Assembly: GCA_018064925.1 (NCBI GenBank)
Contig: JAGHUH010000023.1
Location: forward strand, 62,001-126,000
Reading direction: 5' to 3'
Length of the DNA stretch: 64,000 bases
DNA from: Candidatus Cacconaster stercorequi
GTDB taxonomy: Bacteria > Bacillota > Clostridia > Oscillospirales > Oscillospiraceae
Part shown: in pieces, positions 1-64,000 of the stretch
Layout: each line of letters begins with the position of its first letter
Position numbering within the stretch: the first letter of the stretch is position 1
Notes under the pieces: generated by a model
The model's input: the letters and a program-made list of their open reading frames with translations, nothing else
Databases searched by the model: none
What the model was told of the DNA's origin: nothing
Position numbers and translations under genes: made by a program

Positions 1-1243
1 CACGGCTGATAAGGTCATCGGCATACATATCCATGTATTTCTGCCTTGTTTTTTGCAGTTTGGAAAGTTGCGCGTTCAATTCCTTTTCATAATTCAGATT
101 TTCGTCCTTTGCTTTGTAAACTCGCTGAAATTCATTCACAACATAGCGTATTGCATTCTTCTTTGCTTTCAGCAGTTCGGCAAAGTATTTCTGCAAAACA
201 TCAATTAGTTCATCTTCATCTATGGTTACAGCGTTAGGGCAACTATCTGCTCCGCGCCCATTATGCCCTGAACATACCCAGCGGACATAGGTGTTTTTAT
301 AGGTGCGAACATTTCGACGAAATGACCAACCACATTCTTTGCATTTGATAAGTGTAGAAAACAGATACTTATTGCTCTGGCGTTCTTTGTCCACCTTAAA
401 GGTCTTGCCGCGGGCTTTCATAATCTGCTGCGCCTGTTCAAAAACTTCTGGGTCAATAATCCGCAAGTCCGGGCGTTCTACAACAATCCAGTCTGTTTCG
501 TCCTTGTCGATTCTCTGCCCGGTCAGGAAGTCGGACACTTCCTGTTTGCCGTTGATTATTTTTCCCGTATAAAGTTCGTTGGTAAGAATGCGGCAAACCC
601 CGTTCTGGCTCCACTGGCAGTTACGCTTTGTCCGCAGACCACGCTCATTTAAGAAGATTGAAATCTTCGCAGCACCATATCCGTCCTTGATATACCACTG
701 GTAAATTTGCCGGACAACAGCCGCTTCTTCTTCATTGATGGTAAGGTTAAAATAATCTCCAATCGACTTATTATATCCGTAAACGATATTCGGGACACGA
801 CCTTTTTCCGCGTTCATTTTTTTACCGAACTTCACACGCTTTGAGGTGTTGGCGCTTTCTTCCTGTGCCAAAGCTCCGAAGATTGTCAATACAAATTCGC
901 TGTTGCCCATGCTGGTCATATTGGCGGTCAAAAACTGTGTTTCAATCCCCAACGCTTTAAGCTTGCGGACATTCTGCAATAGATCCACTGTGTTGCGTGC
1001 AAAGCGTGAGATATCTTTCACCACGACCATGTCAAAGAGACCGTGCTCAGCATCGGCCATCATGCGCAGAAACTCTTTTCGATTTTTAATTTTCGTACCA
1101 GAAATACCCTCGTCTGCATACAACCGAACAAGGTTGTTTCCAGTGCGCTGGGTGTATTCTGAAAAAAATTCCTTCTGTGCTTCCAAACTGTTGAGCTGAT
1201 CGGCCTTGTCCGTAGAAACACGGCAATATGCGGCTATATTCAT
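1..1243 (-). CDS. Large serine recombinase, 3' end outside the window
   Basis: Site-specific recombinase of the large serine (TnpX/TndX/SpoIVCA-like) class, which integrates and excises mobile elements. The protein begins MNIAAYCRVST with the catalytic serine at residue 10, followed by an SRFARN motif near residue 80. A resolvase domain (about 1-145) is followed by a recombinase domain with a TGKIINGK stretch, a zinc-ribbon region (CKECGW, then a later Cys) and a C-terminal coiled coil. 414 codons are visible before the window edge, so the stop is not seen. GAGAGG lies 8 bases before the ATG. It is the leftmost visible gene and points towards the predicted left end of the element, the usual place for the integrase. 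Confidence 0.93.
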   Translation of the reverse strand, partial: MNIAAYCRVSTDKADQLNSLEAQKEFFSEYTQRTGNNLVRLYADEGISGTKIKNRKEFLRMMADAEHGLFDMVVVKDISRFARNTVDLLQNVRKLKALGIETQFLTANMTSMGNSEFVLTIFGALAQEESANTSKRVKFGKKMNAEKGRVPNIVYGYNKSIGDYFNLTINEEEAAVVRQIYQWYIKDGYGAAKISIFLNERGLRTKRNCQWSQNGVCRILTNELYTGKIINGKQEVSDFLTGQRIDKDETDWIVVERPDLRIIDPEVFEQAQQIMKARGKTFKVDKERQSNKYLFSTLIKCKECGWSFRRNVRTYKNTYVRWVCSGHNGRGADSCPNAVTIDEDELIDVLQKYFAELLKAKKNAIRYVVNEFQRVYKAKDENLNYEKELNAQLSKLQKTRQKYMDMYADDLISR

Positions 1244-1335
1244 AGTGTAACCTCTCTGTTATTTTCAAATCGTTCTGTTACCTCTTCATTTTAGCATATG
1301 ACGATTTGGTTTGCAATAAAAAAAGGACACACTGC

Positions 1336-1515
1336 CTACGCAGAGTGCCCATCTTCGGATTTTTTTTCAACATTACGAACTGCATTTGCATCTTTTTGTA
1401 TTGCTGACTCTACCTTCTTCGCGTTTGCTTCCAGCAAGACTTTTAATATGTAATCGGCGGATGCAGCCGCGGAATTAGGATTATGAAATCGGTAATTCAA
1501 AGGTGTTTTTTTCAT
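1336..1515 (-). CDS. Small conserved-looking element protein, 59 aa
   Basis: Unrecognised 59-residue basic protein beginning MKKTPLNYRFHNPNSAA and ending in a charged, Ala/Lys-rich helix. AAAGGAGG precedes it, but 13 bases from this ATG, a long spacing. A second ATG at 1525, only 3 bases from the same site and in another frame, opens a 14-codon ORF that could be a leader. It sits directly upstream of the serine recombinase in the same orientation, so it could be an accessory or directionality factor; that is inference from position only. I assign no function. Confidence 0.55.
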   Translation of the reverse strand: MKKTPLNYRFHNPNSAAASADYILKVLLEANAKKVESAIQKDANAVRNVEKKSEDGHSA

Positions 1516-1607
1516 AGCGGTGCATGCGCCTCCTTTCGTTAAGGGTCTTGCTCATTCTATGAAGGCTGAGAGCAGAATAGCACTGTAATAATTCCAAAAC
1601 ATGGTTT

Positions 1608-1637
1608 ACTATACTGTATTATTTGCCATTCGTCCAA
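1608..1637 (-). promoter_or_regulatory. Candidate SigA promoter for the recombinase unit
   Basis: On the minus strand TTGGAC (1632-1637) and TATAGT (1608-1613) are 18 bases apart, upstream of the 59-aa gene and the recombinase. Seen by eye only. Confidence 0.4.
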
Positions 1638-1647
1638 TGCCCCTTAC

Positions 1648-2802
1648 TTATAATCTTGGAGCAATATTCTCTCGCATAAAGGAATCAAAGCTGGGATAAT
1701 TTATCCGATAATCATTTGCGTTCTTCCGAAGCCAATAGCGACAATCATCATTTGGTTCGTATTCTTTCAGATAGTCGTATATGAAGTCCAAAACCTTTTT
1801 AACGGCTTCTTCACCCCAGATGCTTCTTATCTTATAGAGCGTTGATACTGCTCCACTTCCAAAAAAGAGGTGAGTTAGACTCTTTGCAATATCATAGTTT
1901 CGTGAGGAAGGAGCCTTCAGAATAAATGTCTGATTACTGATATAACTCATCAGCAATTTGATGTATTCCGTATCATCCTCAATCACGCCTTTATCAATTA
2001 CCATGATTCGGAATTTCTGAATCATAATATTTGCAATCAAGTTCGCGTATTCGTTATCGTTTGTCACTGTCAAAAGGTTCTCACCGATTTGATGAGCAAA
2101 TTCGTGACGAAAGACACCTTCGAAGCGAACCCAGTTCTTACAGGCTCGTGCCTTTGCTAACTTGGTACCATTTCGTTCTATCTGCTCACGCTTTTTATCA
2201 TAGATACGGAGACGAGAATTGCTCTGTGCTGACCCTAAGTAGATCGTAGGTACCTCCTGACCCTTTAGAAAACCTTGATACTCCAAATCACATCTTCGGT
2301 ATGACTTCTCGCCAGTTTTCTTATTCCTAAATTCGCGGAAGACGGCCGCTTTGTTGTCAATAAAGCTTTGGTAAATATCTGTTACGTCGATGTCTTCATC
2401 TATATAATCAGCAGTCAGATCAACTCTGGACAGCCGTGTTGTATATGCCTTGTCCTGAACGGCTTTCAGAAACTCATAGACCTTCATGCCGGATTTTTCT
2501 GTGTAATAATCAAGTGCTTGTGCGCTAAACTTAATCGCGACGCCCATATCACCACGGATTTGGTGGTAGGCGATAGCCAGAAAAAAATTGTGCTCACCGA
2601 AGCTGAAACCAATGTCATATCCCATCGGGGGGCGGCACTCAGGACGAATTTCCCCAAAAATGCCTTCGAACCTTGCCTTGCAGATAAAGCGTTTCATCAT
2701 GTATTCAGCCAGACACGGCCAGTCGGACGGGTCCATTTTTGCCTTGACAGATAAGGGAAGCTGTAAAACCAATGTCAGCTCATCGACCCCAAGCTCAATC
2801 AT
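1648..2802 (-). CDS. MobT-type relaxase (Rep_trans family)
   Basis: Replication-initiation-like relaxase of the Rep_trans family (Tn916 Orf20, ICEBs1 NicK). These nick the element's origin of transfer, allowing rolling-circle replication and mobilization. The 384-aa length fits. Family-type stretches include LSRVDLTADYID, SNSRLRIYDKKREQ and WVRFEGVFRHEF. GAGAGGG lies 9 bases before the ATG. It follows the TcpA-like gene in the same order as orf21-orf20 of Tn916. The gene looks intact. Relaxase identity rests on family resemblance and synteny; the catalytic tyrosine was not pinned down. Confidence 0.82.
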   Translation of the reverse strand: MIELGVDELTLVLQLPLSVKAKMDPSDWPCLAEYMMKRFICKARFEGIFGEIRPECRPPMGYDIGFSFGEHNFFLAIAYHQIRGDMGVAIKFSAQALDYYTEKSGMKVYEFLKAVQDKAYTTRLSRVDLTADYIDEDIDVTDIYQSFIDNKAAVFREFRNKKTGEKSYRRCDLEYQGFLKGQEVPTIYLGSAQSNSRLRIYDKKREQIERNGTKLAKARACKNWVRFEGVFRHEFAHQIGENLLTVTNDNEYANLIANIMIQKFRIMVIDKGVIEDDTEYIKLLMSYISNQTFILKAPSSRNYDIAKSLTHLFFGSGAVSTLYKIRSIWGEEAVKKVLDFIYDYLKEYEPNDDCRYWLRKNANDYRINYPSFDSFMRENIAPRL

Positions 2803-2873
2803 TTTGCATCACCCTCTCTTTCCTGCAACATTTGTTGATTTACGATAACAATAGTAAGTTTTGTTTTCTGGAA

Positions 2874-2896
2874 CCTCCGTGGTTACACCACGGAGG
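2874..2896. other. Perfect hairpin between tcpA-like and mobT-like genes, candidate oriT
   Basis: A perfect 9-bp inverted repeat, CCTCCGTGG and CCACGGAGG, with loop TTACA, overlaps the stop codon of the coupling-ATPase gene. No T-run follows on the minus strand, so it is not a typical terminator. In Tn916/ICEBs1 the oriT lies in this neighbourhood and contains a short G/C-rich inverted repeat, so this is a candidate nic-region hairpin. That is inference. Confidence 0.35.
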
Positions 2897-4199
2897 CTTG
2901 CTTACAGGCTTGCAGGATATCAAAATTACAGTATGGAAACTGAACTAACTTAGGCTCAGGGGCTAATACAGGCTCTGTAAATACTCCTTCCCCAACGCTG
3001 TAATGTCTATTTGGGATGTCTACACCCGCTCCAAATGCTGTCACATAAGTCTGCTGTTCTGAGTTACCCAGAACAATCTTCAGCGGAATATTATCTCGGA
3101 GTGCCGTATCAATGAGTGTTGCGTCAGATTTTTGCATGATAATGAACAGAAAGAAGCCAAGCTGCCGCCCTTGCAATATTACTTCGTATAGAAGTGCTTT
3201 TACTTTATCTCTTGTTTTTTTATCGCTGGATGCAAGGACAGAGGCAAAGGACGCATACTCATCGCAGATGAAGATATATGGCGACATCCCAAAATCAGAA
3301 TAGTCCGCGTCAATCCTTGTCTTTAACCTTTTTCGAAGTTCTGTCTTCCGCTCACGCATAAGAGCAACAAATTGCCCAAGTGATTCGATAATTGCCTCCA
3401 CGCTTGATGCTGTCCGCTCCGGTGCAATCTCCTGACCAATTACAGCAAGGGAAGACCCTTTCGGATCGGCAAAATAGAGGTGATAAGGCACGTCCTTATA
3501 CAGCATCTGCATCAGCAGACTATAAACAGCGTAGGTCTTTCCGCTGCCTGTTTGGCCTACCAAAATGGCATGCTGCAATCGGGGCGTTGAACGGCTGTCG
3601 AGAAAAAGCTTGTATGTTGAAATCGTCTTGCTGTACTGTAGGAACTCATCGAGAGAGTTATATGTCTGTTTGAATGATACAGATCCATCTACAAGTTCAT
3701 AGATATACCAGTTGCCATCGTCCGTGCTGTAATGCCTTTCCACAACAAACTTGCGAAGAGCGGATGACATTACAACATCATCGAGCACTTTGTTGTACTT
3801 CAACGCATTTCGAATACGCAATGTTGCAGAGTTCAAATCTTTGGAGAAAGAAAGCTGTATCTTCGGTGTCACAATGATATTTCCATGTCGAACCATGATA
3901 CCTGCATCTATCATTTGCCGTTCAAGGCAATTCAGTATTATCCAGTGATACCAGAAATATCGAACTCCTTTGAAGATGTGATGTTCAATGAGAATTGCCA
4001 TAATCATCAAAGCAATCACAAGAGCACTCATAGCCCAGAGATTCAGCGTTGCCTTATCCATTAACGCCATCTGAAACGACCTGTTTAATATCTTTGCCCC
4101 CAAACCGAGGGCAAAGAATGTTAAACTGATTGCAAGCAGCGTCAGCCTTTCTGCTTGACGCTTACGCATTGCCCTTTGCCTGTGCAGGAACAACCTCAT
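2883..4199 (-). CDS. FtsK/SpoIIIE-type DNA translocase, TcpA/Orf21-like coupling protein
   Basis: Membrane-anchored ATPase expected to feed relaxase-bound DNA to a conjugation channel (Tn916 Orf21, ICEBs1 ConQ, TcpA group). Two hydrophobic segments near the N terminus (about 20-38 and 53-71) precede the motor domain. Walker A is GQTGSGKT at 215-222 and Walker B is YIFICDEYAS. The 438-aa length is normal for the family. The start overlaps the end of the upstream small gene by 38 bases, suggesting translational coupling. No secretion-channel genes are visible, so the element would need a helper. Confidence 0.85.
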   Translation of the reverse strand: MRLFLHRQRAMRKRQAERLTLLAISLTFFALGLGAKILNRSFQMALMDKATLNLWAMSALVIALMIMAILIEHHIFKGVRYFWYHWIILNCLERQMIDAGIMVRHGNIIVTPKIQLSFSKDLNSATLRIRNALKYNKVLDDVVMSSALRKFVVERHYSTDDGNWYIYELVDGSVSFKQTYNSLDEFLQYSKTISTYKLFLDSRSTPRLQHAILVGQTGSGKTYAVYSLLMQMLYKDVPYHLYFADPKGSSLAVIGQEIAPERTASSVEAIIESLGQFVALMRERKTELRKRLKTRIDADYSDFGMSPYIFICDEYASFASVLASSDKKTRDKVKALLYEVILQGRQLGFFLFIIMQKSDATLIDTALRDNIPLKIVLGNSEQQTYVTAFGAGVDIPNRHYSVGEGVFTEPVLAPEPKLVQFPYCNFDILQACKQASVV

Positions 4200-4548
4200 A
4201 GTCGCGGAAACGAAGAATCAGATCAAAGCCCACGGCGAAAGAGTGTTCTGCATCAAAATCTTTCAGACGCACCATATCGCCCTTCCGCACAGGCGCATTG
4301 CGAGACAACACCGTTACGTCAAAGTTCTGAAAAACATTGTTCTCACGCTGAACGCCATCCTTGGTTACCCCGTAATCGAAATCATCCTTTAACACCATCA
4401 GAGTCAAGGTATACCCTTCAGGCAGCATACCTTTCTTGTCTGTATAAGGACGCACAGAAACGACCCTATACATATTGTGGGTAGCCTTCGCAAGAGACTC
4501 CCAATCGATGACTGTACGAACAAATTTGAATGTGTTTACTAATGACAT
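4162..4548 (-). CDS. Small element protein, possibly DUF961/HelP-like
   Basis: 128-residue soluble protein with no signal peptide and an alternating beta-rich pattern. Position (just upstream of the TcpA-like gene) and size match Tn916 Orf22/Orf23 and ICEBs1 HelP, which help the host helicase during element replication. Sequence resemblance to DUF961 is not strong enough to claim by eye, so this is inference from synteny. It overlaps the next gene by 38 bases and starts 6 bases after the preceding gene, so all three are one operon. Confidence 0.6.
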   Translation of the reverse strand: MSLVNTFKFVRTVIDWESLAKATHNMYRVVSVRPYTDKKGMLPEGYTLTLMVLKDDFDYGVTKDGVQRENNVFQNFDVTVLSRNAPVRKGDMVRLKDFDAEHSFAVGFDLILRFRDYEVVPAQAKGNA

Positions 4549-4554
4549 ATTTCC

Positions 4555-4860
4555 TTACCTCCGAAATTCATTTTCAATTTCAAAAAACTGCTGATTAAGT
4601 TTGTCCCTTAAATCAAGCAATTCTTTGTACAATTCGTGTCCAGAGTACTCGTTGTGCTTGACTTTCTCATAGCGTCTCTCCATATTCCTAACGCTCAAGT
4701 AATCATCTGCATACCAGAGTCCCCAGAGCGGAGAACTGCGCGCCAATTCAAATTGATTATCTTGTGTCAGCCGCAAATAGGCCGTATTCCCATAGTCAGC
4801 AAGAATTTCGACCATCAGCTCTTCTATCGCTTCAAGATGGTTATTCATTTGTTCCGCCAT
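4555..4860 (-). CDS. Hypothetical acidic element protein, 101 aa
   Basis: First gene of the mobilization operon. Start chosen at MAEQMNNHLE because AAAGGAGAT lies about 9 bases before it; an upstream in-frame ATG at 4905 would lie inside the leader terminator. The protein is Glu-rich and helical, with a GLWYADDYLS segment and a coiled-coil-like C terminus. Not recognised. In Tn916-like elements this slot holds a small accessory gene, so a role in mobilization or replication is possible but unproven. Confidence 0.65.
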   Translation of the reverse strand: MAEQMNNHLEAIEELMVEILADYGNTAYLRLTQDNQFELARSSPLWGLWYADDYLSVRNMERRYEKVKHNEYSGHELYKELLDLRDKLNQQFFEIENEFRR

Positions 4861-4900
4861 AGTTCTTATCTCCTTTCCGCAAAAATTTAATGTAAAAAAT

Positions 4901-4940
4901 AACAACGGCGAAATGAATTGATACTCATTTCGCCGTTGTT
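4901..4940 (-). terminator. Strong leader terminator (attenuator) ahead of the mobilization operon
   Basis: A perfect 16-bp inverted repeat (arms 4901-4916 and 4925-4940, loop of 8) is followed on the minus strand by TTATTTTTT. It lies between the promoter at 5051-5079 and the first gene at 4860, so transcripts must read through it. The interval 4861-5300 holds this leader and promoter and no convincing gene. A 7-codon ATG frame (MLLTTAK) ends inside the 5' arm but lacks a ribosome binding site. Confidence 0.7.
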
Positions 4941-5050
4941 AATAACATATTGGAGGCAGGTTGCAACCCGATGACACTTTACCACAGTGCACCGTTTTGG
5001 TTAAAACGTAAATTACCTTAACAAGTAGCTATATTTTGTTTTCTGAACAT

Positions 5051-5079
5051 ATCATAGCAAAAAGTGCACTATTTGTCAA
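5051..5079 (-). promoter_or_regulatory. Strong SigA promoter of the mobilization operon
   Basis: Minus strand TTGACA (5074-5079), 17-base spacer, TATGAT (5051-5056). The predicted transcript start near 5044 gives a leader of about 180 nt before the 4860 gene, containing the terminator at 4901-4940. Confidence 0.75.
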
Positions 5080-5300
5080 CTCTTGTGCGGCATCTTTGAA
5101 CTTTTTCGCTCTTTCAAAAACTGCTCGTTTATGAGGCGTTTTTTACAAAAGGACGCGCCTTCTTGAGTTGTTCACAGAAAATTAACATTTTCTAATAGAC
5201 AAGCAACACCATAAGCCGTGTATTTTCATCCCATCTTCTCCTTAGTTTGCTTACCTATATTGTATTGTCTTGGATTATTGCTATGTAAATCATGCAAATA

Positions 5301-6206
5301 CTACCGCCGCTTTAACAGGTGGTTGGTTATTCGCTGCTGATTGGCAACAGAGCGGACAGCATTGGTGTTGCTTTGTACCGCGCCCAAGATAGATCCCTGC
5401 AATGCAATCTGTCCAAGAGACAGCAGATTGGCATAACGCAGTTCCTGTCTCATAGACTGCATGTTGATTAGTTCTTTCCGCTCAATGTCAAGAATAGCCT
5501 GCTGGCTTGCCAGCATTCGCTTGCGATATTCTCTGTTGTCCAGCTGAAGGACGGCTTCTTTGATACTATCCGCCCGGTGATTTTCCAGATCGCTGATGAA
5601 AGAATTCACAGCTTCTATGCTGTAGTAATCCTTCGGAAACCAACTGCCGGACATTTGCCACAACTCTTCACGCAGTGCGTCAATCTCTTCCACCGTTTCA
5701 TCATACTGTCGTTGCAAATCCTGATTAAAATGTGAAATCTCTTCATTTTTTATGTCGACCCGCTTATTGACTGTGCGGATGGAGAGGAACAAGACGGGAA
5801 TCACAACGATCAGAGAAAACGCTAAGAGAAGAAACTCCCTGAAGCGAATCAAATCATATAGAAGGACACCCACAATCAGCACCAACACGATATAGGCCAA
5901 ATTTTTCCACTTAGATTTCTTATCCCGTAAAAGCACAATTATACTGATGCATACCACAAGGATTATCGTCGTTGTCCAGTCTCCGTGGCCAATTCCAAAC
6001 ACTAAAGATTGTATAAAAAGGGTGATACCCAAGCAGACGGCAGCAACCAACTTCATCTTGTTTTTTGCGCCGTCTGTGGATATACCGACCTGTTTTTCGC
6101 GATATTGTCCCACAATCTCGGCTTGACGCTCCATGGCAGCGTAAATACGCTGTAGTTGCGCTTTGATTTTACGTAGATTGCGCAACAGCTGTTCTCTGTC
6201 TTCCAT
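5301..6206 (-). CDS. Coiled-coil membrane protein of unknown function
   Basis: 301 residues. An N-terminal coiled coil (about 1-35) is followed by four hydrophobic segments between about 50 and 145, then a long charged coiled-coil region rich in Glu and Arg, and a C-terminal helix ending in NHLLKRR. No enzyme motif is visible. GGAGGG precedes the ATG. It is in the AT-rich element and is probably cargo, separated from the mobilization operon by a promoter-containing gap. Possible roles such as a membrane scaffold, exclusion or defence protein are guesses; no function is assigned. Confidence 0.7.
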   Translation of the reverse strand: MEDREQLLRNLRKIKAQLQRIYAAMERQAEIVGQYREKQVGISTDGAKNKMKLVAAVCLGITLFIQSLVFGIGHGDWTTTIILVVCISIIVLLRDKKSKWKNLAYIVLVLIVGVLLYDLIRFREFLLLAFSLIVVIPVLFLSIRTVNKRVDIKNEEISHFNQDLQRQYDETVEEIDALREELWQMSGSWFPKDYYSIEAVNSFISDLENHRADSIKEAVLQLDNREYRKRMLASQQAILDIERKELINMQSMRQELRYANLLSLGQIALQGSILGAVQSNTNAVRSVANQQRITNHLLKRR

Positions 6207-6256
6207 TTCTGTTTCCCTCCAGCTTAATCTATCTTTTGATTCCTTATCTATATCTT

Positions 6257-6288
6257 AAAGACAAGATGCCCGTAGGCATCTTGTCTTT
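6257..6288 (-). terminator. Hairpin terminator after the LRR/FN3 protein gene
   Basis: A perfect 14-bp stem (6257-6270 with 6275-6288, loop CGTA) lies just downstream of the stop at 6293. The following T-run is short, so termination may be weak. Confidence 0.5.
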
Positions 6289-6292
6289 GTTG

Positions 6293-7468
6293 TTATTTCG
6301 CCTTGACGCAGGTAATGCTCTTTATGCTGCTAAATGCGCTGTTGCCATAGCTGCTCTTGGTACAGACCGCTTTGACTTTATAGTAGTAAGTATGGTCCAC
6401 CACGGCAGAGATATTGGTAAACTGGGTCGATGTGGTGGTGTAGTACTTGGAATAGCTACCGCTCTTGCTGGTGGCACGCCAAATCTCGTACTTGCCCGCA
6501 CCGCTTACCGCCTGCCACTTCAAATGAGGCTTGCCCGTAGAGGCAACCGTGGAAATGATCACGGTCGGTCTTGCGCAATCGCAGGTAATGTAATGTATGG
6601 TGCTGAAACTGCCGACCTTACCGTTGCTGTCTATGGCGCGTACCTTATAGTAGTATGTGTCGCCCGCTACCGCCGAGGTATTGGTATAGCTGTTTCCCGT
6701 AGTGGTGTAATACTTGGTGTACGTGCCGCTCTTGCTGGTGGCACGCCAGACTTCATACTTGGCTGCACCGCTTACTGCAGGCCATGTCAGATGCGGTTTA
6801 CCGCTGTCGGCCTTAATCGTTATCGATACAGCGGGTGCACTCATTGCGGCCTTTTTCCATGTCAGCGTGCCGCCGTAATTCTTACGGGCACTAGATGTCC
6901 ATGTAGTGTTGCCTGCAGGATAATAGCACGTGGCGGTGACACCATAAAAGATAATGGGCGAATCACTTTTCAGCTCTCCCAAATCTGTAGGACCATTAAA
7001 GGTAGGTGCATTGCCCAAGAACTTAACTGTGCGTAATGCGCTGTCATTGCTAAAAGCAAATGCGCCAATATATTTCACCGTACTGGGAATGGTAATTTCC
7101 TTTAGCTTGCTGCAAAGGCTGAACTGCTCAACATCGATTCGGGCATAGCCCTCCGGCAATGTTACCTTTTCTAGATTTTTACAGTTTCTGAACGCATCAA
7201 CGCCGACACCGGTAACGCCCTTTTGGATTACCACCTGCTTAATCAGCGATGCCTTCTCTGCCCACGGCGTATTGTAGCCGTTTGGATTACGCACTTCTCC
7301 CTTTCCGCTGATTGTCAAAATGCCGTCATCGGTCAGCTTGTAGGTAAGGCTTTCATAGCTGCCGCTGTCCACTACGGTGGCGGCAAATGCTGTGGCGGGC
7401 ACCAATGTCAGTACCAGCATCAGCATCAAAATTGCTGATAGCAGACATGTTTTGCGCTTGTGTTGCAT
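6293..7468 (-). CDS. Secreted BspA-type LRR protein with two FN3-like repeats
   Basis: 391 residues from MQHKRKTCLLSAILML. A signal peptide ends near TAFA-A, so the protein is exported. A leucine-rich BspA-like region follows (FRNCKNLEKVTLPEGY and LCSKLKEITIPSTVKYIG units). Then come two near-identical fibronectin-III-like modules of about 90 residues, each with a W-x-A-V-S-G-A-x-K-Y-E-(V/I)-W-R-A-T-S-K-S-G core and a TYYYKV strand. The start was chosen for AAAGGGG about 9 bases upstream and for the signal peptide. There is no sortase motif or membrane anchor, so it is released or bound noncovalently. Such proteins usually bind surfaces, matrix or glycans; here it is cargo of the element. Confidence 0.85.
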   Translation of the reverse strand: MQHKRKTCLLSAILMLMLVLTLVPATAFAATVVDSGSYESLTYKLTDDGILTISGKGEVRNPNGYNTPWAEKASLIKQVVIQKGVTGVGVDAFRNCKNLEKVTLPEGYARIDVEQFSLCSKLKEITIPSTVKYIGAFAFSNDSALRTVKFLGNAPTFNGPTDLGELKSDSPIIFYGVTATCYYPAGNTTWTSSARKNYGGTLTWKKAAMSAPAVSITIKADSGKPHLTWPAVSGAAKYEVWRATSKSGTYTKYYTTTGNSYTNTSAVAGDTYYYKVRAIDSNGKVGSFSTIHYITCDCARPTVIISTVASTGKPHLKWQAVSGAGKYEIWRATSKSGSYSKYYTTTSTQFTNISAVVDHTYYYKVKAVCTKSSYGNSAFSSIKSITCVKAK

Positions 7469-7609
7469 AATAATTCCCCTTTCTTTTAGCTGATTTTTAA
7501 CGATATATACATATATCGGGCTACATATTATTATACTCAATATATTAGGCATAGTCAAGATATTAAGCATGATACGATAATTGCATCACAATGATAGGAC
7601 TTGCTCACT

Positions 7610-7819
7610 ATGATTTCTTACACGCCCTTTTGGAACACGTTGAATGTAAAGAATATGTCTACCTATGATCTTATTTTCAAGGAGGGAATTTCTGCGAACA
7701 CGATTCACAGAATGAAGCATGGGCAGGTTATTACCACAAAGACTTTGAACGAACTATGCTTTATTCTCAAATGTAGTGTATCTGACATTATCGAATATGT
7801 GGAAGACGAAAGCGACTGA
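7610..7819 (+). CDS. Small XRE-family HTH regulator
   Basis: 69 residues from MISYTPFWNTL, closely resembling the short Cro/C1-type regulators (YozG-like) common in clostridial elements. The HTH is visible as FKEGISANTIHRMKHGQVITTKTLNELCFILKC. Start at the ATG fits family members, which begin MISY; an in-frame TTG at 7601 lacks support. The ribosome binding site is weak (AGGAC). It is transcribed away from the LRR gene and is the only obvious transcription factor of the element's visible part, so it may control element or cargo genes (inference). Confidence 0.8.
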   Translation: MISYTPFWNTLNVKNMSTYDLIFKEGISANTIHRMKHGQVITTKTLNELCFILKCSVSDIIEYVEDESD

Positions 7820-7837
7820 ATCGAGCCTACTTTAATG

Positions 7838-7855
7838 GGCTGATCAGCCGCTTTT
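7838..7855 (+). terminator. Weak terminator-like palindrome after the HTH gene
   Basis: A 12-base perfect palindrome GGCTGATCAGCC (7838-7849) is followed by GCTTTTT. Weak because it has almost no loop. Confidence 0.3.
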
Positions 7856-7889
7856 TACTGATATCTGACGATATCTCCTAAACGACGGA

Positions 7890-7975
7890 AACCATCTGTC
7901 AACCAGACTTTCGCGGCATAAAACAGTGTGAGCACTGAATTATTCCACGGTTCAAGTTGACAGGTGGTTTTTTCG
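7890..7975 (+). ncRNA. Candidate structured RNA or leader with terminal U-run
   Basis: Arms AACCATCTGTCAAC (7890-7903) and GTTGACAGGTGGTT (7956-7969) pair at 13 of 14 positions, enclose an inner CAGTG-TGAG-CACTG hairpin near 7924-7937, and end in TTTTTT. It lies between the HTH gene and the SprT-like gene. It resembles no riboswitch I can name. It could be a leader of the SprT-like gene, a small RNA, or just a terminator. Confidence 0.35.
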
Positions 7976-8044
7976 CCGTTTGTTTGGCAGACAAGCAGTT
8001 GCATAAGCAACATGCTACGCATCAAATAATTTTAGGAGGAACGA

Positions 8045-8689
8045 ATGATGAAGCAAACCACAAAAATGAGCCGAGCTGTTAGCCAGTTGGAACACATCTA
8101 CAATGCACTTAACACGGATTTTTTTGATGGGGAACTGCAAACGCCGATTATTACCGTGCAGTCTAAGCCGGGCACTTACGGTCATAGCAGTACCGCAAAG
8201 ATTTGGAAGCGAAAAAATGAAGATACCTACGAAATTAACATTGCAGCCGAGGTGCTGAACTTCCCCATTGAGGAAACACTTGATACGATGTTACATGAAA
8301 TGGTACATCTGTATTGCCGAGAGCGCGGGATCAAAGAGGTGAGTCGAAACGGGACATACCACAATAAGCGATTTAAGGAAATTGCCGAAAGCCACGGCTT
8401 AACCTGTATTCCGTGTGGAAAGTACGGCTGGAATACCACACCGGGCGACAATTTGGTTGAGTATGCCTTAAATAGAGGCTGGAATGAAATTTTAATAGGC
8501 CGTAATACAGGCTTGCCGTCTATCCGTACAGGAACAGCAGGCGGGATAAAGCAGGGTGATACCGCAGGCGGAAAACGCACCAGCAGCACCCGAAAGCTGA
8601 TATGCCCCATCTGCGGTCAATCGGTACGAGCCACAAAAAAGGTAAATATATTGTGCGGTGACTGTATGCAGCCCATGATTGAAGCATAA
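8045..8689 (+). CDS. SprT-like zinc metalloprotein
   Basis: 214 residues. The SprT-like domain has the zinc metallopeptidase motif HEMVH at 84-88, a further HN-KRF-E-A-x-x-H segment (YHNKRFKEIAESHG), and a C-terminal zinc ribbon with CPICGQ and CGDC pairs. SprT/Spartan relatives act on DNA-bound proteins; stand-alone SprT-like genes are common in Firmicutes mobile elements, where the substrate is unknown. AGGAGGAA precedes two adjacent ATG codons (8045, 8048). It is the last gene before the element's right end. Proteolytic activity is inferred from the motif. Confidence 0.85.
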   Translation: MMKQTTKMSRAVSQLEHIYNALNTDFFDGELQTPIITVQSKPGTYGHSSTAKIWKRKNEDTYEINIAAEVLNFPIEETLDTMLHEMVHLYCRERGIKEVSRNGTYHNKRFKEIAESHGLTCIPCGKYGWNTTPGDNLVEYALNRGWNEILIGRNTGLPSIRTGTAGGIKQGDTAGGKRTSSTRKLICPICGQSVRATKKVNILCGDCMQPMIEA

Positions 8690-8690
8690 G

Positions 8691-8725
8691 AAAATGACCC
8701 GGATTTGATCCGGGTCATTTTTGTA
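8691..8725 (+). terminator. Rho-independent terminator after the SprT-like gene
   Basis: A perfect 14-bp stem (8691-8704 with 8708-8721, loop TTG) followed by TTTTTG, starting just after the stop codon. Confidence 0.85.
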
Positions 8726-8798
8726 AGTGCACTTTCAATTTTGCGCCATTATGTGCAAAGGTTTAGCTGATATGTGTGCCTATTTTATTAACCAAATA

Positions 8799-8833
8799 TA
8801 CCGTTCTATTTGATTACGACTATATGTACGGTA
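8799..8833. other. Predicted right end (attachment junction) of the element in spoIIID
   Basis: SpoIIID-like coding sequence stops matching at about 8821-8826, just after the VSKSTVH codons, and AT-rich element sequence begins. Imperfectly spaced inverted hexamers TACCGT (8799-8804) and ACGGTA (8828-8833) flank the junction, as half-sites of a serine-recombinase site might. The exact crossover dinucleotide cannot be fixed without the other end. Confidence 0.55.
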
Positions 8834-8925
8834 GATTTGCTGACACCGAACTGCCTGGCGGCGGCCCGGACGGTGGTGCGGTTTTCTATCAGGTAAAGGG
8901 CCAGATCCTCGGCCCGCTGTTCCAT
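8806..8925 (-). pseudogene. spoIIID: 5' fragment of spoIIID interrupted by the mobile element
   Basis: Reads MEQRAEDLALYLIENR, then TVRAAARQFGVSKSTVH, then five unrelated residues IVVIK and a stop (39 aa). The second block is the SpoIIID helix-turn-helix; intact SpoIIID (roughly 80-95 aa) continues with KD-ERL and a basic RHLRGG-type C terminus, both missing here. Four codons upstream in frame is ATC-AAA-GGG-AAT; family members often begin M-(K/R)-G, so the original ATG may have become ATC, leaving Met5 as start. SpoIIID is the mother-cell DNA-binding regulator of SigE genes and of sigK. Without excision of the element the product lacks the C-terminal half. Confidence 0.82.
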
Positions 8926-8970
8926 ATTCCCTTTGATCGCTTACCACTCCCAATGATGTAGTCTTACACT

Positions 8971-8985
8971 GCCACTATATGTGGC
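8971..8985 (-). promoter_or_regulatory. Palindrome with SigE-like -10 upstream of the spoIIID fragment
   Basis: GCCAC-TATAT-GTGGC palindrome; on the minus strand it contains CATATAGT (8974-8981), similar to a SigE -10 element, about 49 bases before the ATG at 8925. No good SigE -35 is visible. A GGGGCA/TGCCCC hairpin (9013-9029) lies further upstream, between this gene and the divergent gene at 9087. Confidence 0.3.
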
Positions 8986-9029
8986 ATTGAGGAGAAAAAG
9001 CACCGACTGCCGGGGCATTATTTTGCCCC

Positions 9030-9057
9030 TTGCATTTTCAGCCGAATGTGGCATACT
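9030..9057 (+). promoter_or_regulatory. Candidate promoter for the nucleotide hydrolase gene
   Basis: TTGCAT (9030-9035), 16-base spacer, CATACT (9052-9057), about 30 bases before the start at 9087. A weak match to SigA. Confidence 0.35.
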
Positions 9058-9086
9058 AAAGAAAAATGAGGAATGAGGTGCGGGAG

Positions 9087-9500
9087 ATGAAGATCTACTT
9101 TTGCGGCTCCATCCGGGGCGGACGCGACGACGCGGCACTGTATCGCGAAATGATTGAGGAACTGAAACAGTATGGCCGCGTGCTGACCGAGCATGTAGGT
9201 GACCCGGCGCTGACGGACAAGGGCGGCGATGGGACCAGCGAATTCATCTGGCAGCGGGATACCGCGTGGCTGCGGGAGTGCGACATCGTTATTGCCGAGT
9301 GCTCTCATCCGTCGCTGGGTGTGGGGTATGAGGTGGCCTATGCCGAGGCCATCGGCAAGCCGGTGCACATCTTCTATGGCGGGCCGGAGGGGCGATTGTC
9401 GGCCATGCTGGCGGGAGATCCGGCATTTTCCGTTCACTATTATTCCAGCCGCGCCGAATTATTTGCAAAGCTCAAAAAAATCATGGGCGCTGCGGAATAA
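9087..9500 (+). CDS. Nucleoside 2-deoxyribosyltransferase-fold nucleotide hydrolase (DNPH1/Rcl-like)
   Basis: 137 residues. Strong resemblance to DNPH1/Rcl: KIYFCGSIRGG at the N terminus (GSIRGG 7-12), VLTEHVGD, a D-x2-WLRECD helix and the PSLGVGYE block carrying the catalytic Glu. DNPH1 cleaves the N-glycosidic bond of 2'-deoxynucleoside 5'-monophosphates, giving nucleotide sanitation. Start at MKIYF chosen because GAGG lies 8 bases upstream; an in-frame ATG at 9066 would add MRNEVRE, which family members lack. It is the first clearly chromosomal gene right of the element and diverges from the spoIIID fragment. Confidence 0.85.
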   Translation: MKIYFCGSIRGGRDDAALYREMIEELKQYGRVLTEHVGDPALTDKGGDGTSEFIWQRDTAWLRECDIVIAECSHPSLGVGYEVAYAEAIGKPVHIFYGGPEGRLSAMLAGDPAFSVHYYSSRAELFAKLKKIMGAAE

Positions 9501-9508
9501 GAGCAGAA

Positions 9509-9534
9509 ACACCCGGAGAATTCCGGGTGTTTTT
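9509..9534 (+). terminator. Terminator after the nucleotide hydrolase gene
   Basis: A 9-bp stem ACACCCGGA/TCCGGGTGT (9509-9517, 9522-9530) with a following T-run that overlaps the end of the convergent msrA gene. Confidence 0.8.
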
Positions 9535-10096
9535 ATGCTTCCTGCGCCGCCAGCAGCTCCCGGGCGGGGCGTATATACACCGCGTCCGTGTAAGGATACG
9601 CGGCGATGACTGCCATGCGTCGGGGCGCAATATGGCAGTAGCCATCCGGCGTTTTTTCCAGATAGCGCTGGTGGTATTCTTCCGCCGCGTAAAAGTTTTT
9701 CAGCGGCTTCAGTTCCACAAAGAACGATAGAACGGCGCGCTTTTCCATATCCGATACGGCGCGGATCATGGCTTCGTCCTCGGCGTTTTCCCAGTAGATG
9801 CCGGTTTGATATTGACTGCCCATATCCATGCCCTGACGGTGCCACATGGTGGGATCAATGACGGCGTAAAAGGCGAACAGCAGATGTTTCAAGGAGATCT
9901 GCGCCGGATCGTAGGTGATGCGCACCGCCTCCCGGAATCCGGTCAGACCGGAACAGACATCCTGATAGTTAGCGTATTCAGGGTTGTTTCCGTTGGCATA
10001 GCCGGCGGTGACATCCCGCACGCCGGGAAGAGAGCGATACAGCCGCTCCATGCCCCAGAAGCAGCCGCCTGCCAGCACAACACTTTTTTCTGCCAT
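9533..10096 (-). CDS. msrA: Peptide methionine-S-sulfoxide reductase MsrA
   Basis: Reduces methionine-S-sulfoxide in proteins in the cytoplasm. 187 residues, starting MAEKSVVLAGGCFWG with the catalytic Cys at 12 in the GCFWG motif; YANG, DPT-x-WHRQG-D-GSQY and EEYHQRYL blocks follow in normal order. AGGAGG lies 8 bases before this ATG, so an upstream in-frame ATG at 10138 is rejected. There is no fused MsrB domain and no msrB nearby. It converges with the nucleotide hydrolase gene and shares a terminator region. Confidence 0.95.
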   Translation of the reverse strand: MAEKSVVLAGGCFWGMERLYRSLPGVRDVTAGYANGNNPEYANYQDVCSGLTGFREAVRITYDPAQISLKHLLFAFYAVIDPTMWHRQGMDMGSQYQTGIYWENAEDEAMIRAVSDMEKRAVLSFFVELKPLKNFYAAEEYHQRYLEKTPDGYCHIAPRRMAVIAAYPYTDAVYIRPARELLAAQEA

Positions 10097-10193
10097 GAGA
10101 GTACCTCCTGTTGATGCAATAATAGGATTATACCACATCGCGCAACATATTTCACCTGCCGGGGCATACTACACCTGCGGGAGGTGAATTTTC

Positions 10194-10409
10194 ATGCAAA
10201 AGAAACGGTTTCCCCATGATGCCACGCCGGATATCCACAATTTTCGCGGCGTACCGGAGAGCTGCTTCGATGTGGTCAATCAGTACGGCACCTATAATAT
10301 TCAGCCCACCACCAATACGGAAAATGTGTTTCCGCTGATCGGACCGGGTCTGCCGGGGAAGTGGAAGAACATGGCCATCGACAAGGATGATCTGGAAAAC
10401 GAGGAATAA
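10194..10409 (+). CDS. Small hypothetical protein, 71 aa
   Basis: Unrecognised soluble protein, with a DATPDIHNFRGVPESCFDVV segment followed by IQPTTNTENVFPLIGPGLPG. The strong GGGAGGTGA site before the ATG, a length free of low-complexity sequence, and a terminator right after the stop all support a real gene. No signal peptide or membrane segment. Monocistronic, between msrA (divergent) and nhaC (convergent). No function proposed. Confidence 0.75.
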   Translation: MQKKRFPHDATPDIHNFRGVPESCFDVVNQYGTYNIQPTTNTENVFPLIGPGLPGKWKNMAIDKDDLENEE

Positions 10410-10440
10410 AATGCACCCCTGCCGCGGCAGGGGTGCATTT
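10409..10440. terminator. Bidirectional terminator between convergent genes
   Basis: A 15-bp GC-rich stem (10409-10423 with 10426-10440) separates the small hypothetical gene (+) from nhaC (-). The stem alone is strong; T-runs on both sides are short. Confidence 0.75.
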
Positions 10441-10443
10441 CGA

Positions 10444-11760
10444 TTAGCGATCCTTATTCCCCAGAACGATGAACAGCAGGGAACTGACACACAACAGGAA
10501 GGGGTAGAACAGGAAGGGAATGATCTCGAAGGCGGAGACGCTGTAGCCCAGCGTGGCGCAGGCGGAGATGGCGACCAGCATCTGGGCACCGTAGGGGATA
10601 ATGCCCTGGAAAATGCAGGAGAAGGTATCCAACAGCGAGGCGGAGCGCTTGGCGTCGATGCCGTATTCCGCACTGACCTCCCGGGCGATGGGGCCGGCCA
10701 TGACAATGGCCACGGTGTTGTTGGCGGTGGCAATATCCATCAGCCCCACCAGCAATCCAATGCCCAGCTGTCCGCCGCGGTTGCCCTTGCATACCCGCCG
10801 GATAAAGTTCAGCAGTGCCTCGAAGCCACCGTAGGCGCGGATCATGCCGCACAGGGCGGCCACCAGAATGGTGACCATAATGGTTTCAAACATCCCGGAT
10901 ACGCCGCTGCCCATGCCGGCAAGCACATCCAGAGCGGTCATCTGACCGGTGGCAATCGAGATGCCGGCGCCGGTGATGATGCCCAGCAGCAGCACGATAA
11001 ACACATTCAGCCCCGCAATGCCGCCAATGAGCACCAGTACATAGGGGATCAGAAGCAGCATATTGTGCTCGACGGCGGCCACAGGTGTGGCGTCAGCGCG
11101 GAACGAGATGACCAGAATGAGTGCCAGCGTGGCCAGAGCGGCAGGCAGGGCAATCTTGAAGTTGGCGCGAAACTTATCCCGCATTTCACAGCCCTGGGTG
11201 GAGCAGGCGGCGATGGTGGTGTCGGAGATAAAGCTCAGATTGTCGCCGAACATGGCCCCGCCGATGACCGCCGCTACGCACAGCGGCAGAGAAAAGCCGG
11301 AGTCCATAGCCACCGGCACGGCGATAGGTGTCAGCAGCGTGATGGTACCCACGGAGGTACCCATGGCCACGGATACGAAGCAGGCCACCACGAACAGTAC
11401 GGCCACGGCCAGACGGGGCGGTGTTACGCTCAGCAGGAAATAGGCGGCGGCCTCGGCGCTGGAGCGTCCGGTGACGCCTACGAAGATGCCGGCGGTCAGG
11501 AAGATCAAGATCATGATCATGATGTTCTTGTCACCTACACCTTTGGCCATCAGCTCCAGCTTGTCGTCAAATGTTACGGTGCGGTTCTGGAAACAGGCCA
11601 CCAGAATGGCGGCCAGAAACGCTACCACAATGGGGATCTGGTAAAAGCCCATTTCGATATGCAGTATGTATTCAAACAGAATACCCAGTCCCAGATACAG
11701 CACCAGAAAAACGGCGATAGGCAACAGGGCAATACCCTTTGCGTTCGGTTTTTGATTCAT
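10444..11760 (-). CDS. nhaC: Na+/H+ antiporter, NhaC family
   Basis: 438-residue polytopic membrane protein with about 11-12 hydrophobic segments. Family blocks are clear: GTSVGTITLLTPIAVPVA, the GGAMFGDNLSFISDTTIAA signature, and MDIATANNTVAIVMAGPIA near the end. It exchanges cytoplasmic Na+ (or another substrate in NhaC-related exchangers such as malate/lactate or arginine/ornithine) for H+. AAGGAG precedes the ATG. A leader of roughly 370 nt with two small ORFs lies upstream (11761-12112), suggesting translational or transcriptional control. Exact substrate is not decidable from sequence. Confidence 0.88.
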   Translation of the reverse strand: MNQKPNAKGIALLPIAVFLVLYLGLGILFEYILHIEMGFYQIPIVVAFLAAILVACFQNRTVTFDDKLELMAKGVGDKNIMIMILIFLTAGIFVGVTGRSSAEAAAYFLLSVTPPRLAVAVLFVVACFVSVAMGTSVGTITLLTPIAVPVAMDSGFSLPLCVAAVIGGAMFGDNLSFISDTTIAACSTQGCEMRDKFRANFKIALPAALATLALILVISFRADATPVAAVEHNMLLLIPYVLVLIGGIAGLNVFIVLLLGIITGAGISIATGQMTALDVLAGMGSGVSGMFETIMVTILVAALCGMIRAYGGFEALLNFIRRVCKGNRGGQLGIGLLVGLMDIATANNTVAIVMAGPIAREVSAEYGIDAKRSASLLDTFSCIFQGIIPYGAQMLVAISACATLGYSVSAFEIIPFLFYPFLLCVSSLLFIVLGNKDR

Positions 11761-11799
11761 GTCGGTATTCTCCTTTGTGTTAGATGTTTTTTGGAAATC

Positions 11800-11910
11800 T
11801 CAACGGATTGCGTAAATGGCGGCAGGGATGCCGCGCATTCGGCGATAATTCCGTGCTTCCGGCAGGGGTGTGTGCCCCACAAGCCGGTCGACGGCGTGAT
11901 AGATGTGCAT
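11800..11910 (-). CDS. Leader ORF 2 upstream of nhaC, 36 aa
   Basis: Starts MHIYHAVDRLVGH and is Arg-rich at the end. It has a good site (AAAGGAC, 7 bases before ATG) and ends 40 bases before nhaC. Probably a regulatory upstream peptide or a small protein; not recognised. Confidence 0.45.
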   Translation of the reverse strand: MHIYHAVDRLVGHTPLPEARNYRRMRGIPAAIYAIR

Positions 11911-12016
11911 AAAAATTGTCCTTTCTTGTGGCACAAGGAAATGCAACGCATTTTCGGGCATAAAAATAAGCAGAAAGTGCATCACACGCCTTCTGCTGAA
12001 TATGAAACGAGTGTCC

Positions 12017-12112
12017 CTATATGGGGGAGTCGCTGCTGAAAGCCGTATGATTGATTTGAGCGTAGCAATATGCGTGCATACACATCATGCAGTTCATCAA
12101 AAAGCGTTTCAT
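12017..12112 (-). CDS. Leader ORF 1 upstream of nhaC, 31 aa, Met/Cys-rich start
   Basis: Begins MKRFLMNCMMCMHAYCYAQ and has AAAGGA 8 bases before the ATG. With leader ORF 2 it makes a two-peptide leader. A TATAAT-like -10 (12144-12149, minus strand) lies about 30 bases upstream with no good -35. The remaining stretch 11911-12277 shows no other gene. Confidence 0.4.
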   Translation of the reverse strand: MKRFLMNCMMCMHAYCYAQINHTAFSSDSPI

Positions 12113-12230
12113 ATGGTGCGTCCTTTCATAAAATCTATAACTAATTATATATTTAGCATATAACAAAGTCCATTGGTGGACTGAACAAAGCTTCTGCTTC
12201 CACAGAGGAAAAATTTTGCCAATTCATAAA

Positions 12231-12265
12231 AAAACAGCGCAGTTCATTGTGAACTGCGCTGTTTT
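12231..12265 (-). terminator. Terminator after the nitrilase gene
   Basis: A 16-bp stem (12231-12246 with 12250-12265) followed on the minus strand by a long T-run; it begins 12 bases after the nitrilase stop. Confidence 0.9.
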
Positions 12266-12277
12266 CAAGATATAGTT

Positions 12278-13207
12278 TTACTTTTCGTGGATGATCAGCT
12301 CGGTGACATCGGGGCGGGAGTAGTGGCCGCAGGGGTCGAACTCCATCCGGGCGCGGGCGGCCTCGTCGGGGTTGATGTCAGCGTAAATGATGCACTCCTT
12401 GTCCCATACCGGCTCGGTGACATAGTGGCCGTAGGGGTCGATGATGGCGCTGCCGCCGTTGCAGGGTGCGACCGGCAGCTTGGCGATCTCATCGGCGGCG
12501 GGGCCGTGGTAGTCAGCGGGATACATATCTTTGGTAAAGTACTGGTTGACATGGAACACATAGCACTTGCCCTCGATGGCGATGTGCTTGATGGTGTCGT
12601 GCCACTCGGGGTTGTTGTTGGTGTTGGGGCACAGATACAGGCTCACGCCCTTCATATAGAGCGCCACGCGAGCCAGAGGCATATAGTTCTCCCAGCAGAT
12701 CAGGGCGCCCATGTTGCCCCAGGGGGTCTCCACCACGGGGAAGTAATCGCGGTTGGCATCGCCCCACACAAGGCGCTCGGCACCGGTGGGCTTCAGCTTG
12801 CGGTGGTTGCACAGCAGCTTGCCGTCCGGCCCGAAGATCATGTTGGCGCAGTACAGCGTGCCGTTTTCCACGCCGCGCTCGGTGTAGCCGATGGATACAT
12901 AGGCGTGGGCATCCCGGGCGGCTTCGCCAATCTTGTCGGTATCGGCGCTGGGGCAGACCACGGCGTTGTCATAGTAGATCTTCCAGTCGTCCCGGCATTC
13001 CTCCGTGCGGCTTCCCACGGTGAAGCCGTAGGTCAGACCGTAGGGGTAGCAGGGGATCAAAGATTCGGGAAATACGATCAGCTCGGCGCCGTTTTTGCCC
13101 GCTTCGCGGATCTGCGCGCAGACCTTATCGATGGTGGCATCCTTGTTGAACATCACAGGGGTGGCCTGCACCAGAGCCACCCGCAGATTTTTCTGAATAT
13201 CCTTCAT
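12278..13207 (-). CDS. Nitrilase-family carbon-nitrogen hydrolase
   Basis: 309 residues with the full catalytic triad: Glu48 (VFPES), Lys137 (HRKLKPT) and Cys171 (CWENYMP). The CWENYMP environment and length match the true nitrilase branch (nitrile to carboxylate plus ammonia) more than amidases or carbamoyl-putrescine hydrolases. Cytoplasmic, likely oligomeric. GGGAGG precedes the ATG. Monocistronic, with its own terminator. The physiological nitrile is unknown; detoxifying plant-derived nitriles in a gut setting is plausible inference. Confidence 0.88.
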   Translation of the reverse strand: MKDIQKNLRVALVQATPVMFNKDATIDKVCAQIREAGKNGAELIVFPESLIPCYPYGLTYGFTVGSRTEECRDDWKIYYDNAVVCPSADTDKIGEAARDAHAYVSIGYTERGVENGTLYCANMIFGPDGKLLCNHRKLKPTGAERLVWGDANRDYFPVVETPWGNMGALICWENYMPLARVALYMKGVSLYLCPNTNNNPEWHDTIKHIAIEGKCYVFHVNQYFTKDMYPADYHGPAADEIAKLPVAPCNGGSAIIDPYGHYVTEPVWDKECIIYADINPDEAARARMEFDPCGHYSRPDVTELIIHEK

Positions 13208-13415
13208 GGCAGTTCCTCCCTAAAATAAATGAGATGTACTGTCAACATGGTAGCACGGGGCCGGAAAAATGTAAATATTTTTTGCATGAAAACTTGGTGG
13301 GCAAGACGGCTCTGCGCAAGGCGCTGACGAGTGGCAGATTTTTGCAAAAATCCTGCAAAATGATTTTACTCAACGGTATGGCGGCAAGAAGGCGAAAATG
13401 CAAAGGCCGCTCGTT

Positions 13416-13450
13416 GCAAAAAAAGAGCACCCACCGAAGTGAGTGCTCTT
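13416..13450 (-). terminator. Terminator of the rplM-rpsI operon
   Basis: AAGAGCAC/GTGCTCTT stem (13423-13430, 13443-13450) followed on the minus strand by a run of seven Ts, 14 bases after the rpsI stop. Confidence 0.88.
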
Positions 13451-13464
13451 GAAATTGTAAGCGT

Positions 13465-13869
13465 TCAGCGCTTGGAGAACTGGGGTGCGCGACGGGCAGC
13501 CTTCAGACCGTACTTCTTACGCTCCTTCATACGAGGATCGCGGGTCAGGAAACCGGCCTTCTTCAGGATGGGACGGAACTCGGGATTGACCAGCAGCAGA
13601 GCACGGGAGATACCGTGACGCAGAGCACCGGCCTGACCGGACACGCCGCCGCCCTCGACGGTAGCAATGATGTCGACCTTACCGGTGGTCTCGGTAGCGT
13701 TCAGGGGCTGACGGACGACCATCTTCAGGGTTTCCAGACCGAAATACTCCTCGATGTCACGACCGTTGATGGTGATGTTACCGGTACCGTTGGGGAACAC
13801 GCGAACGCGAGCCACGGAGGACTTACGACGGCCAGTGCCGTACATATAGGGATTCTTAGACTGATACAT
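13465..13869 (-). CDS. rpsI: 30S ribosomal protein S9
   Basis: 134 residues, full length. Shows [14 protein letters not shown] near the N terminus, the [20 protein letters not shown] core and the classic basic C terminus [17 protein letters not shown] whose tail contacts the P-site tRNA. It follows rplM by 14 bases in the universally conserved rplM-rpsI order, so it is co-transcribed from the promoter at 14413-14441. Confidence 0.98.
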
Positions 13870-13883
13870 TCTTCGTTTCCTCC

Positions 13884-14309
13884 TTACTTGATCAGCTCGG
13901 GCTTCTGGGCCTGATGCTCATGATTTTCGCCGGCATAGATGTGCAGACGCTTCAGGGAGTCCTTGGTGATGATGTTGCGGGGCATCATACCGCGAACGGC
14001 AACGCGCATAGCCAGCTCGGGCTTACCCTGCATCAGGATGCGATACTTGGTCTCCTTCAGACCGCCGACCCAACCGGAGTGCGTGCGATAGTACTTCTGC
14101 TCCATCTTGTTGCCGGTCAGAACGGCCTTGGCAGCGTTGATGACGATGACATTGTCGCCACAATCAGCGTGGGGAGTGTAGGTGACTTTGCCCTTGCCGC
14201 GCAGCAGGTCGGCGACGATGACAGCGGTCTTGCCCAGGGGCTTGCCGGCGGCATCAACGACATACCACTTGCGCTCAATGTTGGCCTTGTTTGCCATATA
14301 AGTGGACAT
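13884..14309 (-). CDS. rplM: 50S ribosomal protein L13
   Basis: 141 residues. Blocks [17 protein letters not shown], the [18 protein letters not shown] segment and VRGMMPRN are as expected. The N terminus begins [10 protein letters not shown]; a second ATG four codons in is possible, but GGAGGAAAAACACC sits correctly for the first. First gene of the operon; the 5' leader probably provides autoregulation by L13. Confidence 0.98.
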
Positions 14310-14406
14310 GGTGTTTTTCCTCCAAATTTATATAATGTATTTTTGCTTTACATTTTTGGTTTCCCTTGCTAAAATCGAAGGGAAACAAGTGCGCGGCAAA
14401 CGCGCA
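14310..14406 (-). promoter_or_regulatory. Structured rplM leader, candidate L13-binding leader
   Basis: The roughly 97-nt leader contains two hairpins on the minus strand: GCGCG/CGCGC and GTTTCCCTT/AAGGGAAAC. Firmicutes rplM leaders commonly fold into an L13-binding autoregulatory RNA (L13_leader family). Assignment is by position and presence of hairpins, not a covariance match. Confidence 0.5.
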
Positions 14407-14412
14407 AGGATA

Positions 14413-14441
14413 TTTATATCATACCTTGTCAACCTTGTCAA
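14413..14441 (-). promoter_or_regulatory. SigA promoter of rplM-rpsI
   Basis: Minus strand TTGACA (14436-14441), 17-base spacer, TATAAA (14413-14418). A second TTGACA lies within the spacer. Confidence 0.8.
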
Positions 14442-14474
14442 TATCATTTTAATTTACGATATAAACATCTATGG

Positions 14475-14514
14475 TTTTCTCTTGTTTTCTTTTGTTTTCT
14501 CTTGTTTTCTCAAA
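14475..14514 (+). repeat. Four tandem decamers, TTTTCTCTTG-type
   Basis: Four imperfect 10-base units (TTTTCTCTTG, TTTTCTTTTG, TTTTCTCTTG, TTTTCTCAAA) lie just upstream of the TtcA-like gene, with no protein-coding sense. Confidence 0.7.
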
Positions 14515-14546
14515 ACGCAAATTTATTTTTCCGGGAGGGTTTCCCT

Positions 14547-15272
14547 ATGCAGCATATTCTGGGACTGACGCGGCGCTGTGTCGAGGACTACCACATGATT
14601 GCGCCGGGTGATCGGATCGCCGTGGGCGTCAGCGGCGGCAAGGACAGTATGATGACATTGGCGGCACTGGCGCGGCTGCAGAAATTCTATCCCATTCCCT
14701 TTACATTGGAGGCCATTACGCTGGAGATGGGGATGCCCGGCATGGATTTTTCCCCCGTGGCGGAGCTGTGCGAAAAGCTGGAGGTGCCCTATACGCGCCT
14801 GGAGGTGCCGGTCTATCAGATCGTATTTGAAGAGCGGCGGGAGAAAAATCCCTGTTCCCTGTGCGCCAAAATGCGCCGCGGCAGTCTGAACACTGCCCTG
14901 ACGGAGCGGGGCATCCACAAGATCGCACTGGGACATCATTACGATGACGCCATCGAGACGCTGATGATGAATCTGCTGTTTGAGGGACGCATCGGCAGCT
15001 TTCAGCCGGTGACCTATCTGGATCGCACCGGCGTGACGCAGATCAGACCCCTGCTCTACTGCCATGAGGATGAGATCGCCCGCACGGTGGAAAAGCTGCA
15101 CCTGCCGGTGGTGCACAATTCCTGCCCCGCCGACGGCTCCAGCCGTCGGCAGGAGGTCAAGGAACTGATTGCGGATTTGGAGCAGCGATACCCGGATATC
15201 AAGCAGAAGCTGTTTGGCAGTATGCAGCGCTATCCGCTGTACGGTTGGAATCTGGAGGCAGAGGAGCGATAA
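14547..15272 (+). CDS. TtcA/TilS-type PP-loop tRNA-modifying enzyme
   Basis: 241 residues. PP-loop ATP pyrophosphatase motif SGGKDS at 29-34, a C-S-L-C pair at 103-106, and GHHYDDAIETLMMNLLFEGR typical of the TtcA family, which makes 2-thiocytidine in tRNA using an Fe-S cluster. The start at MQHILG follows CGGGAGGG; an upstream in-frame ATG lies in the repeat tract and is rejected. Monocistronic. The CxxC pair supports an Fe-S TtcA-like enzyme rather than TilS. Exact tRNA target is inferred. Confidence 0.82.
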   Translation: MQHILGLTRRCVEDYHMIAPGDRIAVGVSGGKDSMMTLAALARLQKFYPIPFTLEAITLEMGMPGMDFSPVAELCEKLEVPYTRLEVPVYQIVFEERREKNPCSLCAKMRRGSLNTALTERGIHKIALGHHYDDAIETLMMNLLFEGRIGSFQPVTYLDRTGVTQIRPLLYCHEDEIARTVEKLHLPVVHNSCPADGSSRRQEVKELIADLEQRYPDIKQKLFGSMQRYPLYGWNLEAEER

Positions 15273-15306
15273 AAAAATGCCCCGAACCGCCGCAGGCGAT
15301 CCGGGG
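15273..15306 (-). terminator. Terminator after yaaL-bofA
   Basis: CCCCG/CGGGG stem with inner CGCC/GGCG, followed on the minus strand by seven Ts; lies between the convergent TtcA-like gene and bofA. Confidence 0.75.
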
Positions 15307-15324
15307 ATACAGTTTCATCGTATT

Positions 15325-15591
15325 TTATGTAAGGACCCACTGCGTCAGAAGCAGCAGGAAAAACCCCGGCACACCCAGAATGCCGACGGTCAGCGCGTTG
15401 AACAGACTCAGCCCCAGATGCAGACCGGTAAAGCTGCTGGTCAGGTTTAAAAGCCACAGTGCGCCAAAGCCCAACGCGGAGTTGAACAGAATCCGCAAAA
15501 TCAGCTTCAGCGGCGCAGCGAACAAACGCACGCAGGTCACTATCAAAAACAGGGCCACAAGCACGAATGAAACTTTTTCTATAATGGACAT
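15325..15591 (-). CDS. bofA: BofA-family inhibitor of pro-SigmaK processing
   Basis: 88-residue membrane protein with two or three hydrophobic segments and the BofA signature GLHLGLSLFNALTVGILGVP. In Bacillus, BofA sits in the outer forespore membrane with SpoIVFA and holds the SpoIVFB protease inactive until the SpoIVB signal. A GAGGGAGG site precedes the ATG, and the start overlaps yaaL by 13 bases. The yaaL-bofA pair is conserved across spore formers. Its presence argues that the organism has, or had, a SigmaK checkpoint. Confidence 0.88.
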   Translation of the reverse strand: MSIIEKVSFVLVALFLIVTCVRLFAAPLKLILRILFNSALGFGALWLLNLTSSFTGLHLGLSLFNALTVGILGVPGFFLLLLTQWVLT

Positions 15592-15878
15592 ATAGGACCT
15601 CCCTCCATGGCGGACGCGGCAACGCAGTCCGGTTTGGTGGAACGAATGACCACGCTTCGGCGCACCGGGGCGCCGTTCAGCTCCTTGATGCGGCGCAGCA
15701 GATAACTGTACTTGGCTTTCAGCGAATCGATGGCATAGATGCTGGACTCCACCAGTTCCGGCTCGCTGACATAGTTGAAGCGGTCATAGGCCAGGCGCAG
15801 CTCCTGTGCGGTTTCACGCAGTTCCTGGTGCAGCTCCTCGGATGTGGGAATATACTCGGTGATGCGTTGTTTTGTCAT
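15579..15878 (-). CDS. yaaL: YaaL-family protein (DUF2508)
   Basis: 99 residues from MTKQRITEYIPT. Helical, charged, with LRLAYDRFNYVSEPELVESSIYAIDSLKAKY, the DUF2508 pattern, immediately upstream of bofA as in Bacillus subtilis. AAGGAG lies 7 bases before this ATG, so the earlier in-frame ATG at 15896 is not used. Function is unknown; it is linked to sporulation only by its neighbour. Confidence 0.85.
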   Translation of the reverse strand: MTKQRITEYIPTSEELHQELRETAQELRLAYDRFNYVSEPELVESSIYAIDSLKAKYSYLLRRIKELNGAPVRRSVVIRSTKPDCVAASAMEGGPICPL

Positions 15879-15987
15879 AGCGACTCCTTCCGGCAAATGC
15901 CTGTATTCTTATATGTACGGTTAGTTTGGACGAATATGCCGGATCCTAAACGGCGAAAGCAAAAAAATCTCCGGAAAGGAGCAGAGA

Positions 15988-16431
15988 ATGGATCACGAAT
16001 ACTATATGCAGCAGGCACTTTTACTGGCGCGGGAGGCCGCCGCGCACGGCGAGGTACCGGTGGGCTGCGTCATTGTTAAAGATGGGGTCATCATCGGCCG
16101 GGGCAGAAACCGCCGGGAGGAAAAGCAGGCGGTGCATTCCCATGCGGAAATGGAGGCCATGGCGCAGGCCAATGAGGCGTTGGGCGCCTGGCGTCTGGAC
16201 GACTGCATCCTGTATGTGACGATGGAGCCGTGCCCCATGTGCGCCGGCGCCATCATCAATGCCCGCATCCACCGGGTCTATTACGGCGTCCGGGACGAGG
16301 CCATGGGCGCCTGCGGCGGCGTGCTGAATTTGTTCATGGAGCGCTTTCCTCACCGTCCGCAGCTTGTCGGCGGTCTGCTGGCGGAGGAGTGCCGGACGGT
16401 GCTGCAGGACTTCTTCCGGGGACTGCGCTGA
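15988..16431 (+). CDS. tadA: tRNA-specific adenosine deaminase TadA
   Basis: Converts A34 to inosine in tRNA-Arg(ACG). 147 residues with the zinc site HAE at 52-54 and PCPMC at 81-85, and the ALGAWRLDDC-LYVT-EPC block of TadA. GGAAAGGAG precedes the ATG. Divergent from yaaL-bofA. I looked for the small SRP RNA that sometimes follows tadA and did not find its conserved loop. Confidence 0.95.
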   Translation: MDHEYYMQQALLLAREAAAHGEVPVGCVIVKDGVIIGRGRNRREEKQAVHSHAEMEAMAQANEALGAWRLDDCILYVTMEPCPMCAGAIINARIHRVYYGVRDEAMGACGGVLNLFMERFPHRPQLVGGLLAEECRTVLQDFFRGLR

Positions 16432-16546
16432 ATGGAAACGGGATTTAATACTTTTTTAATACTTATCCCCGATAATTTGTAACAACCGCAGGGTATTCTA
16501 TCCTTGCAAGAGACAAGAGAACTTTTTTCATCAATCTTCCTACCAT

Positions 16547-16579
16547 ATAAAGCGGAGAGCCAACGGCTCTCCGCTTTAT
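16547..16579 (+). terminator. Hairpin between tadA and spoIID
   Basis: A perfect 15-bp stem (16547-16561 with 16565-16579, loop AAC). No T-run follows, so it may be a weak terminator or an mRNA-stabilising hairpin. Confidence 0.5.
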
Positions 16580-16602
16580 GCGTTATTTGGGTTTGGCCGG
16601 AC

Positions 16603-16632
16603 GGTATGTTTCGGACAGAACGGCCATAGGAT
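16603..16632 (+). promoter_or_regulatory. Candidate SigE promoter for spoIID
   Basis: GGTATGTT (16603-16610), 14-base spacer, CATAGGAT (16625-16632): resembles SigE elements, as expected for a gene that is SigE-dependent in Bacillus. By eye only. Confidence 0.35.
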
Positions 16633-16654
16633 AAAGGGAAGGGAGATGTACGGT

Positions 16655-17695
16655 ATGAGAAAAATCGTCGCTGCGGCGTTTTTAATGGTGGCGCTGCTGT
16701 TCGGCGGGCCGTGGCTCATGGTGAAGGACGCAGAGCCGGAGGAAACGGAGAAGCCCGCCCGTCTGTCAGCCGATGCGGAGCAGACGAAGGATACGCCGAA
16801 AGCACAGTCAAAAACGCAGAAAAAGACGGCGAAAACCACAGCGGACGAGCAGGTGACGCTGCGGGTATGGAACGGCAAAAAAACGGTGGAAATGACCATG
16901 GCGGAGTATCTGCCCGGCGTGGTGCGGGGTGAGATGCCCGCTTCCTTTGAGCCGGAGGCGCTGGCGGCGCAGGCGGTGGCGGAGCGCACATACATTTACT
17001 ATCAGATGGCCGGCGGGCGAAAGGACAACCACCCGGACGCGGATATCTGCATGGATCACACCTGCTGCAACGCCTGGGTCTCGGAGAAACAGGCAAGGAA
17101 GAACTGGGGCAAAAATGCCGATGCCTATGAAAAGAAGATCCGTCAGGCGGTGCAGAGCACCGACGGCAAGGTAATGCTCTATGACGGCGCGCCGATTCTG
17201 GCGGTGTTTCACTCCTCCTCGGCGGGGGTGACCGCCGGCAGCGGCGATGTATGGGTGTCCGATTTACCATACCTGACCAGTGTGAAAAGTCCGGAAACGG
17301 CGGACAATGTGCCGAATTATTACAGCGTCAATACCTTTTCAGCAGATGAATTCCGCACCGCGTTTCTGGCATCGCATCCGGAGGCGGAGCTGTCCGGCAG
17401 CCCGGAAAACTGGATCGGCGGCATTTCCCGCAGTGGCTCCGACCGCGTGGAAACAGCAGAGATCGGCGGCGTCAGCGTATCCGGCACGGAGCTGCGGGAG
17501 ATCTTTTCTCTGCGCTCCACCTGCTTTACGGTTGAGGTATCCGGCGGGGAAATCACCTTCCATGTCACCGGCTACGGACACGGCGTGGGCATGAGCCAGT
17601 ATGGTGCCAATGAGCTGGCATCCGAGGGGAAAAGCTGGCAGGATATTTTGCACTGGTACTATACCGATGTGACCATTGCCGATTATGCCGGGTGA
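16655..17695 (+). CDS. spoIID: Stage II sporulation protein D (SpoIID)
   Basis: 346-residue lytic transglycosylase required for engulfment with SpoIIM and SpoIIP. N-terminal membrane anchor (AAAFLMVALLFGGPWLM), a low-complexity linker, then the SpoIID domain: EYLPGVVRGEMPASFEPEAL with the catalytic Glu region, the His/Cys patch DICMDHTCCNAW typical of the zinc-containing family, and GHGVGMSQYGA near the end. Start at MRKIVAA chosen because GGGAG sits 9 bases upstream; ATG 16646 would overlap that site. Complete gene, an indicator of spore formation. Confidence 0.9.
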   Translation: MRKIVAAAFLMVALLFGGPWLMVKDAEPEETEKPARLSADAEQTKDTPKAQSKTQKKTAKTTADEQVTLRVWNGKKTVEMTMAEYLPGVVRGEMPASFEPEALAAQAVAERTYIYYQMAGGRKDNHPDADICMDHTCCNAWVSEKQARKNWGKNADAYEKKIRQAVQSTDGKVMLYDGAPILAVFHSSSAGVTAGSGDVWVSDLPYLTSVKSPETADNVPNYYSVNTFSADEFRTAFLASHPEAELSGSPENWIGGISRSGSDRVETAEIGGVSVSGTELREIFSLRSTCFTVEVSGGEITFHVTGYGHGVGMSQYGANELASEGKSWQDILHWYYTDVTIADYAG

Positions 17696-17857
17696 ACGGG
17701 ACTATACAAATCAGAAGAGATATGATAAAATAAACCATTAAAGAATCACCGCACCGCCGGACGGAAAATTTACAGATTATTCGCAGAATGGGTTGGCGGT
17801 ACAGGTATAATAGAGCCAAATACAGAAGAAAAAACAACGAGTGGGAGGTTTAGGCCT

Positions 17858-18538
17858 ATGGCGCGTAACATTCTGGTTGTGGAAGACGATCATAACATTT
17901 CCGATCTGATTCGGATGTATCTGGAAAAAGAGGGCTTTGAGGTTCGTATTGCTTACGACGGCGGGAAGGCCGTGGAGGAATTTGAAAAGCAGGAGCCGGA
18001 TATGGTGCTGCTGGATATCATGCTGCCGGTAATGGATGGCTGGAGCGTCTGCGCCCGCATCCGGGAGAAGGCGAAAACGCCCATCATCATGCTCACGGCA
18101 AAGAGCGAGGTCAATGACCGCATCACCGGTCTGGAAATGGGCGCCGATGACTATCTGGTCAAACCCTTTGAGATGAAGGAACTGATGGCCCGCATCAACG
18201 CGGTGCTGCGCCGCAGCGAAATTCCCGATGATACCAAGAAGAAGCTGACCTTCGACAAGCTGGTGATCAATCTGGACAGCTACGAGCTGCTGGTGGATGG
18301 GAAAAAGATCGACACGCCCCCTAAGGAGCTGGAGCTGCTGTACCATCTGGCTGCCACGCCCAACCGGGTGTATACCCGCAACCAGCTGCTGGACGAGGTA
18401 TGGGGCTTTGACTATTTCGGCGACAGCCGTACGGTGGATGTACACATCAAGCGCCTGCGGGAAAAGGTGGAAAATGTGTCCGATCAGTGGGCGCTCAAGA
18501 CCGTATGGGGCGTGGGCTACAAATTTGAAGTGAAATGA
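17858..18538 (+). CDS. OmpR-family response regulator (linked to htrA)
   Basis: 226 residues. The receiver domain has Asp10/11 and phospho-acceptor Asp53 (LLDIMLPVMDG), the K in YLVKPFE, and a C-terminal winged helix (RTVDVHIKRLREK-GVGYKFE). GGGAGG precedes the ATG, and a TATAAT at 17806-17811 may be its -10. The stop overlaps the kinase start by 4 bases (ATGA). With htrA downstream, the unit resembles CssRS-type control of quality-control proteases (inference from context). Confidence 0.93.
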   Translation: MARNILVVEDDHNISDLIRMYLEKEGFEVRIAYDGGKAVEEFEKQEPDMVLLDIMLPVMDGWSVCARIREKAKTPIIMLTAKSEVNDRITGLEMGADDYLVKPFEMKELMARINAVLRRSEIPDDTKKKLTFDKLVINLDSYELLVDGKKIDTPPKELELLYHLAATPNRVYTRNQLLDEVWGFDYFGDSRTVDVHIKRLREKVENVSDQWALKTVWGVGYKFEVK

Positions 18539-20007
18539 AAAAGGGACAGATTAAACGGTGGTTTCACAGTCTATACTGGAAACAGTTTGCGCTGACTGCC
18601 GGCATGGTGCTGCTGACACTGCTGCTGCTGGGCGTATCCTTTTACGCATTGAGCTATAACTATACCGTCACGGAAAAACGCGGCGAGATGCGTGACCGGG
18701 CCAATCTGATCGCGCAGATGTCCATTGATTATCTGACCGCCGGCGAGGACAGCATTTCGGAGCAGGAGGATTCTCTGCGCCGTCTGGCCGATATGGCAGC
18801 CATGATGACGGATGTGGATTTCCTGATCTGCAATGATCAGGGCAATGTGATCCTCACCTCCGATGAGAGTCTTGTGGGGCGCGTGATCTCCATTCCGGAG
18901 GAGATCTGCCGCGAGGTAGGCCAGGGCGGCTACGAGGCCCGCAGCACCATGGGGATTTATCAGCAGAAGCAGTTCGTGGTGGGCGTGCCCATGTTCGACC
19001 GCAGCAGCAACGATATCGGTATGGTGATTGCCGTCATGGACGGCACGGAGCTGATGGAGATGTGGCGCTCGTTTATCGGGCTGTTCTTCATGACCTCCGC
19101 CATCATCCTGCTGATCGCCTTTGTGGCCAGTTGGCTGACCGCCATCCGGCAGATCCAGCCCATCCAGGAGATGGTGCAGGCTACCCGCGCCTATGCCGCC
19201 GGCGAATTTGATGTGCGGATGCAGCCCAGCGGCAGCGACGAGATCGGCGAGCTGGCGGCGTCGTTCAATGATATGGCCGATTCCCTGATGGAGACCGAGC
19301 GACAGCGCCGCGATTTTATTGCCAATATCTCCCATGAGCTGAAAACACCCATGACCACCATTGCCGGCTATACCGACGGTATCCTCGACGGCACCATTCC
19401 GCCGGAGAAGGAGCGGCAGTATCTGCAAATCATCTCGGACGAGAGCCGGCGATTGAGCCGTCTGGTGCGGCGTATGCTGGACATCTCCCAGATCCAGTCC
19501 CAGGAGATGAAGAAAGAGGAATTTGACCTGTGCGAGAGTATGCGTCTGGCGCTTTTGAGTATGGAACAGAAAATTCTGGATCGCGGTCTGGATGTGGAGG
19601 CCGATATTCCCGATGATTCGGTGATGGTGCTGGGCGTCAATGATCTGATCACGCAGGTGATCTATAATCTGCTGGAGAACGCCGCAAAGTACGCCTCACC
19701 GGAATCCACGCTGTATCTGGGACTGCAGCGCAATCATGACAAGGCGGTGGTGACGGTGCGCAATCAGGGCAATACCATCCCGGCGCAGGAGATCCCGCTG
19801 CTGTTTGAGCGGTTTCATAAGACGGACAAGTCCCGCAGCGAGGATAAGGAAGGCTACGGTCTGGGCCTGTATGTGGTCAAGACCATTTTGAGCCAGCATA
19901 AGGAACAGATTACTGTGACGAGCGAAAACGGCGTAACGGCCTTCAGCTTTACCGTGCAGACGGCGGCTTCGGCACTGTACGGTGACGGAAACGGTATGAG
20001 AGGATAA
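18535..20007 (+). CDS. Membrane sensor histidine kinase (linked to htrA)
   Basis: 490 residues. TM1 about 16-40, an extracellular sensor of about 140 residues, TM2 about 180-203, HAMP (IQPIQEMVQATRAYAAGEF), phospho-accepting His267 in FIANISHELKTP, and an ATPase domain with N box LLENAAKYA and G boxes ending EGYGLGLYVVKTIL. Translationally coupled to the response regulator; htrA starts 6 bases after its stop. Presumed to sense envelope stress; the ligand is unknown. Confidence 0.92.
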   Translation: MKKGQIKRWFHSLYWKQFALTAGMVLLTLLLLGVSFYALSYNYTVTEKRGEMRDRANLIAQMSIDYLTAGEDSISEQEDSLRRLADMAAMMTDVDFLICNDQGNVILTSDESLVGRVISIPEEICREVGQGGYEARSTMGIYQQKQFVVGVPMFDRSSNDIGMVIAVMDGTELMEMWRSFIGLFFMTSAIILLIAFVASWLTAIRQIQPIQEMVQATRAYAAGEFDVRMQPSGSDEIGELAASFNDMADSLMETERQRRDFIANISHELKTPMTTIAGYTDGILDGTIPPEKERQYLQIISDESRRLSRLVRRMLDISQIQSQEMKKEEFDLCESMRLALLSMEQKILDRGLDVEADIPDDSVMVLGVNDLITQVIYNLLENAAKYASPESTLYLGLQRNHDKAVVTVRNQGNTIPAQEIPLLFERFHKTDKSRSEDKEGYGLGLYVVKTILSQHKEQITVTSENGVTAFSFTVQTAASALYGDGNGMRG

Positions 20008-20013
20008 TGCAGT

Positions 20014-21375
20014 ATGCTTGAGGAAAACAAAAAAGACATCATGCCTGATGAACCGCCGGTGGAGGAACCCACCCTCGGGGAGGAACCCGCCCCCCGGGAG
20101 GAAACCATCCCCCAAGAAGAACCCATCGAGGCGGTGCCGGGGAGTGATTTTGGTGATGCGGCGCAGGAAACGGAAGACGATGCTGACCCTGTGCCTTTGC
20201 CCAACAATGTGTGGAAGGAAGCTGCTGCGAAGGAGAAAAGGAAACGCCGCCGCGGCATATGGATTTTCATTGCCTGCGTGGCGCTGCTGTTTGCCGTGAT
20301 CGCCATTGTCGGCTGGGGCGGCGATCTGTTCGGCAGCGGCGGAAAGCAGGAACTGCCGGATGAGGATGATTCCGCCAGCAGCATCATTGATATTTTCGAG
20401 GACAGTAAAAAGACGACCATTCCCCACTGTGACGGTGATCCCTCTGTGCGCCTTGTATGCGCGGAGGAGAACGGCGATACCATGACTGCCCGGGAGATCT
20501 ATGCCAAGGTCAATCCGGCGGTGGTCATTGTGGTCGCCACGGACAGCGATGGCGGTTCGGTGGGTACCGGCGTCATCATGAGTGATGACGGCTATATCAT
20601 CACCAATGCCCATGTCATCTCCGGCGGCCATGAATGCCTTGTGGCACTGTCTACCGGCGTGACCTATGACGCGATGCTGGTGGGCATGGATGAGGACGAG
20701 GATCTGGCTGTGCTGAAGATCGATGCCAAGGATCTGCCCACGGCGGAGTTCGGCAACTCTGATCTGGCGTTGGTGGGTGATTCGGTGTATGCTATCGGCA
20801 ACCCGCTGGGTGTGGAGCTGCGCGGTACCATGACCGATGGCATCATTTCCGCCATCGACCGCAGCGTGGAGATAGACGGCAAGACCATGTCTGTAATTCA
20901 GACCAATGCTGCGCTGAATAACGGCAACTCCGGCGGCCCGCTGATTAACGAATGCGGGCAGGTCATCGGCATCAATACCCTGAAAATGGGAAATGTCGAG
21001 GGCGCGGAGGTTTCTGTGGAGGGGTTGGGCTTTGCCCTGCCCATCACCTCGGTGGCCTTTGTGGTCAATGATCTCATTGCGCTGGGCAAGTTCCGGGGCG
21101 TACCCACCATTGGCATAACGGTGATTGCGAAGAATGCGGACGATAGCACGCAGGTGGTGGTCTACGAGGTGTTGGAGGGTTTTGGTGCGGCAAAGGCAGG
21201 CATTCAGCCGGACGATGTGATTTTGGCGGCAGACGGTCGGGAAATTTCGGAGATCGACGATCTGCTGCTGGTGCGGCGTACGCACGAGATCGGCGATACG
21301 GTCGCGCTGACCATTCAACGCGGAGATAAGACCTTCGATGTGGATGTGGTGCTGTACTCGGATAAGAAATCCTGA
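20014..21375 (+). CDS. HtrA/DegP-family S1C serine protease with PDZ domain
   Basis: 453 residues. A Pro/Glu-rich cytoplasmic N terminus (1-75), one TM helix (81-101), a trypsin-like domain with His200 (TNAHV), Asp230 (DLAVLKI) and Ser306 (NNGNSGGPL), then one PDZ domain (about 350-445). Membrane-anchored protease/chaperone for misfolded exported proteins. It lies in one operon with the two-component system, which probably regulates it. The acidic, repetitive N-terminal tail (EEP motifs) is longer than in Bacillus HtrA. Confidence 0.93.
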   Translation: MLEENKKDIMPDEPPVEEPTLGEEPAPREETIPQEEPIEAVPGSDFGDAAQETEDDADPVPLPNNVWKEAAAKEKRKRRRGIWIFIACVALLFAVIAIVGWGGDLFGSGGKQELPDEDDSASSIIDIFEDSKKTTIPHCDGDPSVRLVCAEENGDTMTAREIYAKVNPAVVIVVATDSDGGSVGTGVIMSDDGYIITNAHVISGGHECLVALSTGVTYDAMLVGMDEDEDLAVLKIDAKDLPTAEFGNSDLALVGDSVYAIGNPLGVELRGTMTDGIISAIDRSVEIDGKTMSVIQTNAALNNGNSGGPLINECGQVIGINTLKMGNVEGAEVSVEGLGFALPITSVAFVVNDLIALGKFRGVPTIGITVIAKNADDSTQVVVYEVLEGFGAAKAGIQPDDVILAADGREISEIDDLLLVRRTHEIGDTVALTIQRGDKTFDVDVVLYSDKKS

Positions 21376-21379
21376 ACGC

Positions 21380-21413
21380 AAATGGCTGTCAGGCGTACGC
21401 CTGACAGCCATTT
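21380..21413. terminator. Bidirectional terminator between htrA and the split TSUP genes
   Basis: A 16-bp stem (21380-21395 with 21398-21413) between converging genes, with Ts on the plus side. Confidence 0.82.
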
Positions 21414-21418
21414 TATCA

Positions 21419-21778
21419 TCACTGCCGTCTGACCAGTGTGGTCAAACCGGCCAGAAGCAGGTAAATGCCAAAGGGCTTGCGCAGCAGCGTCGGATCCACT
21501 CCTGTGGCAATCCATGCGGCGAGAATGGCGGCGGGAATGGCCCAGAGAACGGCGGAGTGGAGGACAGCGCGATCCAGAAGCCCGTTTTTTCGATGGCAGA
21601 GCAGTCCCATGCCGGCGGTGGGCAGAAAATAGAGAAGATTAATACCCTGCGCGGTGGTCTGATCTACGCCGAGAAACAGCGTCATAATCAGCAGCAGAAG
21701 CGTTCCGCCGCCCACGCCCCAGGCCGACAGAATACCGGTGCCTAAGCCCACCATGGCCGGCAACAGAAACGCCCTCAC
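21419..21778 (-). CDS. TauE/SafE (TSUP) half-protein, C-terminal half
   Basis: 119 residues, GTG start. Four hydrophobic segments with the TSUP repeat motif GTGILSAWGVGGGTLLL. A full TauE/SafE exporter has two such halves in one chain of about 250 residues; here the second half is separate. The GTG overlaps the stop of the upstream half by 4 bases (GTGA), so the two are translationally coupled and should work as a heterodimer. Substrate (sulfite, sulfoacetate or other anions) is unknown. Confidence 0.82.
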   Translation of the reverse strand: MRAFLLPAMVGLGTGILSAWGVGGGTLLLLIMTLFLGVDQTTAQGINLLYFLPTAGMGLLCHRKNGLLDRAVLHSAVLWAIPAAILAAWIATGVDPTLLRKPFGIYLLLAGLTTLVRRQ

Positions 21779-22128
21779 AGCAGGTACCTCACACCGCCGT
21801 ACAGCAAAAATGCAGCAAAGATCCGGCGCAGCCAGACCGACGGCACAGAGGGGAACAGACGACCACCGATGAACCCGCCCACCAGTCCGCCCACCAGATA
21901 GGGCAGGGCGATCATCAGATCCAGCTTCGTTCGGAAAAGGTAAATGCCGGCGGAGATGATGCAGATGGGAAAGATCACCGCCACGCTGTTGGCAAGGGCG
22001 CGCTTTTGCTCCAGGCGGCACCATCCGGTCAGCATGGGGACCAGCACCATGCCGCCGCCTCCGCCGAACAGACCGTTTACTGTGCCGGCGGCGATACCGC
22101 ACAGGGGCAGCTTTTGTTTGTTGTCCAT
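21775..22128 (-). CDS. TauE/SafE (TSUP) half-protein, N-terminal half
   Basis: 117 residues from MDNKQKLPLCG. Carries the first TSUP repeat, AAGTVNGLFGGGGGMVLVPML, and four hydrophobic segments, ending GGVRYLL. AAAGGAGG sits 6 bases before the ATG, and the stop is genuine because the partner gene begins exactly there with its own start. A recent frameshift is less likely than a stable split, since both halves are intact and coupled. Inner-membrane anion exporter family. Confidence 0.85.
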   Translation of the reverse strand: MDNKQKLPLCGIAAGTVNGLFGGGGGMVLVPMLTGWCRLEQKRALANSVAVIFPICIISAGIYLFRTKLDLMIALPYLVGGLVGGFIGGRLFPSVPSVWLRRIFAAFLLYGGVRYLL

Positions 22129-22187
22129 GCTCTGCCTCCTTTGATGTATGGGCGGCTGCGGATGCCGCCCGAGGAAAAGCGTCAGGC

Positions 22188-22382
22188 TCAGCCGAACTGC
22201 TTGAAGCTCTGGCAGTCCGTGCACTGATCCATGGAGGGATTGCTCTCGTGGGTACCCACCTGAATGCTGGTCAGACCGCAGTAGTTGGTGTCCTGGCAGT
22301 GGTGTGCGCAGCTGGTGACGGTGCACTTGATGGCGGAATTGGGAGTGCAGTTGCAGCCGTCCTTGGTACAGGTCTTGTTCAT
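22188..22382 (-). CDS. DUF1540 protein, cysteine-rich
   Basis: 64 residues from MNKTCTKDGCNC. Has the DUF1540 pattern: CTVTSCAHHC, then C with I-x-V (LTSIQVG), then DQCTDCQSF. Ten cysteines suggest metal binding. Such small proteins are common in Clostridia and often spore-associated, but no function is established. AGGAGG precedes the ATG; an earlier in-frame ATG at 22469 lacks a site. It lies 59 bases upstream of the TSUP pair and could be co-transcribed. Confidence 0.85.
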   Translation of the reverse strand: MNKTCTKDGCNCTPNSAIKCTVTSCAHHCQDTNYCGLTSIQVGTHESNPSMDQCTDCQSFKQFG

Positions 22383-22523
22383 AGTCGTGTCCTCCTGTTG
22401 ATAAAGTGATGAAATAGGCGCTTTGCCTGTCGTTAGTGTGTCACATGGGCGGCGAACTATGCGGCACATCCGCGGAAAAACATGCGGCAGGGCAGGAAAA
22501 ATTTTGTTTTTTCTGTTCCGGGG

Positions 22524-22552
22524 TTGACAGCGAAATTATTTTGCATTATCCT
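22524..22552 (+). promoter_or_regulatory. Candidate promoter of the M-box/mgtE transcript
   Basis: TTGACA (22524-22529), 17-base spacer, TATCCT (22547-22552). It places transcription start about 10 bases before the M-box. Confidence 0.5.
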
Positions 22553-22571
22553 AAAAAAAGATTATAAATTA

Positions 22572-22801
22572 TACTCCGGTAGGTAAGGCTACCGCAGGGA
22601 TATGGACTGCTGCCGCGAACTGGTGGAGACACCATAAGAGGGTTTGAACAGGCGATATCGAAACCAAGGTATCATCTAATGCAGTTTCACCGCCCAGCGA
22701 TGCTAAAGCTTGTTACGGTGGTCAGGTCACGGTTTGCGTGGCCTTTCAGGATTATTCCGCAATGGGTGTTCTACCGAACGCTGTTGCGGAGTTTTTATTT
22801 T
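22572..22801 (+). promoter_or_regulatory. M-box (ykoK) magnesium riboswitch with terminator
   Basis: Conserved M-box pieces appear in order: GGTAGGTAAGGCTACC, GGACTGCTGCC, a GAACAGG-type loop, AATGCAG and GATGCTAAAGC. The expression platform is a long CCGCAA/TTGCGG hairpin (22757-22789) followed by AGTTTTTATTTTT. High Mg2+ should stabilise the aptamer and favour termination before mgtE. The interval 22383-22822 holds this regulator and no gene. Confidence 0.9.
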
Positions 22802-22822
22802 TGCAGGAAGGAGGAGCGTGTC

Positions 22823-24208
22823 ATGTTTGATTATGAAGAGCAGTTGGATCAATATCTGGAAACCATAGAGGAGATGATCCGCGAGAAACGCTACGCCGAG
22901 CTGCGTGACATGCTCCTGCCCATGGAGCCTGCGGACATCGCTCTGCTGCTGGAGGAGTCCGGCGAGGAGAAGATGCCCATTCTGTACCGCCTGCTGCCCA
23001 AGGAGCTGGCGGCAGAGGTATTTGTGGAGCTGGAATCCGACTCGCAGGAAATGCTGATCCGGGGCTTTTCCAACACCGAGCTGAAGGAAGTGCTGGATGA
23101 GCTGTATCTGGACGATGCGGTCGACATTGTGGAGGAGATGCCCGCCAGCGTGGTGATCCGCATTCTGGAGCGCGCCACGCCGGAGATGCGCAAATCCATC
23201 AACGAAATTCTGAAGTATCCCGAGGACTCTACCGGCTCTATCATGAACACGGAGTTTTTGTCCCTGAAAAAGGATATGACCGTGTCCGATGCCTTCAAGC
23301 GGATTCGCCGCGTGGGCGGCGAGATGGAGACCATCAGCATTCTGTATGTCACCGATCCCACCCGCCATCTGCTGGGTGTGCTGTCGGTGCGTGATCTGCT
23401 GCTGGCCGAGGAGGAGGATCTCATTGAGGAGATCATGGACCCCAATGTGGTGGCCATCAACACCATGGAGGATAAAGAGGATGCCGCTCAGGCATTGAGC
23501 AAATACGACTTCGTGGCCATGCCCGTGGTGGACATGGAGGAGCGTCTGGTGGGTATCGTCACCGTTGACGACGCCATGGATGTTATCGAAGAGGAGACCA
23601 CCGAGGACTTCGAAAAGATGGCCGCTATGCTGCCGTCCGACAAGCCCTATCTGCGCACCGGCGTATGCGAAACCTGGGGTGCCCGTCTGCCGTGGCTGAT
23701 GGTACTGATGCTGTCGGCTACCTTTACCGGCATGATCCTCAACCACTATGAAAATGCGCTGGCTGCCTGCCTGGTGCTGAATGCCTATATCCCCATGCTG
23801 TCCGGTACCGGCGGCAACTCCGGCACCCAGGCATCCGTTGCCGTGATCCGCGCCTTGAGTCTGGACGAGGTGAATTTCTCCGATATTTTGCAGGTGCTGT
23901 GGAAGGAACTGCGGGTATCATTTTTGTGCGGCGTGTGTCTGGGCGGTGCCAACTTCATCAAGATGCTGCTGGTGGATCGTCTGTTGCTGGGGAATGCGGC
24001 GGTGACCCTGCCGGTTTGCGCGGTGGTGTGCCTGACCATCATGTTCGTGGTGATTTTTGCCAAGTGCGTGGGCTGCAGCTTACCCATTCTGGCGGAAAAG
24101 ATCGGCCTTGACCCGGCGGTCATGGCCAGCCCCTTCATCACCACCATCGTGGACGCCACCTCGCTGCTGATTTACTTTACCTTTGCTTCGCATCTGTTGG
24201 GAATATAA
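22823..24208 (+). CDS. mgtE: Magnesium transporter MgtE
   Basis: 461 residues from MFDYEEQLDQYLET. N-terminal superhelical MgtE_N domain (PADIALLLEE repeats), a CBS pair (about 135-250), the plug helix, and a C-terminal five-helix channel with the NAYIPMLSGTGGNSGTQAS motif and a conserved Asp in the AEKIGLDPAVMASPF region. The start follows AGGAGGAGC; an in-frame upstream ATG at 22679 lies within the riboswitch and is rejected. Control by the M-box confirms a Mg2+ uptake role. Confidence 0.95.
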   Translation: MFDYEEQLDQYLETIEEMIREKRYAELRDMLLPMEPADIALLLEESGEEKMPILYRLLPKELAAEVFVELESDSQEMLIRGFSNTELKEVLDELYLDDAVDIVEEMPASVVIRILERATPEMRKSINEILKYPEDSTGSIMNTEFLSLKKDMTVSDAFKRIRRVGGEMETISILYVTDPTRHLLGVLSVRDLLLAEEEDLIEEIMDPNVVAINTMEDKEDAAQALSKYDFVAMPVVDMEERLVGIVTVDDAMDVIEEETTEDFEKMAAMLPSDKPYLRTGVCETWGARLPWLMVLMLSATFTGMILNHYENALAACLVLNAYIPMLSGTGGNSGTQASVAVIRALSLDEVNFSDILQVLWKELRVSFLCGVCLGGANFIKMLLVDRLLLGNAAVTLPVCAVVCLTIMFVVIFAKCVGCSLPILAEKIGLDPAVMASPFITTIVDATSLLIYFTFASHLLGI

Positions 24209-24212
24209 CGGA

Positions 24213-24241
24213 AAAGCCGCTCATCCGAGCGGCTTTCCTTT
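24213..24241 (+). terminator. Terminator after mgtE
   Basis: A 10-bp stem (24213-24222 with 24227-24236), then CCTTTTT. Confidence 0.82.
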
Positions 24242-24274
24242 TTGCAAAAGCAAAAGTTAGGGGGGAATTATTGC

Positions 24275-24303
24275 TTGTGAAAAACGGCGTTTTGTGATAT
24301 AAT
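24275..24303 (+). promoter_or_regulatory. SigA promoter of radC
   Basis: TTGTGA (24275-24280), 17-base spacer, TATAAT (24298-24303). Confidence 0.65.
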
Positions 24304-24351
24304 AATCCATTACTAAATTACTGCATTTCGGCGGGAGAGGAGCGAGGACAT

Positions 24352-25032
24352 ATGGGGATGCACGACAAGCACAGGCGGCGCAAACGGGCACAGTTTCTGT
24401 CCGGCGGACTGGACGGGCTGTCCGATTACGATGTGCTGGAGCTGCTGCTGTTTTACGCCATTCCCCGCCGGAATACCAACGATCTGGCCCACGCTCTGAT
24501 CGACGAGTTCGGAAATCTGGAAAATGTACTGCTGGCGCCTATCGGACAGCTGGAGAAGGTGCCGGGCATCGGAGAAAATTCCGCCCTGCTGCTGAAGCTG
24601 ATTCCGGCACTGCACACCCGTCTGCGGCAGTCACGGATGCCGGAAAAGATTTTGCAGTCCACCGATCAGGCAGGGGAATACTTTGCCGAGCTGCTGCGCC
24701 ATGAGCGCCGCGAGGTGGTCTACCAGATGTGTGTAGACAGAAAGGGCAGGATCATCAACTGCTGCCGCCTGTCGGAGGGCAGCGTGGATCTGGCGGTGCT
24801 GGATGCGCGCCGGGTGGCGGAAAACGCGCTGCTGAGCGATGCCACCGGCGTCCTTTTGGCGCACAATCATCCCAGCGGCGTGGCATTGCCCTCGGCGGAG
24901 GATCGCCAGATCACCCTGCAGGTGCGGGATGCGCTGCGCTTGATGGGGATTACACTGATCGACCATATCGTTGTGGCGGACGGAGATTTCGTCTCCATGG
25001 CCGCCAGCGGCGACCTGTTGCTTCCCTTGTAA
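24352..25032 (+). CDS. radC: RadC-family JAB/MPN-domain protein
   Basis: 226 residues. A helix-hairpin-helix region (KVPGIGENSALLLK) followed by the JAB metal motif HNHPSGVALPSAED (His171, His173, Asp184), consistent with a metalloprotease fold. The biological role of RadC is unsettled despite its historical repair name. It lies upstream of uvrB, separated by a tandem 26-bp duplication. Confidence 0.93.
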   Translation: MGMHDKHRRRKRAQFLSGGLDGLSDYDVLELLLFYAIPRRNTNDLAHALIDEFGNLENVLLAPIGQLEKVPGIGENSALLLKLIPALHTRLRQSRMPEKILQSTDQAGEYFAELLRHERREVVYQMCVDRKGRIINCCRLSEGSVDLAVLDARRVAENALLSDATGVLLAHNHPSGVALPSAEDRQITLQVRDALRLMGITLIDHIVVADGDFVSMAASGDLLLPL

Positions 25033-25040
25033 AGCCTCGT

Positions 25041-25092
25041 TTTACAACCGACCAATGATCCAATAATTTACAACCGACCAATGATCCAATAA
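25041..25092 (+). repeat. Perfect tandem duplication of 26 bp between radC and uvrB
   Basis: Two identical, directly adjacent 26-base copies (25041-25066 and 25067-25092), each beginning TTTACAACCGACC and ending CCAATAA. They lie 19 bases before the uvrB start. Confidence 0.95.
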
Positions 25093-25111
25093 GAAGTAAG
25101 GAGAACACAGT

Positions 25112-27076
25112 ATGCCTGCTTTTCAGGTGGTTTCTGAATATGAGCCCTCCGGTGATCAGCCGCAGGCAATTGCGGCGCTGGCCGAGGGCATCGAGAACGG
25201 TCTGCGCTCTCAGGTGCTGCTGGGCGTGACCGGCAGCGGCAAGACCTATACCATGGCCAAGGTCATCGAAAAGGTACAGCGCCCTACGCTGGTGCTGGCG
25301 CATAATAAGACGCTGGCCGCCCAGCTCTGCGAGGAGTTCCGGGAGTTTTTCCCCAACAACGCCGTGGAGTATTTCGTCTCCTACTACGACTATTATCAGC
25401 CGGAGGCGTATATCCCCCATACCGATACCTATATCGAGAAGGACGCCTCCACCAACGAGGAGATCGACCGCCTGCGCCTGAGCGCCACGGCGTCTCTTCT
25501 GGAGCGGCGAGATGTGATCGTGGTGGCATCGGTGAGCTGTATCTACGGTCTGGGCGAACCGGATGACTTTGCGAAGATGATGATCTCCCTGCGCACGGGG
25601 ATGACCATGGACCGTGACGAGCTGCTGCGCCGTCTGGTGGAGGATCGCTACGAGCGCAATGATATCGCCTTTGGCCGCAATATGTTCCGTGTCCGGGGTG
25701 ACACGGTGGAGTTATATCCCGCCTATTATAAAGACCGCGCCATCCGCGTGGAATTTTTCGGCGATGAGATCGACCGCATCACCGAATTTCACCCCGTGAC
25801 AGGTGTGGCCAACTGCACGCTGAACCATGTGGCCATCTACCCTGCCAGCCACTATGTCACGCCCAAGGAGAAGATGGACGCGGCCATGGTGGAGATCCGG
25901 AAAGAGCTGGAGGAGCAGGTGAAGCGATTTGAGAGCGAGAACAAGCTCATCGAGGCCCAGCGTATCCGCCAGCGCACCGAATACGACATGGAGATGATGA
26001 TGGAGCTGGGCTACTGCTCCGGCATCGAGAACTATTCCCGCATCATCGGGCAGCGGCCTGTGGGCTCCCCGCCCATGACGCTGCTGGACTTTTTCCCGGA
26101 TGATTTTCTGCTGTTTGTGGATGAGAGCCATGTGACGCTGCCCCAGGTGCGGGCCATGTACAACGGCGACCATGCACGGAAGAACAGTCTGGTGGAGTAT
26201 GGCTTCCGTCTGCCCTGCGCTTACGATAACCGCCCCTTGAAATTCGAGGAATTTGAGGAGCGTTTCCATCAGGCGGTGTTCGTGTCTGCCACACCCGGCG
26301 AGTATGAAAAGACCAACGCCGATGCCGTGGCCGAGCAGGTCATCCGCCCCACGGGACTTCTGGATCCGGTGGTAGAGGTGCGGCCCGTGCTGGGTCAAAT
26401 TGACGATTTGGTGGAGGAGATCCACCGCCGCACGGAGCGCAACGAGCGGGTACTGGTGACGACGCTGACCAAGCGCATGGCGGAGGATCTGACCAACCAT
26501 TTCAAGGGTCTGGGCATCCGCGTGCGGTATATGCACTCGGATGTGGCGGCGCTGGAGCGCATGGAGATCATCCGCGACCTGCGTCTGGGTGAATTTGATG
26601 TGCTGGTGGGCATCAACCTGCTGCGTGAGGGGCTGGATCTGCCGGAGGTGAGCCTCGTGGCCATTTTGGATGCCGATAAGGAGGGCTTTCTGCGCAGTGA
26701 GACCAGCCTCATCCAGACCATCGGCCGCGCCGCACGAAACGCGGAGGGACTGGTGATCCTGTATGCCGACACGGTGACGCCCAGTATGAAAGCGGCCATC
26801 ACCGAAACGGAGCGCCGCCGGAAGAAGCAGGATGCCTATAACAAGGCGCACGGCATCGTGCCCCGCACCATCCGCAAGAGCGTGCGGGAGATGGTGGAGA
26901 TCAGCCATACCGCCCAGGAGGCATCGAAGCTGACGAAGAAGAAGCTGACGGATGCCCAGCGGCAGGCCACCATTGCCCGGTTGGAAAAAGAGATGAAACA
27001 GGCCAGCAAGATGCTGGAGTTTGAAGTTGCGGCTCTGCTCCGTGATCAGATCATCGAATTGCGGAACGAGAAGTAA
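25112..27076 (+). CDS. uvrB: UvrABC excinuclease subunit B
   Basis: 654 residues, full length. Walker A GVTGSGKT at 38-45, the aromatic beta-hairpin [15 protein letters not shown] that clamps damaged DNA, helicase motifs through [12 protein letters not shown], and the C-terminal UVR motif ([16 protein letters not shown]) that binds UvrC. AAGGAG precedes the ATG. Co-directional with the following genes up to uvrA. Confidence 0.98.
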
Positions 27077-27089
27077 CGAGGTGAAGCGG

Positions 27090-27965
27090 ATGAAAAAATA
27101 TATTTCCTATATCTATGTTGTGCTGGGTGCGGCCTGCTGGGGTTTTATCGGCGTATTCAACCGCATTCTGGCCACCACCGGGATCACCATGGGAAACCGG
27201 GTGCTGATCCGCAATTTCGGCTCGCTGCTGCTGATGACAGTGGTGTTTGCCTTCATCCATCCGCAGGTATTTCACATTCAGAAAAAGCACCTGCCCCTCT
27301 TTCTGGGCAGCGGTCTATTAAGCGTGGTGGGATTGGGGTGGACCTATTTCTCCTGCCAGTTGATGTGCTCATTGGCGGTGGCGGGCATTCTGCTGTATCT
27401 GGCGCCGTCCTTCGTGGTCATCGGCAGCGCCATTTTGTGGAAGGCGCCCCTGACACGCCGAAAGATCGCTGCGCTTGCGTTGGCACTTTGCGGCTGTGCG
27501 CTGGTCAGCGGCATCGTGGGCGGCGATGTAAAGGCATCGGTGCCGGGGATTTTGCTGGGCATCGGTGCGGGGCTGTGCTATGCCAGCTATACGATTTTCT
27601 CCCACTACGGTCTTGCCCACTATGACAGTCTGACCATGATTTACTGGACTTTTCTGGTGGCGGGCCTTGCCTCGCTGGTGTTTCTGGATGCCCCGGCCAT
27701 GGCGGATACCCTGCGTCAGCCCAACGGCATCATCGGTGCCGTGGGGTTGGTGGTCATCGCCACGGTGCTGCCGTACATCTTCTATACCAAGGGCCTTGAG
27801 GGCGTGGAGAGCGGCGTCGCCTCGGTGATCGCCAATGTAGAGCCGGTGGTGGCGGCGTTGACCGGCGTCATCTTTTTCAACGAAACGCTGAACATCTGGA
27901 CGGTGCTGGGCATTATACTGGTGCTGACAGCGGCGGTGCTTCTGGCAAAGGGAGATAACCCATGA
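27090..27965 (+). CDS. DMT-superfamily (EamA) transporter
   Basis: 291-residue integral membrane protein with ten hydrophobic segments in two EamA halves (AACWGFIGVFNRILA and ANVEPVVAALTGVIFFNETL motifs). Probably exports or imports a small metabolite; substrate not predictable. Start at MKKYISYIY, 14 bases after the uvrB stop, with GAGGTG upstream. Its stop overlaps the next gene by 4 bases. Confidence 0.88.
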   Translation: MKKYISYIYVVLGAACWGFIGVFNRILATTGITMGNRVLIRNFGSLLLMTVVFAFIHPQVFHIQKKHLPLFLGSGLLSVVGLGWTYFSCQLMCSLAVAGILLYLAPSFVVIGSAILWKAPLTRRKIAALALALCGCALVSGIVGGDVKASVPGILLGIGAGLCYASYTIFSHYGLAHYDSLTMIYWTFLVAGLASLVFLDAPAMADTLRQPNGIIGAVGLVVIATVLPYIFYTKGLEGVESGVASVIANVEPVVAALTGVIFFNETLNIWTVLGIILVLTAAVLLAKGDNP

Positions 27966-28663
27966 CGGAAAAGCTGCGGCCATATCGGTGCCTTGACGGC
28001 CTGACCCTGAAGTGCGTGGCCATGGCGGCCATGCTGCTGGATCATGCAGGTATGACGCTGTTTCCGGATGTGCTCTGGCTGCGCTGCGTGGGGCGGTTGG
28101 CGTTCCCCGTCTTCGCCTTTCTGGCAGCGGAGGGCTTTGCCTATACCCGCAATTTCCGGAAGTATCTTGCCCGCATGGCGGTGTTTGCTGTTTTCGCGGA
28201 GATCCCGTTTAATCTGGCGTGCAGCGGACACATTTTGTGCTGGGAGAAACAGAATGTGATGTGGACGCTCTGTCTGGCACTGCTGCTGCTCCGCGGGATT
28301 GGCTGGGCAAGGGAGAAGCTCCCGGATTGGGAGGAAGTCGCCATTGTTGCGGCCCTTGTGCTGGGAATGCTGGCGGGCGAGATTTTGCGCGTGGATTACG
28401 GCGGTGAAGGCGTGGCCATGGTGCTGTTGTTCTGGCTTTGCCGCCGGGAAAAAGGCGGTGCGCTGTGTCAGGTCATCGGTATGTTTGCGCTCTGCGCATG
28501 GCTGGGCGGCGGCATCTGCTATCTTGCCATGCTGGCGCTGCTCCCTATCTGGCTCTATAACGGGCAGTCCGGCCCCCGCAACAAAGTCATTCAATATACC
28601 TGCTATGTGTTTTACCCGGTGCATCTATTACTTCTCGGCATTCTGACGCAATATATATCGTAG
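27962..28663 (+). CDS. TraX-family membrane protein
   Basis: 233 residues with about eight hydrophobic segments. Matches the TraX/acyltransferase-3-like pattern: LKCVAMAAMLLDHAGM with the conserved His, a VGRLAFPVFAFLAAEGF segment, and YVFYPVHLLLLG at the end. TraX acetylates F pilin in E. coli plasmids; chromosomal TraX-family genes in Firmicutes have no known substrate. Overlaps the DMT transporter by 4 bases (ATGA). No conjugation genes are nearby, so the name reflects the family only. Confidence 0.85.
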   Translation: MTEKLRPYRCLDGLTLKCVAMAAMLLDHAGMTLFPDVLWLRCVGRLAFPVFAFLAAEGFAYTRNFRKYLARMAVFAVFAEIPFNLACSGHILCWEKQNVMWTLCLALLLLRGIGWAREKLPDWEEVAIVAALVLGMLAGEILRVDYGGEGVAMVLLFWLCRREKGGALCQVIGMFALCAWLGGGICYLAMLALLPIWLYNGQSGPRNKVIQYTCYVFYPVHLLLLGILTQYIS

Positions 28664-28680
28664 CGAAGGAGGAACCATCC

Positions 28681-29169
28681 ATGGCGAAGAAGAAAGAGGA
28701 AAAAACCAATGTGATGCGCGCATTGGAGCAGAAGAAAATTCCCTATCAGGCTCATACCTATCCCGCTGACGGCGGCGCCGTGGACGGCGTGTCCGTGGCG
28801 GCGTATCTGGGGCAGGACCCTGCCGCCGTGTTCAAAACGCTGGTGACCCGGGGGACATCCGGTGCCTACTATGTATTTGACATCCCTGTGGCGGAAAACC
28901 TGGATCTGAAGAAGGCAGCCAAAGCGGTGGGGGAAAAATCCATTGCCATGATTGCCCAGAAGGAGCTTCTGCCCCTGACCGGCTATGTCCACGGCGGGTG
29001 CAGCCCCGTGGGAATGAAGAAGCTGTTTCCCACCGTGTTCCATCAGACCGCCGACGAGCTGGAGAGCATTATGGTGTCGGCGGGGAAGATCGGTTTTCAG
29101 GTGCAATGTCGTCCTGCCGATCTGCTGAACCTTGTGGGGGGCAAAACGGCGGATATTATTGTAGATTAA
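28681..29169 (+). CDS. ybaK: Cys-tRNA(Pro) deacylase YbaK
   Basis: 162 residues of the YbaK/EbsC family, which hydrolyses mischarged Cys-tRNA(Pro). Visible blocks are [18 protein letters not shown], the FKTLVTRG segment with catalytic Lys context, and [18 protein letters not shown] precedes the ATG. End of the uvrB-led run before uvrA's own promoter. Confidence 0.92.
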
Positions 29170-29178
29170 AACTATTGG

Positions 29179-29239
29179 TTGACATAATAAAATGATTGTA
29201 CCATACTGTCCGCAGGACGGCCGTCCGCAAGACAGTATG
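29179..29239 (+). promoter_or_regulatory. uvrA promoter with overlapping inverted repeat
   Basis: TTGACA (29179-29184), 17-base spacer, CATACT (29202-29207). The -10 lies in the left arm of an inverted repeat CATACTGTC (29202-29210)/GACAGTATG (29231-29239) that encloses GGACGG/CCGTCC. It could be a repressor site or a 5' mRNA hairpin. It does not match the Bacillus LexA box. Confidence 0.6.
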
Positions 29240-29255
29240 AACAGGAGCGAATACC

Positions 29256-32081
29256 ATGCAAAAGGAAATTTTCATCAAGGGTGCGCGGGAGAACAACCTG
29301 AAGAATATTGATGTGGCCATCCCCCGCGACAAGCTGGTGGTGCTGACGGGGCTTTCCGGCTCCGGCAAATCGTCGCTGGCCTTTGATACCATTTATGCCG
29401 AGGGACAGCGCCGGTATGTGGAGAGTCTGAGCGCCTATGCCCGGATGTTCTTGGGCCAGATGGACAAGCCGGATGTGGACTATATTGACGGTCTATCCCC
29501 GGCCATCTCCATCGACCAGAAAACCACCTCGAAAAATCCCCGCTCCACTGTGGGCACGGTGACGGAGATCTATGACTATCTACGCCTTCTGTGGGCACGG
29601 GTGGGTACGCCCCATTGCCCCAAGTGCGGCAAGGAAATTCGTCAGCAGACCATCGACCAGATCGTGGATCAGGTGCTTTCTCTGCCGGAGGGCACCCGTA
29701 TTCAGATTTTGGCGCCGGTGATCCGCGGACGCAAGGGCGAGCACACCAAGGTGTTCGAGGATGCCCGCCGCAGCGGATATGTCCGCGTGCGGGTGGACGG
29801 AAACCTCTATGATCTGGGCGAGGAGATTAGGCTGGAAAAAAACCTCAAGCACCACATTGAGGTGGTGGTGGACCGTCTGATCGTTCGCAGCGATATTCAG
29901 CAGCGGCTGACGGACTCTATCGAAACGGCCTGTGCCCTCACCGGCGGTCTGGTGGTGGTCAATCTGCTGCGGGAGGAGCAGGACTTGTCCTTTTCCCAGA
30001 ACTACGCCTGCGACGATTGCGGTATCTCCATCGAGGAGCTGACGCCCCGGATGTTTTCCTTCAACAATCCCTACGGCGCCTGCCCCACCTGTACCGGGCT
30101 GGGGATGCAGCTCAAGGCTGACCCGGTGCTGATCGTACCGGACGAGAGCAAATCCATTCTGGACGGCGCCATCACCGCCAGCGGTTGGAACTCCATCCGC
30201 TCTGACGGCATCTCCCGGATGTATTTTGACGCGCTGACCAAGAAATACCATTTCTCCCTTGCCACGCCGTGGCGGGATCTGACAGCCCAGGTGAAGGATA
30301 TTATCCTCTACGGCACCCGGGGAGAGAAACTGGAGCTGACCTATGACCAGCCCCGCGGCAAGGGCGTTTTATATCAGCCCTTTGAGGGCATCGCCAACAA
30401 TCTGGAGCGCCGCTATCGGGAGACCCAGAGCGATGCGTCCAAAAAGGAGATCGAGGAGCGCATGGCGGAGTGTCCCTGCCCCGCCTGTCAGGGGCGCCGT
30501 CTGCGCCCGGAGGCGCTGTCGGTTACGGTGGGCGGCAAGTCCATCCACGGCCTGACGGAGCTGCCCATCAATGAAGAGCTGGCATTTTTTGACGAATTGA
30601 CGCTTACCGATACCCAGCAGATCATTGCCGCGCAGATTTTGAAGGAGATCCGCTCCCGTCTGCACTTTTTGCAGTCGGTGGGTCTTGATTATCTGACCCT
30701 CAGCCGCTCCAGCGGTACGCTGAGTGGCGGCGAGAGCCAGCGGATCCGTCTGGCCACCCAGATTGGCTCCAGCCTAATGGGCGTGCTGTATATTCTGGAT
30801 GAGCCGTCCATCGGATTGCATCAGCGGGACAATGACAAGCTGCTTGAAACGCTGAAGCACCTGCGCGATCTGGGCAACACCCTCATCGTGGTGGAGCATG
30901 ACGAGGACACCATGCGTGCGGCGGATTACCTCATCGACATTGGCCCCGGCGCCGGCAGTCACGGCGGTGAGGTGGTGGCCGCCGGCACGCCGGAGGAGGT
31001 CATGGCCAATCCCCACAGTCTGACGGGACAGTACCTCAGCGGCAAAAAGAAAATTGACATTCCCGTCTGCCGCCGCAAGGGCAGCGGCAAATGGCTGACG
31101 GTGCGGGGCGCACGAGAGAACAACCTGAAAAATATTGATGTGTCGATACCGCTGGGCACGCTGACCTGCGTCACCGGTGTCAGCGGCAGCGGCAAATCCA
31201 GTCTGGTGAACGAGATCATCTTCAAGAAGCTGGGCGTGGAGCTGAACCGCATGAAGGCACATCCCGGCAAGTTTACCGCCATCGAGGGCATGGAGCATCT
31301 GGACAAGGTCATCAGCATTGACCAGAGTCCCATCGGCCGCACGCCCCGAAGCAATCCGGCCACCTACACCAACCTGTTTAACGATATCCGTGCCCTGTTT
31401 GCCGCCACGCCGGAGGCAAAGGCCAGGGGCTACAATATGGGTCGCTTCTCCTTCAATACCAAGGGCGGGCGCTGTGAGGCCTGCTGCGGTGACGGACTTT
31501 TAAAAATCGAAATGCACTTTCTGGCAGATGTCTATGTCCCCTGCGAGGTGTGCCGGGGCAAACGCTACAACCGCGAGACGCTGGAAGTGAAATATAAGGG
31601 CAAATCCATCGCCGATGTACTGGATATGACGGTGGAGGATGCGGCGGAGTTCTTTGCACCGGTGCCGAAAATTGCCGACCGCCTGCGCACCTTGTGCCAG
31701 GTGGGTCTGGGCTATGTGAAGCTGGGGCAGTCCAGCACCACGCTGTCCGGCGGCGAGGCGCAGCGCGTCAAGCTGGCCACGGAGCTTTCCAAGCGCTCCA
31801 CCGGCCGCACCATCTATATTCTGGATGAGCCCACCACCGGCCTGCATGCCGACGATGTGAAAAAGCTGCTGATCGTGCTGCAGCGATTGGTGGAGGCGGG
31901 CAACACGGTGCTGGTGATCGAGCATAATCTGGATGTGATCAAATGCGCCGACTACCTCATTGATCTGGGGCCGGAGGGCGGCAGCGGCGGCGGCACGGTG
32001 GTGGCCACCGGTACGCCAGAGCAAGTGGCAGAGGTGAAGGAATCCTACACCGGCCGCTATCTGAAAAAAATTCTGAAATAA
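29256..32081 (+). CDS. uvrA: UvrABC excinuclease subunit A
   Basis: 941 residues, full length. Two ABC ATPase halves: Walker [10 protein letters not shown] near 34 and GVSGSGKSS near 640, signature motifs [11 protein letters not shown] and [11 protein letters not shown], and zinc modules (CPKCGK..., [19 protein letters not shown]...CEVC). Scans DNA and loads UvrB. Own promoter with an inverted repeat. Separated from uvrB by three unrelated genes, unlike the usual uvrBA operon. Confidence 0.98.
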
Positions 32082-32127
32082 CCACTCCACCCTCACCGGC
32101 ATAGGATAGTATGAGGTGATGGCAGTG

Positions 32128-32454
32128 ATGCTTTTGCGTGACGGAGTGATCGCACTGTTGGCGGCGATTGGGCTGACGGTGATCCTGTGGGGAGCGGCAG
32201 AGCTGATTTTCCGGAAACGGGAGGGGCACAGCGCCGCGGTGGTGGTGCTGCCCATGTGCGGCACGGCGGTGGAGTACGATCTGCAGACCCTGCTGGCACA
32301 GCGCCGCCGTCTGGGCAGTGATGCGGCCATCGTACTGCTGGATCGCGGATTAAGTGACGAGGATCGCCGGCGGGCGGAATGGCTGACGAAGCGGTACGAG
32401 GGTGTTGTACTGCTGACAGCCGATGAATTGACAGAATATTGGAAACGAACTTGA
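32128..32454 (+). CDS. Small single-span membrane protein, hypothetical
   Basis: 108 residues from MLLRDGVIALLAAIGLT. One N-terminal TM helix (about 5-25) then a soluble alpha/beta stretch with AAVVVLPMCGTAVEYDLQTLL and DAAIVLLDRGLSDEDRRRAEWL. Start chosen because GAGGTG is 9 bases upstream; an ATG three codons earlier is possible. Located between uvrA and recD2, 13 bases before recD2. Not recognised. Confidence 0.7.
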   Translation: MLLRDGVIALLAAIGLTVILWGAAELIFRKREGHSAAVVVLPMCGTAVEYDLQTLLAQRRRLGSDAAIVLLDRGLSDEDRRRAEWLTKRYEGVVLLTADELTEYWKRT

Positions 32455-32467
32455 AAGGGAAGAAGCT

Positions 32468-34678
32468 ATGGGGGAGCGCAGCACGGTGATGGGCACCGTA
32501 CAGAACATCGTCTTTCAAAATGAAGAAAACGGCTACACGGTGCTGTGCCTCCTGACGGAGCAGGGGGAGCTGGTCACGGTGGTGGGCTGCATCCCCTGCG
32601 CCGCACCCGGCGAGAGCATGGCGGTCACTGGCGTGTGGACGAACCACCCCAGCTATGGACAGCAGCTGACCGCCGAGTCGGTGGAGCGGCGGATGCCGGA
32701 AAGTGAGGCGGAGATCGCCGCCTACCTTGCCAGCGGCATCATCAAGGGCATCGGCCCGGCCACGGCACAGCGTCTGGTGGATCGCTACGGTACCGATACG
32801 CTGGCGGTGCTGGAGGACGAGCCGGAGCGGCTGCAGACCATCAAGGGCATTACCGCCAAGCGTGCCATGGAGATCTCCGTGGCGTTCCGTCAGTTGACGG
32901 GACTGCGCCGCGTGATGGAATTTCTGGCGCGGTACGATCTGCCGGTGACCATGGCCATGCGCCTCTACCGCGCCTATGGCGCCGACGCCCTGCCGCGGCT
33001 GAAGGACAACCCATACCTGCTGGCAGATGAGGCGTACGGCGTGGCGTTTTCCGCGTTGGATGAGATCGCCCTGAGCATGGGCTTTGAGGCAAACAGCCCC
33101 TGCCGCACCGAGGCGGCCATTCTCTATGAATTAAGTTATAATCTGGGCAACGGTCATGTGTTTTTGCCCCGGGACAAGCTGCTGGCGGCCACTGCACAGC
33201 TTATCGGCGTTCCGCAGGACGAGGTGGAGATCACGCTGGATGCGCTGCTGGAGCGCAAGGCCGTGGTGCAGGAGCATATTGCCGGCGTGGAGGGCTGCTA
33301 TCTCCGGAGAATGTACGAGGCGGAAACCTATGTATCGGCCAAGCTGCTTGCCATGCGGAAGAACCCCTTTGAAACGGCGGGGAGCGTCAGCAGGATCATT
33401 GCGGAGATCGAAAAAAAGCGGGGCATTACCTATGCGCCCCAACAGAAGCAGGCGGTGGAGATGGCAGCCCGGGAGGGCGTGCTGCTGCTGACCGGCGGCC
33501 CCGGTACCGGCAAGACCACCACCGTACAGGCCATTGTGACGCTGCTGCAGCGCATGGGCCTGGAGGTGCTGCTGCTGGCGCCTACGGGACGCGCGGCCAA
33601 GCGCATGAGTGAGCTGTGCGGGCAGGAGGCGCAGACCATCCACCGGGCATTGGGTATGAATTATAACGAACTCACCGGTGAGGTGACCTTCCGCAAGAAC
33701 GGCAAGGAGCCGCTGGAGGCGGACGCCGTGATCGTGGACGAGATGAGTATGGTGGATCTGGAGCTGATGCGCTCGCTGCTGACGGCGCTGCGTCCCGGCT
33801 GTCGGCTGGTGATGGTGGGCGATCCGGATCAGCTGCCCTCCGTGGGGGCGGGCAATGTATTTGCCGATCTGCGCCGCAGCGGTGTGGTGCCCACCGTGGC
33901 ATTGAAGGAGATCTTCCGTCAGGCACAGCAGTCCGCTATCATCCGCAATGCCTATGCGGTGAACGGTGGACAGGCACCCGATTTGGGCGGCGGACAGGAG
34001 GATTTCTTCTTTCTGTGCCGCCGGTCACCGGAGCGGCTGGTGCAGACCGTGGTGGAGCTGGTGGCACAGCGACTGCCGCAGAATATGAACATTCCCGCCG
34101 AGAGTATTCAGGTGCTGTCGGCCACCCGGAAGGGCGAGTGCGGCACGGCCAATCTGAACCGCGCCCTGCAATCGGCACTGAACCCGCCTGCCCGGGGAAA
34201 GCAGCAGAAGGTCTGGGGCGATACGGTGTTCCGGGAGGGCGACCGCGTCATGCAGACCAAAAACAATTACGATGTGATCTGGGAAAAAGACGACGGCACC
34301 GTGGGTACCGGTATCTTTAACGGCGATGTGGGTATCATACAAGAGATCGACCCAAGCGGCGAGCTGATCACCATCCGGTTTGAGGACCGGATCAGCGTGT
34401 ACACGGTGGATCTCCTCAGTCAATTGGAGCTGGCTTATGCCATTACTGTACATAAGGCGCAGGGCAGCGAATATCGCGCCGTGGTGCTGGTGTCCGCGCC
34501 GGCGGCGCCGGGATTGATGGTACGGGGCGTGCTGTATACCGCCATCACCCGTGCCAGAGAATTGCTGATCGTGGTGGGTGACGATGTGGTGCCCGGAAAA
34601 ATGGCGGCCAATGACCGGCAGCAGCGCCGATACAGCGGCCTGCGCCGCCGCTTGAAGCAGGGAGGCGAGGCGACATGA
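32468..34678 (+). CDS. recD2: RecD2-type ATP-dependent DNA helicase
   Basis: 736 residues, SF1B 5'-3' helicase. The N-terminal OB-like region found in RecD2 is followed by helix-hairpin-helix segments (IIKGIGPATAQRLVDRYG), Walker A GGPGTGKT, motif II DEMSM, and the C-terminal AITVHKAQGSEY motif. No RecBC partners are needed. AAGGGAAGAAG precedes the ATG. Overlaps comFC by 4 bases. Confidence 0.95.
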   Translation: MGERSTVMGTVQNIVFQNEENGYTVLCLLTEQGELVTVVGCIPCAAPGESMAVTGVWTNHPSYGQQLTAESVERRMPESEAEIAAYLASGIIKGIGPATAQRLVDRYGTDTLAVLEDEPERLQTIKGITAKRAMEISVAFRQLTGLRRVMEFLARYDLPVTMAMRLYRAYGADALPRLKDNPYLLADEAYGVAFSALDEIALSMGFEANSPCRTEAAILYELSYNLGNGHVFLPRDKLLAATAQLIGVPQDEVEITLDALLERKAVVQEHIAGVEGCYLRRMYEAETYVSAKLLAMRKNPFETAGSVSRIIAEIEKKRGITYAPQQKQAVEMAAREGVLLLTGGPGTGKTTTVQAIVTLLQRMGLEVLLLAPTGRAAKRMSELCGQEAQTIHRALGMNYNELTGEVTFRKNGKEPLEADAVIVDEMSMVDLELMRSLLTALRPGCRLVMVGDPDQLPSVGAGNVFADLRRSGVVPTVALKEIFRQAQQSAIIRNAYAVNGGQAPDLGGGQEDFFFLCRRSPERLVQTVVELVAQRLPQNMNIPAESIQVLSATRKGECGTANLNRALQSALNPPARGKQQKVWGDTVFREGDRVMQTKNNYDVIWEKDDGTVGTGIFNGDVGIIQEIDPSGELITIRFEDRISVYTVDLLSQLELAYAITVHKAQGSEYRAVVLVSAPAAPGLMVRGVLYTAITRARELLIVVGDDVVPGKMAANDRQQRRYSGLRRRLKQGGEAT

Positions 34679-35349
34679 GCGTAAACGACGGATTGAATAA
34701 AGTCAGCCGCGGCGTGATGGATTTCTTGTTTCCCCGAAAGTGTCCCTTCTGCGGCAAACCGGTGGGACGGGAGCTTCTGTGCGAAAAGTGCGAGGAAAAG
34801 CTGCCCTATACGCAGGACAGAGCGCTGCGCCGCGGCGCGGGCTATGGACGGTGCGCCTCGCCGCTATTCTATGAGGAAGGCGTGCGGAAGGCTGTGCTGG
34901 ATTATAAATTCCACGGCAAGCTGGGCGGCCTGAACTGCTTTGGCAGTATGCTGGCGCAGTGCGCTGCCGAGCAGTATTCCGGCGAGTTTGATGCCATCAC
35001 ATGGGTGCCGGTGAGTAAGAAGCGCCTGAAAAAGCGCGGCTTTGACCAGTCCCGTTTTCTGGCGGGCAGTGCCTGCGTGGACTGGCATGTCTCCCCGGTG
35101 GAAACGCTGAAAAAGGTGGTGGACAACCCACCGCAGTCCGGTCTGACCGATGCCGCCGCCCGCCGAGCCAATGTGCTGGGGGTCTACGAGGCGGTGAACG
35201 CGGCGGAGATCGCCGGAAAACGCTGGCTGCTGATCGACGATGTGCTGACCACCGGAGCCACACTCGCCGAATGCGTCCGGGTACTGAAGGAGGCGGGCGC
35301 GCAGGATGTGATGTGTCTGACGCTGGCCGTGGTGCGGAAAGAGGATTGA
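34675..35349 (+). CDS. comFC: ComFC-family phosphoribosyltransferase-like protein
   Basis: 224 residues. N-terminal zinc finger with Cys 23, 26, 36 and 39 (CPFC, CEKC), then a PRTase-like domain with VSKKRLKKRGFDQSR and the PRPP loop LLIDDVLTTGAT. Family members take part in natural transformation and DNA repair. Translationally coupled to recD2 (ATGA). No comFA neighbour in the window. Confidence 0.9.
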   Translation: MSVNDGLNKVSRGVMDFLFPRKCPFCGKPVGRELLCEKCEEKLPYTQDRALRRGAGYGRCASPLFYEEGVRKAVLDYKFHGKLGGLNCFGSMLAQCAAEQYSGEFDAITWVPVSKKRLKKRGFDQSRFLAGSACVDWHVSPVETLKKVVDNPPQSGLTDAAARRANVLGVYEAVNAAEIAGKRWLLIDDVLTTGATLAECVRVLKEAGAQDVMCLTLAVVRKED

Positions 35350-35398
35350 CCGAAAAGCGCCGAGAAGCATTTTTTTCACACCCACACGCTGTGTTGAT

Positions 35399-35466
35399 CG
35401 GATGCAACAGAGTTTTTGGGTTATGTAAACTCATAGTTACCGATGAGGGTGATATAACCGCATCCG
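35399..35466. other. Nested inverted repeats upstream of the mreB promoter
   Basis: Three concentric perfect pairings: CGGATGC/GCATCCG (35399-35405, 35460-35466), GGTTAT/ATAACC (35419-35424, 35454-35459), CTCAT/ATGAG (35430-35434, 35443-35447). Could be a structured RNA or a decayed coding remnant; one frame reads VLIGCNRVFGLCKLIV without a start or ribosome site. Confidence 0.4.
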
Positions 35467-35521
35467 ACGGCAGAGATTTTGTAAACATATCATGATCGTC
35501 CGGAAAAAGCGATAAATCCTC

Positions 35522-35550
35522 TTGCAAAATGAAAAAACGCCCAGTATAAT
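35522..35550 (+). promoter_or_regulatory. SigA promoter of the mreB/mbl-like gene
   Basis: TTGCAA (35522-35527), 17-base spacer, TATAAT (35545-35550). Confidence 0.75.
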
Positions 35551-35621
35551 ATACATTCAGAAAAGTTTCGGCGGTGGATGCCGCTATACCATAAGATTCA
35601 ACGAAAAATGAGGTGCTGAAT

Positions 35622-36653
35622 ATGTGTGCATTGGCAAAAGATATCGGTATTGACCTTGGTACCGCATCTGTTTTGGTTTATGTAAAGGGTAAGGGCGTTG
35701 TGCTGAACGAGCCCTCCGTGGTAGCAATTGATAAGAACACCGGCCGTCTGCTGAAGGTGGGTGCCGAGGCACAGGCCATGCTGGGTCGTACCCCCGGTAA
35801 TATCGTGGCCATCCGTCCCCTGCGCGAGGGCGTGATCTCCGATTATGATATGACCGAGCGGATGCTTAAGGAGTTTATCCACAAGGTGGCCGGCGGCTTC
35901 CAGCTGTTCAAGCCCCGTGTGATCATCTGCGTGCCCTCCGGTATTACCGAGGTGGAGGAGCGCGCCGTGGTGGATGCCGGTATTCAGGCCGGCGCACGCC
36001 GCGTTTATCTGATTGAGGAGCCTGTAGCTGCCGCCATCGGCGCCGGCATCGACATTGCCAAGCCCGATGGACATATGGTGGTGGATATCGGCGGCGGTAC
36101 CTCCGATATCGCTGTCATCTCCCTGAGCGGTGTGGTGGAGAGCTCGTCCATCAAGATCGCCGGCGACCAGTTCAACGAATCCATCGTGAAGTATATGCGC
36201 CGCAAACACAATATCCTCATCGGTGAGCGTACCGCCGAGCTGATGAAGATGGAAATCGGCTGCGTATTCCCCAAGGAAGAGGAGTCCAGCATGGAGATCA
36301 AGGGCCGCTGCCTGATGACCGGTCTGCCCAAGAGCATTTCCGTTACTTCCACCGAGATGATGGAGGCCTTTGAGGAGCCCGTGGAGCGTATTCTGGAAGC
36401 CATCCACAGCGTGCTGGAGCGTACGCCTCCCGAGCTGGTGGCCGATGTGTCCAACAACGGCATCATGATGACCGGCGGCGGCAGTCTGGTGGAGGGCTTT
36501 GATAAGCTGATCGAGGCGCGCACCGGTATTCACACTATGGTGGCAGAGAATGCCATCTCCTGCGTGGCGGAGGGTACCGGCAAGAGCCTGGACAGCGTGA
36601 ATGATATGCAGGACGGCACGGTCAATTTGAGCCGTCGCAAGCAGATGAACTGA
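35622..36653 (+). CDS. MreB/Mbl-family actin-like cell-shape protein
   Basis: 343 residues from MCALAKDIGIDLGTASV. Actin-fold motifs: phosphate 1 IGIDLGTAS, VIICVPSGITEVEERAV, EEPVAAAIGAG, phosphate 2 MVVDIGGGTSDIAV, and adenosine MMTGGGSLVEGF. Guides lateral wall synthesis. Start chosen for GAGGTG 8 bases upstream. Stand-alone with its own promoter and terminator and without mreCD, which fits Mbl rather than the mreBCD operon gene. In Bacillus, mbl sits next to spoIIID; here it does not. Confidence 0.93.
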   Translation: MCALAKDIGIDLGTASVLVYVKGKGVVLNEPSVVAIDKNTGRLLKVGAEAQAMLGRTPGNIVAIRPLREGVISDYDMTERMLKEFIHKVAGGFQLFKPRVIICVPSGITEVEERAVVDAGIQAGARRVYLIEEPVAAAIGAGIDIAKPDGHMVVDIGGGTSDIAVISLSGVVESSSIKIAGDQFNESIVKYMRRKHNILIGERTAELMKMEIGCVFPKEEESSMEIKGRCLMTGLPKSISVTSTEMMEAFEEPVERILEAIHSVLERTPPELVADVSNNGIMMTGGGSLVEGFDKLIEARTGIHTMVAENAISCVAEGTGKSLDSVNDMQDGTVNLSRRKQMN

Positions 36654-36670
36654 AAAAACACATTGGAAAA

Positions 36671-36698
36671 GAAACCGCTTTTTGGGCGGTTTCTTTTT
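36671..36698 (+). terminator. Terminator after the mreB/mbl-like gene
   Basis: GAAACCGC/GCGGTTTC stem (36671-36678, 36686-36693) followed by TTTTTT. Confidence 0.9.
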
Positions 36699-36806
36699 TG
36701 CAGCGAGATAATAATTTTTTATTACAATAAATTAAAATTTTTTGCACAAAACCAAGGTAAAATGCAACATAATCGGAGGATTGAACAATATACTATAAAA
36801 TTACGG

Positions 36807-36834
36807 TTGACTTTTTGGAAAAAAAGACTAATAT
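36807..36834 (+). promoter_or_regulatory. Promoter of the aminotransferase gene
   Basis: TTGACT (36807-36812), 16-base spacer, TAATAT (36829-36834). The AT-rich stretch 36700-36895 shows nothing else. Confidence 0.55.
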
Positions 36835-36895
36835 GATAAGAAGGAAGGAATAAGGAATTGCAAAAAACCATGAAAATAATGAGGAGGAAGTCGGA

Positions 36896-38086
36896 ATGAA
36901 GTTTTCCAAGAAGATTGAAAAGTGCGGTCTGTCCCCTATGCGCAAGTTCCACCCCTATGCAGTGGCTGCTCAGGAGCGTGGCATCAAGCTGTATCACCTG
37001 AACATCGGCCAGCCCGATATCGAGACCCCTCCCGCCTACTTTGAGGCGGCCAAAGCATTTAACCAGCCTGTTCTGGAGTATGCTCCTTCCGTGGGCGTGC
37101 CCGAGCTGATCGATGCCATCCAGAAGTACTATGACAATCTGGATATGCATTTCGAGAAGAACGAGATCTACATTACCGCCGGCGGCTCCGAGGCCCTGCT
37201 GATGGTCATGGCTGCTATCCTGGACGATGGCGACGAGATCCTGATTCCCGAGCCCTATTATCCCAACTACGATACCATGGCCAACCTGTGTGGTGCCAGC
37301 ATTCATCCCATCCCCACCACTCCCGAGGAAGGCTATCACTATGCTGATCGTGCCAAGATTGAGGCCGAGATCAATGAGCACACCCGTGCCATTATGGTCA
37401 CCAACCCCGGCAACCCCACCGGCGTTGTCCTGACTCCCGAAGAGATGCGCCTGATGGTCGACATCGCCAAGGAGCATGACCTGTTCATCATCGGTGACGA
37501 GGCCTACCGTGAGTTCGTCTATGCCGGTGAGCCCCTGCAGTCTCTGGGTCAGTTCGAGGATGCTGCCGAGAATGTTATCGTGATCGACACCGTGTCCAAG
37601 CGCTTCAGCGCCTGCGGCGCCCGTATCGGCTGCGTGATCACCCGCAACCACGAGCTGCTGGATCAGATCATGAAGTATTGCCAGTGCCGTCTGTGCGTTC
37701 CTACCATCGACCAGCTGGCTTCCGCCGCTCTGTATGATGTGGGCCCCGAGTACTTCGCCAAGGTCCGCGAGGAGTACAAGAAGCGCCGCGACACTGTTAT
37801 GGCCGGCCTGGAGAAGATCCCCGGTGTCATCTGCAAGTGCCCCAAGGGTGCTTTCTATGTCATGGCCGCTCTGCCTGTTGACGATGCTGAAAAGTTCCAG
37901 TACTGGCTGCTGGAGGAGTGGGATGACAACGGCGAGTCCGTCATGTTCGCTCCCGGCGAAGGCTTCTATGGCACTCCCGGCAGAGGCAAGAACGAAGTCC
38001 GTCTGGCTTATGTCCTGAAGCAGGCCGATCTGGAGCGTGCTATGGATCTGCTGGCCAAGGGCATCGCTGCCTACAACGCCCGCTAA
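36896..38086 (+). CDS. Class I/II PLP-dependent aminotransferase
   Basis: 396 residues, fold type I. PLP Lys235 (DTVSKRFSACGAR), NPGNPTG (170-176), D201-A-Y pair (GDEAYREF) and Arg near the C terminus (NEVRLAY). Resembles aspartate aminotransferases of the 1-beta/1-gamma type; the amino donor is undetermined. AGGAGGAAG precedes the ATG. Codon use is unusually biased for the window, with many GCT, CCT and C-ending codons, suggesting high expression. Own promoter and terminator. Confidence 0.9.
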   Translation: MKFSKKIEKCGLSPMRKFHPYAVAAQERGIKLYHLNIGQPDIETPPAYFEAAKAFNQPVLEYAPSVGVPELIDAIQKYYDNLDMHFEKNEIYITAGGSEALLMVMAAILDDGDEILIPEPYYPNYDTMANLCGASIHPIPTTPEEGYHYADRAKIEAEINEHTRAIMVTNPGNPTGVVLTPEEMRLMVDIAKEHDLFIIGDEAYREFVYAGEPLQSLGQFEDAAENVIVIDTVSKRFSACGARIGCVITRNHELLDQIMKYCQCRLCVPTIDQLASAALYDVGPEYFAKVREEYKKRRDTVMAGLEKIPGVICKCPKGAFYVMAALPVDDAEKFQYWLLEEWDDNGESVMFAPGEGFYGTPGRGKNEVRLAYVLKQADLERAMDLLAKGIAAYNAR

Positions 38087-38114
38087 TCGGCGCAATCTAT
38101 TTGTTTTATCAAAT

Positions 38115-38143
38115 AACGCTGCCTTCGGGCAGCGTTATTTTTT
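38115..38143 (+). terminator. Terminator after the aminotransferase gene
   Basis: AACGCTGCC/GGCAGCGTT stem with TTCG loop (38115-38136) followed by ATTTTTT. Confidence 0.92.
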
Positions 38144-38232
38144 GTGATGCGCCGTGTGCTGTTTTGCATCTTGCAAAATCGGTATCAAGCGGGTACACTA
38201 TGGGTAAATGCAGGAGAAGGAGATGCGCTGCC

Positions 38233-38901
38233 ATGTTTCAGGGATACACGCAGGAAACGGTGGATTTCATGTGGGGGATCCGCTTCAACAATGAGCGGGA
38301 GTGGTTTTTGCCCCGCAAGGAGATCTATCAGCAGCATCTGCTCCAGCCCACAAAGGAACTGGCGGCGCAGGTCTATGACGGCGTCCATGCGGCGGTTCCC
38401 GACGAGCCGCTGCTGGTAAAGGTATCCCGGATTTACCGCGATGCCCGCCGACTCCACGGACGGGGGCCGTATAAGGATCACCTGTGGTTTTCCATTCGCA
38501 CAGGCGATCAGGATTGGACAGGTCGTCCCACCTTTTATTTTGAGATTGCCCCGGAGTATTACAGCTACGGCATGGGCTTCTGGTGCGCCAAGGCCGCCAC
38601 GATGCAGCGGTATCGTCAGCGCATCGACCGCGATCCCCGGGAATTGACGGCGCTGGTGGAGGATTTCAACCGGCAGAATACCTTTGTGCTGGCCGGGGCG
38701 GACTATGTCCGCAGCAAGGGTGAGGTCAGCGAGCTGCTGCGTCCGTGGTACCAGAAAAAATCCATCAACCTTCACCATGAAGGCCCGCTGGACGAGCGTA
38801 TCTTTTCCCCGGAGTTGGCAGACGATGTGCTGCAGGGCTTCCTGCGTTTGATGCCGTTTTACCGCTACTTTGCGGAGATCATCGCCTCGCAGACGGAATG
38901 A
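38233..38901 (+). CDS. DUF2461-family protein
   Basis: 222 residues from MFQGYTQETVDFMWG. Shows the DUF2461 pattern: FLWGIRFNNEREWF-like N terminus, LLVKVSRIYRDARR-x-(9)-YKDHLWF, and YFEIAPEYYSYGMG-W. Function unknown in all family members. Start picked for an AGGAGAAGGAGATG stretch upstream; the longer in-frame ORF from 38101 begins inside the preceding terminator and is rejected. Monocistronic. Confidence 0.88.
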   Translation: MFQGYTQETVDFMWGIRFNNEREWFLPRKEIYQQHLLQPTKELAAQVYDGVHAAVPDEPLLVKVSRIYRDARRLHGRGPYKDHLWFSIRTGDQDWTGRPTFYFEIAPEYYSYGMGFWCAKAATMQRYRQRIDRDPRELTALVEDFNRQNTFVLAGADYVRSKGEVSELLRPWYQKKSINLHHEGPLDERIFSPELADDVLQGFLRLMPFYRYFAEIIASQTE

Positions 38902-38914
38902 GGAAATTTTTCCC

Positions 38915-38943
38915 TTGACAAATGGCATGGCATGAGATATAAA
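38915..38943 (+). promoter_or_regulatory. SigA promoter of the riboswitch/P-type ATPase transcript
   Basis: TTGACA (38915-38920), 17-base spacer, TATAAA (38938-38943). Confidence 0.82.
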
Positions 38944-38954
38944 AAGAGTACCTG

Positions 38955-39092
38955 TATTGAGGGAGTAATTCCGCACCGCGTTCCTTGCGGGGCGAAGCAT
39001 ACTCGTCAGAACGGTGCGAACGCACCCGGGATGCTTTGAAAGAATGAGACTCATACGCTGACACGATCGGTCTGCGTATGAGTCTTTTTTGC
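38955..39092 (+). promoter_or_regulatory. yybP-ykoY manganese riboswitch with terminator
   Basis: The leader carries yybP-ykoY landmarks in order: GAGGGAGTAATTCCGC, CGTCAGAACGGTGCG, and the CCCGGGATGCTTTGAAA-GAATGAGAC block. An 11-bp terminator stem (39048-39058 with 39074-39084) with TTTTTT overlaps the 3' end of the aptamer. Mn2+ binding should prevent termination and switch the exporter on. Confidence 0.85.
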
Positions 39093-39132
39093 TGCGGACA
39101 AATATGTTGTGGATAGATAAGGAGAGGATCAA

Positions 39133-41769
39133 ATGGAGAAAGTATACAGCCGCAGCGCGGAAGAAATACTGTCTGCGCTGGAAACCGGTGAATGCGGACT
39201 CACATCGGAAGAAGCGGCAAAGCGCCGGGAGAAGTACGGGCCCAATAAGCTGAAGGAGGCGCCGAAGCCTACCATTCTGCAGCGCTTCATGCAGCAGTTG
39301 AAGGATCCCATGCTGCTGATCTTGATGGCTGCTGCGGTGGTATCCGCCGTGACCAACGCCTTGGCCGGCGAGAGCATGACCGAGGTATTCATCATTGTGC
39401 TGGTGGTGCTGTTGAACGCCATTCTGGGCGTGGTGCAGGAGAGTAAGGCCGAGGCCGCCATCGAGGCGCTGCAGACCATGACCGCCGCCACCTGCAAGGT
39501 CATGCGCGACGGCCATCAGATAACACTGGAGAGCAGCGAACTGGTGCCCGGTGACATCGTCATTCTGGAGGCCGGTGATTCCGTGCCTGCCGATGGCCGC
39601 CTTTTGGAGAGTGCCTCGCTGAAGATCGAGGAAGCCGCCCTGACCGGCGAGAGCGTCCCGGTGAACAAGGCCATCGAGGTGCTTGGCATGGATGGCGCTG
39701 ATGTGGCGCTGGGCGACCGGAAAAATATGTGCTATATGGGCTCCACCGTGGTCTATGGCCGCGGACGGGCGGTGATCACCGCCACTGGTATGGATACCGA
39801 GATGGGCAAGATCGCCGGCGTACTGGCTGCTACCGTGGACGAGGAAACGCCGCTGCAGCGCCGATTGACGGAGCTGGGTAAGACATTGAGCAAGCTGGTG
39901 CTGGGCATCTGCGTGTTTATCTTCATATTCGATCTGGTGTTTGCCGGTGATTTTACGCTGGAGACCGTGCTGGAGACTTTCATGGTGGCCGTGTCGCTGG
40001 CGGTAGCCGCCATCCCGGAGGGGCTGGCCACCGTGGTGACCGTGGTGCTGAGCATCGGCGTGACGAATATGAGCCACCGCAACGCCGTCATTCGCCGCCT
40101 GACTGCCGTGGAAACGCTGGGCTGCACCCAGGTCATCTGCTCGGATAAGACCGGTACCCTGACCCAGAATAAGATGACCGTGGTGGAGCATATGGGCGAC
40201 ACCAATCTGCTGGCCACCGCCATGACGCTATGCAACGACGCCTATCTGAACGATGCGGGCGTGGCAGAGGGGGAACCCACCGAGGCGGCACTGGTGAATT
40301 TCGGCGCGGCCTGCGAGCTGCCCAAACCGCAGTTGGAGGACGATCAGCCCCGTGTGGCCGAGGCACCCTTTGACTCCGGGCGCAAGATGATGTCCACCAT
40401 TCATCAGACGAACAACGGCTTCGTGCAGTATACCAAGGGGGCACCTGACGAGGTGCTGCGCCGCTGCACAAGATATATCGAAAACGGTGAAGTGCGTTCC
40501 ATGACGGATGAAAAGCGCGAAGAAATTCTGCGCGCCAACAAAGTCATGGCCGACAAGGCGCTGCGTGTGCTGGCCGCCGCCGGACGGATTTACCATGACG
40601 AACTGCCGGAGGATGTGTCCCCTGCCTCATTGGAGCAGAAATTGTGCTTCATCGGCCTGACCGGCATGATCGACCCGGTGCGTCCCGAGGTGAAGGCTGC
40701 CATCGTGGAGTGCCGCAGTGCCGGCGTCCGTCCGGTGATGATCACCGGCGACCACAAGGACACCGCCGTGGCCATCGCAAAAGAGCTTGGCATCATCGAA
40801 AGTGCCCAGCAGGCCGTTACCGGCAGCGCACTGGATAGTCTCAGTGATGAGGAGCTGGACGCCGCCGTGGAGAATTACGGCGTGTATGCCCGCGTACAGC
40901 CGGAGCATAAGGTGCGCATTGTCAACGCATGGAAGCGCAAGGGTGCCATCACCGCCATGACCGGCGACGGTGTCAACGATGCACCCTCCATCAAATCCGC
41001 CGATATCGGCGTGGGGATGGGTATCACCGGCACCGATGTGACCAAGAATGTGGCGGACATGGTGCTCTCGGACGATAACTTTGCCACCATCGTCAGCGCC
41101 GTGGGCGAGGGACGCCGCATCTATGACAACATCCGCAAAGCCATCGGCTTCCTGCTGGCCTCCAACATGAGCGAGGTGCTGGGTGTGTTCTTTGCCACCA
41201 TTCTGGGCTTTACGCTGCTCAATCCCGTGCACCTGTTGTTTATCAACCTGATCACCGACTGCTTCCCGGCGCTGGCGCTGGGTCTGGAGAAGGAGGAGCC
41301 GGACATCATGTGCCGTCCGCCCCGGGACAGCCACGACGGCATCTTCGCCGGCGGCATGGGCGGCGATATCGCCTATCAGGGCATTCTGATCACGCTGATC
41401 ACGCTGGCCTCCTATATCATCGGCCATTGCATGGAGGTGGGCTATTTCGAGATGCCCAAGGGCATTTCCCCCGACGGCATGACCATGGCGTTTCTGACCA
41501 TGAATATGTGCGAGATCTTTCACAGCTTTAATATGCGCTCGCGGCGCAAGAGCGTGTTCACCCTGCCCAGTCAGAACAAGGTGCTGTGGGCTGCTATGCT
41601 GGGTTCTCTGGTGCTGGTGACGCTGGTGCTGGAGGTGCCTGTCATTGCCAATGCCTTTGGCTTTACCTCTGTCAGCCTGGCGGAGTATGCCATCGCGCTG
41701 GGTCTGGCCGTTCTGGTGATCCCTGTGGTGGAGATCGTCAAGTTCTTCCAGAGAAGAAGTGGGAAATAA
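39133..41769 (+). CDS. P2-type cation-transporting ATPase, likely Mn2+/Ca2+ efflux
   Basis: 878 residues. Actuator TGES (171-174), TM4 VAAIPEGLA (PEGL 295-298), phosphorylation Asp338 in DKTGTLT, TGDGVNDAPS hinge, and TM6 NLITDCFPALALG. Sequence alone says calcium-type (P2A) ATPase; the manganese riboswitch in its leader points to Mn2+ export in vivo, as for P-type ATPases controlled by the same riboswitch class elsewhere. The site AAGGAGAGG precedes the ATG. Monocistronic. Confidence 0.92.
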   Translation: MEKVYSRSAEEILSALETGECGLTSEEAAKRREKYGPNKLKEAPKPTILQRFMQQLKDPMLLILMAAAVVSAVTNALAGESMTEVFIIVLVVLLNAILGVVQESKAEAAIEALQTMTAATCKVMRDGHQITLESSELVPGDIVILEAGDSVPADGRLLESASLKIEEAALTGESVPVNKAIEVLGMDGADVALGDRKNMCYMGSTVVYGRGRAVITATGMDTEMGKIAGVLAATVDEETPLQRRLTELGKTLSKLVLGICVFIFIFDLVFAGDFTLETVLETFMVAVSLAVAAIPEGLATVVTVVLSIGVTNMSHRNAVIRRLTAVETLGCTQVICSDKTGTLTQNKMTVVEHMGDTNLLATAMTLCNDAYLNDAGVAEGEPTEAALVNFGAACELPKPQLEDDQPRVAEAPFDSGRKMMSTIHQTNNGFVQYTKGAPDEVLRRCTRYIENGEVRSMTDEKREEILRANKVMADKALRVLAAAGRIYHDELPEDVSPASLEQKLCFIGLTGMIDPVRPEVKAAIVECRSAGVRPVMITGDHKDTAVAIAKELGIIESAQQAVTGSALDSLSDEELDAAVENYGVYARVQPEHKVRIVNAWKRKGAITAMTGDGVNDAPSIKSADIGVGMGITGTDVTKNVADMVLSDDNFATIVSAVGEGRRIYDNIRKAIGFLLASNMSEVLGVFFATILGFTLLNPVHLLFINLITDCFPALALGLEKEEPDIMCRPPRDSHDGIFAGGMGGDIAYQGILITLITLASYIIGHCMEVGYFEMPKGISPDGMTMAFLTMNMCEIFHSFNMRSRRKSVFTLPSQNKVLWAAMLGSLVLVTLVLEVPVIANAFGFTSVSLAEYAIALGLAVLVIPVVEIVKFFQRRSGK

Positions 41770-41774
41770 ACAGT

Positions 41775-41810
41775 AAAAAGTGCCTCGTCCAACGGATGAG
41801 GCACTTTTTT
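41775..41810. terminator. Bidirectional terminator after the P-type ATPase
   Basis: A long stem AAAAAGTGCCTC.../...GAGGCACTTTTT (41775-41790 with 41794-41809) between converging genes. Confidence 0.88.
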
Positions 41811-41813
41811 GCG

Positions 41814-43154
41814 CTAAAATCCCCGGCCACGGGTGATGATGGCCTGCCAGGTCAGAGGCCCCACCACACCGTTGGGCTCGAAACCCGCCTGCTGCTGAAT
41901 GACGCGCACAGCGTTTTGCGTGGCGGTGTCGTATGTGCCGGTGACCTCCACGGCGGGAATGGAGGGATCGCTCTGGGCAATGCGCCGCAGGTTGGCCTGA
42001 ATTTGCGTGACGGCGGCGCCGGTATCGCCGGGCACCAGAAACCGTCCGGGGAAAATCTCCTCGGCGTAGGTCTGATATTCCTCCGGCAGATTTTGCAGCG
42101 TATCCTCGTAGACCTGCTGCAGCCGGTTCCATGTATCGCGGCCTACGATGCCGTCCACCGACAGACCGTACTGCTCCTGAAAGGTGAACACGGCGTCCCG
42201 GGTGGCCTCGTCAAAAACGCCGGTGACGGCAATGGGCGGCAGCTCGGGATAGAAAAAGCCCAAAAAGGCCAGATAATACTGGATGACCCGCACGCTGTTG
42301 CCGGTGTCGCCGAAGCGCAGCACCCGAGGATAGACGCGCTGCGCCTCGGTGATGGTCAGCCCCTCGCCAATGAGCTCGGAGAGCCCCTTCACGCTGTTGT
42401 AAATGTCCTTCACTTTATACCATGTGGCCTTGCCCACGATGCCGTCAGCGGCCAGATTGAAGATGTGCTGAAACGCCTGCACGGCGGTTTCCGTGGGGAT
42501 GTCATAGAAACCGGAAACATCGGAAATGACCGGGATGGCGGGATAGTTTTTGGCGATGCGGTTCAGCCCCCGCTGCAATGCCCGCACATCCGCGCCCGCT
42601 GAGCCGCGGCGCAGGGGGATGCCGGGATAGGAGGGGATATTGGGCGCCACCGGCGCGTTGTAGACCAGATCGATGTTGTCGCCGTAGTAGCGCTGCAAAA
42701 TCTCATAGGGTACCAGCCCCTGCCGCGCCAGATCCACGCTGCCCCATTGGGACAGGCCCTGACACTGGGTGTTGACGCCGTCGCAGAATTGGGCGAACAG
42801 CGGCTGAATATTCCCCTGTCGGACAATATAGTTATTGAAGATCTGGTCGGCGATGCGGCTGATATTTTCAAATACATCGCCATTGGGCACATACGCCTGA
42901 TCGTACTGCGTGGCGTTGGTGATGTCGAAATCATAGCCGCGGCTGCGGTAGTATTCCGTGTAGACGCGGTTCAGCGCAAAGGAGATCTGCGCCAGCATAT
43001 TGGCGCGGATGGCGCTTTCCGGCCAGGTGGGATAGATCTCGTTGGAGGCGACATTTTTGATGTAGTCGGCAAAGGGCACGGTCACATTTTCCGCCTCCTG
43101 ATTGGGTGGGCCCAGATGCACTACGATGGTGTCCGGAATGACAGGATATGGCAT
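41814..43154 (-). CDS. Peptidoglycan-binding protein with three PG_binding_1 repeats
   Basis: 446 residues, no signal peptide. The N-terminal domain (about 20-165) has YIKNVASNEIYPTWPESAIRAN, reminiscent of SpoIID-like sequences, plus a conserved-looking SRGYDFDITNATQYD and GLSQWGS. Three PG_binding_1 modules follow, each with a G-D/A-V-x-x-(L/I)-Q core and DGIVG-x-x-TW or PNGVVGPLTW. Such proteins are frequent in spore-forming Clostridia. Ten bases downstream of the 43164-43574 gene in one operon. Lack of an export signal suggests mother-cell or forespore action, or non-classical release. Confidence 0.82.
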   Translation of the reverse strand: MPYPVIPDTIVVHLGPPNQEAENVTVPFADYIKNVASNEIYPTWPESAIRANMLAQISFALNRVYTEYYRSRGYDFDITNATQYDQAYVPNGDVFENISRIADQIFNNYIVRQGNIQPLFAQFCDGVNTQCQGLSQWGSVDLARQGLVPYEILQRYYGDNIDLVYNAPVAPNIPSYPGIPLRRGSAGADVRALQRGLNRIAKNYPAIPVISDVSGFYDIPTETAVQAFQHIFNLAADGIVGKATWYKVKDIYNSVKGLSELIGEGLTITEAQRVYPRVLRFGDTGNSVRVIQYYLAFLGFFYPELPPIAVTGVFDEATRDAVFTFQEQYGLSVDGIVGRDTWNRLQQVYEDTLQNLPEEYQTYAEEIFPGRFLVPGDTGAAVTQIQANLRRIAQSDPSIPAVEVTGTYDTATQNAVRVIQQQAGFEPNGVVGPLTWQAIITRGRGF

Positions 43155-43163
43155 GGCAACCTC

Positions 43164-43574
43164 CTATATCCGGGTGATGGGCTCCAACACCACGGGCAGA
43201 ATGGTTTCGATGTCGGAGTAAATCGTCACGGGTCGGGCATTGACGGGAACGAAGTCGGGGTGATAGACGGAAACCTGATAGTCCGTGCCGGACTGGGCGG
43301 CGGTGGCGGCGCTCTGGGAATAGGCATCCGGCAGCGCCGGCAGGGAGATGCCCTCTAAAATGCCGGAGATATCGGTGACGCCCCGATACAGCGTGCGGGA
43401 AACGCCGCCGAAGGCGCGGCTGACGGCAACGGAGGCCTGGGGAACGGGAAACGCACCGCCGGCGGTGGATACCTGAATGCGCAGCGTGCCCCGGCCGGGA
43501 TGCGCAAGCCGGAACTGCTGCTGTGCCTCATCCGGGGTCAGGGGCGAAGAATTGGATTGCACCATTTGCATCAT
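43164..43574 (-). CDS. Hypothetical partner of the peptidoglycan-binding protein
   Basis: 136 residues. Beta-rich, with GRGTLRIQVSTAGGAFPVPQASVAVSRAF, the pattern of a carboxypeptidase-regulatory or SpaA-like beta-sandwich, and TDYQVSVYHPDFVPV near the end. No signal peptide or TM helix. First gene of the operon with the 41814-43154 gene, so the two probably act together at peptidoglycan. Function unknown. Confidence 0.72.
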   Translation of the reverse strand: MMQMVQSNSSPLTPDEAQQQFRLAHPGRGTLRIQVSTAGGAFPVPQASVAVSRAFGGVSRTLYRGVTDISGILEGISLPALPDAYSQSAATAAQSGTDYQVSVYHPDFVPVNARPVTIYSDIETILPVVLEPITRI

Positions 43575-43640
43575 ACCTCACTTTCTTATTGCCGAGTATA
43601 TGCGCCGAACGGCGGGATATGAGGCGTTGTCCAAAATAAA

Positions 43641-43675
43641 AATACCGCTGTGAACATTTCGTTCACAGCGGTATT
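43641..43675 (-). terminator. Terminator after tRNA-Leu
   Basis: A perfect 15-bp stem (43641-43655 with 43661-43675) followed on the minus strand by TTTTATTTTG, directly after the tRNA CCA end. Confidence 0.9.
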
Positions 43676-43761
43676 GGTGCCGGTGGCCGGACTCGAACCG
43701 GCACGCCATCGCTGGCGGTGGATTTTGAGTCCACTACGTCTACCAATTCCATCACACCGGC
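43675..43761 (-). tRNA. tRNA-Leu(CAA)
   Basis: 87 nt on the minus strand, starting GCCGGTG and ending CACCGGC-A-CCA, with CCA encoded. The D arm reads GGAATTGGTAGACG, the anticodon stem-loop is TGGACTCAAAATCCA (anticodon CAA, reading UUG), a long variable arm as in class II tRNAs, and the T arm is CCGGTTCGAGTCCGG. Confidence 0.97.
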
Positions 43762-43775
43762 ATATTGACTTGCTT

Positions 43776-43804
43776 ATTATACCCCAGACAAATGGTAATT
43801 TCAA
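43776..43804 (-). promoter_or_regulatory. SigA promoter of tRNA-Leu
   Basis: Minus strand TTGAAA (43799-43804), 17-base spacer, TATAAT (43776-43781), about 15 bases before the tRNA 5' end. Confidence 0.8.
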
Positions 43805-43935
43805 GAGAAAATTTACAAATCGGACAAGTTGCTGACCGGAAAAGATGGAAAGTGGGTCTACCAAATGATAGGGAACTGTGGTATGATATAAAAGCACGAG
43901 AATATCTATACAATCAGAAAAGGAGGCGGAAGCCT

Positions 43936-45258
43936 TTGAAACGGTATTTACGAAAAACCATGCTGCTGCTTATGCTGACCATAGCGGTCTGTCTGCTGGG
44001 CGGCTGTCAGTTTACCGCCTCCGTGGAGGATCTGCTGACACTGCCGCAGATGCCGCTGGAGTATACCGGCCTGTCCAAAGAGATCGACAGCCTGATCGCC
44101 GGCGGATATGAGTACACCTCGCCCACCAGCGGGCAGAACATCCAATCGGTGCAGATGGTGGATCTGAACAATGACGGTGACGAGGAGGCGGTGGCCTTCT
44201 TCCGCAGGAGTGAGGATGAAAAACCGCTGAAGATCGTTGTGTTCTGGCCGGAGGAGGATACCTATCGCCGGATTTGTACCATCGAGAGCAGCGGCACCGA
44301 TATAGAGCGCGTATCCTATCAGGATCTGACCGGTGACGGCACCAAGGAGCTGATCGTCGGCTGGAAAATCGGTACGGATGTGCAGACCGTGGCGGTATAC
44401 GAGATCGCCGCCAAGCCGGTAACGCTGATGCGCAGCGGATACACTCGCTTTACCGTGCAAGTTATGGATGCTGCATCGTCCACCGAACCGGCCAATCTGG
44501 TGGTGCTGCGCTCCACCGTGGAGGGTAAGAGTGTGGCGGAGCTTTACCAATGGAAGGATAACAGCCTGTCGGTGAGCTCCACCTGTGCGCTGTCATCCAC
44601 CATGGCGGAGTTAAACCGCGGCAGCATCACGGCGGGAAATATCGACGATCGGACGAGGGGATTATATGTTACCGGCGTCAATGACCGCAATCAGGCCGTT
44701 ACAGATATTCTGGTCTGTAAGGACGGTGCGCTGACCAATGTTGTGGCCAACAGCAGAACGGGGCTGTCAAGCGTAACATATCCTTACTGCCAGATCATGC
44801 CGCAGGATATCAACGGTGACGGTGTGGTGGAAACACCCGATTCCCGGCAGGGAACGGAGAGAAAAACCAATGACGGCATCATCTCCTGGCGCCGCTATGA
44901 TAGTGACGGTCAGGCATTCTGGGTGGAGGATACCTATCACTGTCTGTCCGATGGCTGGTATTTTACACTGGATAATGATTGGCACAATCGGATAACGGCC
45001 ACTGCCAAGGACAATGCGGCGGAATCCCGGGTCACATGGTATGTGGACGGCGAAGCCGTGGCGGTATTGTATACCATCTCCGGCGATAATCGGGAAAACC
45101 GCGCGACGCAGGGCAACCGGTTCATCTTAAGGCGGCAGACAGCGGTGATCTTTGCCGGTGAGCTGTTGGCCGGCGGTGAGGAACTGGGATTGGACGAGAA
45201 TTTCCTGCGGGAGAATTTTAACCTGATCATGGGGACATGGGCCTCAGCGGATAATTGA
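43936..45258 (+). CDS. Lipoprotein with FG-GAP/VCBS-like repeats
   Basis: 440 residues, TTG start. AGGAGG lies 10 bases upstream, and the following MKRYLRKTMLLLMLTIAVC-LLGGC is a lipoprotein signal with lipobox LGGC. Repeats of the type D-x-N-x-D-G-D/T (DLNNDGDEEAV, DLTGDGTKEL, DINGDGVVE) suggest Ca2+-binding propeller blades. The earlier in-frame start at 43765 lies over the tRNA promoter and is rejected. It is 13 bases upstream of a two-component system, so it may be an extracytoplasmic sensor accessory or target (inference). Confidence 0.82.
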   Translation: MKRYLRKTMLLLMLTIAVCLLGGCQFTASVEDLLTLPQMPLEYTGLSKEIDSLIAGGYEYTSPTSGQNIQSVQMVDLNNDGDEEAVAFFRRSEDEKPLKIVVFWPEEDTYRRICTIESSGTDIERVSYQDLTGDGTKELIVGWKIGTDVQTVAVYEIAAKPVTLMRSGYTRFTVQVMDAASSTEPANLVVLRSTVEGKSVAELYQWKDNSLSVSSTCALSSTMAELNRGSITAGNIDDRTRGLYVTGVNDRNQAVTDILVCKDGALTNVVANSRTGLSSVTYPYCQIMPQDINGDGVVETPDSRQGTERKTNDGIISWRRYDSDGQAFWVEDTYHCLSDGWYFTLDNDWHNRITATAKDNAAESRVTWYVDGEAVAVLYTISGDNRENRATQGNRFILRRQTAVIFAGELLAGGEELGLDENFLRENFNLIMGTWASADN

Positions 45259-45271
45259 AAGGAGTTATTTC

Positions 45272-45955
45272 ATGAAAAAGGTACTGGTACTGGAGGATGA
45301 GTCCAGCATCCGCAGTTTTATCGTGATCAATCTGCGCCGCGCCGGCTATGATGTCATCGAGGCGGAGTCCGGCGAGGAAGCATTGGAGAAATTGAAGGAA
45401 AACAGCGATGTCCGCGTGGCACTGCTGGATATTATGCTGCCCGGAATTGACGGGTTCGAGGTATGCCGCCGGATCCGCGCCAGCAATTCCCGCATCGGTA
45501 TCATCATGCTCACTGCCCGCTCTCAGGAGATGGACAAGGTGACCGGCTTGATGACCGGCGCGGACGACTATGTGACAAAGCCTTTTTCTCCTGCCGAGTT
45601 GACCGCCCGTGTGGATGCGCTGATGCGCCGCAGCGGTGGCCTGGAGGAGCACAGCGGCGAGATCAGCCAACCGCCCTTCCTGCTGAATACCCGCAACCGC
45701 ACGCTGGAAAAGGATGGCGTACGGATCAAGCTGACGCAGGTGGAATATGCCATCATGAAGATGTTTATGGAAAATCCCGGCAAGGCGCTGAGCCGCGAGG
45801 AAATTCTGGATCTGGTCTGGGGCCGCGACTATTTCGGCGAGCTGAAGATTGTGGATGTGAACATCCGCCGACTGCGGCTGAAGATCGAAGACAACGCCAC
45901 CAATCCCACTTATATCACCACCGTCTGGGGTTATGGATATAAATGGGGATTTTGA
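45272..45955 (+). CDS. OmpR/PhoB-family response regulator
   Basis: 227 residues. Acceptor Asp53 (LLDIMLPGIDG), YVTKPFSPAEL, and winged-helix output ending YITTVWGYGYKWGF. GAAAGGAG precedes the ATG. Second two-component system of the window, co-transcribed with the lipoprotein and the kinase (40-base gap). Confidence 0.94.
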   Translation: MKKVLVLEDESSIRSFIVINLRRAGYDVIEAESGEEALEKLKENSDVRVALLDIMLPGIDGFEVCRRIRASNSRIGIIMLTARSQEMDKVTGLMTGADDYVTKPFSPAELTARVDALMRRSGGLEEHSGEISQPPFLLNTRNRTLEKDGVRIKLTQVEYAIMKMFMENPGKALSREEILDLVWGRDYFGELKIVDVNIRRLRLKIEDNATNPTYITTVWGYGYKWGF

Positions 45956-45995
45956 GAAAAAACGCTTTACCCGATAGAAAGGAGGGCGCCCCGGG

Positions 45996-47429
45996 ATGAA
46001 AAATCGCCTGAAGGTTCGCGGTCTGCGGCAGCGCTGGATGATCTCCAGCGTGGCGCCGGTGATCCTGCTGCTGGTGCTGATTGCGGCGGCAGTATGCGCC
46101 GGCATCGTCAGCAGCTATTACAGCAGCGCCCAGTCTACATTGGAGACCAAGGCCAAGACCGGTGCGGACTATTTCAATACATATGTGATGAGCAATTACA
46201 GCGAGTATTATCGCAGCGCCATGCTCTATACGGCAAATTTTGACGCAGTGGATCATATCGAGCTGCAGTTCCTTAACAGTTCCGGTCGGATTGAAACCGC
46301 CAGCAGTGGCCTGACCGCCGGTGCATCACCGGACACGCCGGAGATTCAGCGCGCCCTGAACAGCGGCGAGCTTACCGCTTACAGCGGACGGGATCCGTCC
46401 ACCAATGAATCCATCCTGGCGGTGTCGGCACCGCTGAAATTCAATAACAGCATTGTCGGCGTTATGCGCTATGTGGCATCCACGCGCAATTTGGACCGGC
46501 AGGCTCTGGTCACCGTGCTGATCATTGCGGCCATAACGCTGCTGATCATTGCGCTGCTGATCATCTCCAACTTGATTTTTATCAACAATGTAGTGGCGCC
46601 GGTGGCAGAAGTGACCGAGGCGGCCAAACGCATTTCGGGCGGCAGCTACGGTATCCAGATCCCCAATAAATATTCCGATGAAATGGGCGAGCTGGTGGAT
46701 AATATCAACGATATGTCGCTGAAGATCAGCCAGAGTGAAAAGATGCAGACGGAGTTCATCTCCTCGGTGTCCCACGAGCTGCGCACGCCGCTGACCGCTA
46801 TCAACGGTTGGGGTGAAACGCTGCTGGGGGACGATTCCGGCGATATTCGCCAGCTGCGGCGCGGTCTGCGGATCATTCTGAAGGAGTCCCGCCGTCTGGC
46901 CAATATGGTGGAGGAGCTGCTGGAGTTCTCCAAAATGCAGGATGGCCGCTTCACACTGCAGGTGGAGGAGATGGACCTGCAGGCGGAGCTGGAGGATGCC
47001 ATCTATACCTACCGGGAGCTGTTTAAGCAGGACGGTATCACGCTGGAATATGAGGAGGCCGGTGAGCTGTATACCGATCCCATCTCCGGCGATCCGGAGC
47101 GCCTCAAGCAGGTGCTCTGCAATGTGCTGGACAACGCCGCCAAGCACGGCGGCTCCGGTAAGCGCATCATCACCTCGCTGAAGCAGGAGGAGGATGACTA
47201 TGTCATTCGCATCCGGGACTTTGGCCCCGGTATTCCCGAGGCGGAGCTGCCCTATGTGAAGCAGAAGTTCTATAAGGGCTCCTCCAAGGCTCGCGGCAGC
47301 GGCATCGGTTTGGCAGTGTGTGATGAGATCATCAATCTCCACGGCGGCCAGTTTGATATCGGCAACGCCGAGGACGGCGGTGCCATCGTCACCATCCGTC
47401 TGCCCATGGAGCATCGTACGGAGGAATAA
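45996..47429 (+). CDS. Membrane sensor histidine kinase
   Basis: 477 residues. TM1 about 18-40, an extracellular domain of about 130 residues, TM2 about 170-198, HAMP, phospho-accepting His260 (FISSVSHELRTP), N box LCNVLDNAAKHG and G box GSGIGLAVCDEI. Similar in layout to PhoR/ResE kinases. GAAAGGAGG precedes the ATG. The signal is unknown; the lipoprotein upstream is a candidate partner. Confidence 0.93.
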   Translation: MKNRLKVRGLRQRWMISSVAPVILLLVLIAAAVCAGIVSSYYSSAQSTLETKAKTGADYFNTYVMSNYSEYYRSAMLYTANFDAVDHIELQFLNSSGRIETASSGLTAGASPDTPEIQRALNSGELTAYSGRDPSTNESILAVSAPLKFNNSIVGVMRYVASTRNLDRQALVTVLIIAAITLLIIALLIISNLIFINNVVAPVAEVTEAAKRISGGSYGIQIPNKYSDEMGELVDNINDMSLKISQSEKMQTEFISSVSHELRTPLTAINGWGETLLGDDSGDIRQLRRGLRIILKESRRLANMVEELLEFSKMQDGRFTLQVEEMDLQAELEDAIYTYRELFKQDGITLEYEEAGELYTDPISGDPERLKQVLCNVLDNAAKHGGSGKRIITSLKQEEDDYVIRIRDFGPGIPEAELPYVKQKFYKGSSKARGSGIGLAVCDEIINLHGGQFDIGNAEDGGAIVTIRLPMEHRTEE

Positions 47430-47444
47430 AAAATAGAACAAGTG

Positions 47445-47473
47445 TTGCATTTTTGAGAAAGCTGTGTTACACT
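47445..47473 (+). promoter_or_regulatory. Promoter of yqhQ-prmC with flanking inverted repeat
   Basis: TTGCAT (47445-47450), 17-base spacer, TACACT (47468-47473). An inverted repeat ACAAGTGT (47438-47445)/ACACTTGT (47469-47476) brackets it, possibly an operator. Confidence 0.6.
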
Positions 47474-47495
47474 TGTGCAGAAAGGATCTCATGCA

Positions 47496-48446
47496 ATGGA
47501 GAAAAAAGAAGTGTTCCGCACATCTATCGGTGGTCAGGCGCTGATCGAGGGTATCTTAATGCGTGGCCCGGAGAAGCAGGCCATCGTGGTGCGCTCCAAG
47601 GACGGACTGGTCACCAAGGTGGAGGAACTGAAGCTGATTAAAGATAAATATCCTGTTTTGGGTCTGCCCATCATCCGCGGCGCCGTGGTGTTCATCAGCT
47701 CCATGTTCAACGGCGTCAAGGCGCTGATGTATTCGGCGGACTACTTCCCTGAGGAGGAAGAGGGCGAGCCGTCCAAGCTGGATAAGTGGCTGGAGGAGCA
47801 CATCCCGGAGGAAAAGCTGCAGACCGTGCTGGTGTGGTTTTCGGTGATTTTGTCGTTGGGTCTGACGCTGCTGCTGTTCATGCTGCTGCCCACCTTTCTG
47901 GCAGGCTTTGTGGATCCCTATATCAACTCCGCCGCTCTTCATAACCTCATCGAGGGCGTGGTGAAGGTGGCTGTGTTCCTGATCTACCTGATCTTGTGCT
48001 CCAAGCAAAAAGATGTGGCCCGCGTGTTTCAATATCACGGTGCCGAGCATAAGACCATCTTCTGTTATGAGGCGGGGCTGGAGCTGACCGTGGAGAATGC
48101 CCGCAGTCAACCCAAGCATCATCCCCGCTGCGGCACCAGCTTCCTGTTCGTGGTCATTGTGGTGTCTATTCTGCTGTCCAGCGTGGTGTTCACCTTTGTC
48201 AATTGGCGCAGTTTCTGGGTGCGCGTGGGAATGCATCTTTTGCTGCTGATCCCCATTATCGGCGTGACCTACGAGTTCAACCGCTGGGTGGGCGGCCATG
48301 ACAACAGGCTGACCCGTATTCTGTCGGCACCCGGTATGTGGCTGCAGAATTTTACCACCAACGAGCCGGATGACTCCATGCTGGAGGTGGCTATCGAGGC
48401 GCTGCGTCTGGTACTGCCGGAGGAAAAGGGCAAGGATAAGTGGTAA
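47496..48446 (+). CDS. yqhQ: YqhQ-family membrane protein (DUF1385)
   Basis: 316 residues with four to five TM segments. DUF1385 blocks: TSIGGQALIEGILMRGPEKQ, VARVFQYHGAEHKTIFCYEAG with conserved His residues, and PRCGTSFLF. Presumed metal-binding membrane protein of unknown function, near-universal in Firmicutes. Start at MEKKEVF chosen for AAAGGA 9 bases upstream. It precedes prmC by 15 bases, a conserved arrangement in Clostridia. Confidence 0.93.
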   Translation: MEKKEVFRTSIGGQALIEGILMRGPEKQAIVVRSKDGLVTKVEELKLIKDKYPVLGLPIIRGAVVFISSMFNGVKALMYSADYFPEEEEGEPSKLDKWLEEHIPEEKLQTVLVWFSVILSLGLTLLLFMLLPTFLAGFVDPYINSAALHNLIEGVVKVAVFLIYLILCSKQKDVARVFQYHGAEHKTIFCYEAGLELTVENARSQPKHHPRCGTSFLFVVIVVSILLSSVVFTFVNWRSFWVRVGMHLLLLIPIIGVTYEFNRWVGGHDNRLTRILSAPGMWLQNFTTNEPDDSMLEVAIEALRLVLPEEKGKDKW

Positions 48447-48461
48447 AAAGAGGAGCGTACC

Positions 48462-49328
48462 ATGGCGATAACATATAACAATCTCTATATGGATGTCCGG
48501 AAGAAGCTGCGCACCGCAGGCGTCGAGGGCGCCACGCTGGAGGCACGGGAGCTGGTGTGCTTTGCCGCGGGCAAGGATCGCAATTCCCTGAGCCGCGACG
48601 GACGACTGTATGTGTCCGGCGAGGTGGAGGAAAAGACCTGGGCGCTGGTGCAGCGCCGTCTGGACGGCGAGCCGGTGGCGTACCTCATCGGCGAATGGGA
48701 ATTTTACGGGATGCCGCTGGACATCTCCGAAAGCGTGCTGATCCCCCGGGTGGACACCGAGGTACTGGCCGAACAGGCCATCACATGGCTGCAGGGCCGA
48801 GAGAACTGCCGGGTACTGGATCTATGCGCCGGCAGCGGCTGCGTGGGGTTGGCTGTTGCCAAATATGTTCCCTCCGCCCGTGTCGTTTTGGGTGAGCTCA
48901 GTGAGGGCGCGCTGCGGATTTGCCGGCAAAATGTGCGGCGCAACAGTCTGAGCGCCCGGGTGATGCCCTATCAGGTAGATGCCCGACAGAAGCCGGCGGC
49001 ACAACTGGGTGAATTTGATTGCATTGTCAGTAATCCGCCCTACATTCCCCGCGGCGATATCGCGGGGCTGGATCGCTCCGTGCGAGAGTATGAGCCCATG
49101 ATGGCGCTGGACGGCGGCGAGGACGGTCTGGATTTTTACCGGGACATCTCTGCCATGTGGCATGATGCACTGCGGCCGGCCGGGCGACTCTATTTTGAAG
49201 TGGGTATCGGTCAGGCGGATGCGGTGCTGCGACTGATGCGCAGCGCCGGCTTCGGTGACATTCAGGTGGTGGAGGACACCGCCGGCATTCCCCGCGTGGT
49301 GTTCGGTACCCGATGCGATGAGATTTGA
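48462..49328 (+). CDS. prmC: Release factor glutamine methyltransferase PrmC
   Basis: 288 residues. An N-terminal helical domain binds the release factor, followed by a Rossmann methyltransferase domain with DLCAGSGCVGLAVA (SAM) and catalytic NPPYIP. Methylates the GGQ glutamine of RF1/RF2. Contains the family's EPVAYLIGEWEFYG segment. Co-transcribed with yqhQ. The recA promoter overlaps its stop. Confidence 0.95.
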   Translation: MAITYNNLYMDVRKKLRTAGVEGATLEARELVCFAAGKDRNSLSRDGRLYVSGEVEEKTWALVQRRLDGEPVAYLIGEWEFYGMPLDISESVLIPRVDTEVLAEQAITWLQGRENCRVLDLCAGSGCVGLAVAKYVPSARVVLGELSEGALRICRQNVRRNSLSARVMPYQVDARQKPAAQLGEFDCIVSNPPYIPRGDIAGLDRSVREYEPMMALDGGEDGLDFYRDISAMWHDALRPAGRLYFEVGIGQADAVLRLMRSAGFGDIQVVEDTAGIPRVVFGTRCDEI

Positions 49329-49346
49329 CAGTCCGGATTTCCGGAC
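49325..49346 (+). promoter_or_regulatory. Possible recA control region
   Basis: TTGACA (49325-49330), overlapping the prmC stop, is followed at once by the inverted repeat GTCCGG-ATTT-CCGGAC (49331-49346). No clear -10 sits at standard spacing. It may be the recA operator; it does not match the Bacillus LexA box. Confidence 0.35.
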
Positions 49347-49395
49347 AGTTTACCGAATAGAATGACAACAGAACGATACAAAGGAGGAACTTCCT

Positions 49396-50505
49396 ATGGC
49401 AGCAAAGAGAGAAACTTCCGCAGCAGCCCCTGTGATTTCCGATAAGAAAAAAGCACTGGAGACCGCCATGCAGCAGATTGAAAAAATGTACGGCAAGGGC
49501 TCCATTATGCGCTACGGCGACGGTACGGTGAACAATGTGGAGGCGATCCCCACCGGTTCACTGGCGCTGGATCTGGCGTTGGGAATCGGCGGTGTGCCCC
49601 GGGGACGCATTGTGGAGATCTATGGCCCGGAATCCTCCGGTAAGACCACGCTGGCACTGCACATCCTGGCGCAGGCGCAGAAGCAGGGCGGAGAGGTGGC
49701 CTTTGTGGATGCCGAGCATGCGCTGGATCCCACCTATGCCCGTGCACTGGGCGTGAATATTGAGGACATGCTGATCTCCCAGCCGGATACCGGTGAGCAG
49801 GCGCTGGAGATCACCGAGGCATTGGTGCGCAGCGGCGCTATTGATGTGGTAGTGGTGGACTCCGTGGCGGCTCTGGTGCCCCGCGCCGAGATCGAGGGTG
49901 AGATGGGCGACAGCTTTGTGGGTCTGCACGCCCGTCTGATGAGTCAGGCGCTGCGCAAGCTGGCCGGCATCATTGCCAAGACCAACAGCATCGTGATTTT
50001 TATCAACCAGCTGCGCGAGAAGGTAGGCGTGATGTACGGCAACCCTGAAGTTACCACCGGCGGCCGGGCGCTGAAGTTCTATGCCAGCGTGCGTATTGAT
50101 GTGCGCCGTGTGGAGACGCTGAAAGCCGGTGGTGAGATGGTGGGCAACCATGTTCGCGCCAAGGTGGTCAAGAACAAGGTGGCACCGCCCTTCCGTGAAG
50201 CGGAGTTTGACATCATGTACGGCGAGGGTATCAGCAAGCTGGGCGAGCTGATCGATCTGGGCGTCAAGCTGGATCTGGTGCAGAAGAGCGGCTCGTGGTT
50301 CAGCATGGGCGAGATGCGCCTGGGTCAGGGGCGCGATGCCGCCAAGCAGTATTTCCGGGATCATCCCGATGAGGCCGAAAAGCTGGAGAACGCCGTGCGA
50401 GAAAACTTCCACAAGCTGATGGGCAATCAGTCCAAGATTGCCGCCCGCGCGGCCGGTCGTGCCGTGGATGTTTCCGCCGATGACTTTGACGACAGCGACG
50501 AATGA
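49396..50505 (+). CDS. recA: Recombinase RecA
   Basis: 369 residues, full length. Walker [11 protein letters not shown], Walker [16 protein letters not shown], and L2 region [20 protein letters not shown]. An acidic C-terminal tail is present. AAAGGAGG precedes the ATG. Overlaps recX by 4 bases. Confidence 0.99.
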
Positions 50506-51119
50506 AGATTACGAAAATAGAGAAGTCAAAACATAAGCAGGAGCGCGTGCTGGTGTTTCTGGAGGGGGGCGACCTCCTCCGGATCACCGGCCATGAGCTC
50601 CTGCAATTTGGCTTATATCCGGGGATGGACTTATCCGACGAGCTTGTGGTACAATTAGCAGAGTCTGCCGGCCATTCCGAAGTCCGGGCGCGCGCGGCAC
50701 AGATGGCCAGCAGCCGCATGCTGTCCAAAAAGGAACTGACGGAGCGCCTGTTGAAAAAAGGCGTGGCGCAGGACGAGGCATCCGATACCGCTGACTGGCT
50801 GGAGGAGCTGGGCGCGGTGGACGATGCGGCCTATGCCGGCGTGGTGGTGCGCCACTATGCGGGGATGGGATATGGCGCCGGCCGTGTGCGGCAGGAGCTT
50901 TTCCGCCGCGGCATCTCCCGGGAGCTGTGGGAGGATGCCATGGAGCAGCTTCCACCGCCGGAGGAGGCCATCGAGCAATTTCTCCGAAGCAAGCTGAAGG
51001 GGAAATCCCTTGATCGGCAGACCGGGAAAAAGCTGTCGGACGCCCTGCTGCGCCGCGGCTTTGGCTGGAGTGACATTCGCCCCGTCCTCAACCGGATGGG
51101 AGAAGAGATTGACGAGTAA
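50502..51119 (+). CDS. recX: RecA regulator RecX
   Basis: 205 residues of three-helix repeats typical of RecX ([14 protein letters not shown] and [15 protein letters not shown] blocks). RecX caps RecA filaments and limits their activity. The N-terminal part ([16 protein letters not shown]) is the Firmicutes-type extension. Translationally coupled to recA (ATGA). Confidence 0.93.
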
Positions 51120-51130
51120 GGACAATTGCT

Positions 51131-52450
51131 ATGAAAGTTTCATTTATTTCTCTGGGCTGTGATAAAAACCGGGTGAATACCGAGCAGATGATGGCACTGT
51201 GCGTGCAGGAGGGCATGACCCTGCAGGGCGATCCGGAGGGCGCCGATGTGGTGGTCATCAACACCTGCGGCTTTATCGACAGCGCCAAAAGCGAGGCCAT
51301 CGACACCATTTTACAGGTGGGTGCGCTGAAGGACGAGGGTCTGGTGGGCAAAATTCTGGTCACCGGCTGCCTGAGCCAGCGATATCAGAAGGAGATACCG
51401 GAGGAGCTGCCGGAGGTGGACGGCATCATGGGCACCGCCAACTACGGCGATATCGTTGAAGCCATCCGCGAAGTGACGGACGGCACGCCTTGCCGCCATT
51501 TCGACAGCATCGACGGGCCGGTGGAGGAGCTGCCCCGCATCCTCAGCACCCCGGCGCACTATGCCTATCTGCGCATTGCCGAGGGCTGCAGCAACCGCTG
51601 TGCCTATTGCGTGATCCCCTCCCTGCGGGGCAAATACCGCAGCCGCAGGATGGAGGATATTCTGGCAGAGGCCAAAGCACTGGCCGACGAGGGCGTGAAG
51701 GAGTGCATCGTGATCGCACAGGACATTACCCGCTACGGCGTTGACCTCTACAAAGAGAAGAAGCTGCCCGAGCTGCTGCGCGAGCTGTGCAAGCTGGATT
51801 TCCATTGGATCCGCCTGCACTATCTCTATCCCGACACCATTACCGATGAGCTTCTCGACACCATTGCCGCGGAGGATAAGATCTGCAAGTACATTGATAT
51901 GCCCATCCAGCACTGCAACGACACCGTGCTGCGCGCCATGAACCGCCGTGAGACCAAGGACGGCCTGCTGGCGCTCTACCGGAAAATGCGCGAGAAGATC
52001 CCGGGTCTGGTGCTGCGTACCAGTCTGATCACCGGCCTGCCTTACGAGGACGAGGCCGCCTTTGACGAGCTGTGCGAATTTTTGCGGGAGGTGCGCATTG
52101 AGCGCGCCGGCGCATTCCCCTACTCCCCCGAGGAGGGGACACCTGCCGCCGAAATGGCGGAGCGCGTGGACACCGCCGAGGCGGAGCGCCGCGCGGAGCT
52201 GGTGGTGGATGTGCAGTCCCGCGTGATGGACGAGTTCAACGAAAGTCGTCTGGGTGATGTGGTGGAGGTGCTGTGCGACGGGTTTGACGCCCAGTCCATG
52301 AGCTATGTGGGACGCAGCTACGCCGAGAGTCCCGGCATTGACGGTCAGATCTATTTCACCGCCGAGGGAGATGTCAACCCCGGTGATTTTGTACAGGTGC
52401 GCCTGACGGACACCATGGACGGCGAGCTGATGGGCGAAGCGACAGAATAA
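51131..52450 (+). CDS. rimO: Ribosomal protein S12 methylthiotransferase RimO
   Basis: 439 residues, radical SAM methylthiotransferase. N-terminal UPF0004 cysteines (SLGCDKNRVNTE, NTCGF, GCLSQR), radical SAM CSNRCAYC, and a C-terminal TRAM domain (GDFVQVRLTD). The SLGCDKNRVNTE and SPEEGTPAAEM signatures distinguish RimO from MiaB. Adds SCH3 to Asp89 of S12. Follows recX by 11 bases. Confidence 0.95.
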   Translation: MKVSFISLGCDKNRVNTEQMMALCVQEGMTLQGDPEGADVVVINTCGFIDSAKSEAIDTILQVGALKDEGLVGKILVTGCLSQRYQKEIPEELPEVDGIMGTANYGDIVEAIREVTDGTPCRHFDSIDGPVEELPRILSTPAHYAYLRIAEGCSNRCAYCVIPSLRGKYRSRRMEDILAEAKALADEGVKECIVIAQDITRYGVDLYKEKKLPELLRELCKLDFHWIRLHYLYPDTITDELLDTIAAEDKICKYIDMPIQHCNDTVLRAMNRRETKDGLLALYRKMREKIPGLVLRTSLITGLPYEDEAAFDELCEFLREVRIERAGAFPYSPEEGTPAAEMAERVDTAEAERRAELVVDVQSRVMDEFNESRLGDVVEVLCDGFDAQSMSYVGRSYAESPGIDGQIYFTAEGDVNPGDFVQVRLTDTMDGELMGEATE

Positions 52451-52474
52451 AAAGCTGGTAATTTCCGATTTTTG

Positions 52475-52483
52475 TGGTATAAT
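52475..52483 (+). promoter_or_regulatory. Extended -10 promoter of pgsA
   Basis: TGGTATAAT (extended -10, TATAAT at 52478-52483) 40 bases before the ATG; no good -35. Confidence 0.5.
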
Positions 52484-52523
52484 AAATTGATTTTACCATT
52501 GCTGACAGAAAGGGCGTGATCCA

Positions 52524-53057
52524 ATGCCTATGACAACCGCTAATAAACTGACCATTGCCCGCGTGGTGCTGATCCCGGTGTTTCTGGTCATCATGTATCT
52601 GGGATTTCCCGGCAGTCGCTATGCGGCGCTGGCTGTGTTCATCATCGCCAGCCTGACCGACCTGCTGGATGGCTATATTGCCCGACACTACAATCAGATC
52701 TCCGATTTTGGCAAGTTCATGGATCCGCTGGCGGACAAGTGCCTGGTGATGGCGGCGCTGTGTATGTTTGTGCGGGAGGGATCCATGGCGGCATGGATTT
52801 TGGCGGCCGTGCTGCTGCGTGAATTTGCCGTCAGCGGAATGCGCCTGATCGCGGTGGAAAAGGGCCGCGTGATTGCAGCCGCCTGGTCCGGCAAGATCAA
52901 GACCGCCAGCACCATGGTGTGCATCTGCCTGATTTTGTTCGGCATCCCCCATTGGCTGAACCTTGTGTGTCAGGCGGTCATTCTGGTGACTACGGTGTAC
53001 TCCGGCGTGGAGTATTTCAGCAAAAACTGGGATGTATTTCAAGAAAACGAAGCATAA
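52524..53057 (+). CDS. pgsA: CDP-diacylglycerol-glycerol-3-phosphate 3-phosphatidyltransferase
   Basis: 177 residues, integral membrane. The CDP-alcohol phosphatidyltransferase motif D-x2-D-G-x2-A-R-x8-G-x3-D-x3-D is complete (about residues 50-72). Makes phosphatidylglycerol phosphate, the first step to PG and cardiolipin. AGAAAGGG precedes the ATG. Confidence 0.94.
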   Translation: MPMTTANKLTIARVVLIPVFLVIMYLGFPGSRYAALAVFIIASLTDLLDGYIARHYNQISDFGKFMDPLADKCLVMAALCMFVREGSMAAWILAAVLLREFAVSGMRLIAVEKGRVIAAAWSGKIKTASTMVCICLILFGIPHWLNLVCQAVILVTTVYSGVEYFSKNWDVFQENEA

Positions 53058-53085
53058 AAAAGAACGGCGCAAGCCGTTCTTTTTT
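53056..53085. terminator. Bidirectional terminator between pgsA and rsmI
   Basis: GAACGGC/GCCGTTC stem with GCAA loop (53062-53079), A-run before and T-run after. Confidence 0.9.
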
Positions 53086-53106
53086 ATATGCGTTTTTTAT
53101 CTATGA

Positions 53107-53934
53107 TCATGCCTTCAGCACGGCATCGTACAGCTCATTTTTATTCAATCCCGTATCGGCGGAAACCTGACGCACGGCGTCCTTCATCCGCATTCCATCC
53201 CCGCGCAGTTTCTGAACCATGGCGATGCCATCCTCCAGCGAGAGGGCGGGGGCTGTGATGGGCTCGGCACCGGCCACCACCAGAACAAATTCACCCCGGG
53301 GCTCCGTTTCGGCGTAATACGCTACGGCTCCGGACAAGGTGGTGCGGCGGGTCTCCTCGTGGAGTTTGGTCAGCTCACGGCACAGGGCAATGGGGCGATC
53401 GCCCAGAATGGCCAGCATATCGCTCAGCGTGGCGCGGAGCTTATGGGGTGCCTCATGGAACACCATGGTGCGTTCCTCGCTCGTCAGATGCTCCAGCTGT
53501 TCCCGGCGCTCCTTCTTATTGGCGGAAAGGAAACCCTCAAAAGTAAAGCGGCGGGTGGGCAGACCGGATACCGCCAGCGCATTGATGGCGGCACAGCAGC
53601 CGGGAATGCTCAATACCTCCACGCCGTTCTCGGCGCACAGGCGCACCAGATCCTCGCCGGGGTCGCTGATGGCGGGGGTGCCGGCATCGGTGACCAGTGC
53701 GCAGACCTCGCCGGAGAGCAGACGATTCAAAATCGCCTGACCGGCGGCGGCGCGGTTATGCTCGTGATAGCTGACCAGCGGCTTTTTAATGCCGAAATGA
53801 TTCAGCAGCCGGACGGATACCCGGGTATCCTCGGCGGCGATAAAATCCGCCTGCTGCAGGGTTTCCACGGCGCGGGGGGAGAAGTCACCCAGATTGCCGA
53901 TGGGCGTGGCCACCAGATATAATAGACCTGACAT
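53107..53934 (-). CDS. rsmI: 16S rRNA (cytidine-1402-2'-O)-methyltransferase RsmI
   Basis: 275 residues. SAM-dependent tetrapyrrole-methylase fold: LYLVATPIGNLGDFSPRAVE at the N terminus, EDTR, SDPG, and PTRRFTFEGFLSANKKER. Methylates C1402 at the P site. It lies 12 bases downstream of the 53947-54672 methyltransferase gene, in one operon. Confidence 0.95.
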   Translation of the reverse strand: MSGLLYLVATPIGNLGDFSPRAVETLQQADFIAAEDTRVSVRLLNHFGIKKPLVSYHEHNRAAAGQAILNRLLSGEVCALVTDAGTPAISDPGEDLVRLCAENGVEVLSIPGCCAAINALAVSGLPTRRFTFEGFLSANKKERREQLEHLTSEERTMVFHEAPHKLRATLSDMLAILGDRPIALCRELTKLHEETRRTTLSGAVAYYAETEPRGEFVLVVAGAEPITAPALSLEDGIAMVQKLRGDGMRMKDAVRQVSADTGLNKNELYDAVLKA

Positions 53935-53946
53935 ATCGTTTACCTC

Positions 53947-54672
53947 TTATGCTTTGTTTCTGAAATAAATTTGGTTGTATTCCTCGGTATCCGTGCCGTC
54001 GGCATTGCGAAGCACCAGCGGCGGCTCCACCGCCAGACCGGGATGGCCGCCCTTGCGGCTCTCCAACAGCAGCAGCTTCGGTGCGGCCGAGACCGTGTGA
54101 TGCACGAAACGCAGACGCTTTGGCTCCAAACCGTGCTTTCGCAGCAGGAGAAACAGCTCCACCATGCGCTCGGGACGAAACACCAGACAGAATCGCCCGC
54201 CGTAGGTCAGCAGACGGGACGCGGCGGTGCAGACATCCGCCAAGGTGCAGCAAATCTCACTGCGGGCGGCACCGCGGGCGGCGTCGGGGGACACCAGACC
54301 GGCATCCGGCGGGAAGTACGGGGGATTGGACACCACCAGATCGAAGCTGCCGGCAGGGGGCAGTTGGGCGGGGCTGCGAAGGTCGGCCTCCACGGTGATG
54401 ATCCGATGGCCCAGACCGTTGAGCGCGGCATTGCGGCGGGATAGATTGCAGGCGGCACGCTGAAGCTCCACATTGGTGACGCTCAGTTCCTCCTGACGGG
54501 CAAGAAGCAGCAGACCCAACAGACCACTGCCGCTGCCCAGATCGCAGATGCGCAATCCGCGCTTCAGCCGGGGGAAGGCACCCAGCACGAAGGAGTCCGT
54601 GGAGGGTTGGAACAGGGTATCATCAAAATAAAACCGATAGCCGTCCGGCCACAACTGATCCAACTTTTCCAC
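53947..54672 (-). CDS. tRNA1(Val) adenine-N6 methyltransferase-like protein
   Basis: 241 residues, GTG start directly after AAAGGAGGG. SAM motif ICDLGSGSGLLGLLLL and catalytic NPPYFPPDAG of N6-adenine methyltransferases. Resembles YfiC/TrmN6 of the modified A37 of tRNA1(Val); its pairing with rsmI is common in Firmicutes. The longer in-frame ORF from 54732 lacks a ribosome site. Target inferred. Confidence 0.88.
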   Translation of the reverse strand: MEKLDQLWPDGYRFYFDDTLFQPSTDSFVLGAFPRLKRGLRICDLGSGSGLLGLLLLARQEELSVTNVELQRAACNLSRRNAALNGLGHRIITVEADLRSPAQLPPAGSFDLVVSNPPYFPPDAGLVSPDAARGAARSEICCTLADVCTAASRLLTYGGRFCLVFRPERMVELFLLLRKHGLEPKRLRFVHHTVSAAPKLLLLESRKGGHPGLAVEPPLVLRNADGTDTEEYNQIYFRNKA

Positions 54673-54750
54673 AGGGAACCCTCCTTTGCATATATTTGCT
54701 CTATTGTAATATAAAAGGTACCTCTTTGGCAAGGTGGAGCGAAAAGAAAA

Positions 54751-54776
54751 AACACCGGACTGCTGTCCGGTGTTTT
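54751..54776 (-). terminator. Terminator between the ferredoxin and methyltransferase genes
   Basis: AACACCGGAC/GTCCGGTGTT stem (54751-54760, 54765-54774) with T-runs on both strands. Confidence 0.9.
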
Positions 54777-54798
54777 TTGCTTGCTATGTAACGATAAA

Positions 54799-54972
54799 TT
54801 ACTCAGCGGGATTGATAGCGCCGTTGGGGCAGGTATCACTGCAAGAACCGCAGTCCAGGCATGCGCCTGCATCGATGACATAAGAAGCATCGCCCTGGGA
54901 AATAGCACCAACGGGGCAAGCATCTGCGCAAGCGCCGCACATGACGCAAGCAGAACCGATCTGATAAGCCAT
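54799..54972 (-). CDS. 2[4Fe-4S] ferredoxin
   Basis: 57 residues. Two cluster motifs: Cys 9, 12, 15, 19 (CVMCGACADACP) and Cys 38, 41, 44, 48 (CLDCGSCSDTCP), the clostridial ferredoxin pattern. GGAGGTG lies 6 bases before the ATG. Low-potential electron carrier of an anaerobe. Monocistronic with its own terminator. Codon use (GCT, TCT, GGT) suggests high expression. Confidence 0.97.
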   Translation of the reverse strand: MAYQIGSACVMCGACADACPVGAISQGDASYVIDAGACLDCGSCSDTCPNGAINPAE

Positions 54973-55083
54973 AGAGCACCTCCATAAAGATTTGTATGAT
55001 TATTGTAACATGAAAATCAAAAAATGCAATACCCAATCAGTGAAAAATGCAGAAAGGTGAAAATTGTCTGATTTTTCCGCAAA

Positions 55084-55112
55084 TTGACATCTTTTTTGGG
55101 ATATGTTACAAT
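55084..55112 (+). promoter_or_regulatory. SigA promoter of the salvage operon
   Basis: TTGACA (55084-55089), 17-base spacer, TACAAT (55107-55112). Confidence 0.85.
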
Positions 55113-55140
55113 TCCAATGAAGAAAAAAGGAGGGATTGCC

Positions 55141-55965
55141 TTGGAATATACATACGATTATTTTCGCCTCAGCGCGGATTATGTGCGCCGGCGCATTGGT
55201 TTTGATCCGGAGATCGGACTGATCCTGGGCTCCGGCTGCGGACCACTGGCCAAACAAATTGAAAACAGCGTGGAGATCCCCTACGCCGAGATCCCCAACT
55301 TCCTGCGCTCCACCGTTCCCACCCATGCCGGCAAGCTGATCTGCGGCACCGTGGCAGGGAAAAAGGTGGTCTGCATGTCGGGTCGTTTCCACTCCTACGA
55401 GGGATACGATTTCGAGCAGCTCACTGCGCCGGTGCGCCTGTTCAAGTGTCTGGGCTGCCGGGCGGTGATCCTGACCAATGCCGCCGGCGGCGTGAACGAG
55501 AGCTACAAGCCCGGCGACATCATGATTATTTCCGATCAGATCAAGCTGATGGGCGCAAGCCCCCTGCGGGGCAAAAATGTGGAGGAATTTGGGCCTCGAT
55601 TTTTTGATGTGCAGAAAATGTACACCCCCGAGCTGCGAGAGCTGGCGAAACAATGCGCCGCGGACAGCGGGCTGACCGTCCACGAGGGCGTCTACTTCTT
55701 TATGCCCGGCCCGCAGTTTGAAACGCCGGCGGAGATCCGGGCGATCCGGGCGCTGGGCGGCGACGCGGTGGGAATGTCCACCGTCACCGAGGCGCTGACG
55801 GCGGCGCACTGCGGCCTGCCCTGTCTGGGCTTCAGCGTAATTGCCAATCTGGCTGCCGGGATGTCCGACCGTCCCCTCACCGATGAGGAGGTCAACGAGG
55901 TGGGCGTGATGGTGGCAGATCAGTTCAGCACCTATCTGAAAAAAGTTCTGGAGGCGATGGAATGA
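55141..55965 (+). CDS. Purine nucleoside phosphorylase, trimeric type
   Basis: 274 residues, TTG start 6 bases after AAAGGAGGG; an upstream ATG at 55117 has no site. Blocks: LILGSGCGPL, GRFHSYEGY, ILTNAAGGV, GPQFETPAEIRAI and VGMSTVTE. The Asn of the purine-site block (SVIANLAAGM) is kept, pointing to 6-oxopurine substrates rather than MTA itself. Next to the MTA/SAH deaminase and MtnA-like genes it could act as a methylthioinosine phosphorylase. Overlaps the next gene by 4 bases. Confidence 0.9.
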   Translation: MEYTYDYFRLSADYVRRRIGFDPEIGLILGSGCGPLAKQIENSVEIPYAEIPNFLRSTVPTHAGKLICGTVAGKKVVCMSGRFHSYEGYDFEQLTAPVRLFKCLGCRAVILTNAAGGVNESYKPGDIMIISDQIKLMGASPLRGKNVEEFGPRFFDVQKMYTPELRELAKQCAADSGLTVHEGVYFFMPGPQFETPAEIRAIRALGGDAVGMSTVTEALTAAHCGLPCLGFSVIANLAAGMSDRPLTDEEVNEVGVMVADQFSTYLKKVLEAME

Positions 55966-57251
55966 CGACGCTGTTCAAAAATGCACTGATCTATACCCCT
56001 GCCGGTGATGTAAACGGATATCTGGCGGTGAAAAATGAATGGATCACCTATATCGGCACGGAGCGCCCCGAGGGAGCGTTCGACTGCGAAAAGGACATGA
56101 TGGGCAAGCTGCTGATGCCGGGGCTGGTGAACTGCCACACCCACACCCCCATGACACTGCTGCGGGGACTGGGCACCGATCTGCCGCTGCAGACATGGCT
56201 GTTCGACACGATCTTCCCGGTGGAGGGGCGGCTGACCACGGAGGATATCGTGGCCGGCACGCGTTTGGGTCTGCTGGAAATGCTGCGCAGCGGCACAACC
56301 AGCTTCAGCGATATGTATTTCCTGCCGGATGCCATGGCGCAGGCCATTCTTGATAGCGGCATCAAAGCCAACATCTGTCAGCATGTGCAGGCATTTGATG
56401 CCGGAGATACCTACGGCTCGGTGGCCTCGGCACGGCGGATGGAGGAACTGCATAAAAACTTCCACGGCAAGGGAAACGGACGCATCCGGGTGGACGCCTG
56501 CCTGCACGCCGAATATACCTGCTTTAGCGAGGATGTGGCGCGGGGCGTGGCGGATTTCGCTCGGGACAATGACCTGCGGATGCACATCCATTTGAGTGAA
56601 ACGAAAAGTGAGCACGCCGAGTGCATGACCCGGCACGGCGGCCTGACACCCGCCGGTTGGTTTGAAAAAATGGGCGTATTCGATGTACCCTGCACCGCGG
56701 CACACTGCGTGTGGACCACACGGGAGGATTGGGAGATCTTCTGCCGCCACGGCGTGACGGTGGCACACAATCCCACCAGCAACATGAAGCTGGGCAGTGG
56801 CTTTGCCCCTATCCCGGAGATGGCGGCCAGCGGCGTGAACATTACCATCGGCACCGACGGCACCGCCAGCAACAACAATCTGAATATGTTTGAAGAGCTG
56901 CATCTGGCGGCACTGATCCACAACGGGCGGCACAGTGATGCCAGCATCATGCCTGCCCGACAGGTGATCGAAATGGCCACGGTGAACGGTGCCAAGGCGC
57001 AGGGACGCATGGATACCGGCGTGCTGGAGGTGGGAAAACGGGCTGACATCATTGCCATTGATATGGATCAGCCCCACCTGTTCCCAAATCTGGACACCGC
57101 CGGACTGGTGGCCTATGCCGCCCAGGGCAGCGATGTGGTGTTGACCATGGTGGACGGTGAGATCCTCTATGAAAATGGCACATATCTGACGCTGGATCAG
57201 GAACAGATCATGGACGAGGCGAAAGCGGCGGTGAAACGACTCTATGCGTGA
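55962..57251 (+). CDS. mtaD: 5'-methylthioadenosine/S-adenosylhomocysteine deaminase
   Basis: 429-residue amidohydrolase. Metal-binding VNCHTHTPMTLLRG, the IHLSETKSEH block, AAHCVW and GTDGTASNNNLNM are the signatures of MtaD/SAH deaminases. Converts MTA to methylthioinosine and SAH to S-inosylhomocysteine. Coupled to the phosphorylase (ATGA) and overlapping the MtnA-like gene by 8 bases. Confidence 0.92.
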   Translation: MTTLFKNALIYTPAGDVNGYLAVKNEWITYIGTERPEGAFDCEKDMMGKLLMPGLVNCHTHTPMTLLRGLGTDLPLQTWLFDTIFPVEGRLTTEDIVAGTRLGLLEMLRSGTTSFSDMYFLPDAMAQAILDSGIKANICQHVQAFDAGDTYGSVASARRMEELHKNFHGKGNGRIRVDACLHAEYTCFSEDVARGVADFARDNDLRMHIHLSETKSEHAECMTRHGGLTPAGWFEKMGVFDVPCTAAHCVWTTREDWEIFCRHGVTVAHNPTSNMKLGSGFAPIPEMAASGVNITIGTDGTASNNNLNMFEELHLAALIHNGRHSDASIMPARQVIEMATVNGAKAQGRMDTGVLEVGKRADIIAIDMDQPHLFPNLDTAGLVAYAAQGSDVVLTMVDGEILYENGTYLTLDQEQIMDEAKAAVKRLYA

Positions 57252-58329
57252 GGGAATGATGATGGATCGCGCGGACAAAGACCTTGCCTTTATGCTGCAA
57301 TATGAAAATGTGGCATGGTATGAGCGGGGAGAGGTACGCATTCTGGATCGCCGGGTCTATCCCAGACGGGTGGAATTCGTTACCTGCCGTACCCACGGCG
57401 AGGTGGCCCAGGCCCTGCGGGACATGGTGACACAATCCACCGGGCCCTTTACCGCTGCTGCCATGGGGATGGCATTGGCAGCTTACGAATGCCGCGGCAA
57501 AACGGCGTCGGAGCAGATGACTTATCTTAAACAGGCGGCGGACACCATTTCCCATGCCCGTCCCACCACCGTGGGGAGAATGCAGCGCATTACCGGCGGC
57601 TGTCTTGCCTATGCGGAGAAGGCGCTGGCGGAGGGCATCGGTGATCTGGCGGAGGGCATCCGGGACTACACCGTGGCCACCAACAACCGACGCTACAACA
57701 AGGTGGGAAAGATGGCGGAATATCTGGTGGATCTGTTTCCCGACAACGGCACCGTCATGACCCAATGCTTTGCCGAGACCATCGTGGGGATGATGCTGCG
57801 GGAGTGCCGCCGGCGGGGCAAGAGCATTCGCCTGTTCTGTCCGGAGACCCGCCCGTTCTTTCAAGGGGCGCGGCTCACCGCCACGGTTTGCCGCGACATG
57901 GGCTTTGATGTGACGGTGATCACCGACAATATGCCTGCCTATGTGATGCAGCGGGAGAAGGTGGACGTATTCACCTGCGCCGCCGACGCCATCTGCTGCG
58001 ACGGATATGTGGCCAACAAGGTGGGCACCCTCCAGATTGCCATTGCCGCAAAATATATGGGCATCCCGGCGTTCATCACGGGGATTCCCGATAGCGGACA
58101 TCCTACCCACGACAGCGTACACATCGAGCTGCGCAATCCGGCGGAAACGCTGGAGGCCATGGGCGTGAAAACGGCGGCGGACGGCGTGAAGGGCTACTAT
58201 CCCGCCTTTGACCTGACGCCGCCCAGCCTGATCTCCGGCATCGTGACGGATCTGGGCATCTATTCACCCTATGATTTGAAACGGTATCTGGCCGTCAGCG
58301 ATCTCGGCCCCTATGAGATGGTGATTTGA
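57244..58329 (+). CDS. MtnA/aIF-2B-family sugar-phosphate isomerase
   Basis: 361 residues. Family hallmarks: GTVMTQCFAETI with the catalytic Cys, ETRPFFQGAR-TA, and CAADAIC with the Asp. Homologous to methylthioribose-1-phosphate isomerase and ribose-1,5-bisphosphate isomerase. Given its operon, 5-methylthioribose-1-phosphate to methylthioribulose-1-phosphate is the best guess. More divergent than Bacillus MtnA, so another aldose-1-phosphate is possible. Confidence 0.82.
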   Translation: MREGMMMDRADKDLAFMLQYENVAWYERGEVRILDRRVYPRRVEFVTCRTHGEVAQALRDMVTQSTGPFTAAAMGMALAAYECRGKTASEQMTYLKQAADTISHARPTTVGRMQRITGGCLAYAEKALAEGIGDLAEGIRDYTVATNNRRYNKVGKMAEYLVDLFPDNGTVMTQCFAETIVGMMLRECRRRGKSIRLFCPETRPFFQGARLTATVCRDMGFDVTVITDNMPAYVMQREKVDVFTCAADAICCDGYVANKVGTLQIAIAAKYMGIPAFITGIPDSGHPTHDSVHIELRNPAETLEAMGVKTAADGVKGYYPAFDLTPPSLISGIVTDLGIYSPYDLKRYLAVSDLGPYEMVI

Positions 58330-58332
58330 ATG

Positions 58333-58365
58333 AAGAAGGACTGCTTCGGCGGTCCTTCTTTTTTT
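58333..58365 (+). terminator. Terminator of the salvage operon
   Basis: AAGAAGGAC/GTCCTTCTT stem (58333-58341, 58352-58360) followed by T-run. Confidence 0.88.
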
Positions 58366-58390
58366 CGCGTTCACAATTTGTTTTCAAAAA

Positions 58391-58476
58391 GGTCAAAGAA
58401 AGTCAAAAATAACCTCTTGACTTTTGACGCGGGTGGGGTATAATACGCTCAAAGGTCAAAGAAAGGCAAAGTCAAA
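58391..58476 (+). promoter_or_regulatory. CtsR-controlled promoter of ctsR-mcsA-clpC
   Basis: TTGACT (58417-58422), 16-base spacer, TATAAT (58439-58444). A perfect CtsR heptad repeat GGTCAAAGAAAGTCAAA (58391-58407) lies upstream, and a second, GGTCAAAGAAAGGCAAA (58454-58470), downstream, followed by a further GTCAAA. The promoter is thus bracketed by operators. Confidence 0.9.
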
Positions 58477-58495
58477 AGAACGGGAGGAAACGGGT

Positions 58496-58945
58496 ATGGG
58501 AATTTCTGATCTGATCGCCGGATTTATTCAGGCGGAGCTGGAGGAGGCGGGCGGCGCATTAGAGCTGCAGCGCAACGATCTGGCGGCGCGGTTCAACTGT
58601 GTGCCCAGCCAGATCAACTATGTGATGTCCACGCGGTTTTCTCCGGAACGGGGATACATCGTGGAGAGCCGGCGGGGCGGCGGCGGATATATCCGCATCA
58701 CCCGGGTGCAGGTGGATCGCCAGACGCTGCTGATGCATGTGATCAACTCCGTGGGCGATGAGCTGGATTTGCCCAGCGGCCGCGCCATGGTGCAAAATCT
58801 GGTGGACGCCGAGGCTATTCCGGCGGCGGCGGGACAACTGCTGCTGTCGGCCATGAGCGATAAGGCGCTGCGCACGGCGCCCAGAGAATACCGGGCGGCG
58901 CTGCGAGCGGACATTTTCAAACAGGTATTGATCCAACTGGTATGA
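58496..58945 (+). CDS. ctsR: Heat-shock repressor CtsR
   Basis: 149 residues from MGISDLIAGFIQAELEE. Winged HTH with NCVPSQINYVMSTRFSPERGY and the arginine-clamp wing ESRRGGGGYIRI that contacts the heptads. C-terminal four-helix dimer domain. Start after GGGAGGAAA; the longer frame from 58424 runs through the promoter. Autoregulated. Confidence 0.96.
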   Translation: MGISDLIAGFIQAELEEAGGALELQRNDLAARFNCVPSQINYVMSTRFSPERGYIVESRRGGGGYIRITRVQVDRQTLLMHVINSVGDELDLPSGRAMVQNLVDAEAIPAAAGQLLLSAMSDKALRTAPREYRAALRADIFKQVLIQLV

Positions 58946-58969
58946 TTTTCGGATAAGGAGGATAACATC

Positions 58970-59395
58970 ATGAAATGTGAACACTGTGGCAAGAATGAAG
59001 CTACCTTTTATTACAAGAGCAATGTCAACGGACGAGTGACGGAAAAGCATCTGTGCCATGAATGCGCTGAAAAGATGGGCTACACGGAGAGCTTCCGTCC
59101 CATGCGGCTGTTCGACGATGCGTTCTTTACCCGGCCCTTTGGCCTGCTGGATGGTCTGCTGGGTGGCTTCGGCAGCCGGATGCTGACCGAGTTCCCCATG
59201 GAGGAGGACATCGTCCACGCCGCCGAGACGGAGAAGAAGGAGGAAGAGCTGCTGGACGGCGCACAGCGGGAGAAGCTGACGCGGGAATGTCGCCGCAACG
59301 CCCTGCAGGCGCAGTTGAAATCGGCGGTGGAGCGGGAGGATTTTGAAACGGCGATCAAACTGCGGGACGAGATCCGACAGCTGCCGCAGGAGTAA
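58970..59395 (+). CDS. mcsA: McsA-type zinc-finger/UVR-motif protein
   Basis: 141 residues. Zinc finger with CEHC and CHEC pairs near the N terminus, and a C-terminal UVR motif (EREDFETAIKLRDEIRQL). In Bacillus McsA activates the arginine kinase McsB; here the next gene is clpC with no mcsB in between, so McsA may act directly on ClpC or CtsR. AGGAGGA precedes the ATG. Confidence 0.92.
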   Translation: MKCEHCGKNEATFYYKSNVNGRVTEKHLCHECAEKMGYTESFRPMRLFDDAFFTRPFGLLDGLLGGFGSRMLTEFPMEEDIVHAAETEKKEEELLDGAQREKLTRECRRNALQAQLKSAVEREDFETAIKLRDEIRQLPQE

Positions 59396-59437
59396 GAAAC
59401 GCCGCAACGATGGCAAAGAGAAGGGATGTGTTTCGAT

Positions 59438-61897
59438 ATGAATGAAAATAGATTTACTTCCGGCGCGGAGGAGGCGCTGCGTCTGGCGCAGGAGGCCGCC
59501 GAGGAGCTGGGCCACGGCTATGTGGGCAGTGAGCATCTGCTGCTGGGGCTGATGCGGGAAGAGGACGGTATGGCGCACCGCGTCCTGACCGAGCACGGTC
59601 TGACGGACGAGATGATCTGCTCCATCCTGCAGCGCAGCGTGGGTACCGGTCTGGGCGGTACGGCACCCACTCAGGGACTGACACCCCGCTGCAAGAGCGC
59701 CATTGAGCTGGCTGTGGGTGAAGCGGGACGCATGGGGGCAGGGTACATCGGTACCGAGCACCTGCTGCTGGGGCTCCTGCGAGAGGGCGGCAACATGGCG
59801 GTGCGCATTCTGCGTACCGTGGGCGTGGATCCCAAGAAGATGTACGCCGGCGTGATGAAAAAGATCAACGAGGCGCCCCGCACCGTGACCAGCGGCGGCG
59901 CGACGCCCAACAAGGAAGAAGACAAGAGCGGCAAGACGCTTGCCGAGTTTACCCGCGATCTGACGGAGATGGCGCGAGAGGGGAAACTGGACCCGGTGAT
60001 CGGCCGCGAGCAGGAGATCCGCCGCGTGATCCAGATCCTGTCCCGCCGCACCAAGAACAACCCGGTGCTCATCGGTGAGCCCGGCGTGGGCAAGACTGCC
60101 ATTGCCGAGGGATTGGCACAAAGCATCATCAGCGCCGATGTGCCGGAGGAGCTGTTGGATAAGAAGATCCTGTCCCTTGACCTTTCCGGCATGGTGGCAG
60201 GCACCAAGTATCGCGGCGAGTTTGAAGAGCGCATCAAGAACACATTGGAGGAGGTCAAAAAGGCCGGCAATGTGATTTTATTTATCGACGAGCTGCACAC
60301 CATTGTGGGTGCCGGCAGCGCCGAGGGTGCCGTGGATGCCGCCAACATCATCAAGCCGGCGCTGGGCCGCGGTGAGATCCGCGTCATCGGCGCCACCACC
60401 CTGAACGAGTACCGCAAGTATATCGAGAAGGACGCGGCCTTGGAGCGCCGCTTCCAGCCGGTGACCGTGGGGGAACCCACTCCGGAGGACGCGGTGGAGA
60501 TCCTGAAGGGCCTGCGGGATAAGTATGAGGCGCACCACAAGCTGACCATCACCGACGAGGCCATCGAGGCGGCGGTGCAGCTATCCAAGCGATATATCAA
60601 TGACCGCTTCCTGCCGGATAAGGCCATTGATCTGATGGACGAGGCGGCCAGTCAGGTGCGTATGGCGGCGGAGACCGTTTCCCCTGACCTGAAGAGTCTG
60701 GAGGAAAAGATCAACACCCTCCACGCCGAAAAGGCGGCGGCTATTGACGCACAGGACTTTGAAAAGGCGGCACAGCTCCGGGATATCGAGAAGGATTACG
60801 CCGAGCAGGTGGAGATCGAGCGGGACAACTGGCGCCGGCAGCAGAAGCAGAGCTACGGCAGCGTCACCGCCGATGACATCGCCGCGGTGGTGGCGGGCTG
60901 GACAGGGATTCCCGTTCAGCGCCTGACAGAGGACGAGAGCGCAAGACTGCTGAAGCTGGAGGAGACGCTGCACGCCCGGGTGGTGGGACAGGACGAGGCC
61001 GTTACCGCGGTGGCCAAGGCCATCCGTCGCGGCCGCGTGGGGCTGAAGGATCCCAAGCGCCCCATCGGCAGCTTCCTGTTTTTGGGGCCCACCGGCGTGG
61101 GCAAGACCGAGCTGTGCAAGACGCTGGCGGAGTGTATGTTCGGCGATGAAAATGCCATGATCCGCATTGATATGTCCGAATACATGGAAAAGCACACGGT
61201 GTCCCGTCTGGTGGGCTCACCTCCGGGCTATGTGGGCCACGAGGAGGGTGGTCAGCTCACCGAAAAGGTGCGGCGCAAGCCGTACAGCGTGGTGCTGTTC
61301 GATGAGATCGAAAAGGCCCACGAGGATGTGTGGAACATTCTGCTGCAGATTCTGGAGGACGGCATCGTCACCGACTCCCAGGGCAGACGGGTGGACTTCA
61401 AGAACACCGTCATCGTGATGACCTCCAATGTGGGTGCCAAGAATATCACCGCCGCCGAGACAACACGGCTGGGCTTCTCCGCAGAGGACGCAGTGAGCGA
61501 TGAGGCGGAGCGCTTTAACCGCATCCGCCAGGCCGTGATGGGCGAGCTGCGGCGCACCTTTAAGCCGGAATTCCTGAACCGCATTGACGAGACCATCGTG
61601 TTCCGTCAGCTGACGGAGGCGGATATCGTGCAGATCGCCGGACGGATGCTGGAGGTGACCGGCAAGCGCATGGCGACCCAAGGCATCACACTGGAGAGCG
61701 ACGATGAGGCCGTGGCGGTGCTGGCCAGAGAGGGCTTTGACCCCCAATACGGTGCAAGACCGCTGCGACGCGCCATCCAAAATCAAGTGGAGGACGCCGT
61801 GGCCGAGCTGATGCTGGAAGGGACGCTGCAAAGCGGCGACATCGCCTGCGTGAAGCTCCGCGACGGAAAGGTTGCCATGGAAAAGAAGGCAGAATAA
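59438..61897 (+). CDS. clpC: ATP-dependent Clp protease ATPase subunit ClpC
   Basis: 819 residues from [14 protein letters not shown]. Two N-terminal Clp repeats (1-145), AAA-1 with GEPGVGKTA, a middle UVR-type coiled coil ([15 protein letters not shown]), AAA-2 with [10 protein letters not shown] and a C-terminal D2-small domain. Unfolds substrates for ClpP. An ATG at 59426 sits on the ribosome site AAGGG and was not chosen. Last gene of the CtsR operon. Confidence 0.97.
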
Positions 61898-61914
61898 TCG
61901 ACTGCTCATCAAGT

Positions 61915-61950
61915 AACCGTGCTGTTTCTTCGGAAACGGCACGGTTATTT
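61915..61950 (+). terminator. Terminator after clpC
   Basis: AACCGTGC-x-GTTTC/GAAAC-x-GCACGGTT stem with TTCG loop (61915-61946), then ATTTTG. Confidence 0.82.
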
Positions 61951-62086
61951 TGCATGGAAACTGTAGGTTGCGGAAAAATTTGAAACAATCCGTAAATTGT
62001 AACCAAAAGTTGATAGAAAAGAGAGCACTTTGTGGTAAAATAAATGTGTAAATGAGAAGAACAAAATAAAAGGAAAGGAGCTTTCC

Positions 62087-63835
62087 ATGAATATCAATTG
62101 GAATGACCCCAATTTTGAGGGCTTTGCCGGACAGACCCCTTTTGGTAAAAGGGCGAATAAGCCGCCAAAAGAGCGCAAGCCCATCGGCTCACCGTTGGGG
62201 CGGACGCTGATCAATCTGGCGGTGACGCTGGTGTTCGGTGCCATCTACTACTATCTGGTGCTGCCGCCGTTTAACCTGCAGGCGAAGGAGTTCTATGTAT
62301 TCGTCCTGCTGTTGTGCCTGTGCTATGTGCTGTGCGCCATCTTTACCTCCGGCTTTCAGGGTACCGGCGCCAAGGGCTATTTCAGCTTTGTAAAGCAGCA
62401 ATGTAAGATCCCGGCCATTCTGGCGGCGGTACTGGTGGCGGTGGCACTGGTAGGTGCGCTGATCGGCTGGCAGGTATTCCGCGCCGGCGCGTACCGCGAT
62501 CTGCTGGATGTACAGACCGGCGACTTTGCCGCCGAGGTGGAGGAGATCTCATTTGACCAGATTCCCATGCTGGATCGGGACAGCGCCATGAAGCTGGGCA
62601 ACCGCAAGCTGGGCGAGCTGGCGGACATGGTGTCGCAGTTCGAGGTGGCGGATGACTACACCCAGATCAACTACAAGGGCCGCCCGGTGCGGGTGACATC
62701 CCTGCGCTACGGTGATGTGATCAAGTGGTTCAACAACCGCGCCGACGGTCTGCCTGCTTATCTGATTATCGATATGGTAACCCAGAAGGTGGATGTAGTG
62801 CGCCTGAACGACGGCATTCGCTATACCACCGCCGAGCATTTCGGGCGCAATCTCTACCGCTATCTGCGTTTCCACTATCCCACCTATCTGTTTGACGATC
62901 CCGCCTTTGAGATCGACGAGCAGGGCAATCCCTACTGGGTGTGCCCGCGCATCATCAAGACCATCGGTCTGTTCGGCGGCACGGATATCAACGGCGCGGT
63001 GCTGGTGAACGCCATTACCGGCGAGTGCAGCTACTACGATGCCGACGATGTGCCCCAGTGGGTGGATCATGTGTACACCGCGGATCTGATCGTGCAGCAG
63101 TATGACTATCACGGCACCTATATCAACGGCTTTATCAACTCGCTCTTCGGTCAGCGCGAGGTCACCGAGACCACTGAGGGCTACAACTATATTGCCATTG
63201 GTGACGATGTCTATATGTACACCGGTATCACCTCCGTGGTCAGCGACGAGAGCAATATTGGCTTCATCCTGTCCAATCAGCGCACCAAGGAGACGCACTT
63301 CTACTCCGTGGCCGGTGCCGAGGAGTACTCCGCCATGGACAGCGCACAAGGTCAGGTGCAGCAGATGCACTATGAGGCCACCTTCCCGCTGCTGCTGAAT
63401 ATCTCCGAGCAGCCCACCTACTTTATGGCGCTGAAGGACGCGGCGGGGCTGGTGAAGATGTATGCCATGGTCAATGTCAGCCAGTATCAGATCGTGGCTA
63501 CCGGCACCAATGTGGCCGACTGCGAGGGCAACTATCGCGTGATGCTGGCCAACAACCACCTGATCTCCGAGGAGGATGCTGAGTTGGTCATCACCGATCA
63601 GGGGGAGAGCACCGGAAAGATCGCGGAGATCCGCAGCGCCGTCATAGACGGCAACACATGGTACTATCTGCGGCTGGACGGTGAGCAGGTGTATTACGCG
63701 GTTTCTGCCGCCGATGACCGCAGCGTGGTGATTTTAAATCCCGGCGATACCGTGACTGTCAAATTCGCACAGGGCGAGGGCGGTATTCTGGAGGCATACA
63801 GCGTAACGCAGAACACAAATAAAGAAAACACATAA
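62087..63835 (+). CDS. Large membrane-anchored protein of unknown function
   Basis: 582 residues. Three hydrophobic segments at about 37-57, 67-90 and 105-130, then a long extracytoplasmic region (about 140-582) with no recognised motif. Asn-, Asp- and Tyr-rich stretches (GGTDINGAVLVNAITGECSYY) and paired GxTWYYLRLDGEQVYY-type strands suggest a beta-rich fold. GGAAAGGAG precedes the ATG. Twelve bases upstream of the AIM24-family gene, so likely co-transcribed. I do not recognise the family. Confidence 0.8.
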   Translation: MNINWNDPNFEGFAGQTPFGKRANKPPKERKPIGSPLGRTLINLAVTLVFGAIYYYLVLPPFNLQAKEFYVFVLLLCLCYVLCAIFTSGFQGTGAKGYFSFVKQQCKIPAILAAVLVAVALVGALIGWQVFRAGAYRDLLDVQTGDFAAEVEEISFDQIPMLDRDSAMKLGNRKLGELADMVSQFEVADDYTQINYKGRPVRVTSLRYGDVIKWFNNRADGLPAYLIIDMVTQKVDVVRLNDGIRYTTAEHFGRNLYRYLRFHYPTYLFDDPAFEIDEQGNPYWVCPRIIKTIGLFGGTDINGAVLVNAITGECSYYDADDVPQWVDHVYTADLIVQQYDYHGTYINGFINSLFGQREVTETTEGYNYIAIGDDVYMYTGITSVVSDESNIGFILSNQRTKETHFYSVAGAEEYSAMDSAQGQVQQMHYEATFPLLLNISEQPTYFMALKDAAGLVKMYAMVNVSQYQIVATGTNVADCEGNYRVMLANNHLISEEDAELVITDQGESTGKIAEIRSAVIDGNTWYYLRLDGEQVYYAVSAADDRSVVILNPGDTVTVKFAQGEGGILEAYSVTQNTNKENT

Positions 63836-63848
63836 GGAGGAAAAAGGT

Positions 63849-64000
63849 ATGCAGTATGAGATCAAGGGCGGCGTATTCCCTGTGGTGGAATGCCAGCTTC
63901 AGGACGGCGAGAAGATGATTACCGAGAGCGGCTCCATGGTGTGGATGAGCCCCAACATGGAGATGCAGACCTCCGGCGGCGGTATGGGCAAGATGTTCTC
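63849..64000 (+). CDS. AIM24/TIGR00266-family protein, 5' part only
   Basis: First 50 codons visible, beginning MQYEIKGGVFPVVECQL and continuing with the GSMVWM and GGGMGKMF blocks typical of AIM24-family beta-helix proteins. AAGGAGGAAAAAGGT precedes the ATG. Runs off the right edge. Family function unknown. Confidence 0.85.
   Translation, partial: MQYEIKGGVFPVVECQLQDGEKMITESGSMVWMSPNMEMQTSGGGMGKMF

Follow-up and report, generated by a model that had tools for sequence, protein, structure and literature searches.

SpoIIID makes an early switch of gene expression in the mother cell, ahead of the stage at which skin elements act. Several described elements interrupt genes of the sporulation programme. 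The sigK skin of B. subtilis, and skinCd of C. difficile with CD1231 and the directionality factor CD1234, are carried by a large serine recombinase (LSR) and split the gene for a mother-cell regulator; the small directionality factor of skinCd is controlled by sigma-E, according to the available portions of its description (PMC5025042). Another element, gin, lies in gerE of B. cereus ATCC10987 and is described in the excerpts available as a 28.6-kb non-phage element with three recombinases, an LSR and a small factor of 42 amino acids, GirX, among its genes (PMC5595907). Further intervening elements are SP-beta in spsM, vfbin in spoVFB, an element in spoVR and yin in yabG (PMC6957869, PMC10747680); these concern other genes and other hosts, and the parts of their accounts that were available do not speak of a truncated recombinase. 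Diverse LSRs are also known to use one conserved site within a gene, such as that for prolyl isomerase, in a study whose main text does not mention spoIIID (PMC10083194). No description of a split spoIIID was found in the literature searched on spoIIID, intervening elements, LSRs with their attP sites and the spores of Extibacter muris, a coverage from which subscription papers and preprints were mostly absent.

The locus studied here belongs to Candidatus Cacconaster stercorequi. The window, the whole stretch of 64,000 nucleotides that was analysed, corresponds to C3:62001-126000 of a 1.83-Mb draft genome in 46 contigs. An initial annotation of the window proposed that a mobile element interrupts spoIIID in the layout of the sigK skin, and the two gene halves, the LSR, the shared core and the in-frame rejoining described below bear this out. 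The features of the element, in window positions, are as follows.

1..1243, minus strand: large serine recombinase of 511 amino acids with Resolvase, Recombinase and zinc-ribbon domains; the gene's 3' end is at C3:61708, beyond the window edge
1336..1515, minus strand: 59-amino-acid protein (LNYRFHNPN...) encoded immediately upstream of the LSR; candidate recombination directionality factor
1554..1581, minus strand: sigma-E-like promoter position, GCTATT...CATAGAAT, upstream of the small gene, with a good -10 and an off-consensus -35
1648..2802, minus strand: Rep_trans-domain relaxase or initiator, weakly MobT-like, PF02486 above cut-off
2883..4199, minus strand: FtsK/SpoIIIE-domain protein, coupling-protein-like by domain match
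4162..4548, minus strand: 128-amino-acid protein without family match, adjoining the FtsK gene and perhaps YdcP-like
4555..4905, minus strand: small protein without family match
5301..6206, minus strand: 301-amino-acid protein without family match
6293..7570, minus strand: BspA-type leucine-rich repeat protein by domain match (cargo)
7601..7819, plus strand: Cro/C1-type helix-turn-helix protein by domain match (cargo)
8045..8689, plus strand: SprT-like domain protein by domain match (cargo)
8779..8826, minus strand: element-side att arm (CATATAGTCGTAATCAAATAGAACGG...) with, in the LSR frame, the 15-codon C-terminal tail TYSRNQIERYIWLIK and then TAG, which the LSR would take up in the circle form
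8823..8827, minus strand: shared core ACATA at the junction of the spoIIID 5' half and the element, present at both junctions
8824..8925, minus strand: 5' half of spoIIID, running from its ATG through the His codon, 34 codons in all (MEQRAED...SKSTVH)

A TIGR02844 profile search of all contigs of the genome gave exactly two matches, so that spoIIID is in two pieces with no third. One match covers profile positions 4-38 at C3:70821-70925, which is 8821-8925 of the window, and the other, at C3:61584-61718, covers positions 35-79 and lies immediately left of the window start. The minus frame at 8806-8925, previously read as the SpoIIID N terminus running into element DNA, is so both by reading and by its profile match: it consists of MEQRAEDLALYLIENRTTVRAAARQFGVSKSTVH followed by the element-derived IVVIK and a stop, the element part reaching down to 8806. 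The missing 3' half had been predicted to the left of the window, where it was found on reading the sequence left of position 1. Likewise, the serine recombinase placed at the left edge and reading with spoIIID is the LSR at C3:61708-63243 (minus), which ends on the junction and has its TAA stop codon completed by spoIIID bases. Both halves have the same orientation, both their frames and that of the LSR are open, and they lie 9,114 bp apart, core to core; this 9.1-kb element has a GC content of 43.6%, against 56.0% and 55.6% in the two measured flanks. A second, intact spoIIID, a finding that the initial annotation held to be against it, was looked for with the same profile and none was found in this genome, an absence that is not absolute because the assembly is only 88.46% complete.

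The 5' half ends in ...ACC GTA CATATAG and the 3' half starts in ...GACGAAACATAAGGATCTTAGC (read in C3:52001-72000), with ACATA in both; joining the halves at CA gives ...SKSTVHKDLSERLPQYNRALYLQVKEILEENKAQRHIRGGMATRRKYKGL and then a stop, which is a full-length SpoIIID in frame. The codon struck is that of the His in the helix-turn-helix, SKSTVH-KD, so that the gene is cut at TVH/KD, and the att sites show inverted arms besides the shared core. The same His codon is struck in all 21 pairs whose halves share a contig, this genome included, and 20 of the 21 rejoin in frame, which argues that the split is not due to chance; in the remaining pair (G068) the contig ends inside the 3' half. The bases common to all junction pairs reduce to CA, which places the inferred crossover dinucleotide at 8825-8826. 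Serine recombinases cross over at two bases, and the shared CA is as expected under this rule. The conservation of the SKSTVH-KD region probably accounts for the broad host range.

The split recurs well beyond this genome. Within the genus, 29 of 32 genomes (our own included) had a SpoIIID match, in one piece in 26 and in two pieces in 3 (G000, G006 and G030). A match was present in 327 of 400 genomes of the family and missing in 73, and 45 family genomes with half-size scores or extra matches were traced back to coordinates. At least 22 of the 327 have the same codon split, 16 of them within one contig (our genome included) and 6 across two contigs; in six more (G302, G311, G400, G194, G106 and G407) one half lies beside an LSR or att arm. 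A class-wide sample of 391 genomes gave 280 with a match and 9 with both halves, in seven families by database labels; both junctions were read in 8 of the 9 and the other (G776) was placed by coordinates only. Three further genomes (G590, G654 and G573) have one half at the site, and one (G512) was left unread. Inserts measure about 2.5-65 kb, and in G556, a single contig of 4.07 Mb, 64.7 kb separate the halves. G667 and G736 combine a clean 3' half with a best 5' match that contains three in-frame stops, which counts against a universal conservation of the halves. The extra 5' halves seen beside an intact gene are forks at the core in G239 and G286, an inverted partial copy in G289, and, by appearance, divergent or element-adjacent copies in G154 and G304. 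As a control for general fragmentation of small genes we used yabP (85 positions), which had a match in 351 genomes of the same 400-genome draw; in the per-genome table, genomes with two yabP matches keep best E-values of full-length scale, with the exception of G383, whose genus scores low throughout. On this per-genome table, general fragmentation was rejected as the cause of the split.

What these elements share is a module made of the LSR and its att site. When the proteins of the 17 elements first fetched were clustered, only the LSR was general (16 by clustering, and G392 on inspection), the other clusters taking in two to six elements each, and elements shrunk to 2.5 and 5 kb retain it. 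The LSR lies at the end of the 3' half except in G281, and in G556 it is near the 5' half on the opposite strand. Here it passes the cut-offs of PF00239, PF07508 and PF13408; CcrB, CcrC and XisF were rejected as identities, with 147 of 900, 138 of 900 and 128 of 375 bits against the NCBIfam equivalog cut-offs. Among the best 80 of 368 LSR relatives from genome contigs, 76 adjoin a spoIIID 3' half (75 by tblastn, and L100 at a contig end), one (L104) ends too soon, and three (L062, L063 and L091) are located elsewhere. The named records among the relatives kept are from Pseudoflavonifractor, Flavonifractor, Angelakisella, Agathobaculum, Blautia, Extibacter and Schaedlerella; LSRs with 89-93% identity to this one are present in records of Lachnospiraceae, from which we conclude that the module moves between orders. 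In the phage and plasmid collections every LSR relative is below 60% identity, and the best phage record, MT838016, likewise abuts a spoIIID 3' half. The distant LSRs of G468 and G728, 34% identical to this one, also end at the same place. Among 34 genomes chosen by their spoIIID match, the LSR frame is uninterrupted in 33 (31 plus G468 and G728) and is cut in G400 by the contig end; only this count bears on decay, because the LSR search itself favours intact LSRs.

The cargo is mostly unshared. A scan of 20 larger cargo proteins, drawn from eight other elements, had Mob_Pre, DNA methylase, VapE-like, GH31, CheB/CheR, ATP-synthase and RdRP-like domains among its hits, and several of the proteins gave no match. 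Judged by its relaxase-like and FtsK-like genes, the element of the window looks like a small mobilizable element and not a prophage: zero structural phage genes were found among its 10 scanned proteins (6 of them in one further scan). The relaxase could not be named MobT, since NF041493 gives 28 of 600 bits and only Rep_trans PF02486 is above its cut-off.

Compared with skin, the target here is spoIIID, a gene whose role in C. difficile lies upstream of skin excision. In the present elements SpoIIID cannot aid the excision of its own interruption; furthermore, the spoIIID elements have little cargo in common and their LSR gene overlaps attP. The likeness to gin is that of a non-phage element with an LSR and a small factor in a small mother-cell regulator gene, whereas gin, in the portions of its description available, is an element of gerE and the spoIIID site is used in several Clostridia families.

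The position of attP within the LSR gene means that integration shortens the LSR at its C terminus. In 9 of 16 LSR genes examined the stop reads ACA/TAA and comes from the spoIIID bases CATAAG; in the circle form, the frame would instead continue across attP and enter the opposite element end. We translated this tail at 45 dereplicated junctions (47 before), 43 integrated and 2 unintegrated. A stop before codon 12 occurs in the LSR frame in 6 of the 45, and in 31 and 38 in the other two frames, and the first stop falls exactly at codon 16 in 22. Tryptophan is found at codons 11-14 in 25 of the 45 (column-shuffle mean 11.9, maximum 18 of 2,000), and in 24 a stop is also where it is expected (shuffle mean 6.6, maximum 13). 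The conserved 15-residue pattern is TYxxxxxERFIWxI followed by a stop, and at tail codons 8-10 third positions are more variable than first and second ones. Furthermore, four IMG/VR contigs, representing two distinct sequences, hold an LSR with its tail and an uninterrupted attP. Frame-specific conservation and these tailed LSRs of viral contigs together indicate that the unintegrated form encodes the tail and that integration removes it. AlphaFold2 gave the tailed free form a mean pLDDT of 65.7, with the tail below 50 and no confident model of it. The nearest precedent found is the integration-dependent immunity of mycobacteriophage BPs, where attP lies inside a phage gene and integration shortens the C terminus of the protein (PMC4557955); as far as the available text of that study goes, the repressor loses a degradation tag there, whereas in the spoIIID elements it is the recombinase itself that is shortened. 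Tentatively, the tailed LSR may be the form that enters, and loss of the tail may give a form that stays until SigE is active and then leaves, a self-setting directionality switch tied to a developmental gene. The free element would encode the tailed LSR because attP is inside the gene, and integration into spoIIID would trim it, often with a stop supplied by the His-Lys codons of spoIIID read in another frame; short, apparently domesticated elements could then afford decay of the tail.

Of 111 loci, only 52 encode, ahead of the LSR, a small protein of about 60 amino acids with the signature NYRFHNPN; these 52 include LSR relatives from viral contigs at 44-46% identity. The 59-amino-acid protein of the window had zero matches in Pfam, NCBIfam and PHROGs, and is predicted by AlphaFold2 to form one long helix (mean pLDDT 84.6, pTM 0.43); its position and size make it a directionality-factor candidate. 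Upstream of this gene, 31 regions with less than 80% similarity to one another all have CATA between -94 and -64 relative to the anchor. Windows of the same size placed further upstream contain it in 4-8 of 31, and dinucleotide shuffles of the region give a mean of 14.6 (at most 20). Sigma-K has the same -10 as sigma-E. A -35 (ATA or TATTT, 12-18 bases apart) accompanies CATA in 23 of 31 (shuffle mean 3.0, maximum 9), the patterns having been picked after the alignment had been viewed and with the description of the C. difficile sigma-E promoter as a guide, which in the portion available gives ATA at -35, a CATA-type -10 and a spacing of 16-18 (PMC3789822). The motif ahead of this recombinase operon looks like that of a mother-cell, sigma-E-like promoter. 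The earlier suggestion that excision goes with SigE activity is in keeping with this motif in the relatives, but less so with the window's own copy, in which the -10 is present and the -35 absent, and the combined pattern failed. A sigma-70-like match near it is of background strength (3 found against 1.9 expected).

Our preferred reading, to which we give a probability of about 0.66, is that an LSR-borne element sits at the His codon of spoIIID in the manner of the sigK skin, and that it is excised in the mother cell under SigE with restoration of SpoIIID. The element would enter by the site-specific reaction of its LSR at TVH/KD; once SigE is active in the mother cell, the LSR, probably with the small protein as directionality factor, would excise it, the halves would rejoin in frame and SpoIIID would be made, and the element would stay in the forespore. 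The split, its site and its recurrence are established by the sequences. By likeness to skin, gin and their kin it is very likely that spoIIID is rejoined through excision, and the promoter motif lends some support to the mother-cell timing. Contig forks at the core in four genomes, described below, also speak for this reading, although they could stem from strain mixtures.

An unlikely but serious alternative is that, during growth, the element infrequently leaves and re-enters to serve its own transfer, unlinked to sporulation, and that a minority with an empty site sporulates. Contigs fork at the crossover bases in four genomes: in G286 a contig ending in ...GGTACA has an overlap of 77 bases with the contig of the intact gene, in G239 the contig of an element junction has 97 bases in common with that of an intact gene and departs from it at the core, in G138 one contig ends and another starts at the core, and in G343 a contig ends at GGTACATA. 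Chance contig ends at the core would number about 0.1-0.4 among the 327 genomes, with contig numbers assumed; in G314, G141 and G165 the breaks are near the core but off it. None of the four fork genomes held an LSR of this type (A1) at E 1e-120 or better, so that their elements are either unbinned or have more distant recombinases. The forks, which come from metagenome-derived genomes, suggest that a single sample contains both occupied and empty sites, strain mixture being another possible source. Together with the relaxase-like and FtsK-like genes, the close Lachnospiraceae LSRs and the unintegrated copies in viral contigs, they speak for transfer; however, the CATA -10 ahead of the small gene and LSR, conserved together with its spacing, resembles a mother-cell promoter, and short elements with most of their cargo gone retain the LSR.

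The initial annotation had left a choice between excision and loss of SpoIIID. Of these, excision is favoured and a dead-end insertion, with SpoIIID and sporulation lost and the halves yet to decay, is improbable, more so than transfer. The 73 family genomes without a SpoIIID match indicate that loss does occur, and the stops in G667 and G736 agree with decay, but this is hard to reconcile with halves that rejoin in frame in 20 of 21 pairs, with open LSR frames in 33 of 34 genomes, and with a genome in which both halves and the LSR are open and SigE and SpoIVA are intact and score above their cut-offs. An assembly artefact or chimera, which a 46-contig draft might invite, is hardly credible when the same junction is found in 21 same-contig pairs, including the single-contig G556 and named isolates.

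Since many different elements occupy the same spot of spoIIID in Clostridia, spore formation probably depends on prior excision. At a single fixed insertion site the system presents many cargos; it also provides one recombinase in naturally short and long forms that can be compared, and a candidate family of directionality factors without described relatives in the libraries searched. Annotation pipelines would show the split spoIIID as two gene fragments. If several per cent of the species of a large gut family, and members of at least seven sampled Clostridia families, have the gene split, DNA rearrangement may gate sporulation, and gated spore formation would in turn gate transmission between hosts in many gut bacteria.

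The 3' half of spoIIID is joined in frame to the large serine recombinase (LSR) frame at locus L024 of genome G392 (10629-12311), giving a single frame of 560 aa with the C-terminal end ...RHIRGGIATRRKYRGEA. The integrated form may thus be a recombinase-SpoIIID fusion. Close relatives of the LSR were also found at three loci (L062, L063 and L091) with no adjoining spoIIID. The LSRs of four Lachnospiraceae loci (L085, L088, L089 and L090) carry Asn-rich, repeat-like extensions ahead of the core, exemplified by NTTGNTPNIAENT....

The insert of 5.0 kb at L034 (G064) is a short element that has retained its recombinase. Apart from this LSR it encodes a LUD-domain protein and a protein of 746 aa that matches no Pfam family, and little else. 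The cargo of the element in G203 includes the following feature:

L028, 7130-10099: cargo protein (989 aa) carrying an RdRP-type domain, PF05183

On contig C27 of G289 (L172, L173) a 5' half of spoIIID ends in an att-like tail (HGGVNVERWIWVVR*). An intact spoIIID lies about 18.7 kb from this half in the opposite orientation, and the two are alike over a stretch of about 200 bases upstream; the arrangement is possibly an inversion or duplication produced by the recombinase.

In G667 (C27) and G736 (C37) the 5' SpoIIID match is weak, with three in-frame TAA codons, and the 3' half beside it is clean, a possible case of a decayed split spoIIID. A SpoIIID match was absent from 73 of the 400 genomes sampled from the family, and from 31 of the 245 that were of high quality; some parts of the family may commonly have lost spoIIID.
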